Shown: positions 1 through 64,000 of the stretch, piece by piece
How positions within the stretch are numbered: the first letter of the stretch is position 1
How the letters are laid out: every line of letters begins with the position of its first letter
DNA from: Rhodococcus sp. RD6.2
GTDB lineage: Bacteria > Actinomycetota > Actinomycetes > Mycobacteriales > Mycobacteriaceae
DNA: 64,000 nucleotides
Reading direction: 5' to 3'
Assembly (NCBI RefSeq): GCF_001040705.1
Contig: NZ_CVQP01000001.1
Span: 178,324-242,323 of the forward strand
Position numbers and translations under genes: made by a program
Notes under the pieces: generated by a model
What the model was told of the DNA's origin: nothing
The model's database searches: none
Seen by the model: only the letters and a program-made list of their open reading frames with translations

Positions 1-2326
<2,326 letters not shown>

Positions 2327-2340
<14 letters not shown>

Positions 2341-3040
2341 CGAATCGGTACCCGAGCCCGCGGACCGTGACGACGATTCGTGGGTCGGACGAGTCCTGCT
2401 CGATCTTCGTGCGGAGTCGCCGCACGTGCACGTCCACGATCCGCTCGTCGCCGAAGAATCCGCGATCCCACACTCTTTCCAGCAGGACGCTGCGGCTGAG
2501 GACCATACCGGGCGACTGTGCGAGTTCGCACAGCAGCCTGAACTCGGTGAGCGTCAGATGCACCGGGTCGTCGCCGCGTCGGGCCACCCCGCCGGCCGGT
2601 GAGAGAACCAGTGGGGTGTCCCGATCGTCGTCCAGGAGGATGTCGGCGGGCAGGTTCGGTTCGCCCGCGGCGCCGGCCCGTCGCCGCAGTGCCCGCATGC
2701 GCGCGGTGATCTCCTTGACCTCGAACGGCTTCGTCACGTAGTCGTCGGCCCCGGCTTCGAGGGCTGCGACCACATCGTGCGTGTCGTCGCGCGCACTGAC
2801 CACGATGATCGGCACGTCGTGATGGCGCCGAACCTGGCGGATGCAGGTGAAACCGTCCATGTCGCCGAGCACGAGGTCCACGATCATCACGTCGGGCGGA
2901 CCGTTGCGTTTGAGGTGATCGAGGGCGGTTTCCGCATCCGGAGCCTCGTCGACGTCGTAGCCCTCGTCCTCCAAAGCCATTCGGAGTGCGGCGCGGACAC
3001 GGTCGTCGTCCTCGACGATCAGCAGATTGGCACCCATCAC
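2327..3040 (-). CDS. OmpR/PhoB-family response regulator
   Basis: A 237-residue regulator. The receiver domain covers residues ~5-118, with the acidic pocket at EDDD (10-13), phospho-acceptor Asp55 (IVDLVLGD) and the conserved Lys in YVTKPF. The C-terminal winged helix ends in the typical ERIVDVHVRRLRTKIE and VRGLGYRF motifs. The start is GTG (3040) with an ATG one codon later; either could be used. It forms a pair with the overlapping kinase. The closest recognisable group is the MtrA/AfsQ1/CseB set of actinobacterial envelope-stress regulators; target genes cannot be read from the sequence. Confidence 0.95.
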
Positions 3041-3083
3041 CCCATAGTGGCAAACCCGGGTCGGGGGTCGGGGTGCCGGAGGG

Positions 3084-3722
3084 TCAGTGCCAGCCGAATG
3101 TGGTGGTGGCGGCGTCGACCGCGGCGGGAACGGCGTCGCTCTTGTCGGGAGCGAGATCGTGGCCCCTGCCGTCGACGAGGACGAGAGTGTGGGGTGCCGA
3201 GATCAGGGTGAGTGCCGCGCGCATCTCGTCGGGCGTGCCGAACGGGTCGCGGGTGCCGTGGACGAACACGCAGGGGCAGCGCAGGTCCGGAAGGTGCGCG
3301 GTGCGCGCCTTCTCCGGCTTGCCGGGCGGATGCAGCGGGTACGAGAACGACAGGAGCCCGCCGCAGATGTCGGGGCGTTCCGCCGCGAGCATCGACGCCT
3401 GACGTCCGCCGTACGAATGCCCGCCGAGAATCACCGGTGCGGAGGACAATTCACGGACCGCTGTCACCGCCGACACGATTCCGTCGCGATCCTGCGCTGC
3501 CGTTGACGGGCTCGGGGGGCCTTTCGGTCTGCGCTGCCGGAACGGCAGGTCGAACCGCAGCACAAGCGCACCTGCCGCCGCGAACTCGGCCGCCACGCGG
3601 CGCAGCAGGGGCGCATCCCGGTTGCCGCCCGCGCCGTGTGTCAGTACGAGTGCGGCGACCGGATCGCCGTCCGGCCGGTACAGGTCGCCGACCACGCCGT
3701 CGCGTTCGAACAGCTCGCTCAT
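3084..3722 (-). CDS. Alpha/beta hydrolase of the KANL3/Tex30-like family
   Basis: A 212-residue protein. The sequence shows an oxyanion-side TLTHGAGG-like segment (LVLTHGAGGNRDAP), the nucleophile elbow GGHSYGGRQA with the catalytic Ser, a strand-borne Asp in VHGTRDPFG and a C-terminal His in VDGRGHDL, a complete Ser-Asp-His triad. The size matches dienelactone-hydrolase-like alpha/beta proteins. The ATG at 3722 is preferred to in-frame starts further upstream because those would overlap the neighbouring gene. A TAGGTT box ends 7 nt before the ATG, so the gene may also be transcribed on its own as a leaderless mRNA. It lies 10 nt after the DUF4873 gene. Substrate unknown. Confidence 0.85.
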   Translation of the reverse strand: MSELFERDGVVGDLYRPDGDPVAALVLTHGAGGNRDAPLLRRVAAEFAAAGALVLRFDLPFRQRRPKGPPSPSTAAQDRDGIVSAVTAVRELSSAPVILGGHSYGGRQASMLAAERPDICGGLLSFSYPLHPPGKPEKARTAHLPDLRCPCVFVHGTRDPFGTPDEMRAALTLISAPHTLVLVDGRGHDLAPDKSDAVPAAVDAATTTFGWH

Positions 3723-3732
3723 ACCCTGAAAC

Positions 3733-4101
3733 CTACGGGACGGGCACGTCCACTTCGACCTCGTCGAGGGGGAACGGCGGCGCGCCGATACCGCTGATCC
3801 GCAGGTGACCCCATGGATCCTGCTCACCGAGCGTCGCCGGACACGCGTCACCGTCGGCGATCGTCAACGTCAGTGATGCGCGGTCGCGGCCGGTGAGTGC
3901 GCCGAGGTCGGGGCCGTCGATACGCCCGTACCAGTGGAAGCGTCCGTCGAGAGGTTCGAAGTGCCCGTTCAGGTGAACGACGGTGTCCAGTGCGGCGGAC
4001 CCGGTGGTGAGCACTGCAGCCCCGGCGTACGCGACGTCCGGTTCGAGCATCGCGGGGTCGATCGACGGTTCGGTCGCGCGTCTGCGCCTGCGGCGGATCA
4101 C
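3733..4101 (-). CDS. DUF4873-type small protein
   Basis: About 122 residues when started at the GTG that overlaps the upstream oxygenase stop by 4 nt (GTGA); an ATG at 4122 is the alternative and would overlap that gene by 25 nt. The sequence has a basic start (VIRRRRRR) and then a compact beta-rich region with VVHLNGHFEPLDGRFHWYGRI, which resembles DUF4873. These domains are often found near or fused to oxygenases and monooxygenases in Actinobacteria, and here it is coupled to an AurF-like diiron oxygenase. No catalytic residues can be assigned; a binding or accessory role is a guess. Confidence 0.72.
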   Translation of the reverse strand: MIRRRRRRATEPSIDPAMLEPDVAYAGAAVLTTGSAALDTVVHLNGHFEPLDGRFHWYGRIDGPDLGALTGRDRASLTLTIADGDACPATLGEQDPWGHLRISGIGAPPFPLDEVEVDVPVP

Positions 4102-5018
4102 AGGAACCCTGCCCGCCGCCACATCGCCCGTGACGGCGACCGCATCAGTCCGGTCTCCTCGAGGAACGCCGCGAGGTCCCCGAATCCGCGGCGCTGCATC
4201 TCACGGAAGTAGGGATTCGACAATGCCTGCCGCCGTGCCTCTTTCGGGTCCAGTCCCGCACGCGCGTACATCGCGGGATTGGTGAAGAGGCGTTGCAGCA
4301 GTGGACCGCCGACACCCTGGATGGTGCCGACCCACCACGTCTCGATCCTGCGGCTGCCTGCGACGCGCCTGCGCACCCCCTCGCGGGCGAACTTGATGTG
4401 GCGGGCCTCTTCGGTGACATGGATGCGCATCAACCGCGACATCATCGGTTGCAGCTCCGGATCGTCCATGACGCGACGCTGCGTGGCATCGAAGATCTCC
4501 TCGCCGATGAGCGCCGCGACCCACAGCATGGTGCCGCGAAAGGTCTTCGGCAGCAGGTTGACCACCACGGCTTGATGCCATCGCAACTGAAACGGCTTGG
4601 CGCCCATGGCCGCCACCGCGCGTCCGAACATCGTCATGTGCCTGCACTCGTCGCCCATCTCGGTGAGGACGTACCGGGTGTGCAGCGAGGTCGGGTCCTG
4701 GTGCATCAGGTTCCGAAGGAGTGCCTGCAACAGGATGTTCTCGAACCAGGCCCCGACGCTGAGGATGTTCGCGGCTTCCTGCCGGGACAGCTCGATCCGC
4801 TGCGTCTGTGTCATCGACTCCCACATCGGGGTGCCGTACAGGGACAGGACGGCCGGGGGCAGGAAGTACCGCCCCTCGACCAGTGGGGCGTCCCAGTCGA
4901 GGTCGACGACGGGATTGTAGGAGCGCTTGACCGACCCGGCGAGCAGGCGCCCCGCGACCACCTCGCGGTCGGCAGGTGTGGGGGCGGGGCGATCGGTGTG
5001 TTCGGTGGTGCGCGGCAT
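4098..5018 (-). CDS. AurF-like diiron oxygenase
   Basis: A 306-residue mostly helical protein with the ferritin-like diiron pattern of the para-aminobenzoate N-oxygenase (AurF) family: ENILLQALLRNL carrying the first Glu, MGDECRHMTMF with an ExxH-type pair, GEEIFD with the third carboxylate, and VTEEARHIKFARE with the second ExxH pair. AurF enzymes oxidise aromatic amines, but the many actinobacterial relatives have unknown substrates. Translationally coupled to the DUF4873 gene downstream. The region just upstream (about 5092-5114) contains an imperfect dyad, TGTGAAC followed by GTTACACA, which could be an operator. Confidence 0.83.
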   Translation of the reverse strand: MPRTTEHTDRPAPTPADREVVAGRLLAGSVKRSYNPVVDLDWDAPLVEGRYFLPPAVLSLYGTPMWESMTQTQRIELSRQEAANILSVGAWFENILLQALLRNLMHQDPTSLHTRYVLTEMGDECRHMTMFGRAVAAMGAKPFQLRWHQAVVVNLLPKTFRGTMLWVAALIGEEIFDATQRRVMDDPELQPMMSRLMRIHVTEEARHIKFAREGVRRRVAGSRRIETWWVGTIQGVGGPLLQRLFTNPAMYARAGLDPKEARRQALSNPYFREMQRRGFGDLAAFLEETGLMRSPSRAMWRRAGFL

Positions 5019-5132
5019 GCGGCGGCCCTCCGTGGTGTCGGATGTTTCCGTGACACGAGGAACGTAAGGCCGCCGGCACGCCGGGTCAATAGGTGTGTGT
5101 AACCAAAGTTCACATGTTTTTTGGCGCGACTG

Positions 5133-5459
5133 TCACTTCGCGACGGTCAGCAGGAACGCGACGTCCTCGACGGCCTCGACGCGGTGCCGTGCCGACGGGA
5201 TCACGAGAAGATCTCCGGCCGATCCCTTCCACGAGTCCTCGCCCGCGATGAGGGTCAACGTGCCGCTGAGGACCAGCAGCGTCGCCTCGCCCGGCGAATC
5301 GTGCTCCGCGAGTTCCTCGCCCGCGGTCAACGCCACCACCGTCTGACGCAGGCTGCGCTGGTGGCCGCCGTAGATCGTCTGCGAACTGCGACCGCTGGAC
5401 GCGGTGTTCGCCAGCTTGAGTTGTTGCCGCGCAACTGCGGTCAGCGACTTCTTGTCCAT
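5133..5459 (-). CDS. Small cupin-domain protein
   Basis: About 108 residues forming a single cupin barrel. Motif 1 appears as GEELAEHDSPGEATLLVLSG and motif 2 as GDLLVIPSARHRVEAVED. One metal-type His of motif 1 (EHDSP) and the motif 2 His (SARHRV) are present, so a metal ion could be bound, though the full HxH pair is not obvious. The ATG at 5459 is chosen over an upstream in-frame ATG because GAGAGG lies about 8 nt before it. It stands alone between the diiron oxygenase and the MpaB-like gene, on the same strand. Function unknown; many such proteins buffer or sense small molecules. Confidence 0.75.
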   Translation of the reverse strand: MDKKSLTAVARQQLKLANTASSGRSSQTIYGGHQRSLRQTVVALTAGEELAEHDSPGEATLLVLSGTLTLIAGEDSWKGSAGDLLVIPSARHRVEAVEDVAFLLTVAK

Positions 5460-5580
5460 GGGCGTGCCTCTCGCTGGGCCAGACCGGATCTTCACGTCGT
5501 GCCCCTGCAGTATGGCCCACTCGGCGCGCCCCGGCGCCGCACTTGCCGAACCCGCTTGCCCGGCGCCGTGTCGAGGTCGC

Positions 5581-6567
5581 CTACTGCTGCCCGGGTGGCG
5601 TGGCGAAGGAATCGAGCTGCGGAGCGGCGTACGCCGTACGCAACCGCTCGTAGCGGTAGCGGTTGTAGGCCAAAGGTTCGAGAAGGGCCCATTTCGGCAG
5701 GTGCTTGCGTGCGGTACGGATCAGCCCGGTGTAGACGCGGAACTCCCAGGCGCGCCGCGAGTTCCATTCGACGCCGAGGAGTTCGCGCATGCGGGGATGG
5801 GCGGCTGCCTCCGCGCAGATCCGTGCGGGCCGGGAGAGCAGCGGCGTCGCGACCCGCCACAGCGGGGTGATGAGGACGTGCAGCAAGTGTGGACCGAACA
5901 GCGTCGGGACGGGCATCGCATCGAAACTCGCGTTCGCCCACTGGAGGAAGTCGTTGTCGGCGAGTTCGGTCGCGGCGACGGAGTTGTAGTACTCCTCCGC
6001 CTCGGCGACGGTGGCGGGTACGGCGGCCTGGTCACTGTTCAGGTCGTAGTCGCTCATCGCCAGGATGGTCCGGTAGACGACCTCGCGCTGCTCGGCGTCG
6101 AGCTGTTTCGCGTAGGTGGACACGTAGCCGGTGTAGAAGACGAGCAGGCTGCTCGTTCCTACCCACTTCCACAGCGCGGGGTTGAGTGCGCTGTACCTCT
6201 CGCCCTCGAACTCTCCCTTGCCTCGGCCGCGTACCTGACCGTGCAGGTTCTTGAGGCGCGTCGCGGTCGCGCGGCGGTCGCCATCGTCGCCGAACAGCAT
6301 CAGCGGACCCCACATGTAGCTGCGGATGCCGCGGTTCGTGAAGTTCTCGGCGAAGCGTCCGCTCGCGTCGACGGCCGCGGCGACCTCGCGGTAGGCCACC
6401 TGGTCGAGGGCGAGCCTGCCGTACAGGCCGAAGGCGAGCGGCATGCCCATCCACCATCGGACGTCGGCGGCGAGCTCGTGGTGGGGTTGGCCGGGATGCC
6501 ACGGCGGGACGGCCGACGCAGTGGTGTCGCCGCTGGTCTCGGGCGGCGCAGCGGTGGTGCGGCTCAT
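5581..6567 (-). CDS. MpaB/DUF2236-family oxygenase-like protein
   Basis: A 328-residue helical protein with the DUF2236 signature region NPALWKWVGTSSLLVFYTGY, where family members usually read D-P-x-x-x-x-W-V-H-A. The His expected in that block is replaced by Gly, so haem binding or the usual oxygenase chemistry may be altered. The family includes latex-clearing rubber oxygenases and the mycophenolic-acid protein MpaB. A strong ribosome site (AGGGGG) precedes the ATG. The C-terminal RTARKHLPKWALLEPLAYNRYRYERL tail is basic. It is monocistronic, with about 120 nt of upstream sequence. A second, quite different member of the family is at 23782-25074. Confidence 0.75.
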   Translation of the reverse strand: MSRTTAAPPETSGDTTASAVPPWHPGQPHHELAADVRWWMGMPLAFGLYGRLALDQVAYREVAAAVDASGRFAENFTNRGIRSYMWGPLMLFGDDGDRRATATRLKNLHGQVRGRGKGEFEGERYSALNPALWKWVGTSSLLVFYTGYVSTYAKQLDAEQREVVYRTILAMSDYDLNSDQAAVPATVAEAEEYYNSVAATELADNDFLQWANASFDAMPVPTLFGPHLLHVLITPLWRVATPLLSRPARICAEAAAHPRMRELLGVEWNSRRAWEFRVYTGLIRTARKHLPKWALLEPLAYNRYRYERLRTAYAAPQLDSFATPPGQQ

Positions 6568-6686
6568 GGTTCCCCCTGGAACTGATTGTGAAAACGCCTG
6601 TTGTCAGATTAGCAGCGGACTGCATCTGAGGACGTGCGTATTCAGATCATTCTCGGGGTGTCGGCGGGCTGTGCCGGTGACCTGTT

Positions 6687-7172
6687 TCAGCGACGCGCGT
6701 AGGTGACGAACCGGAAGCGCACGCCGTCACGGCTCGACGTCAGCCAGTCGCCGGTGGCCGCCGCAACCCACTCGGGGCCCAGCTCCGGTGCGTAGGCGTC
6801 ACCGTCGACGTCCAGATCCACCTCGGTGACGATCAGACGATCGGCCCGGCCGAGCGTGGCCGCGTAGATCTCGCCGCCGCCCATCACCCAGGTCTCCCCG
6901 TCGCCGGCGAGTGCGAGAGCGTCGTCGATCGAGTGCGCTACCTCGGCGCCGTCCGCAGACCAGTCACGGTCGCGGGTGACGACGATGTTCCGGCGATCCG
7001 TCAGCGGCCGGAACCGCGGCGGCAGCGACTCCCACGTCCGGCGGCCCATCACCACGGGGTGGCCGGACGTGAGGTCCTTGAAGTGCGCCATGTCCTCCGG
7101 GATGCGCCACGGGATCGCGTTGTCGCGGCCGATGACCCCATTCGAGGCCTGGGCCCAGATCAGGCCGAGCAT
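6687..7172 (-). CDS. folA: Dihydrofolate reductase
   Basis: A 161-residue enzyme that reduces dihydrofolate to tetrahydrofolate with NADPH. Visible landmarks are the N-terminal LIWAQASNGVIGRDNAIPW loop, substrate-binding Asp27 (IPEDMAHF), the NADPH-binding GRRTWESLP and VTRDRDW segments and the VMGGGEIYAATL glycine loop. The start ATG shares one base with the thyA stop (TGATG), so folA is translationally coupled to thyA; this matches the metabolic link, because thymidylate synthase produces dihydrofolate. The length is standard for bacterial DHFR. Confidence 0.97.
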   Translation of the reverse strand: MLGLIWAQASNGVIGRDNAIPWRIPEDMAHFKDLTSGHPVVMGRRTWESLPPRFRPLTDRRNIVVTRDRDWSADGAEVAHSIDDALALAGDGETWVMGGGEIYAATLGRADRLIVTEVDLDVDGDAYAPELGPEWVAAATGDWLTSSRDGVRFRFVTYARR

Positions 7173-7990
7173 CAGACGGCTACCGGCGCCTTGATCGGGG
7201 GGTGGTGGCGGTAGCCGGAGATCTCGACGTCCTCGAAGGTGTAGTCGAAGATCGAGTCCCGCTTGTGCAGCGTCAGCGTCGGATACGGGTACGGCTCCCG
7301 CGACAGCTGCTCGGTGACCTGGTCGACGTGGTTGTCGTAGACGTGGCAGTCGCCGCCCGTCCAGATGAACTCGCCGACCTCGAGGCCCGTCTGCTGCGCC
7401 ACCATGTGCGTGAGCAGTGCGTAGCTGGCGATGTTGAATGGCACGCCGAGGAACAGGTCGGCGCTGCGCTGGTACAGCTGGCAGCTGAGTCTGCCGTCCG
7501 CGACGTAGAACTGGAAGAACGCATGGCACGGCTGCAGCGCCATCGCGTCGAGTTCGGCGACGTTCCACGCCGAGACGATCATGCGGCGCGAATCGGGGTT
7601 GGTCTTCAGCGTCTCGATCACCTTCGTGACCTGGTCGATGTGCTCGCCGTCGGGCGTCGGCCACGAGCGCCACTGCACTCCGTACACCGGTCCGAGCTCG
7701 CCGTCGGCGTCTGCCCACTCGTCCCAGATCGTCACGCCGTGCTCACGCAGCCACTCGACGTTGGAGTCGCCGCGCAGGAACCAGAGCAACTCGTACACGA
7801 TCGACTTGAGGTGCACCTTCTTGGTGGTGATCAGCGGGAAGCCCTCGCGCAGGTCGAAGCGCATCTGGTGGCCGAACACACTGCGGGTGCCGGTGCCTGT
7901 GCGGTCCGCCTTCGGGGTCCCGGTCTCCATGACCAGCCGCAGCAGGTCCTCGTACGGGGTGTGCACGGGAGCGGGCGTCGGGGAAGTCAC
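7172..7990 (-). CDS. thyA: Thymidylate synthase (ThyA type)
   Basis: A 272-residue enzyme that methylates dUMP to dTMP using methylenetetrahydrofolate. The catalytic Cys155 is in [14 protein letters not shown]; the dUMP phosphate-binding Arg pair (NPDSRRMI), [17 protein letters not shown] and the C-terminal [12 protein letters not shown] end are all present. Start is a GTG with no Shine-Dalgarno sequence; a TAGACT box lies 7 nt upstream, so translation from a leaderless transcript is likely. Only 44 bp separate it from the divergent cobF. It is followed directly by folA. Confidence 0.97.
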
Positions 7991-7997
7991 GGCCGCC

Positions 7998-8028
7998 AGT
8001 CTAGGCCGAGTCCCTCGGGCGATAGCCT
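7998..8028. promoter_or_regulatory. Divergent overlapping promoters of thyA and cobF
   Basis: In the 44-bp gap the minus strand carries TAGACT (8003-7998), 7 nt before the thyA GTG, and the plus strand carries TAGCCT (8023-8028), 6 nt before the cobF ATG. Neither gene has a ribosome site. These spacings fit -10 boxes of leaderless transcripts, and the two -10 boxes are only 19 bp apart, so the -35 side of each promoter must overlap the other gene. Confidence 0.65.
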
Positions 8029-8034
8029 CGCGGC

Positions 8035-8778
8035 ATGCGTGAACTCCTCGTGATCGGCGTCGGCGCCGGTGACCCCGACCAGGTGACGATCCAGGCAGTC
8101 AAGGCCATGAACCGGGCCGAGGTGTTCTTCGTCATCGGCAAGGGCGAACAGAAACAGGACCTCGTGGACCTGCGCACCGGCCTCCTCGACGAGCACATGC
8201 GCGGCGACTACCGGATCGTCGACATTGTCGATCCGCCCCGCGATCGGACCCCGAGCAACTACGAGGGCGTCGTCGACGACTGGCACGACCGCCGCGCCCA
8301 GGTGTTCGAGGAGGCGTTCGCGGCCGTCGACGGCGTCGGCGCCATCCTGGTCTGGGGTGACCCGTCGCTGTACGACAGCACCCTGCGGATCGTCGAGCGG
8401 GTCCTGCGGCGCGGCGTCGTTCACTTCGACCACACCGTGATCCCCGGAGTGACCAGTGTGTCGTCGCTGGCAGCGCAGCATCGGATCGTGCTCAACCGGA
8501 TCGGCGAGCCGGTGCTCACCACGACGGGGCGGCGGCTCCGCGATGATGGCCTGCCCGACGGCGTTCGGGACGCGGTCGTGATGCTCGACGCCGAGAACAG
8601 CTTCACCACCCTGGACGGCGACTGGGACATCTGGTGGGGCGCATACCTCGGCACCCCCGACGAGACCCTGATCGAGGGTGACCTGCACTCCGTCTCCGAC
8701 GAGATTGTCCGCACACGCGCCGAGCTGCGTGAGCGCAAGGGCTGGATCATGGACACCTACCTGGTCCGGAGGCGCTGA
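8035..8778 (+). CDS. cobF: Precorrin-6A synthase (deacetylating)
   Basis: A 247-residue SAM-dependent methyltransferase of the aerobic cobalamin pathway that methylates precorrin-5 at C-1 with loss of the C-20 acetate. The N-terminal [20 protein letters not shown] is the precorrin methylase signature, and [40 protein letters not shown] and [12 protein letters not shown] are typical of CobF. It is a lone B12-synthesis gene here, not in a cob cluster. The start is an ATG with TAGCCT 6 nt upstream and no ribosome site (leaderless). Presence of CobF implies aerobic de novo B12 synthesis, relevant to the B12-linked genes at 37-46 kb. Confidence 0.95.
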
Positions 8779-8840
8779 CCCACTCGTGCGCGTTCGGCGG
8801 TCCCTCGACGCTTCAACCGCGCACGAACCGCGGAGCGGCC

Positions 8841-8846
8841 TACGCT
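8841..8846 (+). promoter_or_regulatory. -10 box of leaderless Fpg/Nei gene
   Basis: TACGCT ends 6 nt before the ATG at 8853, and no purine-rich ribosome site is present in between or just upstream. Confidence 0.55.
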
Positions 8847-8852
8847 GTTGGC

Positions 8853-9728
8853 ATGCCCGAACTGCCCGAGGTGGAGGCCCTGGCCCAGTTCCTGCGCGAC
8901 CATGCGGTCGGCGCGGTCATCGGGCGGGTGGACGTGGCGGCGTTGAGCGTGCTCAAGACGTTCGACCCTCCGATCGACGTCCTCGCCGGCCGTGACATCA
9001 CCGGCGCCGCCCGATTCGGCAAGCACCTCGGGCTTCGGTGCGGTCAGGAGGACGGTCTCTGGCTGATCACCCACCTGTCCCGGGCGGGGTGGCTGCGTTG
9101 GCAGGACAACCCGAGCCAGACGCCCCCCAAGCCGGGAAAGGGCCCGCTGGCGCTGCGGATGCACCTGTTCGCGCCCGACGGAACCACGCCGGCCATCGAC
9201 CTGACGGAGGCAGGCACCCAGAAGCGACTCGCGGTGTGGCTGGTGCGGATGCCCGCCGAGGTCCCGGGCATCGCGAAATTGGGCCCCGACGCCCTCGACG
9301 TCACCGAACCGGCGTTCGCGGAGCTGCTCGCGAAGTCGTCGGCCCGCATCAAGAACGCGCTCACCGATCAGTCGGTACTCGCGGGAGTCGGCAACGCGTA
9401 CTCCGACGAGATACTGCACACGGCGAAGCTCTCTCCCTTTGCGACCGCGAACAAGCTGACACCCGAACAGGTTTCGGAGCTGCGTGTGGTGATGCGCTCG
9501 GTTCTCGCCGATGCCGTCGACAGGTCGGCCGGGCAGGACGCCGCCAGGTTGAAGGGGGAGAAGCGGTCGGGGATGCGAGTGCACGCGCGGAGCGGACTGC
9601 CGTGCCCCGTCTGCGGTGACACCGTCCGCGAGGTGTCCTTCGCCGACCGGTCGTTCCAGTACTGCCCGACCTGCCAGACGGGTGGAAAGATCCTCGCCGA
9701 CCGCCGGATGTCGAAACTTCTCAAGTAG
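8853..9728 (+). CDS. Fpg/Nei-family DNA glycosylase/AP lyase
   Basis: A 291-residue base-excision repair enzyme. The mature N-terminus PELPEVEAL carries the catalytic Pro1 and Glu2; the helix-two-turn-helix region GVGNAYSDEILHTAKLSPF binds DNA; and the C-terminal zinc finger is C-P-V-C ... C-P-T-C-Q-T-G-G-K with the Arg-containing ADRR loop. The insert between strands and the zinc-finger ending are closer to actinobacterial Nei2-like proteins than to classical MutM, so exact lesion preference is uncertain. Leaderless start. Convergent with the carboxylesterase gene downstream, 15 nt apart. Confidence 0.93.
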   Translation: MPELPEVEALAQFLRDHAVGAVIGRVDVAALSVLKTFDPPIDVLAGRDITGAARFGKHLGLRCGQEDGLWLITHLSRAGWLRWQDNPSQTPPKPGKGPLALRMHLFAPDGTTPAIDLTEAGTQKRLAVWLVRMPAEVPGIAKLGPDALDVTEPAFAELLAKSSARIKNALTDQSVLAGVGNAYSDEILHTAKLSPFATANKLTPEQVSELRVVMRSVLADAVDRSAGQDAARLKGEKRSGMRVHARSGLPCPVCGDTVREVSFADRSFQYCPTCQTGGKILADRRMSKLLK

Positions 9729-9743
9729 CGCTTCCCAGTGGCG

Positions 9744-11228
9744 TCAGCGGCGGTGCTGGTAGCCCACCCACGCCCGCCGCTTGTCTCCGTCGGGGTCGTT
9801 CACCACTCGGGCGACGGTGTCGACGACGAGGGTTTCACGGCGCTCGAGGCTGTAGGCGGGCCACGTTTCCCTCGGGCGACCGTGACGGGCGAAGTGCAGC
9901 CAGTGGGACTGGACGAGGTTGGTGGCGGCGCGCAACCCGGAGCGCCCGCCGAGGGCGGTCGCAGCCTTTCCGAGTGGACTGTCGACCGACCCGAACACCG
10001 CGAAGAGCTCGGTGGCGTGCGTGGCGCCGAATCCGGTCCAGCGCAGCAGATTCGGTGCGAAATCGTACCTGTAGGCATAGGTGGGTGCGGCGCGGGTGTG
10101 GCCCTGTGCGACGAGTACGGACGGTTCCCAGAAGCTGACGTCGCCACCGAGTTGGACGGCGGCGTGCCGGTCGGGATAGCGCGGGTACGCAGCGAGGATC
10201 CGGGACTTCACGACGGGGTCCGTCTCGGCGAACATCTTCTCGATCCGGACCGGATCGGTCGGGATGATGTCCAGGAAGCGCGGAAAGATCGTGCCCTCCT
10301 TGGCGTTGGTACCGATGATGAGCGGGACGGGGTGCGCGAGTCCCGCGGCGAACGTGTCCAGCGGGTGCCTGGGCAAGAGGTCGCCGTCGACGACCGGGGC
10401 GAAAGCGCGGGTTCCCGGTGCCTCGTCGGCGCCGCGGGCGACGAGTGCATCGCCGACGCGGACCAACTCGTCCACCGTCGCTCCTCCGAGTGCCCGCACC
10501 GGGTCGGGTTCGCCCAGCATCTCGAGGAACTCCTCCGCCCACACCCGGGCGCGGTCGCGGCCGTACGCCGATGCCGCGGGAGGACTTTCGGCGATCGCCT
10601 GTCGGAACAGGCCGGCCGCGGCGGGAATGCACAGCAGGGTGGTGACCGCGTTCCCGCCGGCCGACTCGCCGAACAGTGTCACGTTGTCGGGATCACCGCC
10701 GAAAGCCGCGATGTTGCGCTGGACCCACTGCAGGGCGGCGATCTGGTCCCGCGGACCGAGATTGGAGTCGAACGTGCGGTCGCCGGTGGAGTGGTCCGTG
10801 AAGTCGAGGTACCCGAGTGCGCCGAGTCGGTAGTTGATCGACACGTACACGATGTCGCCGCGCCGGACCAGGCCGTCGCCGCGGTACAGCGGCGTCGTCG
10901 GTGATCCGCCGCTGTAGCCGCCACCGTGGATGAACACCATCACCGGGCGCGGCGTCGCACTGCGCGTTGCCGGGGTGACGACGTTGAGCGTCAGGCAGTC
11001 CTCGCCCATCCGCATCCGGCGGGTCTCCAGACCGGACTGCGGTGCGACGCAGCCGAACCGGGTTGCGTCACGTACCCCCGACCACGGCGTGGTGGGATGG
11101 GGAGCGCGCAATCGCAGGTCGCCGACGGGTGGCGTCGCGTAGGGGATTCCGCGCCAGGTGCGCAGCCCGTGCAGTTCCCGGCCCAGGACCGCGCCGTCCG
11201 CGGTGTGGACCACCAGCGGATCAGCCAC
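9744..11228 (-). CDS. Type B carboxylesterase
   Basis: A 494-residue alpha/beta hydrolase of the carboxylesterase/para-nitrobenzyl esterase family. Oxyanion hole HGGGYSGG starts at residue 101, the EDCLTLNV family signature is at 76-83, and the nucleophile Ser189 lies in FGESAGGNAV. A late Glu/Asp and the His in FGATHATELFAVF complete the triad. No signal peptide, so cytoplasmic. Its start overlaps the end of the upstream oxidoreductase gene by 8 nt, showing co-translation. Physiological substrate unknown; such enzymes hydrolyse many short-chain or aromatic esters. Confidence 0.93.
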   Translation of the reverse strand: MADPLVVHTADGAVLGRELHGLRTWRGIPYATPPVGDLRLRAPHPTTPWSGVRDATRFGCVAPQSGLETRRMRMGEDCLTLNVVTPATRSATPRPVMVFIHGGGYSGGSPTTPLYRGDGLVRRGDIVYVSINYRLGALGYLDFTDHSTGDRTFDSNLGPRDQIAALQWVQRNIAAFGGDPDNVTLFGESAGGNAVTTLLCIPAAAGLFRQAIAESPPAASAYGRDRARVWAEEFLEMLGEPDPVRALGGATVDELVRVGDALVARGADEAPGTRAFAPVVDGDLLPRHPLDTFAAGLAHPVPLIIGTNAKEGTIFPRFLDIIPTDPVRIEKMFAETDPVVKSRILAAYPRYPDRHAAVQLGGDVSFWEPSVLVAQGHTRAAPTYAYRYDFAPNLLRWTGFGATHATELFAVFGSVDSPLGKAATALGGRSGLRAATNLVQSHWLHFARHGRPRETWPAYSLERRETLVVDTVARVVNDPDGDKRRAWVGYQHRR

Positions 11229-12705
11229 GCCTGGCCTCCAGCAGTCGCAGCCACACCTCGGACACCGTCGGGTAGGCGGGGACCGCGTGCCACAGGGTGC
11301 TCAGTGGCACCGCACCTGCCACCGCGACCGTGGCGGCGTGCACCAGTTCCGCGACCTCGGTGCCGACGAAGGTGGCTCCGAGCAGGACGTCGTCGCCGCG
11401 GTCGATCACGAGTTTCGCTCGGCCGGTGAAGTCGTCGCGCGACAGCGACGACCCGGCGACCGCGATGTCGATCTCGACGGTGTCGACGTCGAATCCGTCA
11501 GCACGCGCGGTCTTCTCGGTGCGTCCGACCGATGCGACCTCGGGGGTCGTGAACACTACCTGCGGCACGGCGGACCGGTCGGCGATCGCGATGTCGCGGG
11601 CCGCGTCGAGCGCCCGGGACTCGGCTCGGGCCGCGATCACGTCCCCGCACACCCGGCCGTGGTACTTGCCCATGTGCGTCAGCGGGGTACGGCCGCTGAC
11701 GTCGCCGACGGCGTAGAGCCAGCCACCCGGCACTCCGGTGACGGTGAGCTGGTCGTCGGTGCGCACCTCGCTCAGGCCGATGCTGTCCAGGCCCAGTGCA
11801 CCCGTGGCGGGCCGGCGTCCCGCGGCGACGAGCAGTTCGTCGACCGTCACCTCGCCACCGTCGAATGACGCGGTGACGGCACCGCCGTCGAGTGACACCG
11901 TGACGGCACCGCCGTGGACGCGCCCGATTCCCGTGTCCTGCGGCGAGTCCCGCCGGACGGCGTTCACGGTGGTGTTCGTCAGTACCGTCGCGCCTCGTTC
12001 GCGCAGGGCCGCCGCGACGGCGTCGCCCGCGAACGGTTCCGCGGACGCGAGCAGTCCGGACCCGCGAACGAGCAGGGTCACCTCCGCACCGAGGTCGAGG
12101 AGCCAGGTCGCGGCCTCGCAGGCGACGACCCCACCACCGACGATCGCGATGCGGCCGGGGACTTCCCGCAGGTTCGTCGCATCGCGGGAGGTCCACGGCA
12201 GTGCGTCGCGGAGTCCGGGAGTCGCGGGGATCGTCGCCTGCGACCCGGTCGCCAGCACCACCGCGTGCCGGGCCCGCAACATCTGGGTTCCGTCGGCACC
12301 GGTGACCTCGACGATGCGCTCCCCGGCGAGTCTGCCCGATCCGCGCACCACGTCGATTCCGGCTCCGGACGCCCACTGCACCTGACCGGCATCGTCGCGG
12401 TGGGAGGTGAACGTGTCGCGCCGCTGCAGGACCGCGGCGACGTCGAGGGTGCTCTCGCCCACGGCTTCTCGCGCTCCGGGCATCGCACGAGCCGCGCCGA
12501 GGACGCTGCCCGGCCGCAACAATGCCTTGCTGGGCATGCAGGCCCAGTACGAACATTCGCCGCCGAGCAGTTCGTGCTCGACGATCACTGCGGTGCGATC
12601 GGAGCCGGCGATCGCGTACTGCGCCGCGATCTCTCCCGCCGGGCCGCCGCCGATGACGACGACGTCGTACTCACGATCCGCTGCCGGGGTGCTGAGAGGA
12701 GGCAT
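11221..12705 (-). CDS. FAD-dependent pyridine nucleotide-disulfide oxidoreductase
   Basis: A 494-residue flavoprotein of the dihydrolipoamide dehydrogenase/mercuric reductase family. FAD-binding VVIGGGPAGE is at residues 16-25, the redox-active disulfide is Cys51-Cys56 in GGECSYWACMPSK, an NAD(P)-binding IAIVGGGVVACEAA follows, and the C-terminal active-site HxxP motif reads HAVPAYPTVSEVW. All catalytic residues are present, but the disulfide loop is unusual (SYWA rather than VNVG). No lipoyl complex genes are nearby, so it is probably not the E3 of a 2-oxoacid dehydrogenase. Leaderless: TACGGT lies 6 nt before the ATG. Confidence 0.9.
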   Translation of the reverse strand: MPPLSTPAADREYDVVVIGGGPAGEIAAQYAIAGSDRTAVIVEHELLGGECSYWACMPSKALLRPGSVLGAARAMPGAREAVGESTLDVAAVLQRRDTFTSHRDDAGQVQWASGAGIDVVRGSGRLAGERIVEVTGADGTQMLRARHAVVLATGSQATIPATPGLRDALPWTSRDATNLREVPGRIAIVGGGVVACEAATWLLDLGAEVTLLVRGSGLLASAEPFAGDAVAAALRERGATVLTNTTVNAVRRDSPQDTGIGRVHGGAVTVSLDGGAVTASFDGGEVTVDELLVAAGRRPATGALGLDSIGLSEVRTDDQLTVTGVPGGWLYAVGDVSGRTPLTHMGKYHGRVCGDVIAARAESRALDAARDIAIADRSAVPQVVFTTPEVASVGRTEKTARADGFDVDTVEIDIAVAGSSLSRDDFTGRAKLVIDRGDDVLLGATFVGTEVAELVHAATVAVAGAVPLSTLWHAVPAYPTVSEVWLRLLEARRG

Positions 12706-12711
12706 GGGACC

Positions 12712-12717
12712 ACCGTA
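12712..12717 (-). promoter_or_regulatory. -10 box of leaderless oxidoreductase gene
   Basis: TACGGT on the minus strand is followed by GGTCCC and the start ATG at 12705; no Shine-Dalgarno sequence is present. Confidence 0.55.
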
Positions 12718-12740
12718 GAACGGTCGGTGCTCGCGCGCCG

Positions 12741-12986
12741 TTATTGCAGGTAGCCCTCGACCTGCGAGGCGGGGCTGACCGGGACCTCGTCGGCGGGCAA
12801 CCCGGCGTCGGTGCGGGCGCGGCGTTGCCGCAGGAGGTCCCAGCACTGGTCGAGGGTCTTCTCGAGTGCATCGAGCTGGGCTTGCTCTGTGGCGGGGTCG
12901 AGGTCGCCGGATTCGGTTTTCGCGCGCAGGGCGTGCTCCGTGTCGACGAGTTCGCGGATGCGGGCGAGAATGTCCTGTTCGCTCAT
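12741..12986 (-). CDS. DUF2630 family small protein
   Basis: An 81-residue acidic protein. The N-terminal SEQDILARIRELVDTEHALR, a central LDALEKTLDQCWDLLRQRRA helix and the PADEVPVSPASQVEGYLQ tail match DUF2630, a small actinobacterial family of unknown function predicted to be a helical hairpin. A GGAG sequence about 8 nt before the ATG supports the start. It sits just upstream of the disulfide oxidoreductase on the same strand. Confidence 0.85.
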   Translation of the reverse strand: MSEQDILARIRELVDTEHALRAKTESGDLDPATEQAQLDALEKTLDQCWDLLRQRRARTDAGLPADEVPVSPASQVEGYLQ

Positions 12987-13025
12987 CGGTGGACTCCACT
13001 CGTGTCGGGGTCGGACGGTTCCACC

Positions 13026-14309
13026 CTATGCCGGGTCGTCCCAGTGGTGCGCGGTCAAACCGTGTGCGGCGAGTGCGGCGGCGGTCCGGTCACGGAGGCC
13101 GGGGTCCTTGGACACCAGTGACAACGTGTAGGTCTCGCCGAGTCGGCACAGGTACACGGACAGCCGATTCGCGGATGCCGCGAGCTGCCGGGAATCGATA
13201 CCGGGGTGCACGGCCCGCGTCGCGATCGCCTCGGCGTTGGCACCGCCCAGAGAGCTCAACGCGACGGGGATCGGCCCGATGTTCGAGCAGAGCACGTCGC
13301 GCTCGCCGGGGTCGGGAGCGAGTCGGTACGCGATCCGGTCCGGGACGAGTTGGAGAAGTTCGGCGGGAAAGCCGGCCGGACTGGACATCGGGGGCTGCAG
13401 GTAGGTGCGTCGGAGCAGTGCCCGCACCGTGGCAGGGGAGTCGGAAGGGTGCACCGTTACCTCCGTCATGTCGATTGCGTTCGACACGGAGTCGGCATCG
13501 GTGCGGCGGCTCACGGGCACGCTGACCTGCAGTGCGGTGTCGTCGGTGCCGGCAATCGCGGCGGCCACCGCGACCAGCAGGGAGTTGGGGGTTCCGCCGG
13601 TGCGGGCGGCTTCGGCGTCCCACCGCGCGGCATCCACGTCGACGATCAGCGCCTCCGGCGCATGTGTGCCGCCATGGTGGTCGGAGCTGTCGGACAGGCG
13701 CACGGGTGCGGATCGCAGCTCGGCTCGCCGGGACGGGTGCCGGACGAGGCCCGCGACGGCGCGGAGCGTGTGGGCGCCGACAACGGAGAGCATGCGGGCG
13801 GCGTCGGCGAGGTCGTCGCGGGCCGGATGGTCCGGATCGGGTGGGACGGGCATCGATTCTCCCACCATCGCCGCAGCGATGGCTGCGGCCAGCCCGCGGG
13901 CGTCGGCGACGACGTGCGAACACACCAGGGACACCACGGTTCCGCCGCCGCGCAGTGGCGCCGCCGCCATTCGCCAGCCCGCACCCGTGGTTGGGTCGAC
14001 GGGCCGCTGTGCCACCTCGTCCGCCCACACCACGACCGACTCACGGGCGATCGGCTGCGTAGCCCACTCGATCGGCCAGGGGGCGGTGCCGTGTTGCCTG
14101 CGCGGCCGGGCGCCCGGTACTCGAGGACGAACAACGGTGTGGGACAGGGGGCCTCGCGCGAGGGCGTCGTGCACCCGCTGAAGTTCGGACGCGTCGACGT
14201 CGCCGCCGCGCCACAGACCCTGCATCACGACGGGAGTTCCGTAGCCGAGGTGGGTGCGCAGGAACATCTCGTCGACCACGCTCAGGCGCTGCGCGCGGGG
14301 ACGGCGCAC
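13026..14309 (-). CDS. HXXXD acyltransferase (condensation/WS-DGAT-like)
   Basis: A 427-residue protein with an N-terminal LSVVDEMFLRTHLGYGTP resembling the opening of wax-ester synthase/DGAT and PapA-type acyltransferases, and the catalytic HXXXD motif as CSHVVADARGLAAAI. The C-terminal half has the VPVSRR and SNIGPIP patterns of this fold (the second matches the DFGWG-side region only loosely). The expected double His of HHxxxDG is SH here. It starts at a GTG with GGGAG upstream, 13 nt after the crotonase gene, so the two are probably one operon, which suggests a CoA-thioester acyl donor. Product unknown. Confidence 0.72.
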   Translation of the reverse strand: MRRPRAQRLSVVDEMFLRTHLGYGTPVVMQGLWRGGDVDASELQRVHDALARGPLSHTVVRPRVPGARPRRQHGTAPWPIEWATQPIARESVVVWADEVAQRPVDPTTGAGWRMAAAPLRGGGTVVSLVCSHVVADARGLAAAIAAAMVGESMPVPPDPDHPARDDLADAARMLSVVGAHTLRAVAGLVRHPSRRAELRSAPVRLSDSSDHHGGTHAPEALIVDVDAARWDAEAARTGGTPNSLLVAVAAAIAGTDDTALQVSVPVSRRTDADSVSNAIDMTEVTVHPSDSPATVRALLRRTYLQPPMSSPAGFPAELLQLVPDRIAYRLAPDPGERDVLCSNIGPIPVALSSLGGANAEAIATRAVHPGIDSRQLAASANRLSVYLCRLGETYTLSLVSKDPGLRDRTAAALAAHGLTAHHWDDPA

Positions 14310-14322
14310 GGCAGGCTCCCGG

Positions 14323-15126
14323 TCAGTCCGGGTCGGCGAAATTGGCGGCGCGTTTCGTCATGCCCGCGGTGACGGCTTCCAACTGGTTCGGTGAGCCCAT
14401 CAGAGACACCTGCAGTTCGCTCTCGAGCAGCAGTGCCCCCGCGGGGTCGCCGCCGCTCCACGTCTCGTCGTAGAGCCGCTTCGCCGCCCGGACCGCGTGC
14501 GGCGACTTCCCTGCGATCTCGTGTGCCAGTTCGAGCGCCGCGGCGAGCGGATCGTCGACGGTGCGCGTCACCAGTCCGAGCGAGTGCGCTTCGGTTCCGG
14601 ACAGGATGCGTCCGGTGAAGGTCAGTTCCTTCGCGACGTCGATGCCGACGAGTCGCGGCAGGCTCTGCGTGATCCCCATGTCGGGGACCAGACCCCACTT
14701 GACCTCCATGACCGACAGTTTCGCGTCCGGGGTCGCGTAGCGGATGTCGGCACCGAGTGCGATCTGGAGACCACCGCCGAAACAGTTGCCGGTGATCGCG
14801 GCGATCACCGGTGCGGGAACGCGGCTCCAGTCGACGGAGACGCGCTGCGCGAGGTTGGCGAGCGCGCCCTCCTCCCTCGCGAGCAGGTCGCTCGGGCCGC
14901 CGTCGCTCTGCATGAGGCTGGTGATGTCGAGGCCGGAGCAGAAGCTCTTTCCCTCGCCGTGCAGGACGACGGCGCGGACGGTCCGGTCCTCTGCGAGCTG
15001 CGCCGCGACGTCGACGATCGCGTCGAACATCGCCCGATCGAGTGCGTTGTGCTTCTCGGCCCGGTCCAGCGCGACGGTGGCGACGCCTGCCTCGTCGATG
15101 TCGACACGAATCCTGTGCTCGCTCAT
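14323..15126 (-). CDS. Crotonase-fold enoyl-CoA hydratase/isomerase family protein
   Basis: A 267-residue acyl-CoA enzyme. The oxyanion-hole segments are KSFCSGLDITSL (~60-71) and ITGNCFGGGLQIALGADIRY (~111-130). The two hydratase glutamates are not at their usual sites: Gln121 occupies the first, while Glu141 and Asp149 (MEVKWGLVPDMG) have the eight-residue spacing of the Glu/Asp pair in delta3,5-delta2,4-dienoyl-CoA isomerases. An isomerase is therefore more likely than a hydratase. The ATG at 15126 has GGAGAG upstream. Upstream DNA to 15388 is the divergent promoter region shared with the ApbE-like gene. Confidence 0.85.
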   Translation of the reverse strand: MSEHRIRVDIDEAGVATVALDRAEKHNALDRAMFDAIVDVAAQLAEDRTVRAVVLHGEGKSFCSGLDITSLMQSDGGPSDLLAREEGALANLAQRVSVDWSRVPAPVIAAITGNCFGGGLQIALGADIRYATPDAKLSVMEVKWGLVPDMGITQSLPRLVGIDVAKELTFTGRILSGTEAHSLGLVTRTVDDPLAAALELAHEIAGKSPHAVRAAKRLYDETWSGGDPAGALLLESELQVSLMGSPNQLEAVTAGMTKRAANFADPD

Positions 15127-15388
15127 GCTTTTGGACTCTCCTCGGATGTCTCGGCCGATCGGTCGTCCGCGACGACGCATCCGTCGCTTGGGCGCGATGC
15201 TCACGGCGTGTCGTGAGCGACTGTACAAGACGGCGTACGGTGCGGCCGCGGGGTCTCGGGCGGCATGCCCCGGTCTGTCCGTACTCGGACAAAACCCTCA
15301 GACGGTCCACAGGAAACGGGCGCATAATTGAGACTCAAGAGCCGCTGACCAGCGAAGTCGGCGTTCGAGTTCGTCGTGGAGAGTCGTC

Positions 15389-16246
15389 ATGACCCCGAGC
15401 ACACAGTGGACCACGTGGGGGAGCGAGATCGAGGTGCGCGTCACCGAGTGGGCGGCACTCGGTGAGGCTGCCGCCATCGTGCATGCGGCACTGGAACGGG
15501 CGCGGGACGTGTGCGACCTCGGCCGAGGTGACGCCGAGATTCACGCGGTCAATCAGGCGCAGGGCACACCGGTTCGGGTCAGTCCCGAACTCGGCGGTCT
15601 GATCCGTGCCGCCCTGTGGGCCGCGCGGATCACGGGGGGTGCGGTGTCCCCGCTCGCTGTCGAAGACCCCGAACGAACCGATCGGTCCGATGGTGCGCCC
15701 CCGATCGCGGAAGCGGCCATCGCGGAAGTGGTGTCGCACGCCGAACCCGACTTCGGCGACATCCGGATCGACGGAGACACCGTGTTCGCCCCGTTCGGCG
15801 CGTACCTCGACCTCACGGCCACCGCCAAGTCCGTCGTGGCGCACCGCGCCGCCCGACGTGCCGCAGACACCCTCGAATGCGGCGTGTGTGTGCGGGTGGA
15901 CGACGTCGTCGCCACCTGGGGTCACTGCCCGATCGGAGGCTGGCAGGTGACCCTCGACGGACTTCCGGCCGCGGGACGAGAAGAGGTGGAGGTCCGCGCG
16001 CATGGCGCGCTGGCGACGGTGCGGGCCCCTGCGGGAGGTGCGGAGTCGGGACTGGACGCCGTCACCGTCGCGGCGGACGACGGACTCTGGGCGTACGCCG
16101 CTGCGGCCGCAGCGCTCGGGCAGGGAGTCGCGGCGCTGCGGTGGCTCACGGAACGCGACCTCGCGGCCCGCGTCACCTATCGGCGCGGCAACGTCCGGAC
16201 CACCGACGCCTGGCTGCACCTGCCTCCGCACGACTACGCGGCGTGA
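15389..16246 (+). CDS. ApbE-like FAD:protein FMN transferase family protein
   Basis: A 285-residue protein. The DAEIHAVNQAQGTPVRVSPELGGLI region and YLDLTATAKSVVAHRAA (the counterpart of the ApbE DLGGxAKG motif) place it in the ApbE family, which attaches FMN to Thr/Ser of flavoproteins such as NqrC/RnfG. The Gly-Gly of the motif is replaced by Thr-Ala and there is no lipoprotein signal, so it is a divergent, cytoplasmic member and may have a different role. Start is supported only weakly (GAGAGTCGTC before the ATG). It ends before a strong bidirectional terminator. Confidence 0.72.
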   Translation: MTPSTQWTTWGSEIEVRVTEWAALGEAAAIVHAALERARDVCDLGRGDAEIHAVNQAQGTPVRVSPELGGLIRAALWAARITGGAVSPLAVEDPERTDRSDGAPPIAEAAIAEVVSHAEPDFGDIRIDGDTVFAPFGAYLDLTATAKSVVAHRAARRAADTLECGVCVRVDDVVATWGHCPIGGWQVTLDGLPAAGREEVEVRAHGALATVRAPAGGAESGLDAVTVAADDGLWAYAAAAAALGQGVAALRWLTERDLAARVTYRRGNVRTTDAWLHLPPHDYAA

Positions 16247-16267
16247 CGACAGGCCTCAGCGATAGAA

Positions 16268-16303
16268 ATCGAGCCCCCAACGGATTTCCGTTGGGGGCTC
16301 GAT
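16268..16303. terminator. Strong bidirectional intrinsic terminator
   Basis: A perfect 16-bp inverted repeat (ATCGAGCCCCCAACGG and its complement) around a 4-nt loop, lying between the convergent ApbE-like gene and the Ig-repeat protein gene. Short T-rich sequence follows on both sides. Confidence 0.9.
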
Positions 16304-16317
16304 CTTCACGCGTTCGA

Positions 16318-17991
16318 CTAGCTGGATCCGAACAGTCCGGCCAGCGAGCCGTTGCCCTCATTGCCCGGGTCGGTGGCCGCGCTCACGGTGACGGTCTTGG
16401 TCACCGTGCTCGCGGTGCCGTCGACGGTGACCTCGGCGGTCAGCGTGTGGGTGCCCTCGGTGGGCGTCCAGGTGCAGGTCGCGGTTCCACCGGCATTGGC
16501 GGTCGCGGTGCACAGGGTGTCGGCGCCGTTCTTGACGACGACCGGGGAGTTGGCGTCGGCTCCGATGACCGAGATGATCACCGAGGTACCTGCGCGCGGG
16601 GAGATCGGGGTCAGGGCGATCACCGCAGTGCCCGCAGGCGGGGCGGTGACGGTGACGGTGATCGGTGCGGAGGCGGGGGATGCGCCGACGCTGTTGGTGG
16701 CGACGGCGGTGATTGTCAGGGTGCCTGCGGCGGTGGCGGAGATGTCACAGCTGAAGACGCCGGCCTGGTCGGCGGTGGCGGTGCAGGTCTTGTCACCTGC
16801 GGTGACCGTGACGCTGGAGCCGGCTTCGGCGGTGCCGGAGACGGTGACGATGTCGCCTGCGGTGACGGTGGCCGGGTTGGCGGTCAGTCCGGTGGGGGCG
16901 TCGGGCGCAGGTCGGGCGGCGACGGTGACGGTGATCGGTGCGGAGGCGGGGGATGCGCCGATGCCGTTGGTGGCGACGGCGGTGACGGTCAGGGTGCCTG
17001 CGGCGGTGGTGGTGATGTCACAGCTGAAGACGCCGGCCTGGTCGGCGGTGGCGGTGCAGGTCTTGTCACCTGCGGTGACCGTGACGCTGGAGGCGATTTC
17101 GGCGGTGCCGGAGATGGTGACGATGTCGCCTGCGGTGACGGTGGCCGGGTTGGCGGTCAGTCCTGCCGGGGCCGCGGGAGCCGTCGGTGCGGCGGTGACG
17201 GTGCCGGTGTGTGCGGCGGAGGTCGATGCCGCGCGGGTGGCGTCGCCGAGGTACTTGGCTGTGATCGAGAACGGTTGTCCCGCTTCGCCTGCGGCGGGTG
17301 TCCACGAGTAGGCGGCGGTGTTGTTCGCGACGGTGGCGGTGCCGAGCACGGTCCCGTTGTTGGAGAACTCCACGGCGCCGGTCGCGCCGGTCGTGACGGT
17401 CGCCGTCAGCGTCGAGACCTTGGTTGCCTGCGGCGCGGGGCCGATGGCGAGGGTGGTCTGGGTGGCGTCCTTGGTCACCGACACGTTGGGTCCGGTGTTG
17501 TTGTTGGTCGAGCCGAGGCCCTGGTTGGCGTTCACTCCGGCGCCGGTGGTCAGTGCGGTGTCGCGGGCGCAGTCGGCGCCGACGGTGTACTGGACCGTGT
17601 AGCTGATGTTGCGGTCGACGGCGCTGCGGATCCAGGATCCGTTCATGCTCACGGTGGTCGCATCGGGGGTGGTTGTTCCGACGCCGTTGCCGTTGACTCG
17701 CGAGGAGTTGGGGACGTAGGCCAGGCAGGCGGGGTGGATGTCCTTGAGGGCGCTGATGGTGGGGGCGAGGCCGCCGTTCCAGCGGATGTTGTTGGTGACG
17801 GTGATCGTTTCGCCCGGGGCGGGGGTGCCGTTGCTGATCGTCCGGTTGAACGTCCACTGGCCGGAGTTGGTGGACTGGCTCACCGGTGCGGCGGCCGCTT
17901 CGGTGACGCCGAATGCTGCGGCGAATCCCACGGCCATCACCGCGGTGCCCGCACCGGCCGCGAGTCGTCGCAAGTTGTTGTTTCTCGACAC
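16318..17991 (-). CDS. Secreted protein with tandem Ig-like domains
   Basis: About 557 residues. The GTG at 17991 is chosen because AGAAAGGG lies 8 nt upstream and it gives a clean signal peptide: MSRNNNLRRL, a hydrophobic run and a cleavage site near TEAAAA-APVSQ. The mature part has an N-terminal beta domain with a Cys pair (HPACLAY ... GADCARD), an Ig-like domain of the kind found in adhesins (TTGATGAVEFSNNGTVLG), two near-identical ~91-residue Ig-like repeats with one disulfide each, and a last Ig domain with CTATANAGGTATC. There is no LPXTG or membrane anchor, and it ends SLAGLFGSS. Probably an exported or mycomembrane-associated structural or adhesive protein; no enzyme motif seen. Confidence 0.85.
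   Translation of the reverse strand: MSRNNNLRRLAAGAGTAVMAVGFAAAFGVTEAAAAPVSQSTNSGQWTFNRTISNGTPAPGETITVTNNIRWNGGLAPTISALKDIHPACLAYVPNSSRVNGNGVGTTTPDATTVSMNGSWIRSAVDRNISYTVQYTVGADCARDTALTTGAGVNANQGLGSTNNNTGPNVSVTKDATQTTLAIGPAPQATKVSTLTATVTTGATGAVEFSNNGTVLGTATVANNTAAYSWTPAAGEAGQPFSITAKYLGDATRAASTSAAHTGTVTAAPTAPAAPAGLTANPATVTAGDIVTISGTAEIASSVTVTAGDKTCTATADQAGVFSCDITTTAAGTLTVTAVATNGIGASPASAPITVTVAARPAPDAPTGLTANPATVTAGDIVTVSGTAEAGSSVTVTAGDKTCTATADQAGVFSCDISATAAGTLTITAVATNSVGASPASAPITVTVTAPPAGTAVIALTPISPRAGTSVIISVIGADANSPVVVKNGADTLCTATANAGGTATCTWTPTEGTHTLTAEVTVDGTASTVTKTVTVSAATDPGNEGNGSLAGLFGSS
16648..16890 (-). repeat. Ig-domain coding repeat, copy 2
   Basis: A 243-bp unit that recurs 273 bp away at 16921-17163 with few differences. 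It encodes the GLTANPATVTAGDIV ... SPASAPITVTV Ig domain with one Cys pair. Confidence 0.9.
16921..17163 (-). repeat. Ig-domain coding repeat, copy 1
   Basis: Partner of the repeat at 16648-16890 (period 273 bp, 91 codons). Near-identity at the DNA level points to recent duplication or ongoing gene conversion, and it could vary in copy number between strains. Confidence 0.9.
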
Positions 17992-18131
17992 GGCAGAACC
18001 CTTTCTCAGGATGCCTCGACCGTGAGCTGAACATGCGTCCAGTCCGGCCATGATGTCGGATCACCGTACGGCATCGACTGCCGTGTGAGACGGGATTCGC
18101 CAGATAATTGCGTGAACGACCGGTCCGGTGC

Positions 18132-19781
18132 TCAGACCGCGCGGCCCCTGCGGCTGCGGTACCACCGGACCAGGGTGTCGGTCGACGAATCGCCCTGCTG
18201 CGCCGGGGCTTCCGGATCGGTGAGGACGGGTTCGAGTTCGAGTGCCTGTACCTTGCCGAGTTCGACACCCCACTGGTCGAACGAGTCGATCCCGAACACC
18301 ATGCCCTCCACGAACACCTGGTGTTCGTACAGTGCGATCAGTTGGCCGAGCACCGACGGGGTGATCTTCGGTGCGAGGATCGTCGTCGACGGCCGGTTCC
18401 CCGGCATCACCTTGTGCGGTACCAACTCCGGAGCGGTCCCCTCGGCGGCGATCTCCTCGGCGGTCTTGCCGAACGCGAGGACCTTCGTCTGCGCGAACAG
18501 GTTGCTCATCAGCACGTCGTGCATGGATCCCTCGCCGTCGATCGTCGCGAGATCGTCGGTGGGCTCGGCGAAGCCGATGAAGTCGGCGGGAACCAACCGG
18601 GTGCCCTGGTGGAGCAGTTGGTAGAAGGCGTGCTGGCCGTTGGTGCCGGGCTCGCCCCAGAAGATCTCACCCGTCGGAGTGGTGACCGGTGTCCCGTCGG
18701 CGCGCACCGACTTCCCGTTCGACTCCATCGTCAACTGCTGCAGGTATGCCGCGAAGCGGCCGAGGTCGTTCGAATACGGCAGCACCGCACGGGAATCCGA
18801 CTCGAAGAAGCTCGAGTACCACAGGCCGATCATGCCGAGGAGCACCGGTGCGTTCGATTCAAGGGGCTGTTCCGCGAAATGCCGGTCGATGGTGTGGAAA
18901 CCGGAGAGGAACTCGCCGAACCCCTCACGGCCGATCACGCACATCAGCGACAGCCCGATCGCCGAGTCGACGGAGTAGCGTCCGCCGACCCAGTCCCAGA
19001 AGCCGAACATGTTCGCCGTGTCGATGCCGAACGCGGCAACCCGCTCCTCGTTCGTGGACACCGCGACGAAGTGCTTCGCGACGGCATCCTCACCGAGAGC
19101 GTCCACCAGCCATCGGCGTGCCGCGGTGGCGTTGGTGAGTGTTTCCAGCGTGGAGAAGGTCTTCGACGCCACGATGAACAGTGTCGTCGCCGGGTCGAGG
19201 CCGGCGAGCTTGCCGACCAGGTCGGCGGGGTCGATGTTCGACACGAACCGGGCGGTGACTGCGCTGTCCACGTAGTGGCGCAACGCGCGGAACGCCATCA
19301 CCGGGCCGAGGTCGGATCCACCGATCCCGATGTTGAGGACGGTGGTGATGCGTTCGCCGGTCGCACCACGCCACTGGCCGGACCGGAGCCGGTCCGTGAA
19401 GTCGCCCATCCGGTCCAGCACCTCGTGCACATCCGCGACGACGTCCTGCCCGTCGACGGTCAGACTCGCATCGCGCGGCAACCGGAGCGCGGTGTGCAGC
19501 GCAGCCCGGTTCTCGGACGTGTTGACGTGGTCGCCGCGCAGCATCGCGTCGCGGCGTTCTTCGACCCCCGCGACCCGCGCCACATCGACCAGGAGTCGCA
19601 TCGTCTCCCGGTCCACCCGATGCTTGCTGTAGTCGATGTACAGGTCACCTGCGGTGAGGGTGAGCTCGCGTCCGCGTTCCGGGTCTTCGGAGAACAGGTC
19701 TCGCAGGTGCCGCGCGCCCACCACGTCGTGGTGGGCGCGCAGCTTCTGCCAGGCGGAGGTTGCGGTGATGTCGAAGCTCAT
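18132..19781 (-). CDS. pgi: Glucose-6-phosphate isomerase
   Basis: A 549-residue glycolytic enzyme interconverting glucose 6-phosphate and fructose 6-phosphate. Both PGI signatures are clear: the phosphate-binding [16 protein letters not shown] and [13 protein letters not shown], and the C-terminal [48 protein letters not shown] and the catalytic Glu in [18 protein letters not shown] are present. Full length. The start ATG has no ribosome site but TAGGGT 6 nt upstream, so it is probably leaderless. Neighbours are unrelated in function. Confidence 0.98.
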
Positions 19782-19787
19782 GCGTCG

Positions 19788-19793
19788 ACCCTA
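19788..19793 (-). promoter_or_regulatory. -10 box of leaderless pgi
   Basis: Minus-strand TAGGGT, then CGACGC, then the ATG at 19781. Confidence 0.55.
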
Positions 19794-19845
19794 ATCCCAG
19801 CCGACAACGACCGCTGGGGTGCCGCTGACCTTGTTGATCGATCGT

Positions 19846-20940
19846 TCAGTTGAGTGCCACCAGCTCGTGCAGGGTCCGACCACTACGGACGTCGGTGGTG
19901 CCCGAGCGGTGAACGGTCAGCTCGAACGACGACAGGAACCGGAAGTAGCCGGGATGCCCGATGAACCGGTGGGCGAGGGGCCGCACCAGGCGGCTTCCCG
20001 CCACCGGAACGTCGTCGAGAAGGTCGTGGGCATGCACGACCTCCTCGATGTCCAGACGCAGTGACAGCCGGTCCGGCACCTCCAGGCCGATCCACTCGGG
20101 TCGGGTGCGTCCGGCTCGCTCGTCGAAGACAGGCGGTCCCTCGGTGAGTTCGACCTTGCCGGTGCTGAGGATCACCTCGCCCTGGTGGGCGAGCATCAGG
20201 GGCTGGCTGCGGTGCCTGCCCCGCCGTTCCTGGGTGAGGACGGAGGCGAACAGCAGCGAGTAGTCGTCGTCGTAGAGGCGGCCCCAGTGCCAGTGGTCGA
20301 TCACCTTCGTCATGTCGCCGAAGCCCCAGTTGTGGTCGGCGTAGCCGCGTCCGGTGACCTCGGAGGCGACGCCGTCGATGGTGACGGTCCCCGACACCGA
20401 TGCGCGCGGCGCCCCGACACACCACCCGAACACCTCGGTGTTGCCGAACCGGGTTTCCCCACCGCCCGGCATCCAGCTCGGGAGTTCGTTGACGAAGGTC
20501 AGGTCGAGCGTGATGCCGTCCTCGGACACGTACACGTGGTGCACCGGGAGTCCGCCCTCGGGGAACTCCGCGTGGGCGTGGTTGTCGCCGATCCGTACAT
20601 CGCACTTGAGGATCGATGCCGCCGCCCGGGACCGTGGATACCGCTTGCGGACCTGCCTGCGGGTGCCGTCCGGGGCGTACACCAGGATCTCGATGTTCGG
20701 CTTCGCGATCGGTGCCGGCTCCTCGGGTCGGCGCAGGTTCAGGAACGCGATCACGGTGTGCCCCGATTCGAGGGTCGCGTCGAAGTACCAGTGCTCGAAC
20801 GACAGGTTCCGGGGAACGGGGTGCGCAGCGTTGTGTCGGGGAAGGACGGTGGTGAGGACGTCGTCCTCACGGTCGAGTCCGTTCCACGCCTCGGCGATCT
20901 CGAGCGTATCTGTCACACTGCGCCTTTCGGTAGTCGTCAT
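19846..20940 (-). CDS. CrtC/AttH-like lipocalin-fold protein
   Basis: A 364-residue soluble protein. The motif VTGRGYADHNWGFGDM with the nearby WHWGRLYDDDYSLLFASV is the hallmark of the hydroxyneurosporene synthase (CrtC)/AttH family of double-lipocalin proteins, which act on or carry hydrophobic isoprenoid or hydroxylated substrates, often as hydratases or dehydratases. It begins 4 nt after the aldehyde dehydrogenase gene, as the last gene of the TetR-linked operon. The companions (latex-clearing-like oxygenase, aldehyde dehydrogenase, homogentisate dioxygenase) fit a lipophilic substrate. Exact reaction cannot be stated. Confidence 0.75.
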   Translation of the reverse strand: MTTTERRSVTDTLEIAEAWNGLDREDDVLTTVLPRHNAAHPVPRNLSFEHWYFDATLESGHTVIAFLNLRRPEEPAPIAKPNIEILVYAPDGTRRQVRKRYPRSRAAASILKCDVRIGDNHAHAEFPEGGLPVHHVYVSEDGITLDLTFVNELPSWMPGGGETRFGNTEVFGWCVGAPRASVSGTVTIDGVASEVTGRGYADHNWGFGDMTKVIDHWHWGRLYDDDYSLLFASVLTQERRGRHRSQPLMLAHQGEVILSTGKVELTEGPPVFDERAGRTRPEWIGLEVPDRLSLRLDIEEVVHAHDLLDDVPVAGSRLVRPLAHRFIGHPGYFRFLSSFELTVHRSGTTDVRSGRTLHELVALN

Positions 20941-20944
20941 CGCG

Positions 20945-22432
20945 TCACAGGCCCGTGTATCCGATGTGGACGGTCTTCTCTTCGGTGTCGGCCTCGATGC
21001 CGGACCGCCCTAGTTCGCGACCGATACCGCTGCCGCCTCGTCCACCCCAGGGGAGTGCCGGGTCCGGAACGCCCCACCCGTTCACCCACACCATCCCGAC
21101 GCGCAGCTTCTCGACGACGGAGTGGATGCGGGAGATGTCGGACGAGTAGACCATCGCGTTGAGTCCGAAATCGGTGGCATTCGCGAGCGCCACCGCCTCC
21201 TCCGGGGTGCTGAAGGTCATCACCGTCGCGACGGGTCCGAAGATCTCCTCGCGCGCAATGGTCAGGTCGTTGTGGCCGCGGAAGACTGTGGGCTGCACGA
21301 ACAATCCCGGTCCGTCGAGGCGGCCTCCACCTGTTACGAGGTCGGCGCCCTCGCTACGTCCCTTCTCGATGTAGCCCATGATCCGGTTCATCTGCTTCTC
21401 GTTGACGATCGTCCCCATCGTGCTCGACTCGTCGAACGGGTCGCCCATGACGGCTTGCTCGGCGAAGGCGACGAGGCCGTCCACGACCTTGTCGGCGATC
21501 GACTCGTGCACGATGACCCGCGTGCCCGCGGCGCAGACCTGTCCCTGATGGTAGAAGTTGCCCATCGCGATCCACGGCAGTGCCGAGTCCAGGTCGGCAT
21601 CCGGGAAGATCAACTGCGGTGACTTGCCGCCCAGTTCGAGCGTCACCTTCCGGAACGTGCTGCCCGCATAGCTGTGGATGCCGCGGCCGACGGCGGCGCT
21701 GCCGGTGAACGACACCTTGTCGACGCCGGGGTGCCCGGCGAGCGCTGCACCCGCGACGGGGCCGAGGCCGGTGACGACGTTGACGACGCCGTCCGGCAGT
21801 CCGGCCTCGGTGAGCAGGTCGGCAAGACGCAGGGTGGACAGCGACGCGTCCTCGGCCGGCTTGACGACCGCGGTGCAGCCGGCTGCCAGGGCGGGCGCCA
21901 GCTTCCAGGCGGCGATGACGGCCGGGTTGTTCCACGGCGTGATCGCCGCGACGACACCGAGCGGCTGGCGCATCGTGAACCCGAACCGCTTCTGGTCGCC
22001 GATGTCGCAGAGGGATGCCGACTGCCCCGTCAGCTTGTCCGACCAGCCGGCGAAGTGCCGGAACACCGCGGCGGTCGCCGGAATGTCCCCGGCGACGGAG
22101 TCCCGGTACAGCTTGCCCATCTCGAGTGCCTCGAGCGCGGCGAGGGTTTCGGCATCACGCTCGATGAGATCCGCGGCGCGGTACAGGATCTTGCCGCGCT
22201 CGGCGGCGGGCATCGTCGACCATTCGCCGTCCTCGAACTGGGCTCGCGCCGCGACGACGGCGTTGTCGATGTCCTGGGCGGATCCCGCAGGCAGGTCGGC
22301 GACGGACCGGCCGGTGGTGGGGTCGGTGGAGGCGAAGGTCTCGGTGCCCGCGCCTGTGGTCCCGCGACCACCGATCCGGTGCACCGGATCGGGAAGGGTG
22401 AACTCGGGAATGTTGCGCACGGTTGTGGTCAT
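20945..22432 (-). CDS. NAD(P)-dependent aldehyde dehydrogenase
   Basis: A 495-residue ALDH-superfamily enzyme. The catalytic Glu is in VTLELGGKSPQL and the nucleophilic Cys in YHQGQVCAAGTRVIV; the cofactor segment is ITPWNNPAVIAAWKLAPALAAG with SFTGSAAVGRGI, and the C-terminal EEIFGPVATVMTF signature is intact. A GAGAGGA ribosome site precedes the ATG. It lies between the homogentisate dioxygenase gene (60-nt gap) and the CrtC-like gene, on the same strand. Its substrate may be an aldehyde made by the upstream oxygenase or hydrolase; this is inference from position. Confidence 0.94.
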   Translation of the reverse strand: MTTTVRNIPEFTLPDPVHRIGGRGTTGAGTETFASTDPTTGRSVADLPAGSAQDIDNAVVAARAQFEDGEWSTMPAAERGKILYRAADLIERDAETLAALEALEMGKLYRDSVAGDIPATAAVFRHFAGWSDKLTGQSASLCDIGDQKRFGFTMRQPLGVVAAITPWNNPAVIAAWKLAPALAAGCTAVVKPAEDASLSTLRLADLLTEAGLPDGVVNVVTGLGPVAGAALAGHPGVDKVSFTGSAAVGRGIHSYAGSTFRKVTLELGGKSPQLIFPDADLDSALPWIAMGNFYHQGQVCAAGTRVIVHESIADKVVDGLVAFAEQAVMGDPFDESSTMGTIVNEKQMNRIMGYIEKGRSEGADLVTGGGRLDGPGLFVQPTVFRGHNDLTIAREEIFGPVATVMTFSTPEEAVALANATDFGLNAMVYSSDISRIHSVVEKLRVGMVWVNGWGVPDPALPWGGRGGSGIGRELGRSGIEADTEEKTVHIGYTGL

Positions 22433-22492
22433 GGATCGTCCTCTCGTTCGTGTCGAGCGGGATGGGGGAGACGAACTGTGGTGCCGGGTGAT

Positions 22493-23785
22493 TCAGGAGA
22501 AATGCCTGCGCAGGCCGTGCCATGAATCGTCGTATCGGGACTGACGGTGTTCGGCTGCATGCGCGAAATCGGTGACGTGCAGCGGCCGTCTCGTCTCGAA
22601 CATGAACGGCAGGGACCCGTCGAGCCTCTGTGGGGCGAGGTCCGCGGCGACCGCGTTCTCGTACGTCTCGGCGTCGGGTCCGTGCGGTGCCCACATGTTG
22701 TGCAGGCTTGCGCCGCCGGGCACGAAGCCCTCGGCCTTCGCGTCGTGGACGCCGGTGACGAGGCCCATGAACTCGGTCATCGTGTTCCTGTGGAAATACG
22801 GTGGGCGGAACGAGTGCTCGATCACGTTCCACCGGGGCGGGAACACCACCACGTCGACGTTCGCGACACCGGGTCGTTCGGACGGCGAGGTGAGCAGTGT
22901 GAAGATCGACGGGTCCGGGTGATCCCAGGTCACCGAACTCATCACGTGGAATCGGGCGGTGTCGTACTTGTAGGCACCGTGCGTGCCGTGCCACGCGACG
23001 ACGTCGAGCGGCGAGTGGTCCAGCTCCGCTGCCCACAGTTGGCCACCGAACTTCCGGATCACCTCGACCGTCTCCTCCCGATCCTCGTATGCAGCAACGG
23101 GATACTGGAAGTCGCGGGGGTGGGCAAGGCCGTTGGCGCCGATGGGGCCCAGTTCGGGGAGCTCCAGGTGGGCGCCGTAGTTCTCGAGGACGTAACCCCG
23201 TGCATCGCCGTCGAGCAGTTCCACGCGGAAACCGATCGCGCGGCCGATGACGGCGATCTCGCGCGGGGCGACGTCGACAATCCCCACCTCGGTGTGGATT
23301 CGGAGTGCCCCCGACTGCGGGACGATCAGCAGTTCGCCGTCGAAGTCGAAGAAGTAGCGCGCGTCCATCGACCGGTTGCAGTGGTAGGTGTGGATCGCGA
23401 TGCCCGACTGCTCGACGACGGAGCCGTTCGCAGCAAGGGTGTAGAGACCGTCCACGAAGTCGGTGTCGGCCGTTGGTGCCGGCATCGGATTCCACCGCAG
23501 TCGGTTGACGTCGAGGATTCCGTCGGTGAGCGGAGCGGACCGCAGGTGGCCGTTGTCGATGCGGCGGAATGCCCCGTGCCGGGCCGAGGGTAGGATCCGG
23601 TACACCCAGGTGCGTCGGTTGTGGACACGGGACTCGGTGAACGCCGTGGCCGACAACTGTTCCGCGTACAGGCCGTGCGGTGCGTGTTGTGGACCGTTCT
23701 GACCCCACGGCAGGGTGCCCGGAATCGCCTCGCTGTGGTGCTCGTTCCCGAAGCCGTGCAGGTACGTCAGTGTCGTCGCGGTCAT
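22493..23785 (-). CDS. hmgA: Homogentisate 1,2-dioxygenase
   Basis: A 430-residue cupin-fold non-haem iron dioxygenase that opens the homogentisate ring to maleylacetoacetate. The N-terminal [19 protein letters not shown], the iron ligands in [14 protein letters not shown] (His and Glu, as in human His335/Glu341) and the third ligand in [14 protein letters not shown] are conserved. The ATG overlaps the stop of the upstream oxygenase gene by 4 nt. Maleylacetoacetate isomerase and fumarylacetoacetase genes, usually adjacent, are absent, so either those enzymes are encoded elsewhere or the true substrate is a homogentisate-like catechol or hydroquinone made in this pathway. Confidence 0.95.
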
Positions 23786-25074
23786 CGGCGCAAGCCCCCG
23801 TGCGCGTTGAACTCCGCTTCCCTGCCCGCCATCTGGGCTCGGTACCAACTTTCGCGGTGCCGGGTGGTGATTCGCTCCCACAGCCGATTGACCCGGGGTG
23901 ACGCGCGGCGGAGATACTCCGCGACCGTGAGCAGCGGCCACCTCAGGACCACCACGAGGATGCCGGGGAACGGGGAGGGCATGTCGTGCTTGGCGCGTGT
24001 CGCCGGGCTCATGAACAGCGTGGTGTACGCGGCGTACATGGCATGGGTGTAGCGGGCACGCAGGCGTTCGAGGCCGCGCTGGTCCGGGCGGGGTGCGAAC
24101 GCGGCCGGGAACGACTCGATCAGTTCGCGGCCGGGATCGCCCGCGTCGTAGCTGCGTGAGCACACCACCATCGCGTTCAGGCGCATCGAGTCGGCGATCG
24201 TCTCCGGGAACAGTGAGATGTCGACGCCGAGCAGATACCCCATGTACTTCTGGAAGTGCAGCAGCGCGTTCATGTCCGACCTGCTGGTGTGGATGCCGAC
24301 GAGGCGCAGCGCCAGCGCCGGCACGGTGCTGCCGCCGAGCAGGGTGAGCATCTGGTAGCCCTGGCTGATCGGGTAACCCCATCGCGCGGTGTCCCATTCG
24401 GGGTGCCCGTCGACCTTGCGGCGCACCGCCACGTGCATCACGCGCACCCGCATCGCCGTGGCGCGGCCCGCGGACCCCGGCGTCAACAGTGCGCCTGGCT
24501 CGGAGACGTCGATCCAGAACCGGGACGTCTCGAGGTACCGGCGCAGCGCGTTGTCGCCCGCGTAACCGCCCGCGAGAGACAGGGGAGTCGCGACCGCCGC
24601 CTCCGTGTACATCTCCAGGGTGATGCCCCCAGCGACCGCGAACAGCATGGTGCCCCAACGCCGCCACACCGCGGCGCCCCGTTCGACGAGTTCGGGATCC
24701 ACCCAATCGGGAACCGTCTCGAACTCGTCGAACAGCGCATGCATGCTCGGTGCCGGGTTGTCGATCGAGCCGAGGCCATGGGTCAGTGCCTGGTCGAGGA
24801 GTGCGCGGCCGGTCTTGGGATCGTTCTTGTACACCTCGTCGACGAAGTGTTCGGCGAGCGGGTCGCCGTGGAAGAGGCTCTCACAGAAGCGTTCCGCCAC
24901 GGCGTCCGGTGGGAACAGCTCGAAGCCGAGTCCTGAACGCAGCAGACGCTCGGTCCGCTTCGCGCCAGGCCGTTCCTTGGTCTCCCAGTATCGGAATCCG
25001 CTCGGGCAGCGCAGTTCTCCGGTGGGTTCGACGCTGGTGGCGTCCTCGGGCTCGACGTCGGGATGGATGGCCAT
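23782..25074 (-). CDS. Latex-clearing-protein-like (DUF2236/MpaB family) oxygenase
   Basis: About 430 residues. [17 protein letters not shown] is the conserved Arg/His helix of the DUF2236/latex-clearing (Lcp) family, in which the His is the haem ligand; further family features are the size near 400 residues and the all-helical pattern. The ATG at 25074 is favoured because GGGAGA lies about 8 nt upstream; an upstream ATG at 25128 would overlap the hydrolase stop by 4 nt. No Tat or Sec signal is seen, unlike secreted rubber oxygenases, so it probably acts inside the cell. Lcp enzymes cleave C=C bonds of polyisoprene to aldehydes and ketones, which would suit the aldehyde dehydrogenase in the same operon. 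Confidence 0.82.
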
Positions 25075-25124
25075 GGTGCTGTTCTCCCAGGATGGTTGGG
25101 AACGGACTGTCGAATCGGGTGCTC

Positions 25125-26276
25125 TCATGCGGCGAGCGCGTGGCCCGTCAGCCAGGTGCGGACCTCACCGGTGACGTGCGAGACGCCGTGCGGCTGGTCG
25201 ACCAGGTAGTGGTTCAGTTTGGGTACCTCGACGAGAGTCGCGGGTGCATTGGTGAGCGCGGCGTGCATCGCCCGTGATTCGGATGCGAAGGCGGCCTGGT
25301 CGCCGAGCAGTGGCATCACCAGCGTCGGGCAGGTGACGCCGGGGAGGTTGCGCAGGGCGTCGGCGTTGGTGTGGTCGATGCTCCACGTGCTGAGCCAGCT
25401 GCGGACAGTCACGAACCGGGCCAGACCGCCGGCGGCCGTGTTGGCGCGGGCCGGATCGCCGTACATGCTGCCCGGTGCGCGGTCGCTCGGGTCGAGGGTG
25501 ACGTCGACGAAGCGCGGGTCCGCGACCGTGCGGTGGACGACGAAGCCGCGGTCGGAGTCGCCGGTGCGCTCCAGTTCGGCGAGCCGCTCGAACGCCATGG
25601 CATCGATGCGGCGCATGCGGTCGAGCTGGGCCTGGCGGTACTCGAGAACCCAAGCGCGGTCGAGCGGCGTTGCGCGCACCGGTGCGTAGAGGTCGAGGCG
25701 GGGGTCGAGTTCGAGTGGTTCGGATTCGCTCATCGGCGTCGGGTCGATCCAGTGCCGCAGCACGTGCGCCCGACCGGGATGGGCGCCGATGAGCATCAGT
25801 CCATCGGCGGGCGGGAGGTCCGCGTCCGCGAACCCCGTCGGATCGCCCGCGGGAGTGTGTGTGACGCCGCGGTTCTCGGCCTGGTCCTGATAGAAGGCGG
25901 CGAGTGAGCCGCCGCCGCTGAAACCGAGCAGGAGGACGCGCTCGAAGCCGAGACGGTCCTTCATCCAGCGCACGGCAGCGCCGACGTCGAGGGCTGCGCG
26001 TTCCATGATGAGCGCGGGCTCGTTGGACGTGTAGCGGGTGTTGACGCCGAGCGAGGGGATTCCGGCCTCGGCGAATCCGCGAAGCAGGAAGTGGGACAGG
26101 AAGTCCGACGCCGGATGGGCCATCACGATCCCGATGGACCGGTCGTGCTCGCGAGGAGCCACGAGGTTCGCGTGCAGGGTCGGGTAGTGGCGGGACAGGC
26201 CGGAATGCATCTCCACGCGGCCGTCGCGGGCCGGCTCGTAGGGGATGCGCTGGAACTGGTCGACGATCACGGTCAC
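25125..26276 (-). CDS. Alpha/beta hydrolase
   Basis: About 383 residues. The nucleophile elbow is LLLGFSGGGSLAAFY, an Asp-bearing turn follows (MPLLGDQAAF) and the catalytic His is in VPKLNHYLVDQP. An inserted cap region separates the halves. Start: GTG at 26276 or, better spaced from GGAAGG, the GTG two codons later at 26270. First gene of the downstream operon; the TetR-type dyad lies about 50 nt before it. Possible roles are an esterase or C-C bond hydrolase on the substrate of the pathway. No secretion signal. Confidence 0.85.
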   Translation of the reverse strand: MTVIVDQFQRIPYEPARDGRVEMHSGLSRHYPTLHANLVAPREHDRSIGIVMAHPASDFLSHFLLRGFAEAGIPSLGVNTRYTSNEPALIMERAALDVGAAVRWMKDRLGFERVLLLGFSGGGSLAAFYQDQAENRGVTHTPAGDPTGFADADLPPADGLMLIGAHPGRAHVLRHWIDPTPMSESEPLELDPRLDLYAPVRATPLDRAWVLEYRQAQLDRMRRIDAMAFERLAELERTGDSDRGFVVHRTVADPRFVDVTLDPSDRAPGSMYGDPARANTAAGGLARFVTVRSWLSTWSIDHTNADALRNLPGVTCPTLVMPLLGDQAAFASESRAMHAALTNAPATLVEVPKLNHYLVDQPHGVSHVTGEVRTWLTGHALAA

Positions 26277-26326
26277 GCCTTCCGGATGGATGGTTGTTCA
26301 CGGTGGGTGGCACGCTGACAAGGGAA

Positions 26327-26349
26327 CCGTACCGTACTCGATGGTATGG
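26327..26349. promoter_or_regulatory. Putative TetR operator, site A
   Basis: CCGTACC, 9 nt, GGTATGG: an almost symmetrical dyad (CCRTACC-N9-GGTAYGG). The same arms and spacing occur at 36758-36780 beside tetR. It lies between the mceF stop and the hydrolase start, where a promoter for the hydrolase operon is expected. Confidence 0.72.
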
Positions 26350-26457
26350 AGGGGGGTTTCGGTGCGACGCGTCCACACAGGTTCCGGCGCGTGCACACAG
26401 GTGCTGCACGCACAAGGGCGGTGTGGACCAAGGAAAAGGGGTACGAATGCGACCGCG

Positions 26458-27636
26458 TCAGCGCGGCGCGACCCCGGCAGCCTCCCGGCACATCTGCACG
26501 GTCGCCGCCCGCAGGCCCGGATACTCCAGACACGGGAGATTGCGTGCTCCCCGCACCGCGCTCGGATCATTCGGCGCAACACTGCAATACAGACCCGGTG
26601 GCGTCGGGACGGTGTCCTGTTCGGTCGGCGGACGTCGCTCCGATGCAGGCAGGAACCCCGTCGTGCACGGCGGGGGGTCGTTGACCTGCGCGAGGAAGAA
26701 AGTGTTCTGGCCCGGGTCGTCCGCGTTCACGAGCCCGGCGCTCTGGGTGGACGCGATGATCGGTGGATACAGCACGAGCAGTTGCTCGATCGCGGGGTTG
26801 TACACCTGCGCCACCTGGGCGACGCTCGTCAGATTCGCGAGCAGCACAGGCAGTGTCGGACGCAGTCGCTCGATGAGTGCCCTGGTCTCATCAGCCGCGG
26901 GTGCACCCGTGGTCAGCAGCGACCGTACCGACGGGTCGACGGCCGCGACCTCGCCGGTGACTGCGGCCAGCGAGGAGGCCCACGACCGGATCGGGTCGCT
27001 GCTCGCGGCAAGCGCGTTCAGTACGGGTGCGGAGTCGGCGACCAGAGTGGCGAGCGGATCACGGTCCGTCGCCGCGGCCTCTGCCAGCAGGTTCGTCGAC
27101 GTCACCAGGTCGGCGAGCGCGGGACCGGAACCCTCCACGGCGGTGAAGGATTCGTCCAGGACCCGCCGCAGCGCCTCCGGGTCGACCGAGGACAGTGCCG
27201 CGTACAGCCGGTCGAGGGTCGGGCCGATGCGCGGCGGCACCGACGCCCGATCCCGCGGGATCACCGACCCCTCCTCCAGGAAGGGTTCGTCCGACGACGC
27301 GGGGATCAGGTCGACGAACTGCTCGCCGATCGCCGACATGCTGTGCGCCTCGGCGTCGACATCCGCGGGTACCGGGACATCGGAGTCCAGCGACAGCACG
27401 GCGCGCGCACCCTCGGGGGTGGCGTCGAGGTCGACGACCCGCCCGATCTCGGTGCCGCGATAGGAGACGTTCGCCTGCGGGTACAGCCCAGCGCCGTCCG
27501 GAAGCAGCAACGTCACCTCGTACCGTCCGACGCCCGCCTGCTGAGGGAGTTGCGCGTAGCGCACCGCCACGAACGCGACCGCGAGCAGTCCGACGAGTCC
27601 GAATGCCGTCAGGCGCCATCGAAGTGACCGGGTCAC
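26458..27636 (-). CDS. mceF: Mce family protein, sixth position (MceF)
   Basis: A 392-residue protein with an N-terminal membrane anchor (about residues 8-25) and one MCE domain (EVTLLLPDGAGLYPQANVSYRGTEIGRVVDL). A long helical region with repeated NAL/SDP turns follows. Mce proteins form hexameric or stacked lipid-transport tunnels in the envelope, fed by YrbE permeases. The GTG start overlaps the mceE stop by 4 nt. It is the last gene of the mce operon; 108 nt separate its stop from the putative operator of the next operon. Cargo not predictable from sequence. Confidence 0.92.
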   Translation of the reverse strand: MTRSLRWRLTAFGLVGLLAVAFVAVRYAQLPQQAGVGRYEVTLLLPDGAGLYPQANVSYRGTEIGRVVDLDATPEGARAVLSLDSDVPVPADVDAEAHSMSAIGEQFVDLIPASSDEPFLEEGSVIPRDRASVPPRIGPTLDRLYAALSSVDPEALRRVLDESFTAVEGSGPALADLVTSTNLLAEAAATDRDPLATLVADSAPVLNALAASSDPIRSWASSLAAVTGEVAAVDPSVRSLLTTGAPAADETRALIERLRPTLPVLLANLTSVAQVAQVYNPAIEQLLVLYPPIIASTQSAGLVNADDPGQNTFFLAQVNDPPPCTTGFLPASERRPPTEQDTVPTPPGLYCSVAPNDPSAVRGARNLPCLEYPGLRAATVQMCREAAGVAPR

Positions 27637-28763
27637 GGCGTGCCTCCGGGGGTTGGGGCGGGAAAGAACAGTCGACCGAGTTCGGGGAGGGTGACGGCCG
27701 TGGCCGACTCCGGTGCGAGCGCGCCGATGACACCCTCCGGTCCCGCCAGCCGGCCCTGCAGCGGTGTGCCGAGAAGCAGCGCCTTGTCGAGGGTGGCGCT
27801 CCGCAGGTCGAGGGTCACCTCGCCGTTGGCGTAGTCGCCGCGCACCGCATTCCGGTAGGTGTCGATGGGGAACGGATACGTGAGCAGGTACCGCAGCGAC
27901 TCGGTGAGTGACGGACCGGAATCGGCCAGTGCCCGCAGGACCGGTTGCAGCGAACGCAGATTCGCGGTCAGATCGGCGCCGGTACTCGTCACGACGGAAC
28001 TCGCCGCGTCGCCGAGACGGCCGAGCGAATCGAGGGCGCGAACCAGGTCCTGGCGCCTCGTCGCGATCGTGTCGAGTGCAGGCGCGACACTGTCGACCGC
28101 GCGGGTGACGTCGTCGCGGTGTGCGGCGACGTCGGCGGCGAGCGCGTCCAGCCCGTCGATCGTTCTGGTGATGTCGGACTTCTGGTCGTCGAGGGTGGCG
28201 AGCATCGTGTCGAGCCGGGTGAGCAGGCGCCGCACGGTGTCCTCGCGTCCACCGAGGGCCGCGTCGAGCTCGGTCATGATCTCCTGCACCTGCGCGAGTC
28301 CGCTGCCGCCGAGCACCATGGCCAGCGACGACAGGGTTTCCTCGGTGGTCGGATAGGCGCTCGCTCGGTCGAGCGTGATGCGGTCGCCGTCGGCGAGCCG
28401 ACCGGTCGGCGGTTCGTCAGCGGGCGCAGACAGTTCGACGTGCATCGCGCCGAGCAGGCTCGTCTGCCCGATCCGCGCGGTGGCGTTGGCGGGCAGGACC
28501 ACGTCGGCGTTCAGGCCCACGGTGAGGAGCGCGTACCCGGCGCCGAGTCGGATGTCGGTGACCGAGCCGACGGTCACGTCGTCGACCATCACCCGCGAAT
28601 TGGGGGTGATCGTCGAGACGTCCGGGAGTTCGATCGAAACCGTCACCGCGTCGTCTCCGCGACCCTCCGTCGCGGGCAGCGGCAACGACTCGACGCCGCG
28701 CCACCCGCACCCGGTCGTCGCGACGCCCACCGCGAGCAGCACGCCCACCGCGCCCACCTTCAT
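27633..28763 (-). CDS. mceE: Mce family lipoprotein (MceE/LprK-like)
   Basis: A 376-residue protein. The N-terminus MKVGAVGVLLAVGVATTGCGW is a lipoprotein signal with the lipidation Cys at about residue 19; the lipobox (TTGC) departs slightly from consensus but position five of the Mce set is the lipoprotein in other loci. The MCE domain is VSIELPDVSTITPNSRVMVDDVTVGSVTDI, followed by long heptad-like helices. ATG overlaps the mceD stop (ATGA). It would sit on the outer face of the plasma membrane as part of the Mce complex. Confidence 0.9.
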   Translation of the reverse strand: MKVGAVGVLLAVGVATTGCGWRGVESLPLPATEGRGDDAVTVSIELPDVSTITPNSRVMVDDVTVGSVTDIRLGAGYALLTVGLNADVVLPANATARIGQTSLLGAMHVELSAPADEPPTGRLADGDRITLDRASAYPTTEETLSSLAMVLGGSGLAQVQEIMTELDAALGGREDTVRRLLTRLDTMLATLDDQKSDITRTIDGLDALAADVAAHRDDVTRAVDSVAPALDTIATRRQDLVRALDSLGRLGDAASSVVTSTGADLTANLRSLQPVLRALADSGPSLTESLRYLLTYPFPIDTYRNAVRGDYANGEVTLDLRSATLDKALLLGTPLQGRLAGPEGVIGALAPESATAVTLPELGRLFFPAPTPGGTP

Positions 28764-29962
28764 CGGGGTGCCCCGCTCTGGACGACCTGGCCCGGCAGGG
28801 CGGTGACACCACGCATCGGATTCGCCTGCAGGGGAAGATAGTCCACGGCCAGCGTCGTCAACACGGGGCCGAGGTACTGGACGCACAGTTCCGCACCCCG
28901 CTCCGCGCCCACCTGCTCGGCGGCGGCGAGCGCCGAGCAGATGAAGTCGACCGGGTTGGCGAAGTTGTTCGGCGCCAACGCCGAGACGACGGCGTTCTGC
29001 GCCGGCTGATAGATGTTGCTCATGTTCGCGAGCGCGGTCGGCGCGACGTGCAGGATCTGTGTGATGCCGTCCCGCTGCGCGGCCAGGTTCGCGAGCACGT
29101 CCGACAACTGCTCGGCCGTCGTGCCGACCGCGTCGCGATTGTCCCGGACGAACCGTGTCACCTCCCCGACCGCGGTGTCGAGGGTGGTGATCGCCGACCC
29201 GATGGTATCGGTGTTGGAATCGAGGACCTCCGACACGGTGGCCATCCTGGTGTTGAACTCCACGATCTGCTGGTCGCTACGTGCGAGGGCCGCGACGAAG
29301 ACCTGTAGGTTGCGGACCGTCGCGAACAGGTCGGTACGGCCGTCGGAGAGGATTCGCATGGCATCGGAAAGCTGGATCAGGGTGGAGTGCAGGTCGTCCC
29401 CCTGTCCGTCGAGGGTGGCGTCGAGCGCATCGACGAGTTCGCCTGCAGGTCCGGCGTTCTCGCCGTCCGGACCCGTGTCCTCCGGCCCCAGTGCCGCGGC
29501 GAGCCGGTCCAACTGCTCGGTCATCTGGTCCCACTCGACCGGTACCGCGGTGTGCGAGAGCGAGATCAGTGCCCCGTCGGAGAGGGTGTCGCCTCCGGTA
29601 TAGGCGGGGGCGAGCTGCACGAAGCGGGCCGCGACGAGGCTCTGCGAAACGATGATCGCGTCCGCGTCGGCGGGGATCGGTTGCGAGCGTTCGACCCGCA
29701 TCCGTACCCGATTGGCCTCCGGTCCGGGCTCGATGGACTCCACCCGGCCGACGGTGACACCCATGACCCGGACGTCGTCGCCGGGATACAGGCCGGTCGT
29801 GCTGGTGAACTCGGCCTCCACGACGATCGACGTCACGCGTGGCACGACGGCATAGGAGATCGCGAGCAGCGCCGCGAGGCCGGCACCGATCACGAGCCAC
29901 GTTCGGCGGACGCGGCGACCGGGGTCGTCGGTGCTGGACTTGCGCACAGGCACTCCGTTCAC
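28760..29962 (-). CDS. mceD: Mce family protein (MceD)
   Basis: A 400-residue protein starting at a GTG that overlaps the mceC stop (GTGA). Transmembrane anchor at about residues 22-42, MCE domain VEAEFTSTTGLYPGDDVRVMGVTVGRVESI, then a long coiled helical domain. The C-terminal part has Cys pairs (DFICSALAAAEQ ... AELCVQYLGPVL), a common feature of MceD proteins. Part of the envelope lipid importer encoded by this operon. Confidence 0.92.
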   Translation of the reverse strand: MNGVPVRKSSTDDPGRRVRRTWLVIGAGLAALLAISYAVVPRVTSIVVEAEFTSTTGLYPGDDVRVMGVTVGRVESIEPGPEANRVRMRVERSQPIPADADAIIVSQSLVAARFVQLAPAYTGGDTLSDGALISLSHTAVPVEWDQMTEQLDRLAAALGPEDTGPDGENAGPAGELVDALDATLDGQGDDLHSTLIQLSDAMRILSDGRTDLFATVRNLQVFVAALARSDQQIVEFNTRMATVSEVLDSNTDTIGSAITTLDTAVGEVTRFVRDNRDAVGTTAEQLSDVLANLAAQRDGITQILHVAPTALANMSNIYQPAQNAVVSALAPNNFANPVDFICSALAAAEQVGAERGAELCVQYLGPVLTTLAVDYLPLQANPMRGVTALPGQVVQSGAPR

Positions 29963-31014
29963 GGGGGTGTTCCGTTCAGGGCGGAGAGGGGATTGACGGT
30001 GCTGTTGTCGCCGGGGGCAGGCCCCATGCCGAGCGCCGCGCGGACGAACGGGGCGATGATCTGACCGGGGATCAGGTTCTGGATGTACGAGTTGAAGAAC
30101 GGGCCGCTCGACACTGCCTCGCCGAGCTCGGTGATGTACGGACCGAGCCGGTCGATGGCGGACGTGATCGAATCCCGATTGGACTGCACCACCGTCAGGA
30201 CCGACTGCAGGGAGGCCAACGTCGGCGCGAGCTGGGCCTCGTTGTCGGTGACCACGCCGTCCAGGTGTCGCGACAGAGCGGTGACGTTGTCGAACAGCGC
30301 GTCGAGAACCGCCCGGCGATCCTGCAACTCACCGAGCACCGAGTTCGCGTCGGTCAGCAGGCCGTCGATCTGCCCGCTGCGTTCGGCGAGCAGGGCCGTG
30401 ACGGTCTCTGCCGAGCCGAGGAGATCGCGCAGGGAGTCGTCCCGCTCCGCGATCACCGCCGACAGACGTCCCACGCCGTCCACCGCTGCCGCCACGTCGT
30501 CGGGGACGCGGCGCAGCGTGGACGTGAGCACCCGCATCGACTCGGCGAGCTGCTCGGAGTCGATGCGTTCCGATCGGTCCGTGAGATCGCCGAGTGCCTC
30601 GGTCAGCTGGTACGGCGAGGTGGTCGAGTCGGTTCCGATCGTGGTGCCGGGCCGCAGCTGCCCGTCACCGGCCGGCGTGACGCGAAGATTCCGTGCGCCG
30701 AGAACCGTTGCGGTGGCTATGTCGACGCGGGTGCGTTCGCCGAGCCGAATCGGAGCGTCCACGGTGAACGACACGGCGACGGCGGCGCCGTCGATGTCGA
30801 TCCCCGTGACGTATCCGGCATCGACACCGGCGACGCGGACCGTCGCCCCCACCTGGAGGCCGCCCGCGTCGAGGAACAGGGCGCGGTAGCCCGCGGCCGA
30901 GGAGACGAACGGCAACGACCGTACCTGCAGCGCCGCGAGGACGACCGCGAGAACCACCACGGTGCCGACGATGCCGAGCCGGAACACGTTTCGGCGTGAG
31001 TAGCGTTCCATCAT
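29959..31014 (-). CDS. mceC: Mce family protein (MceC)
   Basis: A 351-residue protein. The ATG at 31014 overlaps the mceB stop (ATGA); a second ATG follows directly. A basic start (MMERYSRRNVFRLG) leads into a single membrane anchor, then MCE domain YRALFLDAGGLQVGATVRVAGVDAGYVTGI and a helical region with heptad repeats. It ends in a Pro- and Asn-rich tail (NSTVNPLSALNGTPP). Structural component of the Mce transporter. Confidence 0.92.
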   Translation of the reverse strand: MMERYSRRNVFRLGIVGTVVVLAVVLAALQVRSLPFVSSAAGYRALFLDAGGLQVGATVRVAGVDAGYVTGIDIDGAAVAVSFTVDAPIRLGERTRVDIATATVLGARNLRVTPAGDGQLRPGTTIGTDSTTSPYQLTEALGDLTDRSERIDSEQLAESMRVLTSTLRRVPDDVAAAVDGVGRLSAVIAERDDSLRDLLGSAETVTALLAERSGQIDGLLTDANSVLGELQDRRAVLDALFDNVTALSRHLDGVVTDNEAQLAPTLASLQSVLTVVQSNRDSITSAIDRLGPYITELGEAVSSGPFFNSYIQNLIPGQIIAPFVRAALGMGPAPGDNSTVNPLSALNGTPP

Positions 31015-32024
31015 CTGGGGGCGCACCTTCCCGTCGGCTGCCCGAACAGGGGAGTGGTGACGTCCGCGCCGTCAGGGCCCGTGAACTTCACCTTCAACGC
31101 GCAGAGGTAGTAGTTGAAGAAGTTGCCGTACACCCCGAGCCTGCTCAGCGCCGCATACGTCTCCGGCAGCCGGCTCAGCACGCTGTCGAGCGTGCCGCGG
31201 CCGCTGTCGAGTTGCGCTGCCGTGCGGCCGAGTTCGGTGACGGTCCCCTGCAACGGGGTCCGGGCCTCCTCGAACAGGGCGGCGACGTCCGCGGCGGCCG
31301 TGTCGATGTGGTCGAGCGCGTTGCCCCACGTCTGCCGTTCCTCGGCGAGACCGCGGGACAGGTCCGCGGCGCGATCGAGCGCGACGGCGAGGGTGTCGCG
31401 ACGATCGGCGAGGGTCGCGACGGTGGCGTCGAGGTTGTCGATCACCCGGCCGATCACCACGTCCCGGTCCGCGAGCGTCGCGGCGATCGAGGCGGTGCGC
31501 GCGAGCACGGATTCGACGGTTGCGTCCTGACCCTGCAGAAGCGCGATCAGCTCCGCGGACAGGGCATTGACCTCCTTGGGTGCCAGCACCCCGAACAGCG
31601 GCTTGAATCCGCCGAGCAGTTCGTCGAGGTCGAGGGCCGGGGACGTCCGGTCGAGGGGGAGGGTCGCGTCGTCGCTCAGCAGCAGCCCGCTCGTTCCGGG
31701 GTCGACGTCGAGATACCGGTCGCCGACGAGGTTCTGGTAGCGGACGGCGGCGGCAGTGTCGTCGGTGAGCGGTACGGAACTGTCCACCGTGAACTCCACG
31801 AGGGCGGTTCCCTCCGGGGTGATCGAGACGTCTCCGACACGTCCCGACTCGACACCGGAGATGCGGACGGCATCACCCGAGTGCAGGCCCGACGCATCGG
31901 TGAACAGCGCCCGGTACCCCGTCGTCGGCTGGAACCGGAACTCGCCGAACACGATCACCAGCCCCGCCGTCACCGCGAGCATCACCACGGTGAACAGGGC
32001 GACACCCACGGTGCGGCCCTTCAT
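31011..32024 (-). CDS. mceB: Mce family protein (MceB)
   Basis: A 337-residue protein. Anchor at about residues 7-27, MCE domain YRALFTDASGLHSGDAVRISGVESGRVGDV, followed by AAAVRYQNLVGDRYLDVDPG, a conserved block of actinobacterial MceB proteins. The C-terminus NYYLCALKVKFTGPDG is also typical of this position. Start and stop overlap its neighbours by 4 nt on both sides. Confidence 0.93.
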   Translation of the reverse strand: MKGRTVGVALFTVVMLAVTAGLVIVFGEFRFQPTTGYRALFTDASGLHSGDAVRISGVESGRVGDVSITPEGTALVEFTVDSSVPLTDDTAAAVRYQNLVGDRYLDVDPGTSGLLLSDDATLPLDRTSPALDLDELLGGFKPLFGVLAPKEVNALSAELIALLQGQDATVESVLARTASIAATLADRDVVIGRVIDNLDATVATLADRRDTLAVALDRAADLSRGLAEERQTWGNALDHIDTAAADVAALFEEARTPLQGTVTELGRTAAQLDSGRGTLDSVLSRLPETYAALSRLGVYGNFFNYYLCALKVKFTGPDGADVTTPLFGQPTGRCAPR

Positions 32025-33205
32025 CGCCCACCTACCGGCGGCTGCGACGTCGGTGGCGGCATGAGAATGGCGAAGAGAGTGTCCGGGTCGATCGTCGGCG
32101 ATGCCCGATTGTGGGCGAAGACGTCCGCACCGGTGTCCGCCGCGACGTACGGCGCGGGCACGTCCGCCATCGTCAATTCGGGCAGCGCGCCGCAGCGCGG
32201 CCCTCCGGTGGCACGGACCTCGGGGAGGTCATCCGGATAGGTGTAGGCGTCGACGCCCCACACGATGGTGCTGTTGAGGAGCATCGTTCGTCTGTTGCCG
32301 CCGGAGATCTTCTCGGCCGCGATCCGGGCGACGTCGGCACCCTGGATGAAGCAGGTCAGTCCCGGTGAATACTCCTCGAACAGTTCCGTTGTGGGACGGA
32401 GCCGCGACAGGGACTCGGTGAGCGCAGCGGTGTTGTCCGACAGCACGGGAGTCCCGACGTCGGCGAGACCGGTCGCCGCGACGAGTAGGGCGTCCAGTGA
32501 ATCCCGCTGCGCCACCACAGTGTCGGCGGTGGTGGTCAGTGACCGGGCCGCGGCGAGGAGTTCGGGTGTCGCGGCGCCGAGTGTCTCGGCGACCGGCGCA
32601 CCCGATCTCAGGTCGGCGGAGAGCGCACCCAGTGTCGGTTCGAGCGCGCCGAGCACCACGTCGAGATCGTCGAGGGCGTGCCCGATCGACTCGCCCTGCC
32701 CTCGCAGCGCGGTCGCCGTCGCGGTGAGCGTTGCCTGGAGCTGATCCGGCTGCACGACCGTCAGGATTCGATTGAGTCGGTCGAGGATCGAATTGGTCTC
32801 GGTGGACACCGAAGTCGCGGGGATGACCGTCCCGTCGGCGATCGGTGTCATGGTTGCCGCGGGCGCCGGTGGATCAGTGAGCGTCACCTGTTTGGAGCCG
32901 AACACGGTGGTCGCGGCGATGGCGGCGCCCACATCGGAGGGCACGCCGCCCGCGGCGTCCTCGGACAGTTCCACGTGAATCACCGCCAGATCGTTGTCGC
33001 TCGCGACGTCGGCCACTCGGCCGACCTCGACGCCGTGGTACTTCACCAACGACCCGGTCTGCAGCAGCAGGCCGGCGCGGTCCGCCTCGACCCTGACCCG
33101 AATGACGTTCCCGCTCAACTGCCCCGAGTACGCCAGGTACGTCAACATGGCCAGCCCGGCCAGCAGCGCGGCCATCACGAACGCGGCGACCCTTGTGGCG
33201 ATCAT
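32021..33205 (-). CDS. mceA: Mce family protein (MceA)
   Basis: A 394-residue protein. The ATG at 33205 overlaps the yrbEB stop (ATGA). Anchor at about residues 6-26, MCE domain IRVRVEADRAGLLLQTGSLVKYHGVEVGRV, then the GAAIAATTVFGSKQVTL block conserved in MceA, a long helical region and a Cys-containing C-terminal domain (GLTCFIQGADVARIAAEK, GGPRCGALPEL). First of the six Mce subunits. Confidence 0.93.
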   Translation of the reverse strand: MIATRVAAFVMAALLAGLAMLTYLAYSGQLSGNVIRVRVEADRAGLLLQTGSLVKYHGVEVGRVADVASDNDLAVIHVELSEDAAGGVPSDVGAAIAATTVFGSKQVTLTDPPAPAATMTPIADGTVIPATSVSTETNSILDRLNRILTVVQPDQLQATLTATATALRGQGESIGHALDDLDVVLGALEPTLGALSADLRSGAPVAETLGAATPELLAAARSLTTTADTVVAQRDSLDALLVAATGLADVGTPVLSDNTAALTESLSRLRPTTELFEEYSPGLTCFIQGADVARIAAEKISGGNRRTMLLNSTIVWGVDAYTYPDDLPEVRATGGPRCGALPELTMADVPAPYVAADTGADVFAHNRASPTIDPDTLFAILMPPPTSQPPVGGR

Positions 33206-34056
33206 GCGGCGAGGTGGACGGCTCGGGCGCTGCCGTACAGGGCCAACGCGACGGCGAGCGTCACGGTCACCACGGCGATCAGCGACAGACGAACTGCGCG
33301 GCCGGTTGCGATTCCGACACCTGCCGGACCTCCCGTCGCGTTGTAGCCGTAGTACGTGTGGATCAGCATGACCACGAACGCCATCGCGATCACCTGCACG
33401 AACGACCAGAGGAGGTCGGACGGGACGAGGAACGTCGAGAAATAGTGGTCGTACACCCCACTGGACTGCCCGAGGACCAGGACCGTGGTCAGTCTGCTCG
33501 CCACGAAGGAGGTGACCAGCGCGACCGCGTACAGCGGAATGACGGTGGCCATCCCGGCAAGTAGTCGGGTACCGACGAGGTAGGGGACGGACCGGATCGC
33601 CATCACCTCCAGTGCGTCGATCTCCTCGCTGATCCGCATGGCACCGAGCTGCGCGGTGGTGCCCGCGCCGATCGTCGCGGCCAAGCCGATTCCGACGGTC
33701 ACGGGGCACACGACCCGAACGTTCAGATAGGCGGACAGGAATCCGGTGAGGGACTCGATCCCGATGTCGCCGAGTGAGCTGTGGCCCTGCACCGCGACCG
33801 TCGCGCCCGCGAACAGGGTGATGAAGCCGATGATGACGACGCTGCCGCCGACCGCGGCGAGCAGTCCGGTCCCCAGCCCGACCTCGGCGATCGAACGCAG
33901 CGTCTCGGCGCGATATCTGCGCAGCGCCTTCCCGGTCGACGCGATCGCGGAGCCGAAGAAGAGGGCGCGACGTCCGAACTCGTCGACCGCGCGCAGGGTC
34001 GATCGGTAGCCGCGCGTGATGCCGTGCGCCGCGCGTCCGGTCAGGACACTCGCCAT
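33202..34056 (-). CDS. yrbEB: YrbE/MlaE-family ABC transporter permease, second subunit
   Basis: A 284-residue integral membrane protein with five to six hydrophobic helices. The conserved permease loop GAMRISEEIDALEVMAIRSVPYLVGTR (the MlaE EExxAL-type coupling motif that contacts the ATPase) is intact, and the C-terminal YGYNATGGPAGVGIATGRAV is typical of YrbE. The ATPase partner (MceG/Mkl) is not in the window; in Mycobacteriales one ATPase usually serves several mce loci. Separated from yrbEA by 57 nt, the only non-overlapping junction of the operon. Confidence 0.93.
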   Translation of the reverse strand: MASVLTGRAAHGITRGYRSTLRAVDEFGRRALFFGSAIASTGKALRRYRAETLRSIAEVGLGTGLLAAVGGSVVIIGFITLFAGATVAVQGHSSLGDIGIESLTGFLSAYLNVRVVCPVTVGIGLAATIGAGTTAQLGAMRISEEIDALEVMAIRSVPYLVGTRLLAGMATVIPLYAVALVTSFVASRLTTVLVLGQSSGVYDHYFSTFLVPSDLLWSFVQVIAMAFVVMLIHTYYGYNATGGPAGVGIATGRAVRLSLIAVVTVTLAVALALYGSARAVHLAA

Positions 34057-34113
34057 GTAACCCTCCTCCAGATCTCCTGCATCGCTATCGCGCCGGGACT
34101 AGATCGGACGTCG

Positions 34114-34893
34114 TCAGGCAGCAGCGAGAGCAAGTCCGATCGACGTCAGCAGCATGTTCACCAGGAACAGTGCGATGAACGCGAAAACGACCGTCTCGTT
34201 GACGGCCTGACCGACGCTCTTCGGCCCGCCGGTCACCGACAGTCCCCGGTAGCACGCGATCAACCCCGCGACGGCACCGAAGACGGCGGCCTTCGCCTGC
34301 GAGAGAAGAAGTTCCGGCAGCCCGACCAACAGGGTCAGGCCCTGAACGTAGGCGCCCGGATTCACGTCCTGCAGATACACCGAGAAGAAGAATCCGCCGA
34401 CGAGTCCGATCGCGCAGACCGCACCGTTGAGCAGCGTCGCGACCACCGTCGCGGCGAGCACCCGCGGCACCACCAGTCGGTGCACCGGATCGATGCCGAG
34501 CACCTCCATCGCATCGATCTCCTCACGGATGGACCGTGATCCGAGATCCGCGGTGATCGCTGTTGCCGCGGCACCCGCGACGACGAGAACCGTCACCAGC
34601 GGGCCGATCTGGGTGATCGTTCCCAGTCCGGCGCCCGCCCCCGACAGGTCGCTCGCGCCGATCTCGCCGAGCAGTGAGTTCAGGGTGAACACGACGAGAA
34701 CGGTGAAGGGAATCGACATCACGATCGTCGGCAGCAGGGCGACGCGGATCGTGGCCCAGCACTGGTCGAGGAACTCCGCCCACTGGAACGGTCTGCGTCG
34801 CAACGCCGCAACGGTGTCCAGGGTCAGTGCGTAGAACTCACCGACCGTGCCGACGGCACCGCGAAAGGCTCGCGATGCGACGGGCGCGCTCAC
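34114..34893 (-). CDS. yrbEA: YrbE/MlaE-family ABC transporter permease, first subunit
   Basis: A 259-residue membrane protein. The GTG at 34893 overlaps the multicopper oxidase stop by 4 nt (GTGA) and gives the usual YrbE length; longer in-frame starts lie inside the oxidase gene. The coupling loop SIREEIDAMEVLGIDPVHRLVVPRVLA and the C-terminal ACYRGLSVTGGPKSVGQAVNETVV are clear family markers. Works with YrbEB as the membrane channel for the Mce importer. Confidence 0.93.
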   Translation of the reverse strand: MSAPVASRAFRGAVGTVGEFYALTLDTVAALRRRPFQWAEFLDQCWATIRVALLPTIVMSIPFTVLVVFTLNSLLGEIGASDLSGAGAGLGTITQIGPLVTVLVVAGAAATAITADLGSRSIREEIDAMEVLGIDPVHRLVVPRVLAATVVATLLNGAVCAIGLVGGFFFSVYLQDVNPGAYVQGLTLLVGLPELLLSQAKAAVFGAVAGLIACYRGLSVTGGPKSVGQAVNETVVFAFIALFLVNMLLTSIGLALAAA

Positions 34894-36725
34894 GAGACCA
34901 CCCGGTACCGCAGCATCATCTCGTGGTCCTCGTGGTCGAGGATGTGACAGTGCCACATGTAGCCCTGCAGATCGGTCGCGGCTCCGGTGGCGTGGCCGTG
35001 GGAGGTCCGGGCGGCCACCGACGGTGGGACCGAAGGGCGCTGGAACGGGGCGTCGGGATCGAACCCGAGTTCGTCGGCGGTGGGGAAACGGACGAGGATC
35101 CGGGTGACGGTGCCGCGGTCCGCGCGCACGGTGTCCTTCCAGCCGGCCTCCCACGGTGCGGGCGGCAGCAGGGGGCCGGCGAGGAAGGGCTCAGGATCGG
35201 GTGTCCACTTCACCCCGAGCGGCGGCTGGATGTGTGTGGCCTGCAGTTCCACCGTCCGCAGCGGCTGCCTGCCGAGGATGCGGAACATCACCAGGTGCAG
35301 GTGGATCGGATGCGGATCGTCGGTGACGTTGACGATGTCCCACCGCTCCACCGTCCCCGCTTTCGGCATCTCGATGTCCGGGTCCGTGTAGCGGAGATTG
35401 TTCAACGCCATGTATGCGGGCGGAACCCGCAGGGCGTAGGGCTGGCTCACCGACACGGTGCGTGTCCGGGTCGGGGTCGGCAGCGGGGGCAGGGGGTCGG
35501 GGGTGCGCCCGCCCGCCCGCAGCGTCGTCGGGACGGGGCCGGTGAATCCGCGGGCGGAGCCGACCGTGAATCGGCAGAACAGCGGCATGGCGACCGCGCC
35601 GAGCATGGCCGCCTGGAACGGCGGGGCCTCGTCGTTGCACAGCAGGACCGAACCGTCGACGCTGGAGAAGTCGACGAGCAGGTCGTAGCGCTCACCCGGT
35701 GACATCCGGATGGCGTTGGTCGGGACGGGGGCGTCGAGCAGTCCGCCGTCGTTGCCGACGACCCAGAACTGCATGTGGTTGCTGAAGTGCAGGTTCCACA
35801 CGCTGTAGGAGGTGGCGTTGATCGCCCGGAACCGGTACAGGCCCCGCGCGACCGGGATGTCCGGCCACACGGCGCCGTTGACGAGACCGACGTCCCCGAC
35901 CGCGCCACCCTCCCACGATCCTTCCGGCACCACCGGGGTGGACCGCAGGCTCATCGCACCGTCCTCGCCGAAGATCTTCTCCTGCAGGATCAGTGGCATC
36001 TCGAACTCGCCGGCCGGCAGACCGAGGGGGTTGTCGGGGGTGCCGGTGTCGAAGCGGTCACGCAACAGGTAGGTGCCCGCCAGCCCGGCGTACACGTTCG
36101 CTCGGGTGATCCCCATCGCATGATCGTGGTACCAGAAGTGCCCCGCCTGCTGCCGATTCGGAAATCGGTATGTAATCGATTCGTTCCGATGGACGAGTTG
36201 TTCCGCGTGGCCGTCGCTGTCGGGGGGCGTCTCGCCGCCGTGCAGGTGCACCACGATCGGGGGCGTGGTCCGGTAGGCCTCGTCCGCGCCGTGCAGGGTC
36301 GTGTCGATGTCCCGGGCGAACGGATGCGAGGTGAGGCGGTTGGTCACGGTCAGCGTGGTGGTCTCGTCGGCATACGCCTCGATCGTCGGTCCCAGGTAGG
36401 TCGGTGCCGCGTTGCCGAAGTGGTACGCGAAGGTGTCCGCCGCCGCGTGGTCGGGGTGGAAGCGATGGCGTGCATTGACCGCCGACATGGACAGCCGGGT
36501 GCCCGAGACGGTCGCTGGGCGTTCGACGGTGGACCGGAACGGCGCCATCGGAGGGGAGTGAAAGAGGAGTGGGTTGTCGATGCTCGTGACCCGCACGGGC
36601 TCCCGCGCGAATCCCTGTCCGGCCCCGAATCCCACGGTGGCCGACCAGCCCATGCCCGCGGTCGCCGCGCCGCCCACGCCGAGTGCGCGCAGCAGCGTCC
36701 GCCTGTCCATGGATCGCTCGGTCAC
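34890..36725 (-). CDS. Tat-exported multicopper oxidase (laccase/CotA-like)
   Basis: A 611-residue protein. The Tat signal reads MDRRTLLRALGVGG followed by a hydrophobic run. All four copper motifs are present: VVHLHGG, FWYHDHAMG, DPHPIHLHLVMF and the type 1/type 3 motif MWHCHILDHEDHEMM, with Met as the axial type 1 ligand. This suits oxidation of phenols, hydroquinones, bilirubin-like pigments or metals with O2 in the envelope. Start GTG at 36725 with GGAG upstream. It is the first gene of the mce operon, its stop overlapping yrbEA (GTGA), which is an unusual partner for an Mce system, and it diverges from tetR across a shared dyad. Confidence 0.92.
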   Translation of the reverse strand: MTERSMDRRTLLRALGVGGAATAGMGWSATVGFGAGQGFAREPVRVTSIDNPLLFHSPPMAPFRSTVERPATVSGTRLSMSAVNARHRFHPDHAAADTFAYHFGNAAPTYLGPTIEAYADETTTLTVTNRLTSHPFARDIDTTLHGADEAYRTTPPIVVHLHGGETPPDSDGHAEQLVHRNESITYRFPNRQQAGHFWYHDHAMGITRANVYAGLAGTYLLRDRFDTGTPDNPLGLPAGEFEMPLILQEKIFGEDGAMSLRSTPVVPEGSWEGGAVGDVGLVNGAVWPDIPVARGLYRFRAINATSYSVWNLHFSNHMQFWVVGNDGGLLDAPVPTNAIRMSPGERYDLLVDFSSVDGSVLLCNDEAPPFQAAMLGAVAMPLFCRFTVGSARGFTGPVPTTLRAGGRTPDPLPPLPTPTRTRTVSVSQPYALRVPPAYMALNNLRYTDPDIEMPKAGTVERWDIVNVTDDPHPIHLHLVMFRILGRQPLRTVELQATHIQPPLGVKWTPDPEPFLAGPLLPPAPWEAGWKDTVRADRGTVTRILVRFPTADELGFDPDAPFQRPSVPPSVAARTSHGHATGAATDLQGYMWHCHILDHEDHEMMLRYRVVS

Positions 36726-36757
36726 GGTGCATCTCCAGTCCTCGGCAACGGCGGTGA

Positions 36758-36780
36758 CCGTACCACACCGTATGGTATGG
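36758..36780. promoter_or_regulatory. Putative TetR operator, site B
   Basis: CCGTACC, 9 nt, GGTATGG, in the 112-bp gap between the multicopper oxidase and tetR. It matches site A at 26327-26349 in both arms and spacing while the 9-nt centre differs, as expected for a repressor-binding dyad. Confidence 0.78.
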
Positions 36781-36837
36781 TCAAGCGTCTGGAATGATGC
36801 TGGTACAGGTCACTTCTGCGAAGGCGAGGAGAGCGTC

Positions 36838-37452
36838 ATGACGGCGAGGAGAGACGCGTCCCAGAGCGCTCGCACGGCCCGTGGTTCGGGTGCCGGAACG
36901 CGGCAGCGGGCTCCGAGGCTGTCCGTGGACGACTGGATCGAGGCCGCCTTCGACCTCCTCGTCCGCGAGGGTGTGACGGGCGTGAAGATCACCCGCCTGT
37001 GCGAGGAGTTGGGCGTCACCAAGGGCAGCTTCTACTGGCACTTTCCCGACATCGACCATCTGATGAAGGCCGTCGCGGATCGCTGGTGCGCCATCCAGAA
37101 CGAGACCCTCCTGGCGCTCAAGGAGACGACCTCGATTCCCGGCGACCAACGACTCGAGGCGATGGCGGCGCAGCTCATGTCGCAGCGCGGCTGGGCGGTC
37201 GAGGTCGCGGTCCGCGACTGGGCGCGTTCCGATAGTCAGGTCGCGGATTCCGTTGCACGACTCGACAACCAGGTGTTCGACGTCGTGCAGAGCACCCTCC
37301 TCGACCTCGGGTTCGACGCCGAGGAGGCGCGCCTGCGCAGCGGCGTCCTCGTCTACGCGGGTGTCGGCTTCCTGCACGCCCGCGACCACCTGCCCGATCC
37401 GACCATCGACGAGGTGCGGCGCGTGTTCGCGCTCCTGACCACCCGCGACTGA
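36838..37452 (+). CDS. TetR/AcrR-family transcriptional regulator
   Basis: A 204-residue regulator. The N-terminal helix-turn-helix is ITRLCEELGVTKGSFYWHF (about 52-70), inside a typical TetR DNA-binding domain that starts LSVDDWIEAAFDLLVREG; the rest is a helical ligand-binding domain with no strong family identity. GAGGAGA ends about 6 nt before the ATG, so the start is firm. Divergent from the multicopper oxidase-mce operon, with a dyad in between. Probably autoregulatory and controlling the oxidase-mce and hydrolase-hmgA operons; the ligand is unknown. Confidence 0.92.
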   Translation: MTARRDASQSARTARGSGAGTRQRAPRLSVDDWIEAAFDLLVREGVTGVKITRLCEELGVTKGSFYWHFPDIDHLMKAVADRWCAIQNETLLALKETTSIPGDQRLEAMAAQLMSQRGWAVEVAVRDWARSDSQVADSVARLDNQVFDVVQSTLLDLGFDAEEARLRSGVLVYAGVGFLHARDHLPDPTIDEVRRVFALLTTRD

Positions 37453-37472
37453 GGCGGCTCCGCTGCTCGTGC

Positions 37473-37504
37473 GCGCTCTCGGTGGCCCCGGCTGCTGAGA
37501 GCGC
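37473..37504. terminator. Hairpin between convergent tetR and prpR
   Basis: Perfect 8-bp inverted repeat (GCGCTCTC and GAGAGCGC) with a 16-nt loop in the convergent gap. No U tract, so efficiency is uncertain. A second small hairpin, GGCAC-GCA-GTGCC, overlaps the prpR stop. Confidence 0.5.
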
Positions 37505-37521
37505 CCACAGGCACGCAGTGC

Positions 37522-38940
37522 CTACGACGGATAAGGCTGGCGTGCGCTGAGATTCAGGTCGACCCGAACGGGCCGCCCGATCTGGGGGAACGCCCGCTGC
37601 GCACAGTCGGTGCGCTCGCAGATCTTGCAGCCGGCGCCGATCGGATCCGGTGACATCTGCTCGTCGAGTCGCAGGCCACGGGAGTACACGAGCCGGTCTG
37701 CGTGGGTGATGTCGCAGCCCAGCCCGATCGCGAAGCTACGTTGAGCCGTTCCGTAGGGACGGGGGTCGTCGTCGGTGGTGCGGGCGATCCACAGGTACGT
37801 CCGGCCGTCGGGCATCTGCGCGACCTGAGTGAGAATCCGCCCGGGCGTCCCGAACGCGTCGTGCACCACCCACAACGGGCAGCTACCACCGATTCGGGAG
37901 AAGTGGAACGCGGTGGCGGACTGTCGCTTCGATATGTTCCCGGCGCGGTCGGTGCGGACGAAGAAGAACGGGATGCCGCGCCGGGTCGGGCGCTGCATGG
38001 TCGAGAGCCGGTGGCACACCGTTTCGAAGCCGACCTCGAACTGCAGTGCCAGCATCTCGATGTCGTAGTGCAGGCGTTCCGTCGCGTCCAGGAACGAGTT
38101 GTACGGCAACAGCAGTGCCCCGGCGAAGTAGTTTGCGAGTCCGATCTTCGCCAGCTCTCGGGAGCCCTCTCCGAGACCGGTGGCGGACTCGACGAGCGCG
38201 TCGATCGTGGCCGACTGGGTGAGGAAGGCGAGCTGGGTTGCGATCTGGAACGCCCGCTGTCCGGGTGTCAGGTGCCGGGACAGGGTAAGGATGCGGTTCG
38301 CCTCGTCGTACGAGCGTTTCGGTCCCGGCCGGTCGGGCGGATCGGTGCGCAACCGGACGACGATGTCGTGTTCCGATTCGAGGAGTGCCGTCAGCTGGTT
38401 GTCCAGAGAGCCGGGCCGTAGGCCGCTCTCCGTGAACAATCGCTCGGCGGCGTCGTCGAGTTCGGCGATGTGATTGTGCCTGTCGTAGAAGAAGTCTCGA
38501 ACTTCCTCGAACGGCATCGGCATCGAAGGCTCCGAGGTCGCCTCCGACGGCGCGGACAGATGGACGCTGTACTGCTCCAGCCGTTCGGTCGCTGCCAGCA
38601 GTCGGCGGTGGACTCCGACGAGCGCTGTTCCGATCTCCGGCATCCTGGCGACCAGTTCGTCCACCATCGCCGGGCTGGGCGCCGCCGCGCCGATCGCGCG
38701 GAGGACGTCATGGAGATCTGCCGCCAGCCTCGCGTCCTGGTCGGCCGCGAAGAACTGCGGATCGAGATCGAAGGTCGCGTTCAGTTTCAGCAGGACCGGC
38801 ACTGTCAGCGGACGCTGGTCGTTCTCCAACTGGTTGACGTAACTCGCCGAGAGGTCGAGCGTCCGGGCCAGTTCCAGCTGGGTCAGCCCGCGCTCCTCTC
38901 GCAGTCGTCGCAGCCGTGGTCCGCCGTAGATCTTCTGCAT
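37522..38940 (-). CDS. prpR: PrpR/RamB-family transcriptional regulator of propionate metabolism
   Basis: A 472-residue regulator. An N-terminal Cro/CI-type helix-turn-helix ([21 protein letters not shown], split at the turn) is followed by an IrrE/ImmA-like domain and a C-terminal domain with the Cys residues GGSCPLW and [10 protein letters not shown], matching the Fe-S cluster ligands described for mycobacterial PrpR, which senses short-chain acyl-CoA. The ATG at 38940 has GAAGGA about 8 nt upstream; the reading frame stays open for 45 more codons upstream, into a cobalamin riboswitch. Divergent from prpDBC, which it very likely activates. Confidence 0.92.
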
Positions 38941-39099
38941 CCTGCGATCCTTCGGGGTCGAGTCCAGAAGCCGCCCGCGAATGCGCACGTCCGACCAGGC
39001 CCATCGCCCCACCCGGTACGCGGGCACGACGACACCTGGATCGGGCACGCACACCCAGTCCACGAGGCGGCACACCGCCGGGCACGGCGTACCCGGCGC

Positions 39100-39290
39100 A
39101 GCGGGCAGGTCTTCGGACTCACAGGCGCTCGCGTGTGAGGCGAACCTACTGGCCGTCGCTTCCCGGACTCGCGTCCAGTGCTGGTGACGGCGGTCGTTCC
39201 TGCATACCGCTGCGGGACAGTTCCGGACTCACACCGGATTCCCTCTCGTGCCCTCGGGCACTTCGACGCCGCCGCGACCTTCGGGACTCC
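39100..39290 (-). ncRNA. Cobalamin (B12) riboswitch in the prpR leader
   Basis: Read on the minus strand: hairpin GTGCCCGAGGGCAC, then AGGGAATCCGGTGTGAGTCC, then GGAACTGTCCCGC, and near the 3' end the B12 box GAGTCCGAAGACCTGCC. These are the conserved core elements of cobalamin riboswitches in the correct order and spacing. Just downstream (39077-39099) CGCCGGG and CCCGGCG form a hairpin, followed by GGCGG-TGTG-CCGCC (39066-39079); these are candidate expression-platform stems. The next gene on this strand is prpR, about 135 nt further. There is no second riboswitch toward prpD. Confidence 0.9.
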
Positions 39291-39324
39291 TCGCGGTCGA
39301 GGCGGCGAACCAACTGCACCGTCG

Positions 39325-39330
39325 ATTCTA
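39325..39330 (-). promoter_or_regulatory. Putative -10 box for the riboswitch-prpR transcript
   Basis: TAGAAT on the minus strand, about 40 nt before the first conserved riboswitch hairpin. No clear -35 match. Confidence 0.4.
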
Positions 39331-39362
39331 GAGGTCTCGGATCGTCGGAGGAGACCCCGGAT

Positions 39363-39502
39363 CTGCGAACTCGCCTGTTCTGCACAGTGTGTGGGGGCGG
39401 ATCGGGCGGGTTCGCAGCATTCGCAGAATTCGCCGACACACACCACCGAATTACGCAGGTTCAGTCTCTTCCCGTCGCGTCGCGTCCTCCATACGCTGCG
39501 AA
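39363..39502. promoter_or_regulatory. prpD promoter region with repeated TTCGCAG elements
   Basis: TTCGCAG occurs at 39411, 39420 and, as TTCGCCG, at 39429: three tandem copies with a 9-nt period. Inverted copies (CTGCGAA) lie at 39363-39369 and 39496-39502. This resembles a multi-site operator and is the best candidate for PrpR binding between prpR and prpD. The sequence is not the classical RamB box, so assignment to PrpR is inference. Confidence 0.5.
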
Positions 39503-39575
39503 CATCGCCGCGTCGATCGGTCGCTTCCCGGCCGAGTTCCAGTACCAGGCGCCGACACAATCGGAGGACATCATC

Positions 39576-41096
39576 TTGAAGACGCATCCCGTTCGCACCT
39601 ACCGCTCCGCCGAGGACTTCCCGCGCAGTGAGCACCTCGCGTGGAAGATCGCCGAGGTCGCGACCGATCCCGTCGAGGTGTCCGCGGACGTCGCCGAGAT
39701 GATCGTCAACCGGATCATCGACAACGCCGCCGTCGCCGCGGCGTCCGTGACCCGCCGCCCGGTCGCCAACGCGCGGGCGCAGGCGCAGTCGCATCCGTAC
39801 AGCCGGTCATCGTCGGAGTCGCACGGATCGACTGTGTTCGGTGTCGATGGCACGTTCTCGCCGGAATGGGCGGCGTGGGCCAACGGTGTCGCGGTGCGTG
39901 AGCTCGACTTCCACGACACCTTCCTTGCCGCCGAGTACTCGCACCCGGGCGACAACATCCCGTCGATCCTCGCCGTCGCTCAGCACGCCGGCCGCACCGG
40001 CAACGACCTGATCCGCGGCCTCGCCACCGGCTACGAGATCCAGGTCGACCTGGTCCGCGCCATCTGCCTGCACGAGCACAAGATCGACCACGTCGCGCAC
40101 CTCGGCCCCTCCGCGGCCGCAGGTATCGGCACCCTGCTCGGACTCGACACCGAGACCGTCTACCAGGCGATCGGTCAGGCGCTGCACACCACCACCGCGA
40201 CCCGTCAGTCGCGCAAGGGCGAGATCTCCAGCTGGAAGGCATACGCCCCGGCGTTCGCCGGCAAGATGGCCGTCGAGGCCGTGGACCGCGCGATGCGCGG
40301 CGAGGGCGCCCCGTCCCCGATCTGGGAGGGCGAGGACGGCGTCATCGCGTGGCTGCTCGGCGGCCCGAAGGCGGAGTACAACGTGCCGCTGCCCGGCCCG
40401 GGCGAGGCGAAGCGCGGCATCCTCGACACCTACACCAAGGAGCACTCGGCCGAGTACCAGAGCCAGGCCCCGATCGACCTGGCGTTCCGCCTGCGCGAGC
40501 GGGTCGGCGACCTGAGCCAGATCGCGTCGATCGTCCTGCACACCAGCCACCACACCCACTACGTGATCGGCACCGGCTCGAACGATCCGCAGAAGTTCGA
40601 CCCCAAGGCGTCGCGCGAGACCCTCGACCACTCGATCATGTACATCTTCGCGGTCGCGCTGCAGGACGGCACCTGGCACCACGAGCGGTCCTACGCTCCG
40701 GATCGGGCGCAGCGTCCCGACACCATCGAGCTGTGGCAGAAGATCTCCACCGCCGAGGACCCGGAGTGGACCCGTCGCTACCACTCCACCGACCCGAACG
40801 AGAAGGCCTTCGGTGCCCGCGCCGAGGTCACCCTCAAGAGTGGTGAGGTCATCGTCGACGAACTCGCCGTCGCCGACGCGCACCCGCTCGGCGCTCGCCC
40901 GTTCGCCCGCGACCAGTACATCGCGAAGTTCCGCACCCTCGCCGAGGGCGTCATCGCACCGGCCGAGCAGGACCGCTTCCTCGATGCCGCGCAGCGCACC
41001 CCCGAGCTGAAGGCCGGCGAGCTGAACCAGCTCACCTTCACCGTCTCGGACGAGGTGCTCGGCCGCTCGCCGCGCTCGCCCAAGGGCCTCTTCTGA
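39576..41096 (+). CDS. prpD: 2-Methylcitrate dehydratase
   Basis: A 506-residue enzyme of the MmgE/PrpD family that dehydrates 2-methylcitrate to 2-methyl-cis-aconitate. Visible family blocks include [26 protein letters not shown] (DFxDT, active-site region), [16 protein letters not shown] and [30 protein letters not shown]. The start is a TTG: it is in frame, lies 8 nt after a GGAGGA ribosome site, gives the normal PrpD length, and the next in-frame ATG is far inside. The stop shares a base with the prpB start (TGATG). Confidence 0.95.
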
Positions 41097-42034
41097 TGAC
41101 CGGACTCATCGCCGCCGCGACCTCCGGAGCCGAGAAGCGCGCCGCCTTCCGTGCGAGCCTGACGTCGGAGGGCATCACCCGGCTGCCGGGCGCGATCAAC
41201 CCGCTGACGGCGAAGCTCATCCAGGAGATCGGCTTCGAGGGCGTCTACGTCTCCGGCGGCGCCTTCTCCGCCGGCCTCGGTCTGCCCGACATCGGACTCA
41301 CCACCCTCACCGAGGTCACGGCGCACAGCGCCCAGATCGCCGGCGTCACCGACCTTCCCGTCCTGGTCGACGCCGACACCGGATTCGGTGAGCCGATGTC
41401 CGCGGCCCGCACCGTCCTCGCCTTCGAGGACGCGGGCATCGCGGGTCTGCATCTCGAGGATCAGGTCAACCCGAAGCGGTGCGGCCATCTCGACGGCAAG
41501 GCGATCGTGCCGACCGACGAGATGGTGCGTCGGCTGCGGGCCGCCGTGACTGCGCGTCGCGACCCGAACTTCGTGATCTGCGCTCGCACCGACGCCGCTG
41601 GGATCAGCGACACGACCGCCTCCGGCAAGAGGGGCATCGACGCGGCCATCGAACGGGCGAAGGCGTACGCCGACGCCGGCGCCGACATGATCTTCACGGA
41701 GGCGTTGCACACCGAGGCCGACTTCGAGAAGTTCCGCGCTGCTGTGGACATCCCGCTGCTCGCGAACATGACGGAATTCGGCAAGTCGCAGCTCATTCCG
41801 GCACAGACGCTGCAGAACATCGGCTACAACGCCGTGATCTACCCGGTCACCACCCTCCGTCTCGCGATGGGGGCGATCGAAGCCGGGCTGCGCGAAATCC
41901 ACGCGAAGGGCACGCAGGAAGGTCTCGTCGATCAGATGCAGACCCGATCGCGGCTGTACGAACTGCTCGAGTACGAGCGCTACAACGAATTCGATTCCGG
42001 AGTCTTCAACTTCACCCTCAGCAGGAGCCAGTAA
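41096..42034 (+). CDS. prpB: 2-Methylisocitrate lyase
   Basis: A 312-residue lyase splitting 2-methylisocitrate into succinate and pyruvate. The catalytic loop KRCGHLDGK (with PKRCGH, the signature of the isocitrate lyase superfamily) and metal-binding DADTGFGE are intact. TNSL-like gate and C-terminal YPVTTLRLAMGAIEAGL are present. One-base overlaps with both neighbours (TGATG before, TAATG after) show tight translational coupling of prpDBC. Confidence 0.97.
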   Translation: MTGLIAAATSGAEKRAAFRASLTSEGITRLPGAINPLTAKLIQEIGFEGVYVSGGAFSAGLGLPDIGLTTLTEVTAHSAQIAGVTDLPVLVDADTGFGEPMSAARTVLAFEDAGIAGLHLEDQVNPKRCGHLDGKAIVPTDEMVRRLRAAVTARRDPNFVICARTDAAGISDTTASGKRGIDAAIERAKAYADAGADMIFTEALHTEADFEKFRAAVDIPLLANMTEFGKSQLIPAQTLQNIGYNAVIYPVTTLRLAMGAIEAGLREIHAKGTQEGLVDQMQTRSRLYELLEYERYNEFDSGVFNFTLSRSQ

Positions 42035-43158
42035 TGACCGAGACCGCAACCCCCACGATCTACAAGGGTCTGGCCGGCGTTGTCGTCGACACCACCGCCA
42101 TCTCGAAGGTGGTACCCGAGACCAACTCGCTGACCTACCGCGGCTACGCGGTGCAGGACCTCGCCGAGCACTGCAGCTTCGAGCAGGTCGCCTACCTGCT
42201 CTGGAACGGCGAGCTCCCCACCGACGCCCAGCTCGAGCAGTTCGTCCAGCGTGAGCGGGCCAACCGTCGCGCCGACCGGTCGCTGCTGCAGCTCGTGGCG
42301 AAGCTGCCGGAGAACTGCCATCCGATGGACGTGGTCCGGACGGCCATCAGCTACCTCGGTGCCGAGGACCCGGAGGAATGGGACAACGACCCGAAGGCAT
42401 TGCGGGCCAAGTCGCTTCGCATGATGGCGGTGCTGCCGACCATCGTCGCGGCCGACCATCGCCGCCGCCACGGCCTCGAGCCCGTCGCGCCGCACAGCCA
42501 CCTGGGCTTCGCCGAGAACTTCCTCAACATGTGCTTCGGGAAGGTGCCGGACAAGGAGATCGTCAAGGCCTTCGAGGTCTCGCTGATCCTGTACGCGGAG
42601 CACAGCTTCAACGCGTCCACGTTCGCGGCGCGCGTCGTCACGTCCACCCTCTCGGACATCTACAGCGCCGTCACGGCAGCCATCGGCACCCTCAAGGGCC
42701 CACTGCACGGTGGCGCGAACGAGGCGGTCATGCACGACATGATCGAGATCGGCGAGCCCGAGAACGCCGAGGAGTGGATGCACGGCAAGCTTGCCCGCAA
42801 GGAGAAGGTGATGGGCTTCGGTCACCGCGTCTACCGCAGCGGTGACTCCCGCGTTCCGACGATGCGCAAGGCGTTCCTCGACGTCGCCGAGCACACCGGC
42901 GGAGACAAGTGGGTCGAGATGTACGAGATCCTCGAGCGCACCATGAACGACGCCACCGGAATCAAGCCGAACCTCGACTTCCCCACGGGCCCGGCCTACT
43001 ACCTGATGGGCTTCGACATCGAGGTGTTCACTCCGATCTTCGTGATGAGCCGCATCACCGGATGGACGGCCCACATCATCGAACAGGGTGAGTCGAACGC
43101 GCTCATCCGGCCGCTCAGCGAGTACACCGGCGTGCCTCAGCGCGCGGTGGGCGCCTGA
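42034..43158 (+). CDS. prpC: 2-Methylcitrate synthase
   Basis: A 374-residue member of the citrate synthase family that condenses propionyl-CoA with oxaloacetate. The catalytic residues are in LYAEHSFNASTFAARV (His), GPLHGGANEAVM (His) and FPTGPAYYLMGF region (Asp in PNLDFP). MGFGHRVYR is the family signature. The short length, gene order and pairing with prpD and prpB support methylcitrate rather than housekeeping citrate synthase. A small GC hairpin (43159-43172, GCGCC and GGCGC) follows the stop. Confidence 0.96.
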   Translation: MTETATPTIYKGLAGVVVDTTAISKVVPETNSLTYRGYAVQDLAEHCSFEQVAYLLWNGELPTDAQLEQFVQRERANRRADRSLLQLVAKLPENCHPMDVVRTAISYLGAEDPEEWDNDPKALRAKSLRMMAVLPTIVAADHRRRHGLEPVAPHSHLGFAENFLNMCFGKVPDKEIVKAFEVSLILYAEHSFNASTFAARVVTSTLSDIYSAVTAAIGTLKGPLHGGANEAVMHDMIEIGEPENAEEWMHGKLARKEKVMGFGHRVYRSGDSRVPTMRKAFLDVAEHTGGDKWVEMYEILERTMNDATGIKPNLDFPTGPAYYLMGFDIEVFTPIFVMSRITGWTAHIIEQGESNALIRPLSEYTGVPQRAVGA

Positions 43159-43813
43159 GCGCCGGGCGGCGCGTCGATGCAGGATCGAGCGACCCTCTGG
43201 TCGAGGTGATCACTGCGGCCGCGAGATACATCGACGACCACCTGTGGACCAGGTCGGCGCTCACCGTGAGGGACCGTAGGAATCTGATCGCGCACGCCGT
43301 TGTGCGCTCGGCCCCGTCGCATGGAGTTGCGGCGTTGATCCTGCGTCTGTTCCAGCACACCGACGTCTGTCCCGCCTGGCACAGGGAGGTCGGTGTCACT
43401 ACCGACGAACTCGCTGCGGTCCTGCGTGAAACGCGGCTTCGTGATGCGCACACAGTGACGGATGTCGGTCATGTCGTTGTAGAACCCATCTGCCGCTCTG
43501 TCGGCGCCAGTTCGGCAGGATCCCCGGAACTGGGGGCCCGCGGACCGAGTGGTCGATGAAACATATTGGGAAGCAGAGCTGTTCGACTGTGATTCTCGCA
43601 CTCGGTCTGGATGCGAGGCACGGCATGGTCTGAGCCTCGTCTCAGCGGCCTCGTGGTTCGAGGGGGCCACACCACTCGGCGAAGCCGTGGTCGGCTGGCC
43701 AATGCCGGCCCCTCTCCGGCATGTCATTTGGCGGCGTACCCGGGATCGGTGAGCACCTCACGGGTCCCCCGCGCGAAGTTCAGGGTGATGAAGCGCAGGC
43801 AGTGTCGGAGTCG
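43159..43813. other. Long gap between prpC and mesD; no firm gene
   Basis: About 650 bp between convergent operons. A plus-strand frame at 43206-43559 (117 codons, GTG start) begins VITAAARYIDDHLWTRSALTVRDRRNLIAHAVV, weakly reminiscent of carboxymuconolactone decarboxylase-like proteins, but it lacks a ribosome site, the second half looks random and the base composition differs from neighbouring genes. It may be a decayed gene. A hairpin at 43702-43722 (ATGCCGG, 7-nt loop, CCGGCAT) could end mesD transcription. Confidence 0.4.
43702..43722. terminator. Hairpin downstream of mesD
   Basis: Perfect 7-bp stem ATGCCGG/CCGGCAT around CCCCTCT, about 90 nt after the mesD stop; no U tract on either strand. 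Confidence 0.4.
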
Positions 43814-44839
43814 CTAGGACAACTCACTGCGCAGAAGTTCGGCCCCAGCGGCGAGCGCGACCATCTTGTCTCGTGCGACGCGTCGATTGAGTGGCGCCAT
43901 ACCGCAATTGGTACTCGGGTAGAGCTTGTCCGCGTCAACGAACGGGAGGGCGCGACGAAGGGTTGCGGCGACCTCTTCGGACGTCTCGATGGCGTCGCTC
44001 GCCACATCGATCGCTCCTAGCATGACCTTCTTGCCTCGAAGCAATTCGATCAGGTCGACAGGTACCCGCGAATTGTGACTCTCCAGCGACACGATGTCGA
44101 TCGACGACTGTTGCAGCAGTGGAAAGGACTCTTCGTATTGGCGCCACTCGGCCCCGAGCGTTGCCTTCCAGTCGGTGTTGGCCTTGATGCCGTAGCCGTA
44201 GCAGATGTGAACGGCAGTCTCGCAGCTCAGCCCTTCGGTCGCACGCTCGAGCGCCGCTACGCCCCAGTCCTTCAGTTCGTCGAAGAACACGTTGAACGCG
44301 GGCTCGTCGATCTGGATGATGTCGACGCCGACTGCTTCCAAGTCCTTTGCTTCTTGGTTCAGGATGGTTGCGAACTCCCATGCGAGCTTTTCGCGACTCT
44401 TGTAGTGGTCGTCGTAGAGCGTGTCGATCATCGTCATGGGGCCGGGCAGGGCCCATTTGATCGGCTGGTCCGTCGCTGCTCGAAGACGAGCCGCATCGGC
44501 TGCGAACACAGACTTCTCGCGGCTCACCGCGCCGACAACCGTGGGGACGCTCGCGTCGTAGCGGTCGCGAATGCGCACGGTCTCGCGCCGGTCGAAGTCG
44601 ACACCACTGAGGTGCTCGATGAACGTGGTCACGAAGTGCTGACGCGTCTGTTCACCGTCACTGATGATGTCGAGCCCGGCACGACGCTGATCGTGTGCCG
44701 CGAGTGTCTGGGCGTCGAGTTTCCCTTCGCGCAGTTCGTCGTCTCGCAACTTCCACGGCGACCAGAGCTTCTCCGGCTCCGAAAGCCACGAGGGCTTGGG
44801 CAGGCTACCGACGATGGAGGTGGGCAGGAGTGCGTTCAT
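43814..44839 (-). CDS. mesD: Core-type B12-independent methionine synthase (MesD-like)
   Basis: About 341 residues, half the size of MetE and corresponding only to its C-terminal catalytic domain. Zinc-ligand motifs are visible as AVHICYGYG (His-x-Cys) and PSTNCGMAPL (Cys), and the homocysteine/folate region SDGEQTRQHFVTTF is present. The neighbouring DUF1852 gene identifies it as MesD of the MesD-MesX system, reported for Acinetobacter to make methionine without the N-terminal MetE domain, with an unusual methyl donor and a need for oxygen. The ATG at 44839 has AAAGG upstream. Co-transcribed with mesX, 26 nt apart. Confidence 0.88.
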   Translation of the reverse strand: MNALLPTSIVGSLPKPSWLSEPEKLWSPWKLRDDELREGKLDAQTLAAHDQRRAGLDIISDGEQTRQHFVTTFIEHLSGVDFDRRETVRIRDRYDASVPTVVGAVSREKSVFAADAARLRAATDQPIKWALPGPMTMIDTLYDDHYKSREKLAWEFATILNQEAKDLEAVGVDIIQIDEPAFNVFFDELKDWGVAALERATEGLSCETAVHICYGYGIKANTDWKATLGAEWRQYEESFPLLQQSSIDIVSLESHNSRVPVDLIELLRGKKVMLGAIDVASDAIETSEEVAATLRRALPFVDADKLYPSTNCGMAPLNRRVARDKMVALAAGAELLRSELS

Positions 44840-44865
44840 CTCTGGAACCTTTCGGTCTCGAACGG

Positions 44866-45837
44866 TCAGGCGGATTGCTTGGTAGCCCACTGTTCAAGAA
44901 CAGCGCCATACGGTTTCATGAGGTTCACCTCGGTGAACTTTCCCTGTGTGGTCGCGAGGTGGGTGCGCTCGACACGGTCGTAGCTCACTTGCGGAAGTGA
45001 ATAGTTGCCATTGTCGAGACTCGGCTGGTACACCTCCGACGCCGCAGCGTTCGCGTTGTAGATCTCGGGACGATAGATCTTCTGAAACGTCTCCATCGTC
45101 GCGATCGTTCCCGCGAGAGCGAGGAACGAATAGTCGTTGAGCAAGTCACCGCGGTGGTAGAAGGCCAACGGAGCGACGGACCCCTGAGGCATGAAGTACC
45201 GAACCCTGAGCCCCATCTTCCCGAAGTACTGATCGGTGAGCGACTTCTCATCCGCCACGTACTCCGCCCCGAGAATCGGGTGGAAATTCGTGAGCCGGTG
45301 GTACGTCCTGGACGTCGAAACACTGATGCAGATGACCGGTGGCTGCGAGAAGCGTTCGCGATACTCGTCCGATTCGACGAAACGCTGAAAGACCTGCCCG
45401 TGCAGATCGCCGAAGTCGCTGGGGATTCCCGTCGCTTGATGCCCCGGGAGTCGAACACTGAAATCGTAGTCGCGAATGTACGAGGAGAAGTTGTTTCCGA
45501 CGATGCCCTCCGTGCGGGCGCCCGTGGTGGTGTCGACGATGCCGACGTCGAGCACCTCGATCACCGGAAACGCCGCGTCATCCCCGACCGACGCGAGATG
45601 CAGGTCAACCGAGACGATGTCGAGTTGGAGTGCGTAGCGGTCACCACGCGGATTGTCCCAGTGCACCAACTCGTTGACACGGGTGTTCATCATCGTCACA
45701 GCGTTGCGCAGATTCTGCCGACGATTCTCGCCGCGTGCGAGATTCGCGAAGTTCGTCGTGCTGCGCGAGTTGGTCGACGGGGTGTAGTCCTCGTTGAAGC
45801 GCGTAGTGTCGATGCTGAAAACACATTCGTTCGTCAT
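44866..45837 (-). CDS. mesX: DUF1852 protein, MesX-like partner of MesD
   Basis: A 323-residue soluble protein. The opening SIDTTRFNEDYTPSTNSRSTTNFANLARG and the C-terminal TQGKFTEVNLMKPYGAVLEQWA are distinctive of DUF1852, a family encoded almost always beside a short MetE-like gene. In published genetic work the family member MesX is needed for MesD activity; its own chemistry is unknown. The ATG at 45837 matches the conserved N-terminus. A LysR gene lies 231 nt upstream on the same strand. Confidence 0.88.
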   Translation of the reverse strand: MTNECVFSIDTTRFNEDYTPSTNSRSTTNFANLARGENRRQNLRNAVTMMNTRVNELVHWDNPRGDRYALQLDIVSVDLHLASVGDDAAFPVIEVLDVGIVDTTTGARTEGIVGNNFSSYIRDYDFSVRLPGHQATGIPSDFGDLHGQVFQRFVESDEYRERFSQPPVICISVSTSRTYHRLTNFHPILGAEYVADEKSLTDQYFGKMGLRVRYFMPQGSVAPLAFYHRGDLLNDYSFLALAGTIATMETFQKIYRPEIYNANAAASEVYQPSLDNGNYSLPQVSYDRVERTHLATTQGKFTEVNLMKPYGAVLEQWATKQSA

Positions 45838-46023
45838 GCTGACCCGTTGCCCCAATCATGTGCGGTGAGAGCAGCGACAAGCGCGTCATTGCACGGTTCA
45901 CTGCCTGAGATTTCGCAGCACTTCAACCGAATACCCGATGGTCCAGGGCCGAACTTTCAGGCCGAGAACACCTGGGAGGCGACTATCCGAAGTGGCGTGG
46001 AAGTCAGTGTAAGTAGCCCCGCA

Positions 46024-46075
46024 GACATAGGCTAATTACCAAATTCGATGGCTGGGCATAGCTTCCGCCTATGTC
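46024..46075. promoter_or_regulatory. Inverted repeat between the LysR gene and mesX
   Basis: GACATAGGC (46024-46032) and GCCTATGTC (46067-46075) form a perfect 9-bp inverted repeat with a 34-nt spacer that overlaps the LysR stop codon. It could be a weak terminator or a LysR-type site for mesX; the long spacer makes either call uncertain. Confidence 0.35.
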
Positions 46076-47022
46076 AGCAGATCGACTCCGAACTCCGAAA
46101 CGACGTCGCGCATCTCCGCCACGAATCGCTGAGCCTGCGCGGTCAAGGACACCGAGGCATGACCGATCCAACCGATCTCGATGCGCTCGTCCACGTCGAG
46201 CGGCACAGCGACGATGGACGGATCGAGATCGTCCGAGACGATGCCCGTAGAGATGGTGTACCCGCCCAGACCGATCATGAGGTTGAAGATGGTCGCTCGG
46301 TCGCTCACCCGAATGTCCTGCTTCGACGACCGGGTGGAGAGGATCTCTTCGGCGAGGTAGAAGGAGTTGTTCACGCCCTGGTCGAATGTGAGCCGGGGCA
46401 AGTCTTCGAGATCCTTCAGCGTCACACTCTTTCGCCCTGCGAGGGGGTTCGTGCGGGCGATGAAGATGTGCGGCGACGCCAGGAACAGCGGCGTGAAGAC
46501 CAACCCCGCTTCGCGAATCAGCTTGTTGATCACGTTTGCGTTGAACTCGTTGCGATAGAGCACACCGAGTTCGCTTCGCAGCATGCGAACGTCCTCGATG
46601 ATGTCCCACGTGCGGGTCTCTCGAAGACTGAACGAATACTCCGCGGCTTCTGACGCTTTCACCATGCGGGCGAAGGCGTCGACGACGAACGAGTAGTGCT
46701 GAGTTGACACGGCCAGGAGCCGGCGTGAGGGCCCGCGGCCGAGATACCGCTGTTCCAGGAGTTCCGCTTGCTCGACCACCTGGCGCGCATAGCCGAGAAA
46801 CTCAGCCCCGTCTTCGGTGAGCGTCACCCCACGGGTCGAGCGAACGAAGAGCGTACGCCCCACGCGACTTTCGAGGTCTTTCAGCGCGGCCGACAGGGTC
46901 GGTTGCGCAACGTAAAGGAGGTCCGCCGCGGCACTGATGGATCCTTCGGCGGCCACCTCCACGAAGTACCGCAACTGCTGAAGGGTGATTCCCCGCACCG
47001 ATCCGGCGAAGTCCCGTGCCAT
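46069..47022 (-). CDS. LysR-family transcriptional regulator
   Basis: A 317-residue regulator. The N-terminal winged helix is ITLQQLRYFVEVAAEGSISAAADLLYVAQPTLSAALKDLE (about residues 12-50, shown here only as landmark), with the substrate-binding domain after residue ~95. The start and stop are unambiguous. It is the only regulator near mesX-mesD and is on the same strand, so it probably controls methionine synthesis genes, possibly responding to homocysteine or a methyl donor. The 222 bp before it (47023-47244) contain no convincing gene; a short minus-strand frame there looks like decayed coding sequence. Confidence 0.9.
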   Translation of the reverse strand: MARDFAGSVRGITLQQLRYFVEVAAEGSISAAADLLYVAQPTLSAALKDLESRVGRTLFVRSTRGVTLTEDGAEFLGYARQVVEQAELLEQRYLGRGPSRRLLAVSTQHYSFVVDAFARMVKASEAAEYSFSLRETRTWDIIEDVRMLRSELGVLYRNEFNANVINKLIREAGLVFTPLFLASPHIFIARTNPLAGRKSVTLKDLEDLPRLTFDQGVNNSFYLAEEILSTRSSKQDIRVSDRATIFNLMIGLGGYTISTGIVSDDLDPSIVAVPLDVDERIEIGWIGHASVSLTAQAQRFVAEMRDVVSEFGVDLLT

Positions 47023-47244
47023 GGCACGAACCTATCGCACCTCTACACCTTGCCGACGCTGCGGATGACCGGTGTGCCGTCCACGGGCGCGTCAGCGACG
47101 ACCGGCTCAAGGTTGCCCCGACGATGACAAAACCCGCTCCGACTTTCAGTCGATCCGAGAGCCGCCCACGGACGTACTCTCGTCCACTGTGCGACGGTGA
47201 GGTCGGTGGAGAATGCCGAACGCAGATTCTGGCCGACGGCGGCG

Positions 47245-48048
47245 TCAGCGTCCACGACGCTGTTCGTCGAGGGCTCGCCGCGCCTCCTCGTGCAGGACCG
47301 AGACCAGTTCTGCTTCCAGAGCGACGAACTCGGGAGACGTCATCATGGACAGTTCCCTCGGCCGGGGCAGGTCGACGCGCACCTCGTGCCGCACGGTCGC
47401 GGGCCGAGCCGACAGCACGACCACTCGGTCGGACAGGTAGACGGCTTCGCGGATGTCGTGGGTGATCATCAGCACCATCCAGCGGTATCGCTGCCACACC
47501 TCCTGCAGCCACGTCTGCATCTCGGTGCGGGTCAGCGCGTCGAGGGCACCGAACGGCTCGTCCAGGAGCAATAGCTCGCGATCCTGCACGACGGTGCGCA
47601 GCAGGGCCGCGCGTTGGCGCATGCCGCCCGACAACTCGGCCGGGCGCGCGTCCTCGAAACCGGACAGTCCGAACACCGGGAACAGTGCGCGAGCACGCTC
47701 GCGGGCCTGTGCCTTCGGCACTCCCTGCACCTGAAGTCCCAGGACCGTGTTGTCGAGCACGGTGCGCCAGGGGAACAACAGGTCCTTCTGCGGCATGTAG
47801 GCGCAGTGCCCGGCGGTGTCGGCGCCGACCCGGACGCTGCCGGAGTCGGGGTGGTCGAGCCCGGCGAGCATCGCGAAGACGGTGCTCTTGCCGCATCCGC
47901 TGGGGCCGATGACGGAGACGAACTCGCCCGGCTCCGCGGTGAACGACACACCGCCGAGCACCGGTAGGTCGGGGCGATTGCGTCCGGGCTGCGGGAACGA
48001 CTTCGTGAGCGCGTCGACGACGAGGCGGTTGTCGTGGGTGCCGGTCAC
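47245..48048 (-). CDS. ABC transporter ATPase, HMP/thiamine-precursor uptake
   Basis: A 267-residue ATPase of the SsuB/TauB/ThiZ type. Walker A is IGPSGCGKSTVFAML, the Q-loop is MPQKDLLFPW, the ABC signature LSGGMRQRAALLR, Walker B LLLLDEPFGALD and the switch His is in MITHDIREAV. The GTG start overlaps the permease stop (GTGA). Fourth gene of a TPP-riboswitch operon, so it energises uptake of a thiamine precursor such as HMP or formylaminopyrimidine. Confidence 0.93.
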   Translation of the reverse strand: MTGTHDNRLVVDALTKSFPQPGRNRPDLPVLGGVSFTAEPGEFVSVIGPSGCGKSTVFAMLAGLDHPDSGSVRVGADTAGHCAYMPQKDLLFPWRTVLDNTVLGLQVQGVPKAQARERARALFPVFGLSGFEDARPAELSGGMRQRAALLRTVVQDRELLLLDEPFGALDALTRTEMQTWLQEVWQRYRWMVLMITHDIREAVYLSDRVVVLSARPATVRHEVRVDLPRPRELSMMTSPEFVALEAELVSVLHEEARRALDEQRRGR

Positions 48049-48848
48049 GTCGACCCCTCTACGCTCGTGCGTCCCCACGGCGCGACCAGACGCTCGATCG
48101 CGAAGGTCAGCAGGTACAGCGTGATGCTGACGAGTGCGGTCACGAGGACCGCCGCGAGGACGAGGTCGGTGCGGAACGAGTTCTTCTGCAGGCTCATGTA
48201 GATGCCGAGTCCCTCGCTGGCGCCGACGTATTCGGCGAACACGGCGCCGACGACGGCGTACGTGATGCCGATCCGGAGTGCGGTGAAGAAGCGGGGGAGC
48301 GCGGAGGGCAGTCGCGCGTAGCGGAACACCTGTGCGCGTGACGCGCCCATGCTCCGCAGCAGAGCGCCCGCGTCGCGGTCGGTGGCGGCGAACCCCTCGA
48401 TCAGACCGATCGCCATGGGGAAGAAGGTGACGAGTGCGATGACGAGGACCTTCGGCAGCAGTCCGAATCCGAACCAGATGATCATCAGCGGTGCGATCGC
48501 GATGATCGGCAGTGTCTGGGACACGACGAACAGCGGCACGAAGGCGCGCCGCAGCCAGGGGGAGAAGTCGACCACGATCGCGAGCGCCCAGGCCAGCGTG
48601 AGCGACACCGCGAAACCGATCAGCGTCACCTGAAGGGTCGCCGCGGCGTGGACGCCGATCTCGTTCCGGTGCGACCACCCCTGCTGGAGGACTCGCAGTG
48701 GAGACGGCAGCAGTTGTGGGCGGATCCCGCTGACGTCCACGTAGATCTGCCACACCGCGACGAGTACCGCGACCATGACGACGGACGGCACCGCCCAGCG
48801 GAGCGGGGAACCGCGCAGGGAGCCGCTACGGGCCGGTGAGGTAGTCAT
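48045..48848 (-). CDS. ABC transporter permease, HMP/thiamine-precursor uptake
   Basis: A 267-residue membrane protein with about six helices and the binding-protein-dependent permease EAA loop EGFAATDRDAGALLRSMGASRAQVFRYARLPSALP (conserved EAA---G region). Related to SsuC/ThiX. It overlaps the binding-protein gene at its start and the ATPase gene at its end, so all three subunits are made together. Confidence 0.93.
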   Translation of the reverse strand: MTTSPARSGSLRGSPLRWAVPSVVMVAVLVAVWQIYVDVSGIRPQLLPSPLRVLQQGWSHRNEIGVHAAATLQVTLIGFAVSLTLAWALAIVVDFSPWLRRAFVPLFVVSQTLPIIAIAPLMIIWFGFGLLPKVLVIALVTFFPMAIGLIEGFAATDRDAGALLRSMGASRAQVFRYARLPSALPRFFTALRIGITYAVVGAVFAEYVGASEGLGIYMSLQKNSFRTDLVLAAVLVTALVSITLYLLTFAIERLVAPWGRTSVEGST

Positions 48849-49848
48849 TGGTGAAGTACGCCGACCAGTCGGGTTCCTCGGTCAACGCTGCGCCGTCGGG
48901 GCCGGTGAGGAGCCCGCTTCGGTAGAGGAAGCCGGAGTTCGCGGCCCACTGCTCCGCGGTCTGGGTGCCCACTTTGCCGTCGGCGTCCTTCATGAACTCG
49001 GCGGCGAGCATCCGCTGGCTCTCGACCACCAGCGCCTCGTCGTTGAAGGCGCCGGGGTTGGCGTTGATGAGGTCCTGCGCCGCCTGGTCCGGATTGTCCG
49101 CGGCGAACTGGTAGCCGCGCTGAAGTGCCTGCACGAACTTCGCCGCCCGTTCCGGGTTGGCGCCCAGCCAGTCCTCGTTGGCATCGACGACGATGGCGTA
49201 GGCGTCCGGGAAACCGTAGTCGGTGTAGCGGAAGTACGTCATCGGTGTGCCGTGGTGCTCCGCCTCGATGCCCTCCCACGCGAGGTACGAGACCGTGAAG
49301 TCCGCCTTGCCGGAGTAGACGGCCTCGTACGCCGACGTTCCGAGCGTGACGGACGTGAACTCGCCTGTGCCGCCGTCGTTCCGGATCACCTGCTGGAGGG
49401 CTTCCTCCTCGCCGGGATCACCGAAGCCGGCGTAGGTCTTGCCGTCCAGATCCTTCGGGCGGGTGATGTCGGTGCGGTCCGCCTTCACGCCGATCCCCGT
49501 AGCCCAGTGCTGCAACGGTGCGAGCACGGACAGTGTGTGCGCACCGGACGCACGGGAGAACGTCGACGAATTATGGGTACTGATACCGAATTCGGCGTTG
49601 CCTGCGTCGACGACGGTGTCGACGGACGTGTTGTTGTACGGCAGTACCTCGACGTCGAGACCCGCGTCGGCGAAGTAGCCGCGCTGCTGCGCCACGAAGA
49701 ACCCGGTGTGGTTGGTGTTCGGCGTCCAGTCCAGCGCAAACCGGATGGTCTCGTCGGACCCGCTGTCCTGACCGCAGGCGGTCAGCGTCGTCAAAGCCAG
49801 TGCGGCGGCGGCAATCCCGGTGAGGGCGCGCCTCATGCGGCCGCTCAC
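48826..49848 (-). CDS. Substrate-binding lipoprotein, NMT1/THI5-like (ThiY type)
   Basis: A 340-residue exported lipoprotein. The signal peptide ends at lipobox LTAC (TTLTACGQDSG). The mature sequence ALDWTPNTNHTGFFVAQQRGYF is the hallmark of NMT1/THI5-like pyrimidine-binding proteins, and NNTSVDTVVDAGNAEFGIST lines the pocket. Start is a GTG overlapping the tenA stop (GTGA), or an ATG four codons later. The third gene pair confirms a complete importer under TPP control. Confidence 0.92.
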   Translation of the reverse strand: MSGRMRRALTGIAAAALALTTLTACGQDSGSDETIRFALDWTPNTNHTGFFVAQQRGYFADAGLDVEVLPYNNTSVDTVVDAGNAEFGISTHNSSTFSRASGAHTLSVLAPLQHWATGIGVKADRTDITRPKDLDGKTYAGFGDPGEEEALQQVIRNDGGTGEFTSVTLGTSAYEAVYSGKADFTVSYLAWEGIEAEHHGTPMTYFRYTDYGFPDAYAIVVDANEDWLGANPERAAKFVQALQRGYQFAADNPDQAAQDLINANPGAFNDEALVVESQRMLAAEFMKDADGKVGTQTAEQWAANSGFLYRSGLLTGPDGAALTEEPDWSAYFTNDYLTGP

Positions 49849-50555
49849 GACGCCGGCCAGGGCTGGGTGTTCAGGGCGGTGTCCCAGAACAGGAGCTCGT
49901 ACCGCGTCGCGACAGTGAACGCGGTGACCATCGCCTCCCGCTCCGCCTCGCCGGCGACCTCGGCCGCGGCGTCGACCAGCGACCGCGCGGTCGCCGCGGA
50001 CTGCTGGAACTCCTCGGCGTCATAGGTCGTGACCCACTGGGCGTACGGGTGCCCCGGATCTGCCGCGAGCACCTCCGCGGCGCTCGCGGCCAGACCACGT
50101 CCCACGTCGGCGTAGATCCAGAAACACGGCAGCGCCGCCGCCGCGCCGACCGCGTACGGCTGCGTGGCCGCGGTTGCGATCAGGTACGACACGTAGCCGA
50201 GGCACGCCTGCGACGGTTCCGGCTCACCGGCGCGCGGCGGCAGCAGGCCCCCGTCGAGCAGATCCGCGTGCAGGGCCGTTTCCACGGTGGCCGCAGCCGC
50301 GGACGAGTTCGCCCAGAACGCCGCGGTCTGCGGGTCAGGCGACTTCGACGCGAGGATGGCCAAGGCCTTCGAGTATCCGGCGAGGTACAGCGAATCCTGC
50401 TCGACGTAGGTGCGGAACACCTCGAGCGGCAGCGTGCCGTCGCCGAGACGGCGCAGAAACTCGAGGTCGTCGATCGCGACCCGCAGGGTCTTCGTCCGAT
50501 CCCAGAGGTACTCGGTGAAGCCTCCCGATTCGGTGACAGGCGCGCGCAAAACCAT
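49845..50555 (-). CDS. tenA: TenA-family aminopyrimidine aminohydrolase/thiaminase II
   Basis: A 236-residue enzyme of thiamine salvage that hydrolyses aminopyrimidine products of degraded thiamine to HMP. The catalytic Cys144 (AALPCFWIYADVG), the early EQDSLYLAGYSKAL helix and the C-terminal Glu in TRYELLFWDTAL are present. The start ATG lies within the base of the TPP riboswitch, so its translation is likely blocked when TPP is bound. First gene of the operon with the ABC importer. Confidence 0.94.
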   Translation of the reverse strand: MVLRAPVTESGGFTEYLWDRTKTLRVAIDDLEFLRRLGDGTLPLEVFRTYVEQDSLYLAGYSKALAILASKSPDPQTAAFWANSSAAAATVETALHADLLDGGLLPPRAGEPEPSQACLGYVSYLIATAATQPYAVGAAAALPCFWIYADVGRGLAASAAEVLAADPGHPYAQWVTTYDAEEFQQSAATARSLVDAAAEVAGEAEREAMVTAFTVATRYELLFWDTALNTQPWPAS

Positions 50556-50633
50556 GACATCCCTTCGTCAGCATTACCTGGACAGGTTCTCGGGTCTCAT
50601 CTCAGCCCCGCGTTCGCGGAGCACCCCGTGTCA
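50555..50633 (-). ncRNA. TPP riboswitch controlling tenA and the importer
   Basis: Minus strand: ACGGGGTGCT, GGCTGAGATGAGACCC, GAACCTG, GGTAATGC and GAAGGGA follow in the canonical Thi-box order. P1 can form between TGACA (50633-50629) and TGTCA (50559-50555), which includes the A of the tenA start codon; the GAAGGGA (50566-50560) is both aptamer 3' strand and the only ribosome site. TPP binding should hide ribosome site and start together. The 240 bp between this and the chorismate mutase gene hold nothing else recognisable. Confidence 0.95.
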
Positions 50634-50874
50634 GAACACCGACGACGGTATCAGCACCTGATCGGGCGGCCGGAGGGGCTGTGCCAGGGAATGCGGCCAC
50701 CTCGGGTTCCTCGGTCCCCTCGGACGCCGATCACCCGAACGAAGTCACGACGACACGTCGTCGGTGCAGCCGTTGTCGGTGGGAAAGGGTAGGCCGGGAC
50801 GCCGAGGGGCACTCGAGGCCGCGGCAAAGTAGATCCACCGGCTCCGCCCGGATTGTGGGTCTGCCGGTCCCGGC

Positions 50875-51180
50875 TCAGCGACCGAGCGGGCCGCGGCCGA
50901 GGCGCAGCAGCAGCATCGCGAGGGTATGACCCTCCTGGCCGAGCTCGCCGAAACGCTCGAGGACCTTCATCTCCCGGCTGTGCACGAGGCGGGGGCCGCC
51001 GGACGCCATGCGGGTGCGGCCGATGATCTGTGACACCTCGCTGCGGCGCTTGATCGCCGCGAGGATCTCGGCGTCGAGCCGGTCGATCTCCTTGCGGAGT
51101 GCGTCGATCTCGGCCTCGGTGGTCGGGATCTCGGTGGTGGGGACGTCGCCGTTCGAACCTGCGTCGTTCGCCGCGTTCAT
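50875..51180 (-). CDS. Chorismate mutase, AroQ class (Rv0948c-like)
   Basis: A 101-residue all-helical enzyme converting chorismate to prephenate, the branch to Phe and Tyr. EAEIDALRKEIDRLDAEILAAIKRRSEVSQIIGRTRMASGG carries the catalytic Arg/Lys of AroQ helix 1 (landmark only), followed by HSREMKVLERF and a C-terminal LLLRLGRGPLGR, which is the conserved ending of the short mycobacterial cytosolic enzyme that is activated by complex formation with DAHP synthase. The ATG has GAGGAG upstream. A leader peptide and terminator precede it (see 51299-51370). Confidence 0.92.
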   Translation of the reverse strand: MNAANDAGSNGDVPTTEIPTTEAEIDALRKEIDRLDAEILAAIKRRSEVSQIIGRTRMASGGPRLVHSREMKVLERFGELGQEGHTLAMLLLRLGRGPLGR

Positions 51181-51247
51181 GTTTTCTCCTCGTGTCACAC
51201 ACTGGATCGTCGTCGGCCCCGCCGGTCGTTACCCGATCCAGGCGTTT

Positions 51248-51291
51248 CACGAAAAAGCCCCGGATCGCTTTAGCGGACCGCGGGGCTCGTG
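51248..51291 (-). terminator. Intrinsic terminator (attenuator) before chorismate mutase
   Basis: On the minus-strand RNA, CACG plus AGCCCCG pair with CGGGGCU plus CGUG, with an inner GG-CGC/GCG-CC helix and a UUUUU tract after the main stem. It lies between the leader peptide stop and the chorismate mutase ribosome site, so it would stop transcription before the gene. Confidence 0.85.
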
Positions 51292-51298
51292 GGGGTGT

Positions 51299-51370
51299 TC
51301 AGGCCACGGGCACCGGAGTCCGGTACCCGTAGAAAAATCGCCAGTGGTGGCGATCGAAGGCGCTGAGCAT
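51299..51370 (-). CDS. Aromatic leader peptide of chorismate mutase gene
   Basis: A 23-residue frame (ATG 51370, TGA 51299-51301) whose centre reads HHWRFFYGY: one Trp, two Phe and two Tyr in seven codons, plus an earlier Phe. A hairpin covers the HHW codons (51337-51354, ATCGCCA and TGGCGAT), a second one follows (51308-51328), and an intrinsic terminator lies just after the stop. This is the layout of a transcription-attenuation leader. The ribosome site is weak (GGGG 5 nt upstream). No protein function is expected; it would act by ribosome stalling. Confidence 0.75.
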   Translation of the reverse strand: MLSAFDRHHWRFFYGYRTPVPVA

Positions 51371-51447
51371 GGCCCCATTTTGCCATGCGTGAGGGGGTGC
51401 GCCCGGTTGGGGTGCGGGCGGCGGACCCCGATGTCGGCGCCCGGCGG

Positions 51448-51453
51448 TAGCGT
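51448..51453 (+). promoter_or_regulatory. -10 box of leaderless pcrA
   Basis: TAGCGT, 9 nt before the ATG at 51463; no ribosome site. Confidence 0.5.
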
Positions 51454-51462
51454 GGACGGGCA

Positions 51463-53928
51463 ATGAACACATTCTCCGCTGCAGCCCAGGCCGGCCACCG
51501 CACATCCACCGCGGATCTCCTCGACGGACTGAACCCGCAACAGCGGGAGGCTGTCGTCCACACGGGGTCGCCGCTGCTGATCGTGGCGGGCGCCGGGTCG
51601 GGCAAGACCGCCGTCCTAACCCGCCGCATCGCCTACCTGCTCGCCGAACGAGATGCCACGCCGAGTCAGATCCTGGCGATCACGTTCACGAACAAGGCGG
51701 CCGCGGAGATGCGTGAACGCGTCTCCCAGCTGGTCGGTCCGCGCGGCGGGAACATGTGGGTGGCGACGTTCCACTCGACGTGTGTGCGAATCCTGCGCAT
51801 GCAGGCGGCGTTGCTGCCCGGCCTGAACTCGAACTTCACCATCTACGACGCGGACGACTCGCGCCGGCTGCTGACGATGATCTCGAAGGACCTCGAGATC
51901 GACCAGAAGAAGTACTCGGCTCGGCTGCTGGCCACGCACATCTCGAACCTGAAGAACGAGCTGATCGGCCCGGAGCAGGCGGCCGAGGACGCCGACCGCG
52001 ACACCAACGAGGTGGTTCGGCTGGTCGCGCGGGTGTACGGGCACTATCAGGCGCGACTGCGGGCAGCGAACGCCCTCGACTTCGACGACCTGATCGGCGA
52101 GACCGTCGCGGTCCTGCAGCGGCACCCGCAGGTCGCCGAGTACTACCGGCGCCGCTTCCGGCACGTCCTCGTCGACGAATACCAGGACACCAACCACGCC
52201 CAGTACGTGCTCGTGCGCACCCTCGTCGGAGAGGAGGGAGCAGGCCATGTGCCGCCATCGGAGCTGTGTGTCGTCGGTGACGCGGACCAGTCGATCTACG
52301 CGTTCCGCGGTGCGACCATCCGCAACATCGAGGAGTTCGAGCGCGACTACCCGCAGGCGCGGACGATCCTCCTCGAACAGAACTACCGCTCCACCCAGAA
52401 CATCCTGACGGCCGCCAACGCCGTCATCTCCCGCAACACCGGACGCCGCGACAAGAAACTGTGGACGGACTCCGGCGAGGGCGAACTGATCATCGGGTAC
52501 GTCGCCGACAACGAGCACGACGAGGCGTCGTTCGTGGCGTCCGAGATCGACCGGCTCGTCGACGCCGGGGACGCGAAGTTCGGGGACGTCGCCGTCTTCT
52601 ACCGGACGAACAACTCCTCCCGCGCGCTGGAAGAGGTGTTCATCCGCCTCGGGTTGCCGTACAAAGTGGTCGGCGGGGTCCGGTTCTACGAGCGCAAGGA
52701 GGTACGTGACGTCGTCGCGTACCTGCGGGTGCTGGAGAACCCCGACGACACGGTCAGCCTGCGCCGCATCCTCAACACCCCGCGCCGCGGCATCGGTGAC
52801 CGCGCGGAGGCGTGCGTGTCCGTGCACGCCGAGCGGCGGGGCATCGGTTTCGCCGCGGCCCTGCGTGACGCCGCCGCGGGCACCGTTCCGCTGCTGAACA
52901 CCCGCTCGCAGAAGGCGATCGTCGCGTTCGTCGAGATGATGGACGAGATCCGGGACGGCATGCAGCCCGACGACGCCGGACTGATCGACATCGGTGACGT
53001 CGTCGAGTCGGTACTCGACAAGACCCGCTACCGGGCGGAGCTCGAGGCCAGCAGCGACCCGCAGGACGGCGCCCGGCTCGACAACCTCAACGAACTGGTC
53101 AGCGTCGCACGCGAATTCAGCTCCGACGCCCGGAACGCCGCCGGTATCGAGTCCGAGATCGACGAGGCACTCGAAGGGGCGCTCGCGGCGGCGGGCGAGG
53201 ACGATCCCGCGCTCGGTGACGGCGAACCCGATCCGGGTTCGCTGGCCGCGTTCCTCGAACGGGTGTCGCTGGTCGCGGACTCCGACCAACTTCCCGACAA
53301 CGGCGACGGCGTGGTCACGATGATGACGCTGCACACCGCGAAGGGCCTCGAATTCCCCGTCGTCTTCGTCACCGGCTGGGAGGACGGTCAGTTCCCGCAC
53401 ATGCGGGCCCTCGGCGATCCCGCGGAGTTGTCCGAGGAGCGACGCCTCGCGTACGTCGGCATCACCCGGGCACGGCAGCGGCTGTACGTCTCGCGTGCCG
53501 TGCTCCGCTCAGCGTGGGGGCAGCCGATCACCAATCCGGAATCACGATTCCTGCAGGAGATTCCGCAGCACCTCATCGACTGGCGTCGGGAGGACCCCGG
53601 ACCGGGTATGGGCGGTGCGATCGGCGGCGGCCGGTTCCGCGGCGGACAGGGCTACGGCGGCGGCTACGGCGGCGGCGGTGGTTTCGGTGGCGGCGGCTAC
53701 GGGGGCCGGGAGAAGGCAGAAGCGGCACCGAGTTTCGGCGCAGCACGGCCGCGCAACAACCACCTCGTGCTCGCGGTCGGCGACCGGGTCAGTCACGACA
53801 AGTACGGCCTCGGCACCGTCCTGGAGACGAAGGGCGCAGGCCCGACGGCAACGGTGACCGTGGACTTCGGGTCCGCGGGCAAGGTGCGCCTGATGCTCAT
53901 CGGCGGCGTACCGATGGTCAAACTCTGA
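51463..53928 (+). CDS. pcrA: ATP-dependent DNA helicase PcrA/UvrD1
   Basis: An 821-residue SF1A 3'-5' helicase. Motif I is AGAGSGKTAVL (42-52), Ia ITFTNKAAAEMRERV, II VDEYQDTNHAQY, III GDADQSIYAFRGA, IV LEQNYRSTQNIL, V MTLHTAKGLEFPVVF and VI ERRLAYVGITRARQRLY. A glycine-rich linker at about 716-745 is followed by a Tudor-like C-terminal domain (VGDRVSHDKYGLGTVLE), which in PcrA/UvrD binds RNA polymerase. Full length. Acts in nucleotide excision repair and clearing of replication blocks. Probably leaderless. Confidence 0.97.
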   Translation: MNTFSAAAQAGHRTSTADLLDGLNPQQREAVVHTGSPLLIVAGAGSGKTAVLTRRIAYLLAERDATPSQILAITFTNKAAAEMRERVSQLVGPRGGNMWVATFHSTCVRILRMQAALLPGLNSNFTIYDADDSRRLLTMISKDLEIDQKKYSARLLATHISNLKNELIGPEQAAEDADRDTNEVVRLVARVYGHYQARLRAANALDFDDLIGETVAVLQRHPQVAEYYRRRFRHVLVDEYQDTNHAQYVLVRTLVGEEGAGHVPPSELCVVGDADQSIYAFRGATIRNIEEFERDYPQARTILLEQNYRSTQNILTAANAVISRNTGRRDKKLWTDSGEGELIIGYVADNEHDEASFVASEIDRLVDAGDAKFGDVAVFYRTNNSSRALEEVFIRLGLPYKVVGGVRFYERKEVRDVVAYLRVLENPDDTVSLRRILNTPRRGIGDRAEACVSVHAERRGIGFAAALRDAAAGTVPLLNTRSQKAIVAFVEMMDEIRDGMQPDDAGLIDIGDVVESVLDKTRYRAELEASSDPQDGARLDNLNELVSVAREFSSDARNAAGIESEIDEALEGALAAAGEDDPALGDGEPDPGSLAAFLERVSLVADSDQLPDNGDGVVTMMTLHTAKGLEFPVVFVTGWEDGQFPHMRALGDPAELSEERRLAYVGITRARQRLYVSRAVLRSAWGQPITNPESRFLQEIPQHLIDWRREDPGPGMGGAIGGGRFRGGQGYGGGYGGGGGFGGGGYGGREKAEAAPSFGAARPRNNHLVLAVGDRVSHDKYGLGTVLETKGAGPTATVTVDFGSAGKVRLMLIGGVPMVKL

Positions 53929-53977
53929 CGGCTTGCCGTCGGGTCAAGCTCTGACGACCCACCCTCAGGGTGTGGGA
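53927..53977. terminator. Hairpins between convergent pcrA and response regulator genes
   Basis: GACGG-CTTG-CCGTC (53927-53940) overlaps the pcrA stop and CCCACCCT/AGGGTGTGGG (53959-53977) overlaps the response regulator stop. A short duplicated GTCAA(A/G)CTCTGACG lies between. No U tracts, so this is a compact but uncertain terminator region. Confidence 0.4.
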
Positions 53978-54633
53978 GCGCCGGGGGTCACGATGCCGTG
54001 GTCGAACGCGTACACGATGGCGGCGGCGCGGTCGCGCAGGTCGAGTTTGACGAAGATGTGGCCGACGTGCGACTTCACCGTCACCTCGGAAATCCCCAGG
54101 TCGAGTGCGATCTCACGGTTCGTGAGACCGCGGGCGATCCGGACGAGCACGTCGGCCTCCCGCGCGGTCAACTCGCCCGGTGCCTCGCGCCGGGGGGTCG
54201 CCGCGGACCGGTAGGCGGTGAGCACGCGTCCCGTCACCGCCGGGTCGAGGCACGATCCTCCGGCCGCCACGGTGCGGACCGCGCGAATCAGGTCCTCGGC
54301 AGCCGAGTCCTTCAGGACGAAACCCGCCGCCCCGGCACGCAGCGACCCCGAGAGTAGTTCGTCGTCGTCGAAGGTCGTGAGCACCAACACGGGCGGATGG
54401 TCGCCCCGGGACGCCAGGTTGCGCGTTGCGGTGATCCCGTCGACCCGCTTCATCCGCAGATCCATCAGCACCACGTCGGGGCGGTGCTCGTCGACGGCTG
54501 TGGGCACCTCGTCGCCGTCGGAACACTCGGCGACGATCGAGAAGCCATCCTTGCGGCGCAAGATCCGGCGCAGTCCCGACCGCACCAGCTCCTGGTCGTC
54601 GACGAGCAGTACCCGCACGTCGGGCGCCGTCAC
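53965..54633 (-). CDS. NarL/FixJ-family response regulator
   Basis: A 222-residue regulator. Receiver domain with the acidic pair VDDQ at 11-14 and phospho-acceptor Asp58 (VVLMDLRM), conserved Lys in FVLKDSA; C-terminal LuxR-type helix-turn-helix LTAREADVLVRIARGLTNREIA and VTVKSHVGHIFVKLDLRDR. The GTG at 54633 overlaps the kinase stop (GTGA), so the two-component pair is coupled. Its likely targets are itself and the divergent ABC exporter, because a palindrome lies in the promoter region between them. Confidence 0.94.
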   Translation of the reverse strand: MTAPDVRVLLVDDQELVRSGLRRILRRKDGFSIVAECSDGDEVPTAVDEHRPDVVLMDLRMKRVDGITATRNLASRGDHPPVLVLTTFDDDELLSGSLRAGAAGFVLKDSAAEDLIRAVRTVAAGGSCLDPAVTGRVLTAYRSAATPRREAPGELTAREADVLVRIARGLTNREIALDLGISEVTVKSHVGHIFVKLDLRDRAAAIVYAFDHGIVTPGAPTP

Positions 54634-55838
54634 GACATACCCGGGAGGATGCGCAGGAACGCCGGCCGACACGATCCGCCCGGCAACGGAACCCGGGCTC
54701 GCACCGACCAGCCGTCACGGTCGGGGCCCGCCCGGAGGTCGCCGCCGAGCAACGCGGCGCGCTCGCGCATGCCCCGCAGTCCCGTCCCCGGTGGCCCCTT
54801 CGTGCGCCCCGGAGTCGTGGCCAGGCGGTTGCGGACCTCGACGGTGACGGCATCCGGCGCGATCGCAACCCGGACCGCTGCTGCCGTTCCAGGCGAATGC
54901 TTGACGACATTCGCCAGCGACTCCTGCGAGATCCGGTAGACGCCGAGACCGGTCGCCGGGCTCACGGAATCGAGGTCACCGGTCATCTCGAAGTCGACGG
55001 GCAGGCCGACCCGGCGGAAGTCGTCGATCAGCTCCGGGACGTCGGCGATGCCGGGCTCCGGTCGGTGCGCGGACGGTCCGGAACCGAGCAGTCCCACCGT
55101 CCGGCGGATGTCCGCCATCGCCTGCCTGCCGAGCCGTTCGGCGTCGGTGAGCGCGTCGACGGCCTCGTCGACGTCGCGGTCCTGTTCGAGCGCGCGCCGC
55201 GCCGCCGTCGTGTGGAGCAGGGTGATGCTCAGCGAGTGCGCGATCACGTCGTGGACTTCGCGCGCGATCCGCTGCCGCTCCTCCGTCGCGGACTGCTCCG
55301 CCGCAGTGGCCCGGGCCGCCCGCTCCTGGTGCAGGAGGCGCAGCTGGACCTGCATGAGCCTGCCGATGATCCAGCCGAGCGCGATGATCAGGGCGTACAG
55401 CCAGGCGGCGCCACCGAGCGGCCCCAGTGCGGCGAAGGCCAGCGGCACCGCCAGGGACGCGGCCAGGGTCGTCAGGCTCACCGCGAGGCCGGACGTCGCC
55501 GCGACCTCGCCCACCATCATCACCAGCAGGAGCGGGGCGAAGTCGAACTGGGTCGCAGGAGGATCCAGCATCAGCAGCGACGTCGCCGCGATCACGACCG
55601 CGGCCAGCACCGGCCGCGGGACCAGTGCGCCGGTGCGGACCATGTCGGCGATCATCGGGGCGACCGAGGCGATCACCCCGAGCAGAAGCGGCCAGCCAGG
55701 CGGGACGAACGCGTCCCGCTGCGCGACCGCGACGACGGCAATGACGCACGTCGCGACGTGCTCGAAGACGGGCACCCCGACGGGATAGTCGTATCCGCTC
55801 GCCGCCAGCCGCTGGCGGAAGAACTCCGTTACCGGCAC
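54630..55838 (-). CDS. NarX/DesK-type sensor histidine kinase
   Basis: About 402 residues with five or six membrane helices in the first 165, a short coiled linker, then HisKA_3 dimerisation with ERQRIAREVHDVIAHSLS (His196), and an HATPase with SQESLANVVKHSPGTA and GTGLRGMRERAALLGGDL. Such kinases sense the membrane itself and often pair with ABC exporters for antibiotics. Start: GTG at 55838 with TACGCT 6 nt upstream fits a leaderless mRNA; a longer start at 55895 lies inside a palindrome and is less likely. Confidence 0.9.
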   Translation of the reverse strand: MPVTEFFRQRLAASGYDYPVGVPVFEHVATCVIAVVAVAQRDAFVPPGWPLLLGVIASVAPMIADMVRTGALVPRPVLAAVVIAATSLLMLDPPATQFDFAPLLLVMMVGEVAATSGLAVSLTTLAASLAVPLAFAALGPLGGAAWLYALIIALGWIIGRLMQVQLRLLHQERAARATAAEQSATEERQRIAREVHDVIAHSLSITLLHTTAARRALEQDRDVDEAVDALTDAERLGRQAMADIRRTVGLLGSGPSAHRPEPGIADVPELIDDFRRVGLPVDFEMTGDLDSVSPATGLGVYRISQESLANVVKHSPGTAAAVRVAIAPDAVTVEVRNRLATTPGRTKGPPGTGLRGMRERAALLGGDLRAGPDRDGWSVRARVPLPGGSCRPAFLRILPGMS

Positions 55839-55844
55839 AGGGTC

Positions 55845-55850
55845 AGCGTA
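55845..55850 (-). promoter_or_regulatory. -10 box of leaderless kinase gene
   Basis: Minus-strand TACGCT, then GACCCT, then GTG at 55838. Confidence 0.5.
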
Positions 55851-55894
55851 AACGGGGGTAGGCGGCGGCGCATCCACCCATGACCGGACCTGCA

Positions 55895-55914
55895 TCTCCT
55901 ACTGCGGTAGGAGA
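55895..55914. promoter_or_regulatory. Palindrome between kinase and exporter operons
   Basis: TCTCCTAC-TGCG-GTAGGAGA, perfect 8-bp arms. About 45 bp upstream of the kinase -10 box and about 95 bp before the exporter operon start, a natural place for the NarL-type regulator to act on both directions. Confidence 0.65.
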
Positions 55915-56009
55915 CGAGATCCCGACTCCGGCACGGCGACGGGACGCGTCGGTTTTCCTAGGTTTGGTTCCACGATGCAGTCACGTCACCACGGCTAGGG
56001 GGCCGAGAG

Positions 56010-56381
56010 ATGTCCTGGACCGAATTCCGAGAACGTCGCCGAGTGCTCGAGGACGTCCTGACCCGGGCCGCGATGGACCCGACGATCGTGCGCAGGCTCG
56101 GCGAGATACCGAGCGCTCGTGAGCATTTCCGGTCGCCCGACGAAATCCTGCTGGCGCTGCAGCACCGCTGGAGCGGCCACCTGGCGGCGCTCCTCGACCA
56201 GGCGCTGGAGGACGGGTCGACGCCACAGCAGGCGTGGCTGCGGTTGGCGTCCGAGCAGCCGGTGCTCCGCGCCGTGCTGGACGAGGGCGCGACCATCTCC
56301 GCCGCGCTGCGCCGAGAACAGCGTGGCGAGCAGGGGATGGTCGACGCCATGGCGACCGGTGTCTCGGCAGCGTCGGCGTGA
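56010..56381 (+). CDS. Uncharacterised protein of the exporter operon
   Basis: A 123-residue soluble protein of mostly helical, charged sequence (MSWTEFRERRRVLEDVLTRA at the start, ending [11 protein letters not shown]). No recognised domain. It starts the ABC exporter operon, its stop overlapping the ATPase start (GTGA), so it is made together with the exporter and may be a regulator or substrate-binding helper. GAGAG just before the ATG serves as a weak ribosome site. Confidence 0.7.
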   Translation: MSWTEFRERRRVLEDVLTRAAMDPTIVRRLGEIPSAREHFRSPDEILLALQHRWSGHLAALLDQALEDGSTPQQAWLRLASEQPVLRAVLDEGATISAALRREQRGEQGMVDAMATGVSAASA

Positions 56382-57106
56382 CCGGCCCGCGAGAGGTGAC
56401 GGTCGAACTGTCCGACGTGGTCCGCGAATACCGCATCGGCGGCGGCCTCGTCCGGGCATTGGACGGCGTGTCCCTGACGCTCGGCGCAGGGGAGTTCGTC
56501 TCCGTCGTCGGACCGTCGGGTGCGGGCAAGAGCACCCTGCTGCATCTGCTCGGAGCGCTCGACAGCCCGGACTCCGGCTCGATCAGGTTCCAGGGTAAGG
56601 AGATCGGGACCCTCGACGACGGTCAGCAGTCGGATTTCCGGCTTCGCCGCGTCGGCTTCGTCTTCCAGTTCTTCAACCTGATCCCGACGATGTCGGCGTG
56701 GGAGAACGTCGCCGTGCCGAGACTGCTCGCCGGTGTCCGGCTCGGCCGGGCGAAGGCCGACGCGATCGCGCTCCTCGACCGGGTCGGGTTGGGGGACCGC
56801 GCCGACCACCGGCCGTCGGAGATGTCGGGCGGCCAGATGCAGCGCGTCGCCCTCGCCCGCGCACTGATCATGGATCCCACTCTGATCCTCGCCGACGAAC
56901 CGACCGGCAACCTCGACTCCGTCACCGGTGCTGCCGTCATGGAGCTGCTCGCCGACGTCGCACACGAACCCGGACGCGACCGCACCGTGGTGATGGTGAC
57001 CCACAACCTGGACGCGGCGGAGTCGACCGACCGCGTCGTCACCATTCGAGACGGTCGGGTCGGATCGGACCGGCCGGCCACGGTCCGTGTCGGGAGCGGT
57101 GGATGA
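56378..57106 (+). CDS. MacB/LolD-type ABC transporter ATPase
   Basis: A 242-residue ATPase. Walker [18 protein letters not shown]-loop [12 protein letters not shown], signature [16 protein letters not shown], Walker [14 protein letters not shown] and switch His in [11 protein letters not shown]. The [10 protein letters not shown] sequence is the hallmark of ATPases that work with FtsX/MacB-type permeases in extrusion of lipids, lipoproteins or antimicrobial compounds. GTG start; stop overlaps the permease start (ATGA). Confidence 0.95.
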
Positions 57107-59586
57107 TCGGCTCCGGACTGTCCCGAATCCGCGCCCTGAACCTGCGTGAACTGCGGGTCCATCCCGGACGCACCGTCACCTCGGCAGGGGTCGTCGCGGT
57201 CGCCGCGTGCCTGCTGGTCGCCGTCTTCGGCATCTCCGGGTCGGTCACCGGGTCTGCCGAGCGGCTCGTCGACGGGGTCGGTGGCGCGGCGGACCTGGAG
57301 GTCTCCGGCGTCACGGACAGTGGCTTCGACGAGGGCCTGGCCGGGTTGGTCGCCGCCGTTCCGTCGGTCGCCGTGGCGGCGCCGATGCTCCGGATGCAGG
57401 CAGGCCCCGACCGTCTGCTGGTTCTCGGAGCCGACCCGCGTGGCGCCTCGCTCGGCAGCGATCTGGGTCGGCTGGTTGCGCCGGTGGCCGTGGCGTTGGC
57501 GACGACTCCGAACGGTGTCGCGGTCGGCCCGGACACCGGACTGGCAGTAGGGGATTCGGTTGATCTGGGTGCGGGAACGGCGACGGTCGCCGCGGTACTC
57601 GGCGGCGACGCCCGCGACCTGTCCGGTGGGCGGTTCGTCGTCGCGCCACTGACCACTGCCCAGAATCTCACCGGCAGACCCGGACGGATCGACTCCGTCC
57701 TCGTCGCCACCGACCCCGGCGCCGACACCGCGCGAGTGCGCGACGACATCGACGCCGCGATCGGCGGCCGAGCCCTCGTCGCGACGCCGAACCTGCGGGC
57801 GCTCCAGTCCAGCGGCGGCATCTCACTGATGCAGGCGCTGACGCTGTCCGCCGCGTCCGGTGCACTGGTGGTCGCGGCCTTCCTCGTCTACAACGTGACC
57901 AGCATGGCCGTCGCCTCACGCCGCCCGACGATCTCGCTGCTGCGCGCGATCGGCGGGCGTCGCCGGGTGATCGTGGCCGACCTCCTCGGCGAGGCGGCGG
58001 TCCTGGGGATCGTCGGCGGTGTGGTCGGCGCCGCCGCGGGGGTGCTCGTCGGCCGCGCCGTCATCGGACGGATTCCACCCGCACTGTTGCAGGGGGTCGA
58101 AGCCGACATCGAGTACATACTGCCGCCGTACGCGATCCCGGCCGCCGTCGCGGCCTGTCTGTTGGCGGCGGTCGCCGCTGCCGCGCTGGCGGCACGGCAG
58201 GTGTACGCCGTCGCCCCCGTGGAGGCGCTGGTCCCGGTCGGGGCGTCCAGCATCGACACCGCCACGCGGAGCACGCGTGTCCTCGCACTCGTCGCCGGGG
58301 TGTTCGTGGCGGCCTGCGCGGTCGGTGTCGCGACCCAGGCAACGGGACGGGTCGCGGTCACCGCCATCGCGTTGACGTCCGCAGCGCAGGTCCTGCTGTG
58401 CTTCGCGGCGGGCCCCTATCTGGTGCGCGCGACGGCCTCGGTCGCCCGGACGCTGGGTACGCCCGGCGTCCTGGCTGCCACCACGCTCGAACGTGCACCC
58501 CTTCGCGTCTGGACGACCCTGATGACCGTCGTCGTCGGAGTGTCGATGACCATGTCGACGACCGGCTCCAACACCAACGTGATCGACTCGGCAACAGCGA
58601 GTTTCGCGTCACTCGGAGAGGTCGACGCGTACGTCGGCAGCGCCGATCCCGGCGTGTTCCCCACCGCACCGATCCTCCCGTCGTCCGTGGAGGCCGCGGT
58701 CGCGGCGACCCCGGGCGTCGCGGGGGTCGGTGAGGGGCAGATGGCGTACACGACCGTCGGGGACAGCAGGGTCATGCTCACCGGACTTGCACCGGGCAGT
58801 ACCGCACCGCCCGCGGATGCGCTGACGGACGAGACGCGCGAGCGCCTGATCGACGGCGAGGGGGTCGCCGTGTCCCGCGACGTCGCCGCGGCCCTCGACG
58901 TCGACGCGGGCGACGTCGTCGACCTCCCCACCCCGACCGGCGTGCACTCGGTCGAGGTGTTGCAGGTCGTCCCGTTCTTCGCCGCGTCAGGAGGTGTCGT
59001 GGCGCTGAGCATGACGCAGCTGCGCGCGTGGTTCGAGCGGCCGGGAGCGACGATCCTCGGTGTCCTGTTCGAGCCGGGCGCCGACCCCGAGACCGTCATG
59101 GGCGCGCTGCGCGCCGCGCTCCCGGAGGGCATCAACGTGTACTCGGGCGCCGAGAGCGTCCGGGCCGTTGCCGAGTCGGTGCGCGGAGGGACGGTGCTGG
59201 TCGCCGCGATGGCCTGGATCGTCGTCGGCGTCGCTGCCGTTGCACTGCTGAACACCCTCACGCTGTCGGTGCTCGAACGCCGTCGGGAACTCGGTGTGCT
59301 GCGCGCGATGGGGGCGTCACGTCGTTTCGTCTCCCGGTCGGTACTCGCGGAGGCGGCGGCGATCGGCGTCGTCGGCGGGGTGCTCGGAGCGGCGTTCGGG
59401 GCTGCGAGTCAATACGTGACGTCGTTCGCGATGAGCAGCGTGCTCGGAGTCGACGTGGCCTTCGCCACCGGACCGACGCTGCTCGTGTCCACCTGTGTCG
59501 CAACAGCTCTCGCGATGGTGGGCGCGGTCGCGCCGGCCGTGCGGGCGTCGCGGCGCACGATCGTGGAGGCGGTTGCCGTGGAGTGA
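57103..59586 (+). CDS. Two-domain FtsX/MacB-type ABC permease
   Basis: An 827-residue permease with two FtsX domains. An N-terminal helix precedes a large extracytoplasmic domain, then helices (about 245-400) with the [28 protein letters not shown] coupling stretch; the second half repeats the pattern, ending [29 protein letters not shown] and [19 protein letters not shown] (coupling helices). Together with the ATPase it forms a mechanotransmission-type exporter of hydrophobic molecules or peptides. The two-component system next to it suggests induction by envelope or antibiotic stress. Confidence 0.93.
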
Positions 59587-59604
59587 GCGGCCGTCCGTCG
59601 GAAT

Positions 59605-60558
59605 TCAGGGCAGGCCCGGGACCCGGAACAGGCCCAGTTTCAGTGCCGTCGCGACCTTGCCGACAGCCGCCTGAGCGCGCACGCTGTTGCCTGCGGAATC
59701 GAGCGGCGGCGAGAATCCTGCGATGGCGAGCTTTCCCGGTGAGACCGCGATCAGTCCACCGCCGACGCCGCTCTTTCCGGGAAGACCGACGGTGTAGGCC
59801 CAGTCGCCCGAGCGGGTGTACAGACCCTCCATGGTCATCTCCGCGAGCATGTGTGGCACGTTCACGGCGCTGACCACCCGGTCGCCGGTGACCGGGTTGA
59901 CTCCGCCCGCGGCAAGTGTCGCCCCCATCACCGCCAGGTCGACGGTGTTGACCAGGGTGGAGCACTGCCGCGTGTAGATCTCGCAGGCCTCCATCGGATC
60001 CGAGTACATCGCCCCGCCGCACTGCAGCAGCCACGCGATCGCCCGATTGTGCGTGTTGGTGGTCTGCTCGGAGGTGTTGACCGCGTCGCTCAGGGTGATC
60101 TGCCGACCGGCGAACCTGGACTGCGCGCCGAGGATCCGTCGCCAGCGGTGCTCCTTGTCGTCGGCCTGCACCGCGCTGGTTGCCGACATCGCGCCCGCGT
60201 TCACCAGCGGTGTCAGGGGCATGTCGTCGTTGAGTTCGAGCGCCATCACCGAGTTGAACGGCAACCCGGTCGGATCCGCGCCGATCCTGCGGTGGAACTC
60301 TTCCGCGCCGAGGTCCTCCAGCGCGACGGCCATGGTGAACACCTTGGAGATCGACTCCAGCGCGAACTCGAACCTGCTGTCGCCTGCCTCGAACACCTGA
60401 CCGTCCACGGTGGCCACAGCGACGCCGAACAGTGACGGGTCCACGGAGGCGAGGTACGGAATGTAGCTCGCGTTCTTGCCGCCGGTCACCCCGACGCAGT
60501 CCCGGTGGGCGTCGGCGACGGCGGTCTCGACGGCCGCGGGCGCGACGGCGGGGCTCAC
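59605..60558 (-). CDS. glsA: Glutaminase A
   Basis: A 317-residue serine-dependent glutaminase hydrolysing glutamine to glutamate and ammonia. The SxxK catalytic pair (Ser69-Lys72, in ALESISKVFTMA), the Tyr/Asn residues in ATVDGQVFEAGDSRFEFAL and LPGKSGVGGGLIAV and the LVNAGAMS motif are intact. GTG start overlaps the stop of the antiporter gene (GTGA). Ammonia released in the cytoplasm can buffer acid, and the product glutamate can be exchanged by the coupled transporter. Confidence 0.95.
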   Translation of the reverse strand: MSPAVAPAAVETAVADAHRDCVGVTGGKNASYIPYLASVDPSLFGVAVATVDGQVFEAGDSRFEFALESISKVFTMAVALEDLGAEEFHRRIGADPTGLPFNSVMALELNDDMPLTPLVNAGAMSATSAVQADDKEHRWRRILGAQSRFAGRQITLSDAVNTSEQTTNTHNRAIAWLLQCGGAMYSDPMEACEIYTRQCSTLVNTVDLAVMGATLAAGGVNPVTGDRVVSAVNVPHMLAEMTMEGLYTRSGDWAYTVGLPGKSGVGGGLIAVSPGKLAIAGFSPPLDSAGNSVRAQAAVGKVATALKLGLFRVPGLP

Positions 60559-62102
60559 GCGGTCTCCCCCGTGACGGCCGTGCTGGTGTCGGTCGCCGAG
60601 GTGCTGACCACCCCCGGATGGCTGCCCTCCGCCTGCCACGTGAACGGGGCGAAGTCGTTGCCCGGGTCCACCCAGTGTGGCTTGCGCGCGCGGTAGATGA
60701 AGAACGGCAGGGACACGAAGAAGGCGGTGAGTGCCAGCAGGATCACCACGAACACGACCGGGCTGCCGACGGCGATCTGATCGGGGGGGATGAAGCTGAA
60801 TACGAAGGCAAGCAGTGCGCCGGTGAACCCGGCGCCGGCCACGATCCACATGCCGGCGACTCCGCCGGGGATCCGGTACGGGCGAGGCCGGTTCGGCTGA
60901 CTGAACCGGAGGTAGATCGCTGCCGCGAACATCAGCAGGTACATCACTAGGTAGAGGATCACGGTGAGCTGGCTGAGGATCTGGTAGGCCGCCTGCACGG
61001 AGGGCAGCACCACGAACAGGATCGAGAGCATCGTGACCGCGAGAGCCTGGATGAGCATGATGTGTGTCGCCATGCCGTGCCTGTTGGTCGCCTGGAAGAA
61101 CCGGGGCAGGTATCCGGCCTTCGCGACCTGCAGCAGGCCGGAGGACGGTCCCGCCACCCAGGTGACGACGCCCGCGAGTACGCCGATTGCGAGGGCTGCG
61201 GCCATGATCGGTGCCGCCCAGGAGATCCCGGCCCACCTGAACATGTCGACGTACGCGGTGAGCAGGGACTGGGTCAGGTTGATGTCGGTCCGGGGGACGA
61301 CGAAAGCGATGGCGAGCGTGCCCAGGACGAAGATGACCACGGTGCCGAGCGCCGCGATGCCCACCGCGATCGGATAGTTTCTCGTCGGGTTCTTGACATC
61401 CTTGACGTGAATCGCATTCATTTCCATACCCGCGTAGAAGAGGAAGATGCTCGCGGCCAGGACAACGTTGCTGAAGTTGTTGAAGTTGGGGATCAGCTCT
61501 CCCCACTCCAGGTCGACATGCGACTTGTTGCCTGCGAGGACGTACGAGAAGCCGAGCACGATCAGGATCGCGGCAGGGACGATGGTGCCGACAATGCCGC
61601 CCCATTTGGCGACGCGGGCAAAGGAGTTCACGCCCCGAAAGGCGATGAATGTCGCCAGCCAGTACACCGCGAGCACGATGACGAGAACGAAGATCTTGTT
61701 CGACGACAGCTGCTCGGCGAAGCTCAGATCTCGGTCGGTGTAGGCCAGTGAGACGGCCGCGAATGTGAGGGCGGTGGGGAACCAGACGCTGACCTCCACG
61801 AACAGCATGAACATCGCGAGAAACGCCCATTTGGCTCCGAAAGCCTCACCTACCCAACGGAATACGCCACCTTTTTCCGGCCAGCCGGTGGCCAGCTCTG
61901 CCGCGACGAGGGAGACGGGGACGAGGAAGAAGAGCGCCGCGAACAGGTAGTAGAAGATCGATGAGAGGCCGTACTCGGCCTCCGCGGGCAGGCCTCGGAG
62001 GCTCACCACGGCAACGATGTTCATGATCGCGAGCGCGAAGATGCTGATCTTGCCTACGGGTGCTCGGGTTGCTGTGGTCTTCGAGGGATCCGCGGGCGCC
62101 AT
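60555..62102 (-). CDS. APC-superfamily amino acid permease, GadC/GABA-antiporter-like
   Basis: A 515-residue protein with about twelve hydrophobic helices. The N-terminal IMNIVAVVSLRGLPAEAEYGLSSIFYYL and ELATGWPEKGGVFRWVGEAFG are typical of the glutamate/GABA antiporter branch. GAGGAGG precedes the ATG. Coupling with glutaminase recalls the E. coli glutamine-dependent acid resistance pair of GadC and YbaS. Direction of transport is inferred. Confidence 0.9.
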   Translation of the reverse strand: MAPADPSKTTATRAPVGKISIFALAIMNIVAVVSLRGLPAEAEYGLSSIFYYLFAALFFLVPVSLVAAELATGWPEKGGVFRWVGEAFGAKWAFLAMFMLFVEVSVWFPTALTFAAVSLAYTDRDLSFAEQLSSNKIFVLVIVLAVYWLATFIAFRGVNSFARVAKWGGIVGTIVPAAILIVLGFSYVLAGNKSHVDLEWGELIPNFNNFSNVVLAASIFLFYAGMEMNAIHVKDVKNPTRNYPIAVGIAALGTVVIFVLGTLAIAFVVPRTDINLTQSLLTAYVDMFRWAGISWAAPIMAAALAIGVLAGVVTWVAGPSSGLLQVAKAGYLPRFFQATNRHGMATHIMLIQALAVTMLSILFVVLPSVQAAYQILSQLTVILYLVMYLLMFAAAIYLRFSQPNRPRPYRIPGGVAGMWIVAGAGFTGALLAFVFSFIPPDQIAVGSPVVFVVILLALTAFFVSLPFFIYRARKPHWVDPGNDFAPFTWQAEGSHPGVVSTSATDTSTAVTGETA

Positions 62103-62416
62103 GATGCCTCCTCGTGCCGTTGATCGCCGGTGAGCTGTACAGCGCGACGACTCGGATGGCGGCGCAGGGTCAACGAGACGGGCACATCCTTCGCGGACAC
62201 AGCACCGTAATCGCATGGTCGTTCGGTCGTCGATCAGTAAACCGTCGTTGTGCGCTTCGTCGTCGCCGACGCTAGTCGCGTCGGCCCGGAATCGCTCGGT
62301 GAACGGGCGTGGTCGCCAAATCGTTAGTAGTTGTCAGGATGGGCGCCGACGACTCGGGCCGCCTCCCCGAGCGGGGAAGACGGCCCTCGATGATGTGTGG
62401 GTGTGGTGCGCGGAGT
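62103..62416. other. Gap between the antiporter and M23 peptidase genes
   Basis: About 310 bp without a convincing gene. It contains the promoter side of the antiporter gene near 62103-62200 and, at 62356-62386, a hairpin (GGGCCG, inner CCCC-GAGC-GGGG, CGGCCC) that could end M23 transcription, though no U tract follows. Confidence 0.5.
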
Positions 62417-63571
62417 TCAGTCGCGCTCGACGCCGAGGCTGATGCCGCGGGTGGCGAGCCAGGGGAGCGGGTCGATCTTGTTGTAGCCACCGAGATGCAC
62501 CTCGAAGTGCAGGTGCGGGCCGGTGGAGAAACCGCGGTTGCCCATGCGTGCGATCTGGTCGCCCGCCATGACCTGCTGGCCGACCGACACCAGGGACGAG
62601 TCGATGTGTCCGTAGACGGTGACTGTGCCGTCGGCGTGCTGCAGGCGTACCCACATGCCGAAGCCGGAGGCCGGGCCGGAGTCGATGACGACGCCGTCGG
62701 CAACGGCGTAGATCGGGGTTCCGATGGCGTTGGCGATGTCGACACCTGCATGCAGCTCGCCCCATCGGGCGCCATAGCCGGAGGTGTAGGCGCCGAGCGC
62801 GGGGAGTGCGAACAGTGGGCGACGGGCGGCGAGGTCGCGGGCGGCGCGCTCGGCACCGAGTCGCTCGCCCTTCGCGAGGAGGTTGGAGAACTGGCTCAGG
62901 TCGGCGGGATCGGCGACGTTGAGCACCTGCGGCGCCTGCGACGAGCTCGCGGTGTCGGCGGCGAATTGTGCGGCCTGCGGCTCAGCGGTCGACGCGATGG
63001 TGGAGGCGTCGTCAGCGGCGGCGAGCGTGAAGTCGGGAGAGGCTTCCGGTCCGTCGCCCGCGGCCTGCCCTGCGGCGACGACTGCGCCTGCGGCGACGGC
63101 CACGACTGCGGCGCGGCCCTTGAGGGCGGTGGGCGGAGTGGGGATGCGGTGCGCTCCACCGCGGCGAGCGGGAGCTGCGACATTCGCATGATCGGACGCG
63201 GGTCGGTCCGTGCTGTTCGTGAGCGGGGGGAACTCGTGCAGAGCCGGGACGATCGCGGTGGGTCCGTCGTCGACCTCGTCATGCTCGGTACTGGGGTGAG
63301 GCGTCGTGGTGCGGTAGTTCATGGAGCCGTGGGTCTCGAGACGTGATGACCCGGTGTAACGCGGAGCCGAGTACTGCGGATGTGAATACGTGCTCGCGTC
63401 GTCTCCCGCCATCCAGTCCCTGCGTCTACTCGGGTCCGGCGTCGGGGCCTGCTGCGGCATGACGGTCTGAGCTGCGATGTTGTCGGCATAGGAGAAGTCC
63501 GGTACTGGGACGGTGCCGTAACTGTGGGTTGTGGAGGGCGCGCGGTGTCTGGACAACCTGCCGTCCTCCAT
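62417..63571 (-). CDS. M23-family (LytM) cell-wall endopeptidase-like protein
   Basis: A 384-residue protein. The C-terminal zinc peptidase domain has GELHAGVDIAN (His and Asp ligands) and GPHLHFEVHLGG (HxH), all intact, so it should cleave peptidoglycan cross-links. Before it is a ~150-residue low-complexity Pro/Ser/Thr region, then a hydrophobic Ala/Val-rich helix (RAAVVAVAAGAVVAAGQAA), probably a membrane anchor or signal, placing the catalytic domain outside. A Crp/GlxR-type site lies 86 nt upstream. The GGAGGAC ribosome site overlaps the ATG region. Confidence 0.9.
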   Translation of the reverse strand: MEDGRLSRHRAPSTTHSYGTVPVPDFSYADNIAAQTVMPQQAPTPDPSRRRDWMAGDDASTYSHPQYSAPRYTGSSRLETHGSMNYRTTTPHPSTEHDEVDDGPTAIVPALHEFPPLTNSTDRPASDHANVAAPARRGGAHRIPTPPTALKGRAAVVAVAAGAVVAAGQAAGDGPEASPDFTLAAADDASTIASTAEPQAAQFAADTASSSQAPQVLNVADPADLSQFSNLLAKGERLGAERAARDLAARRPLFALPALGAYTSGYGARWGELHAGVDIANAIGTPIYAVADGVVIDSGPASGFGMWVRLQHADGTVTVYGHIDSSLVSVGQQVMAGDQIARMGNRGFSTGPHLHFEVHLGGYNKIDPLPWLATRGISLGVERD

Positions 63572-63656
63572 TCGTGACCCGTCTGTGACTTTGCCTCAGC
63601 GACGGTAACGAAACGGCCGCAACAGCCGCAACCTCTGCGTACACGTGACCCAACAA

Positions 63657-63672
63657 TGTGAGATGCATCACA
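63657..63672. promoter_or_regulatory. Crp/GlxR-type binding site
   Basis: TGTGAGATGCATCACA, a perfect match to TGTGA-N6-TCACA, between the divergent M23 and membrane-protein genes. An extra ATGCATCAC copy follows directly, making a tandem half-site. Confidence 0.8.
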
Positions 63673-63732
63673 AATGCATCACGGACGAATCCCGAGGTCG
63701 TCTCGTCGTCCGCCACTCGAGGAGTTCCCCGC

Positions 63733-63738
63733 TAGCGT
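63733..63738 (+). promoter_or_regulatory. -10 box of the last gene (leaderless)
   Basis: TAGCGT, 8 nt before the GTG at 63747. Confidence 0.45.
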
Positions 63739-63746
63739 CGGGCGCC

Positions 63747-64000
63747 GTGTCCACCACATCGCGTCCGGTCCTCGCACCGACCTCCGGCAGCGACCCGGCG
63801 CCGAATCCCACCCGGCCTGCCGTCGCCGCCACCGCCGCAGCTCTCCTCGGCGCGGTGCTGCTGGTCGCGGCGCCCGTTCTCGGTGTGGTCGGTCCGAACA
63901 CAGGGCCTGCAGTGGGCGCCGCCGCCGCGGTGGCGCTCGCCTGCGCTCTCCTTCCACCACTTCTCGCCGTTGTCGCGCTCGCCCGAGGCGCAGTCGCCGC
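63747..64000 (+). CDS. Membrane protein, N-terminal part (cut by window edge)
   Basis: The first 84 codons are visible. A soluble Pro/Thr-rich start (STTSRPVLAPTSGSDPAPN) leads into two hydrophobic Ala/Leu/Val-rich segments, ALLGAVLLVAAPVLGVVG and AVALACALLPPLLAVVALARGA, so it is a multi-spanning membrane protein. Too little is present to name the family. It diverges from the M23 gene across the Crp/GlxR site. GTG start without ribosome site. Confidence 0.6.
   Translation, partial: MSTTSRPVLAPTSGSDPAPNPTRPAVAATAAALLGAVLLVAAPVLGVVGPNTGPAVGAAAAVALACALLPPLLAVVALARGAVA

What the first reader, a model, noticed from the sequence alone, without database searches (positions are those of the whole stretch)
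39066..39330. Cobalamin riboswitch on the leader of prpR, the methylcitrate-cycle regulator
The riboswitch core is read clearly on the minus strand and the first gene after it is prpR, not a B12 synthesis or transport gene. Known biology makes this meaningful: propionyl-CoA can be used by the B12-dependent methylmalonyl route or by the B12-independent methylcitrate cycle. If B12 lowers prpR, it would silence prpDBC when the methylmalonyl route is available. B12 control of a transcription factor for the competing pathway, rather than of the enzymes, appears uncommon; I do not know of a description.
Basis: partly seen in the sequence, partly recalled or inferred. Interest (0 to 1): 0.88.

Follow-up and report, generated by a model that had tools for sequence, protein, structure and literature searches.

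The report
B12 riboswitch controls methylcitrate regulator prpR
In a bacterium related to Rhodococcus triatomae, the gene for PrpR, which likely turns on the vitamin-B12-free route for burning propionate, carries a B12-sensing RNA element in its leader, so that B12 would likely shut this route off when the B12-dependent route can run; the same element also sits before prpR in a second genus, where it appears to have arrived separately.

Summary
Rfam's Cobalamin model matches 39105-39261 on the minus strand at 76.4 bits (cut-off 31.5), in sense with and 164 nt before prpR (37522-38940), which is divergent from prpDBC. Against Rhodococcus triatomae BKS 15-14, aptamer and platform differ at 2.9% and 1.7% of sites, the last 108 nt of the leader at 28.7% and prpR fourfold sites at 32.7%: the RNA is under selection. 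The element is about 81% identical to B12 leaders of one-carbon and methionine genes in relatives and appears inserted between an old prpD-side operator and prpR. In a second genus it lies directly before prpR, with prpD next, in 8 of 30 loci scanned, and with metE between in 2 more. The genome also encodes methylmalonyl-CoA mutase, metH and a metE without the switch. Most likely mechanism: a B12 OFF switch that lowers PrpR and, through it, prpDBC. Ligand binding, direction and readout are untested. In M. tuberculosis B12 represses prpR and prpDC by a mechanism left open (PMC8196197). My searches found no description of a prpR riboswitch.

The parts
37522..38940 (-). prpR, methylcitrate-cycle regulator (HTH_3 + Peptidase_M78 + ScfRs), 472 aa from ATG 38940
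38941..39330 (-). promoter box, leader and 5' region of prpR holding the riboswitch
39325..39330 (-). TAGAAT, candidate -10 box; a TANNNT box lies 81-100 nt before the aptamer core in all 10 prpR leaders with the switch; no sigma-70-type promoter passed the scan
39303..39317 (-). GCAGTTGGTTCGCCG, start of the homology to metE and glyA B12 leaders
39105..39261 (-). cobalamin riboswitch aptamer (RF00174, 76.4 bits)
39210..39220 (-). P5/L5 (CUG-UCCCG-CAG), cytidines expected to kiss L13
   Evidence: role by analogy to PMC11260477
39105..39120 (-). B12 box region (GAGTCCGAAGACCTGC)
39077..39097 (-). platform hairpin, 9 pairs, GCC loop; 6 of 9 pairs have changes on both sides
39052..39069 (-). P13/L13 hairpin, loop CGUGGACU at 39064-39057, candidate kissing partner of L5
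39066..39079 (-). GGCGG/CCGCC hairpin that excludes P13; proposed alternative state
   Evidence: 95% of cells paired, no covariation
38941..38953 (-). ribosome-binding region of prpR (GAAGGATCGCAGG before ATG)
39409..39502 (.). prpD-prpR intergenic block shared with relatives, on the prpD side of the element
39576..41096 (+). prpD, 2-methylcitrate dehydratase (TTG start)
41096..42034 (+). prpB, methylisocitrate lyase
42037..43158 (+). prpC, 2-methylcitrate synthase (open frame from 41479; start approximate)

Best explanation
The leader of prpR carries, on the coding strand of the gene, a cobalamin riboswitch that is predicted to lower PrpR when adenosylcobalamin is plentiful and so would likely switch off the prpDBC methylcitrate genes. 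Shown here: the aptamer, its platform, its place and strand, its selective conservation, and its presence on prpR in a second genus. Inferred: B12 binds the aptamer, L5 kisses L13 (39064-39057), the P13 hairpin forms in place of the 39079-39066 hairpin, and prpR expression falls through blocked translation, Rho termination or both. PrpR, inferred to activate prpDBC as in M. tuberculosis, then falls and takes the divergent prpDBC operon down, leaving propionyl-CoA to the B12-dependent methylmalonyl route, which this genome encodes. Only the prpR side carries the RNA, so B12 would reach prpDBC through the regulator. The element likely came from a metE- or folate-gene-type B12 leader and was likely inserted together with its -10 box.
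For: Rfam hit 76.4 bits in sense with prpR. Aptamer 4 of 140 and platform 1 of 58 aligned sites differ from R. triatomae BKS 15-14, the last 108 nt of the leader 31 of 108, prpR fourfold sites 0.327 of 260. Platform hairpin: 99.5% of cells paired, 6 of 9 pairs with changes on both sides; for the whole tested structure 0 of 500 shuffles reach the paired percentage or the covariation score, and slid structures pair in at most 45.2% of cells. The L13 loop matches in length and GG position the loop tested by mutation in the M. tuberculosis metE switch, a translational OFF switch (PMC11260477, abstract and passages). A second genus has the switch directly before prpR in 8 of 30 loci (Rfam 68.7-80.8 bits); the one of these put in the PrpR tree, G107, falls in another clade than the window. 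mutA and mutB present. In M. tuberculosis B12 lowers prpR mRNA, and PrpD and PrpC protein become undetectable (PMC10924821, passages).
Against: No binding or expression data for this leader. The 108 nt before the start codon are barely more conserved than fourfold sites, and folding showed no clear switch at the ribosome-binding site, so the readout is unknown. No intrinsic terminator and no sigma-70-type promoter were found. P13 has no two-sided change, the alternative hairpin no covariation, and the count of further pair types is not above shuffles (495 of 500 reach it). Most prpR leaders examined lack the element: 99 of 100 regions in my first sample and 20 of 30 loci in the second genus. 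In M. tuberculosis B12 represses prpR although only the metE and ppe2 riboswitches are reported there, so repression may not need this element.
Confidence: 0.8

Rival explanations
1. The element is a leftover of a lost metE- or folate-gene-type leader: a promoter and riboswitch that came to lie next to prpR and may still bind B12 but no longer matter for PrpR.
For: The element is about 81% identical to B12 leaders of other genes in relatives. The higher-scoring, riboswitch-linked metE of G002, G004 and G005 is not found in this genome, and model R1 finds no second strong copy at 1e-20. The last 108 nt of the leader are poorly conserved.
Against: Aptamer and platform show about ten times fewer differences than fourfold sites. 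The same element sits directly before prpR in a second genus. It has a -10-like box upstream and faces prpR.
Confidence: 0.1
2. The riboswitch is an ON switch or senses another corrinoid form, so that B12 raises rather than lowers PrpR, or PrpR represses prpDBC.
For: Direction cannot be read from sequence alone, and the readout region is poorly conserved.
Against: The platform is that of the metE leaders of relatives, and the M. tuberculosis metE switch is OFF (PMC11260477). B12 lowers prpR and prpDC together in M. tuberculosis (PMC8196197, PMC10924821).
Confidence: 0.07
3. The RNA acts mainly as a short RNA that ends before prpR, while prpR is made from a promoter that bypasses the aptamer.
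For: The 108 nt between platform and prpR are poorly conserved; premature termination in B12 leaders is reported in M. tuberculosis (PMC11260477).
Against: No TANNNT box lies between the aptamer and the start codon; the only other one in 39420-38941, TAGGTT at 39148, is inside the aptamer. A start at the old operator block would also pass through the aptamer.
Confidence: 0.05

Closest known systems
metE B12 riboswitch of Mycobacterium tuberculosis (class I, translational OFF; PMC11260477)
   Same: Same aptamer family, an L5-L13 kissing loop with the same loop layout, and a B12-independent route as its target
   Different: There the target is the enzyme gene metE; here it is the regulator of a whole pathway. 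The readout at the start codon is not resolved here.
B12 repression of prpR-prpDC in M. tuberculosis (PMC8196197, PMC10924821)
   Same: Same genes and same expected logic
   Different: Only metE and ppe2 riboswitches are reported there; the authors say that whether the methylcitrate genes share the metE mechanism needs study.
Listeria aspocR: B12 riboswitch controlling the transcription factor PocR (PMC9943018; the name aspocR is recalled)
   Same: A B12 riboswitch that sets the level of a transcription factor
   Different: That one controls an antisense RNA and lets a B12-dependent pathway run; this one lies in sense in the leader and is expected to silence a B12-independent pathway.
Cobalamin regulons of Sun et al. 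2013 (PMC3766115)
   Same: Their class of isozymes that replace B12-dependent enzymes
   Different: The passages I saw name B12 synthesis, B12 transport, cobalt transport and isozymes; the terms prp and methylcitrate have no occurrence in the main text.

Membership tests
Cobalamin riboswitch (RF00174) | covariance model score above the curated cut-off | tested here: met
   76.4 vs 31.5 bits
Cobalamin riboswitch (RF00174) | B12 box and L5 cytidines with an L13 partner downstream | tested here: met
   39120-39105, 39220-39210, 39064-39057; P13 stem 88.5% of cells paired but no two-sided change
Cobalamin riboswitch (RF00174) | lies in the 5' leader in sense with the gene | tested here: met
   same strand, 164 nt before ATG; overlapping mechanical ORFs have no Pfam match; the transcript itself is not mapped
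Cobalamin riboswitch (RF00174) | binds adenosylcobalamin and changes expression | not testable with these tools
   needs in-line probing and reporters
PrpR (ScfRs regulators) | HTH_3, Peptidase_M78 and ScfRs domains | tested here: met
PrpR (ScfRs regulators) | next to the methylcitrate genes and distinct from RamB | tested here: met
   divergent from prpDBC; RamB model 562 bits, below its 700 cut-off; a separate paralogue at 48% identity on C7; tree, in which the RamB label is mine
PrpR (ScfRs regulators) | activates prpDBC | not testable with these tools
   inferred from M. tuberculosis (PMC10924821, passages)
B12-repressed stand-in for a B12-dependent route | genome holds both routes | tested here: met
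   two MM_CoA_mutase matches at C5:439806-443260; prpDBC in the window

The most novel reading that the evidence does not exclude
A portable promoter-plus-riboswitch element, shared by metE, one-carbon (glyA, MTHFR) and transporter genes, has captured the methylcitrate regulator at least twice by different routes: insertion before a divergent prpR in the R. triatomae lineage, and through a metE-prpR-prpD operon that then lost metE in a second genus. One B12-sensing RNA thus decides, through a transcription factor, between the two routes for propionyl-CoA.
Probability: 0.6. Interest if true: 0.72.

Novelty: new variant of a known kind. Interest (0 to 1): 0.62.

Why it matters
Propionyl-CoA from cholesterol and odd-chain fats must be cleared by either a B12-dependent or a B12-independent route. 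B12 was known to repress prpR and prpDC in M. tuberculosis, with the mechanism left open (PMC8196197). Here an RNA switch on the regulator itself is seen in relatives, which gives a testable mechanism and shows how a B12 leader may be moved to pull a new pathway into the B12 regulon.

Tried and rejected
A conserved GTG after the platform (39063) looked like the start of a small upstream ORF. I dropped it: the letters are part of the L13 loop, and the frame is interrupted in the relative (by eye). A simple SD-blocking pair in the window (CGAUCC with GGAUCG, by eye) is not the same in BKS 15-14, and free and forced folds gave no clear two-state picture, so the readout is left open. The riboswitch tree has weak inner support; I use identities and BLAST extents rather than its branching for the origin. 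A donor copy in the same genome was sought and not found by model R1 at 1e-20 with stricter filters. The metE-linked PrpR of G318, G412, G400, G281 and G324 form another clade and are not counted as prpR leaders; G412 and G400 gave no PrpD match at 1e-150. The genus of G107 is unnamed in the tool; Nocardia is my guess from genome size and is not used as evidence.

Full report
What is there. A scan of the window against all Rfam families gives a Cobalamin riboswitch at 39105-39261 on the minus strand, 76.4 bits against a cut-off of 31.5. The next gene on that strand is a 472-residue protein, ATG at 38940, with HTH_3, Peptidase_M78 and ScfRs domains. The RamB model scores it below cut-off. Of 7 aligned PrpR proteins, window included, 6 begin with this Met; in the seventh the match starts one residue later. 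On the other strand lie prpD (TTG 39576), prpB and prpC. It is therefore prpR of a divergent prpR/prpDBC locus. Two mechanical ORFs cover the element on the same strand and have no Pfam match.

Selection. I aligned the leader with that of BKS 15-14 and counted: aptamer 4 of 140 aligned sites differ, platform 1 of 58, the last 108 nt of the leader 31 of 108; between the -10 box and the aptamer core 9 of 79 differ with 9 gap columns. Fourfold-degenerate sites of prpR differ at 0.327 of 260. The aptamer and platform are held fast, the rest less or hardly. The one platform change keeps its pair (U-G to U-A).

Platform. After the aptamer come a 9-pair hairpin (39097-39077) and a P13 hairpin (39069-39052). 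I tested them on 29 leaders of this type (24 distinct) from prpR, metE, glyA, MTHFR and two unassigned places. The first hairpin is paired in 99.5% of cells and 6 of 9 pairs change on both sides; for both helices together 0 of 500 shuffles reach the observed pairing or covariation score, 6 of 500 reach the number of pairs changed on both sides, and 495 of 500 reach the number of further pair types. P13 is paired in 88.5% of cells with no two-sided change. A GGCGG/CCGCC hairpin that excludes P13 is kept in 95% of cells, without covariation. In the M. tuberculosis metE switch L13 spans C255-U262 with GG at 258-259, and its pairing with L5 was tested by compensating mutations; that switch is a translational OFF switch (PMC11260477, abstract and passages). 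The loop here, CGUGGACU, has the same length and GG position. No intrinsic terminator and no sigma-70-type promoter pass the scan, though TAGAAT lies at 39330-39325 and no TANNNT box lies between aptamer and start codon.

Where it came from. In the Prescottella, Speluncibacter and Rhodococcoides loci measured, the prpD-prpR gap is 171-214 nt, in G002 and G004 165 and 167, against 635 here and 860 in BKS 15-14. A block of 91-101 nt from the gaps of L044-L046, L049 and L050 (72-78% identical) is kept next to prpD here (about 39502-39409), so the rest looks inserted on the prpR side; G002 and G004 gave no match to the window's gap. From the -10 box through the platform (39332-39043) the element is 81.2% identical over 308 nt to the B12 leader in L195, which stands before a methylenetetrahydrofolate reductase ORF. 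From just after the box (39318 or 39317) it is 81.5% identical over 292 nt to the metE leader of G005 and 81.0% over 295 nt to the glyA leader in L045. G002, G004 and G005 of the same genus have metE with this riboswitch beside the prp locus. G000 and G001 lack that metE and keep a lower-scoring metE about 9 kb from a RamB-like gene in G000, where one search found no switch on that contig; R1 finds one hit at 1e-20 in G000, the prpR one.

How widespread. R1, a model built from 11 such riboswitches, was run on 100 upstream regions of prpR that I chose: 1 of 100 had real matches (G107, 148.6 and 124.5 bits; next best 10.6). The window and G001 are extra. I then searched 150 genomes of the genus of G107 (89 with a match at 1e-190) and scanned the 30 loci returned, one per genome for the best matches. 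8 of 30 have the riboswitch directly before prpR with prpD following on the same strand, the prpR-prpD gap ranging from about 190 to 990 nt; 2 of 30 have metE between; 20 of 30 have neither. prpB and prpC were checked and found downstream in 3 of the 8 (G107, G026, G404). Rfam confirms all 8 at 68.7-80.8 bits. All 10 leaders (8 plus G000 and G001) share a TANNNT box 81-100 nt before the aptamer core, a GCAG(T/C)TGGTTC start and the platform. In the PrpR tree the window and BKS 15-14 group with Prescottella, Speluncibacter and Rhodococcoides, while G107 groups elsewhere with the C14 copy of G026 (100/95) (of the eight only G107 was included). Two arrivals are the simplest reading.

Mechanism. 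The genome encodes methylmalonyl-CoA mutase subunits and metH, and has other cobalamin riboswitch matches before a periplasmic binding protein and CbtA. If B12 lowers PrpR, and PrpR activates prpDBC as its role in M. tuberculosis suggests, then B12 closes the methylcitrate route when the B12-dependent route can run. In M. tuberculosis B12 strongly lowers prpR and prpDC RNA independently of the carbon source used, and the authors state that whether the methylcitrate genes share the metE mechanism requires further study (PMC8196197, passages); PrpD and PrpC protein become undetectable (PMC10924821, passages). Two riboswitches, metE and ppe2, are reported there (PMC4428469, passages; PMC11260477, abstract). 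I did not scan that genome.

Weak points. Nothing here shows ligand binding or direction. The 108 nt before the start codon are nearly as divergent as fourfold sites, and folding of this part gave no clear two-state picture. Rho termination and blocked translation are both open. The element is rare: most prpR upstream regions that I examined lack it.

Literature. Searches for prpR, methylcitrate, propionyl-CoA, propionate with riboswitch, and with Rhodococcus or Nocardia, and for regulon studies gave no description of a riboswitch on prpR; only open-licence papers were searched, and I saw listings, abstracts and passages, no whole paper. The main text of a large regulon survey has no occurrence of prp or methylcitrate (PMC3766115). 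In Listeria a B12 riboswitch controls the regulator PocR through an antisense RNA (PMC9943018, passages), so control of a transcription factor by a B12 riboswitch is not new in itself; sense control of a competing pathway's regulator appears to be.

Verdict. A canonical aptamer with an unusual and well-conserved target. New variant of a known kind, interest 0.62.

Noticed in passing
window 43814-45855 (-): MesX (PF08908, 517.5 bits) followed by a short MetE-like methionine synthase (PRK09121, 650 bits), likely the MesD-MesX oxygen-dependent, folate-independent methionine synthase (name recalled), beyond prpC where some relatives keep metE.
   Followed up: partly
window 50543-50638 (-): TPP riboswitch, 57.2 bits, just above its cut-off of 54.3.
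   Followed up: no
L183 6152-6294 (-), L045 1460-1611 (+), L195 18581-18731 (-): B12 riboswitches of the metE type before serine hydroxymethyltransferase (L183; L045, split over two frames) and before a methylenetetrahydrofolate reductase ORF (L195): folate one-carbon supply may be under B12 control.
   Followed up: partly
L152 8459-9138; L228 3057-3773; L206 3220-3959; L227 5826-7578; L177 6563-7113: Pairs of divergent B12 riboswitches; in G107 one faces prpR and the other a FecCD permease and a periplasmic binding protein.
   Followed up: partly
L178-L182: Riboswitch, metE and a PrpR-like regulator on one strand in five genomes; these regulators form their own clade with G020 as neighbour, and two of the five genomes gave no PrpD match.
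   Followed up: partly
L156 5529-5603 (+), 9779-9845 (-); L155 4764-4836 (+), 7180-7247 (-): Short, weaker B12-type elements (38.6-50.2 bits with R1) before periplasmic binding protein or FecCD permease genes close to the prp locus.
   Followed up: partly
G000 C9:183466-183650, C2:132970-133115, C11:238500-238659, C5:558283-558354: Other cobalamin riboswitch matches of this genome (90.3, 40.4, 30.5, 25.3 bits) before a periplasmic binding protein, CbtA, an AAA/ChlI-type chelatase ORF and CobN; the last two are below the cut-off.
   Followed up: partly
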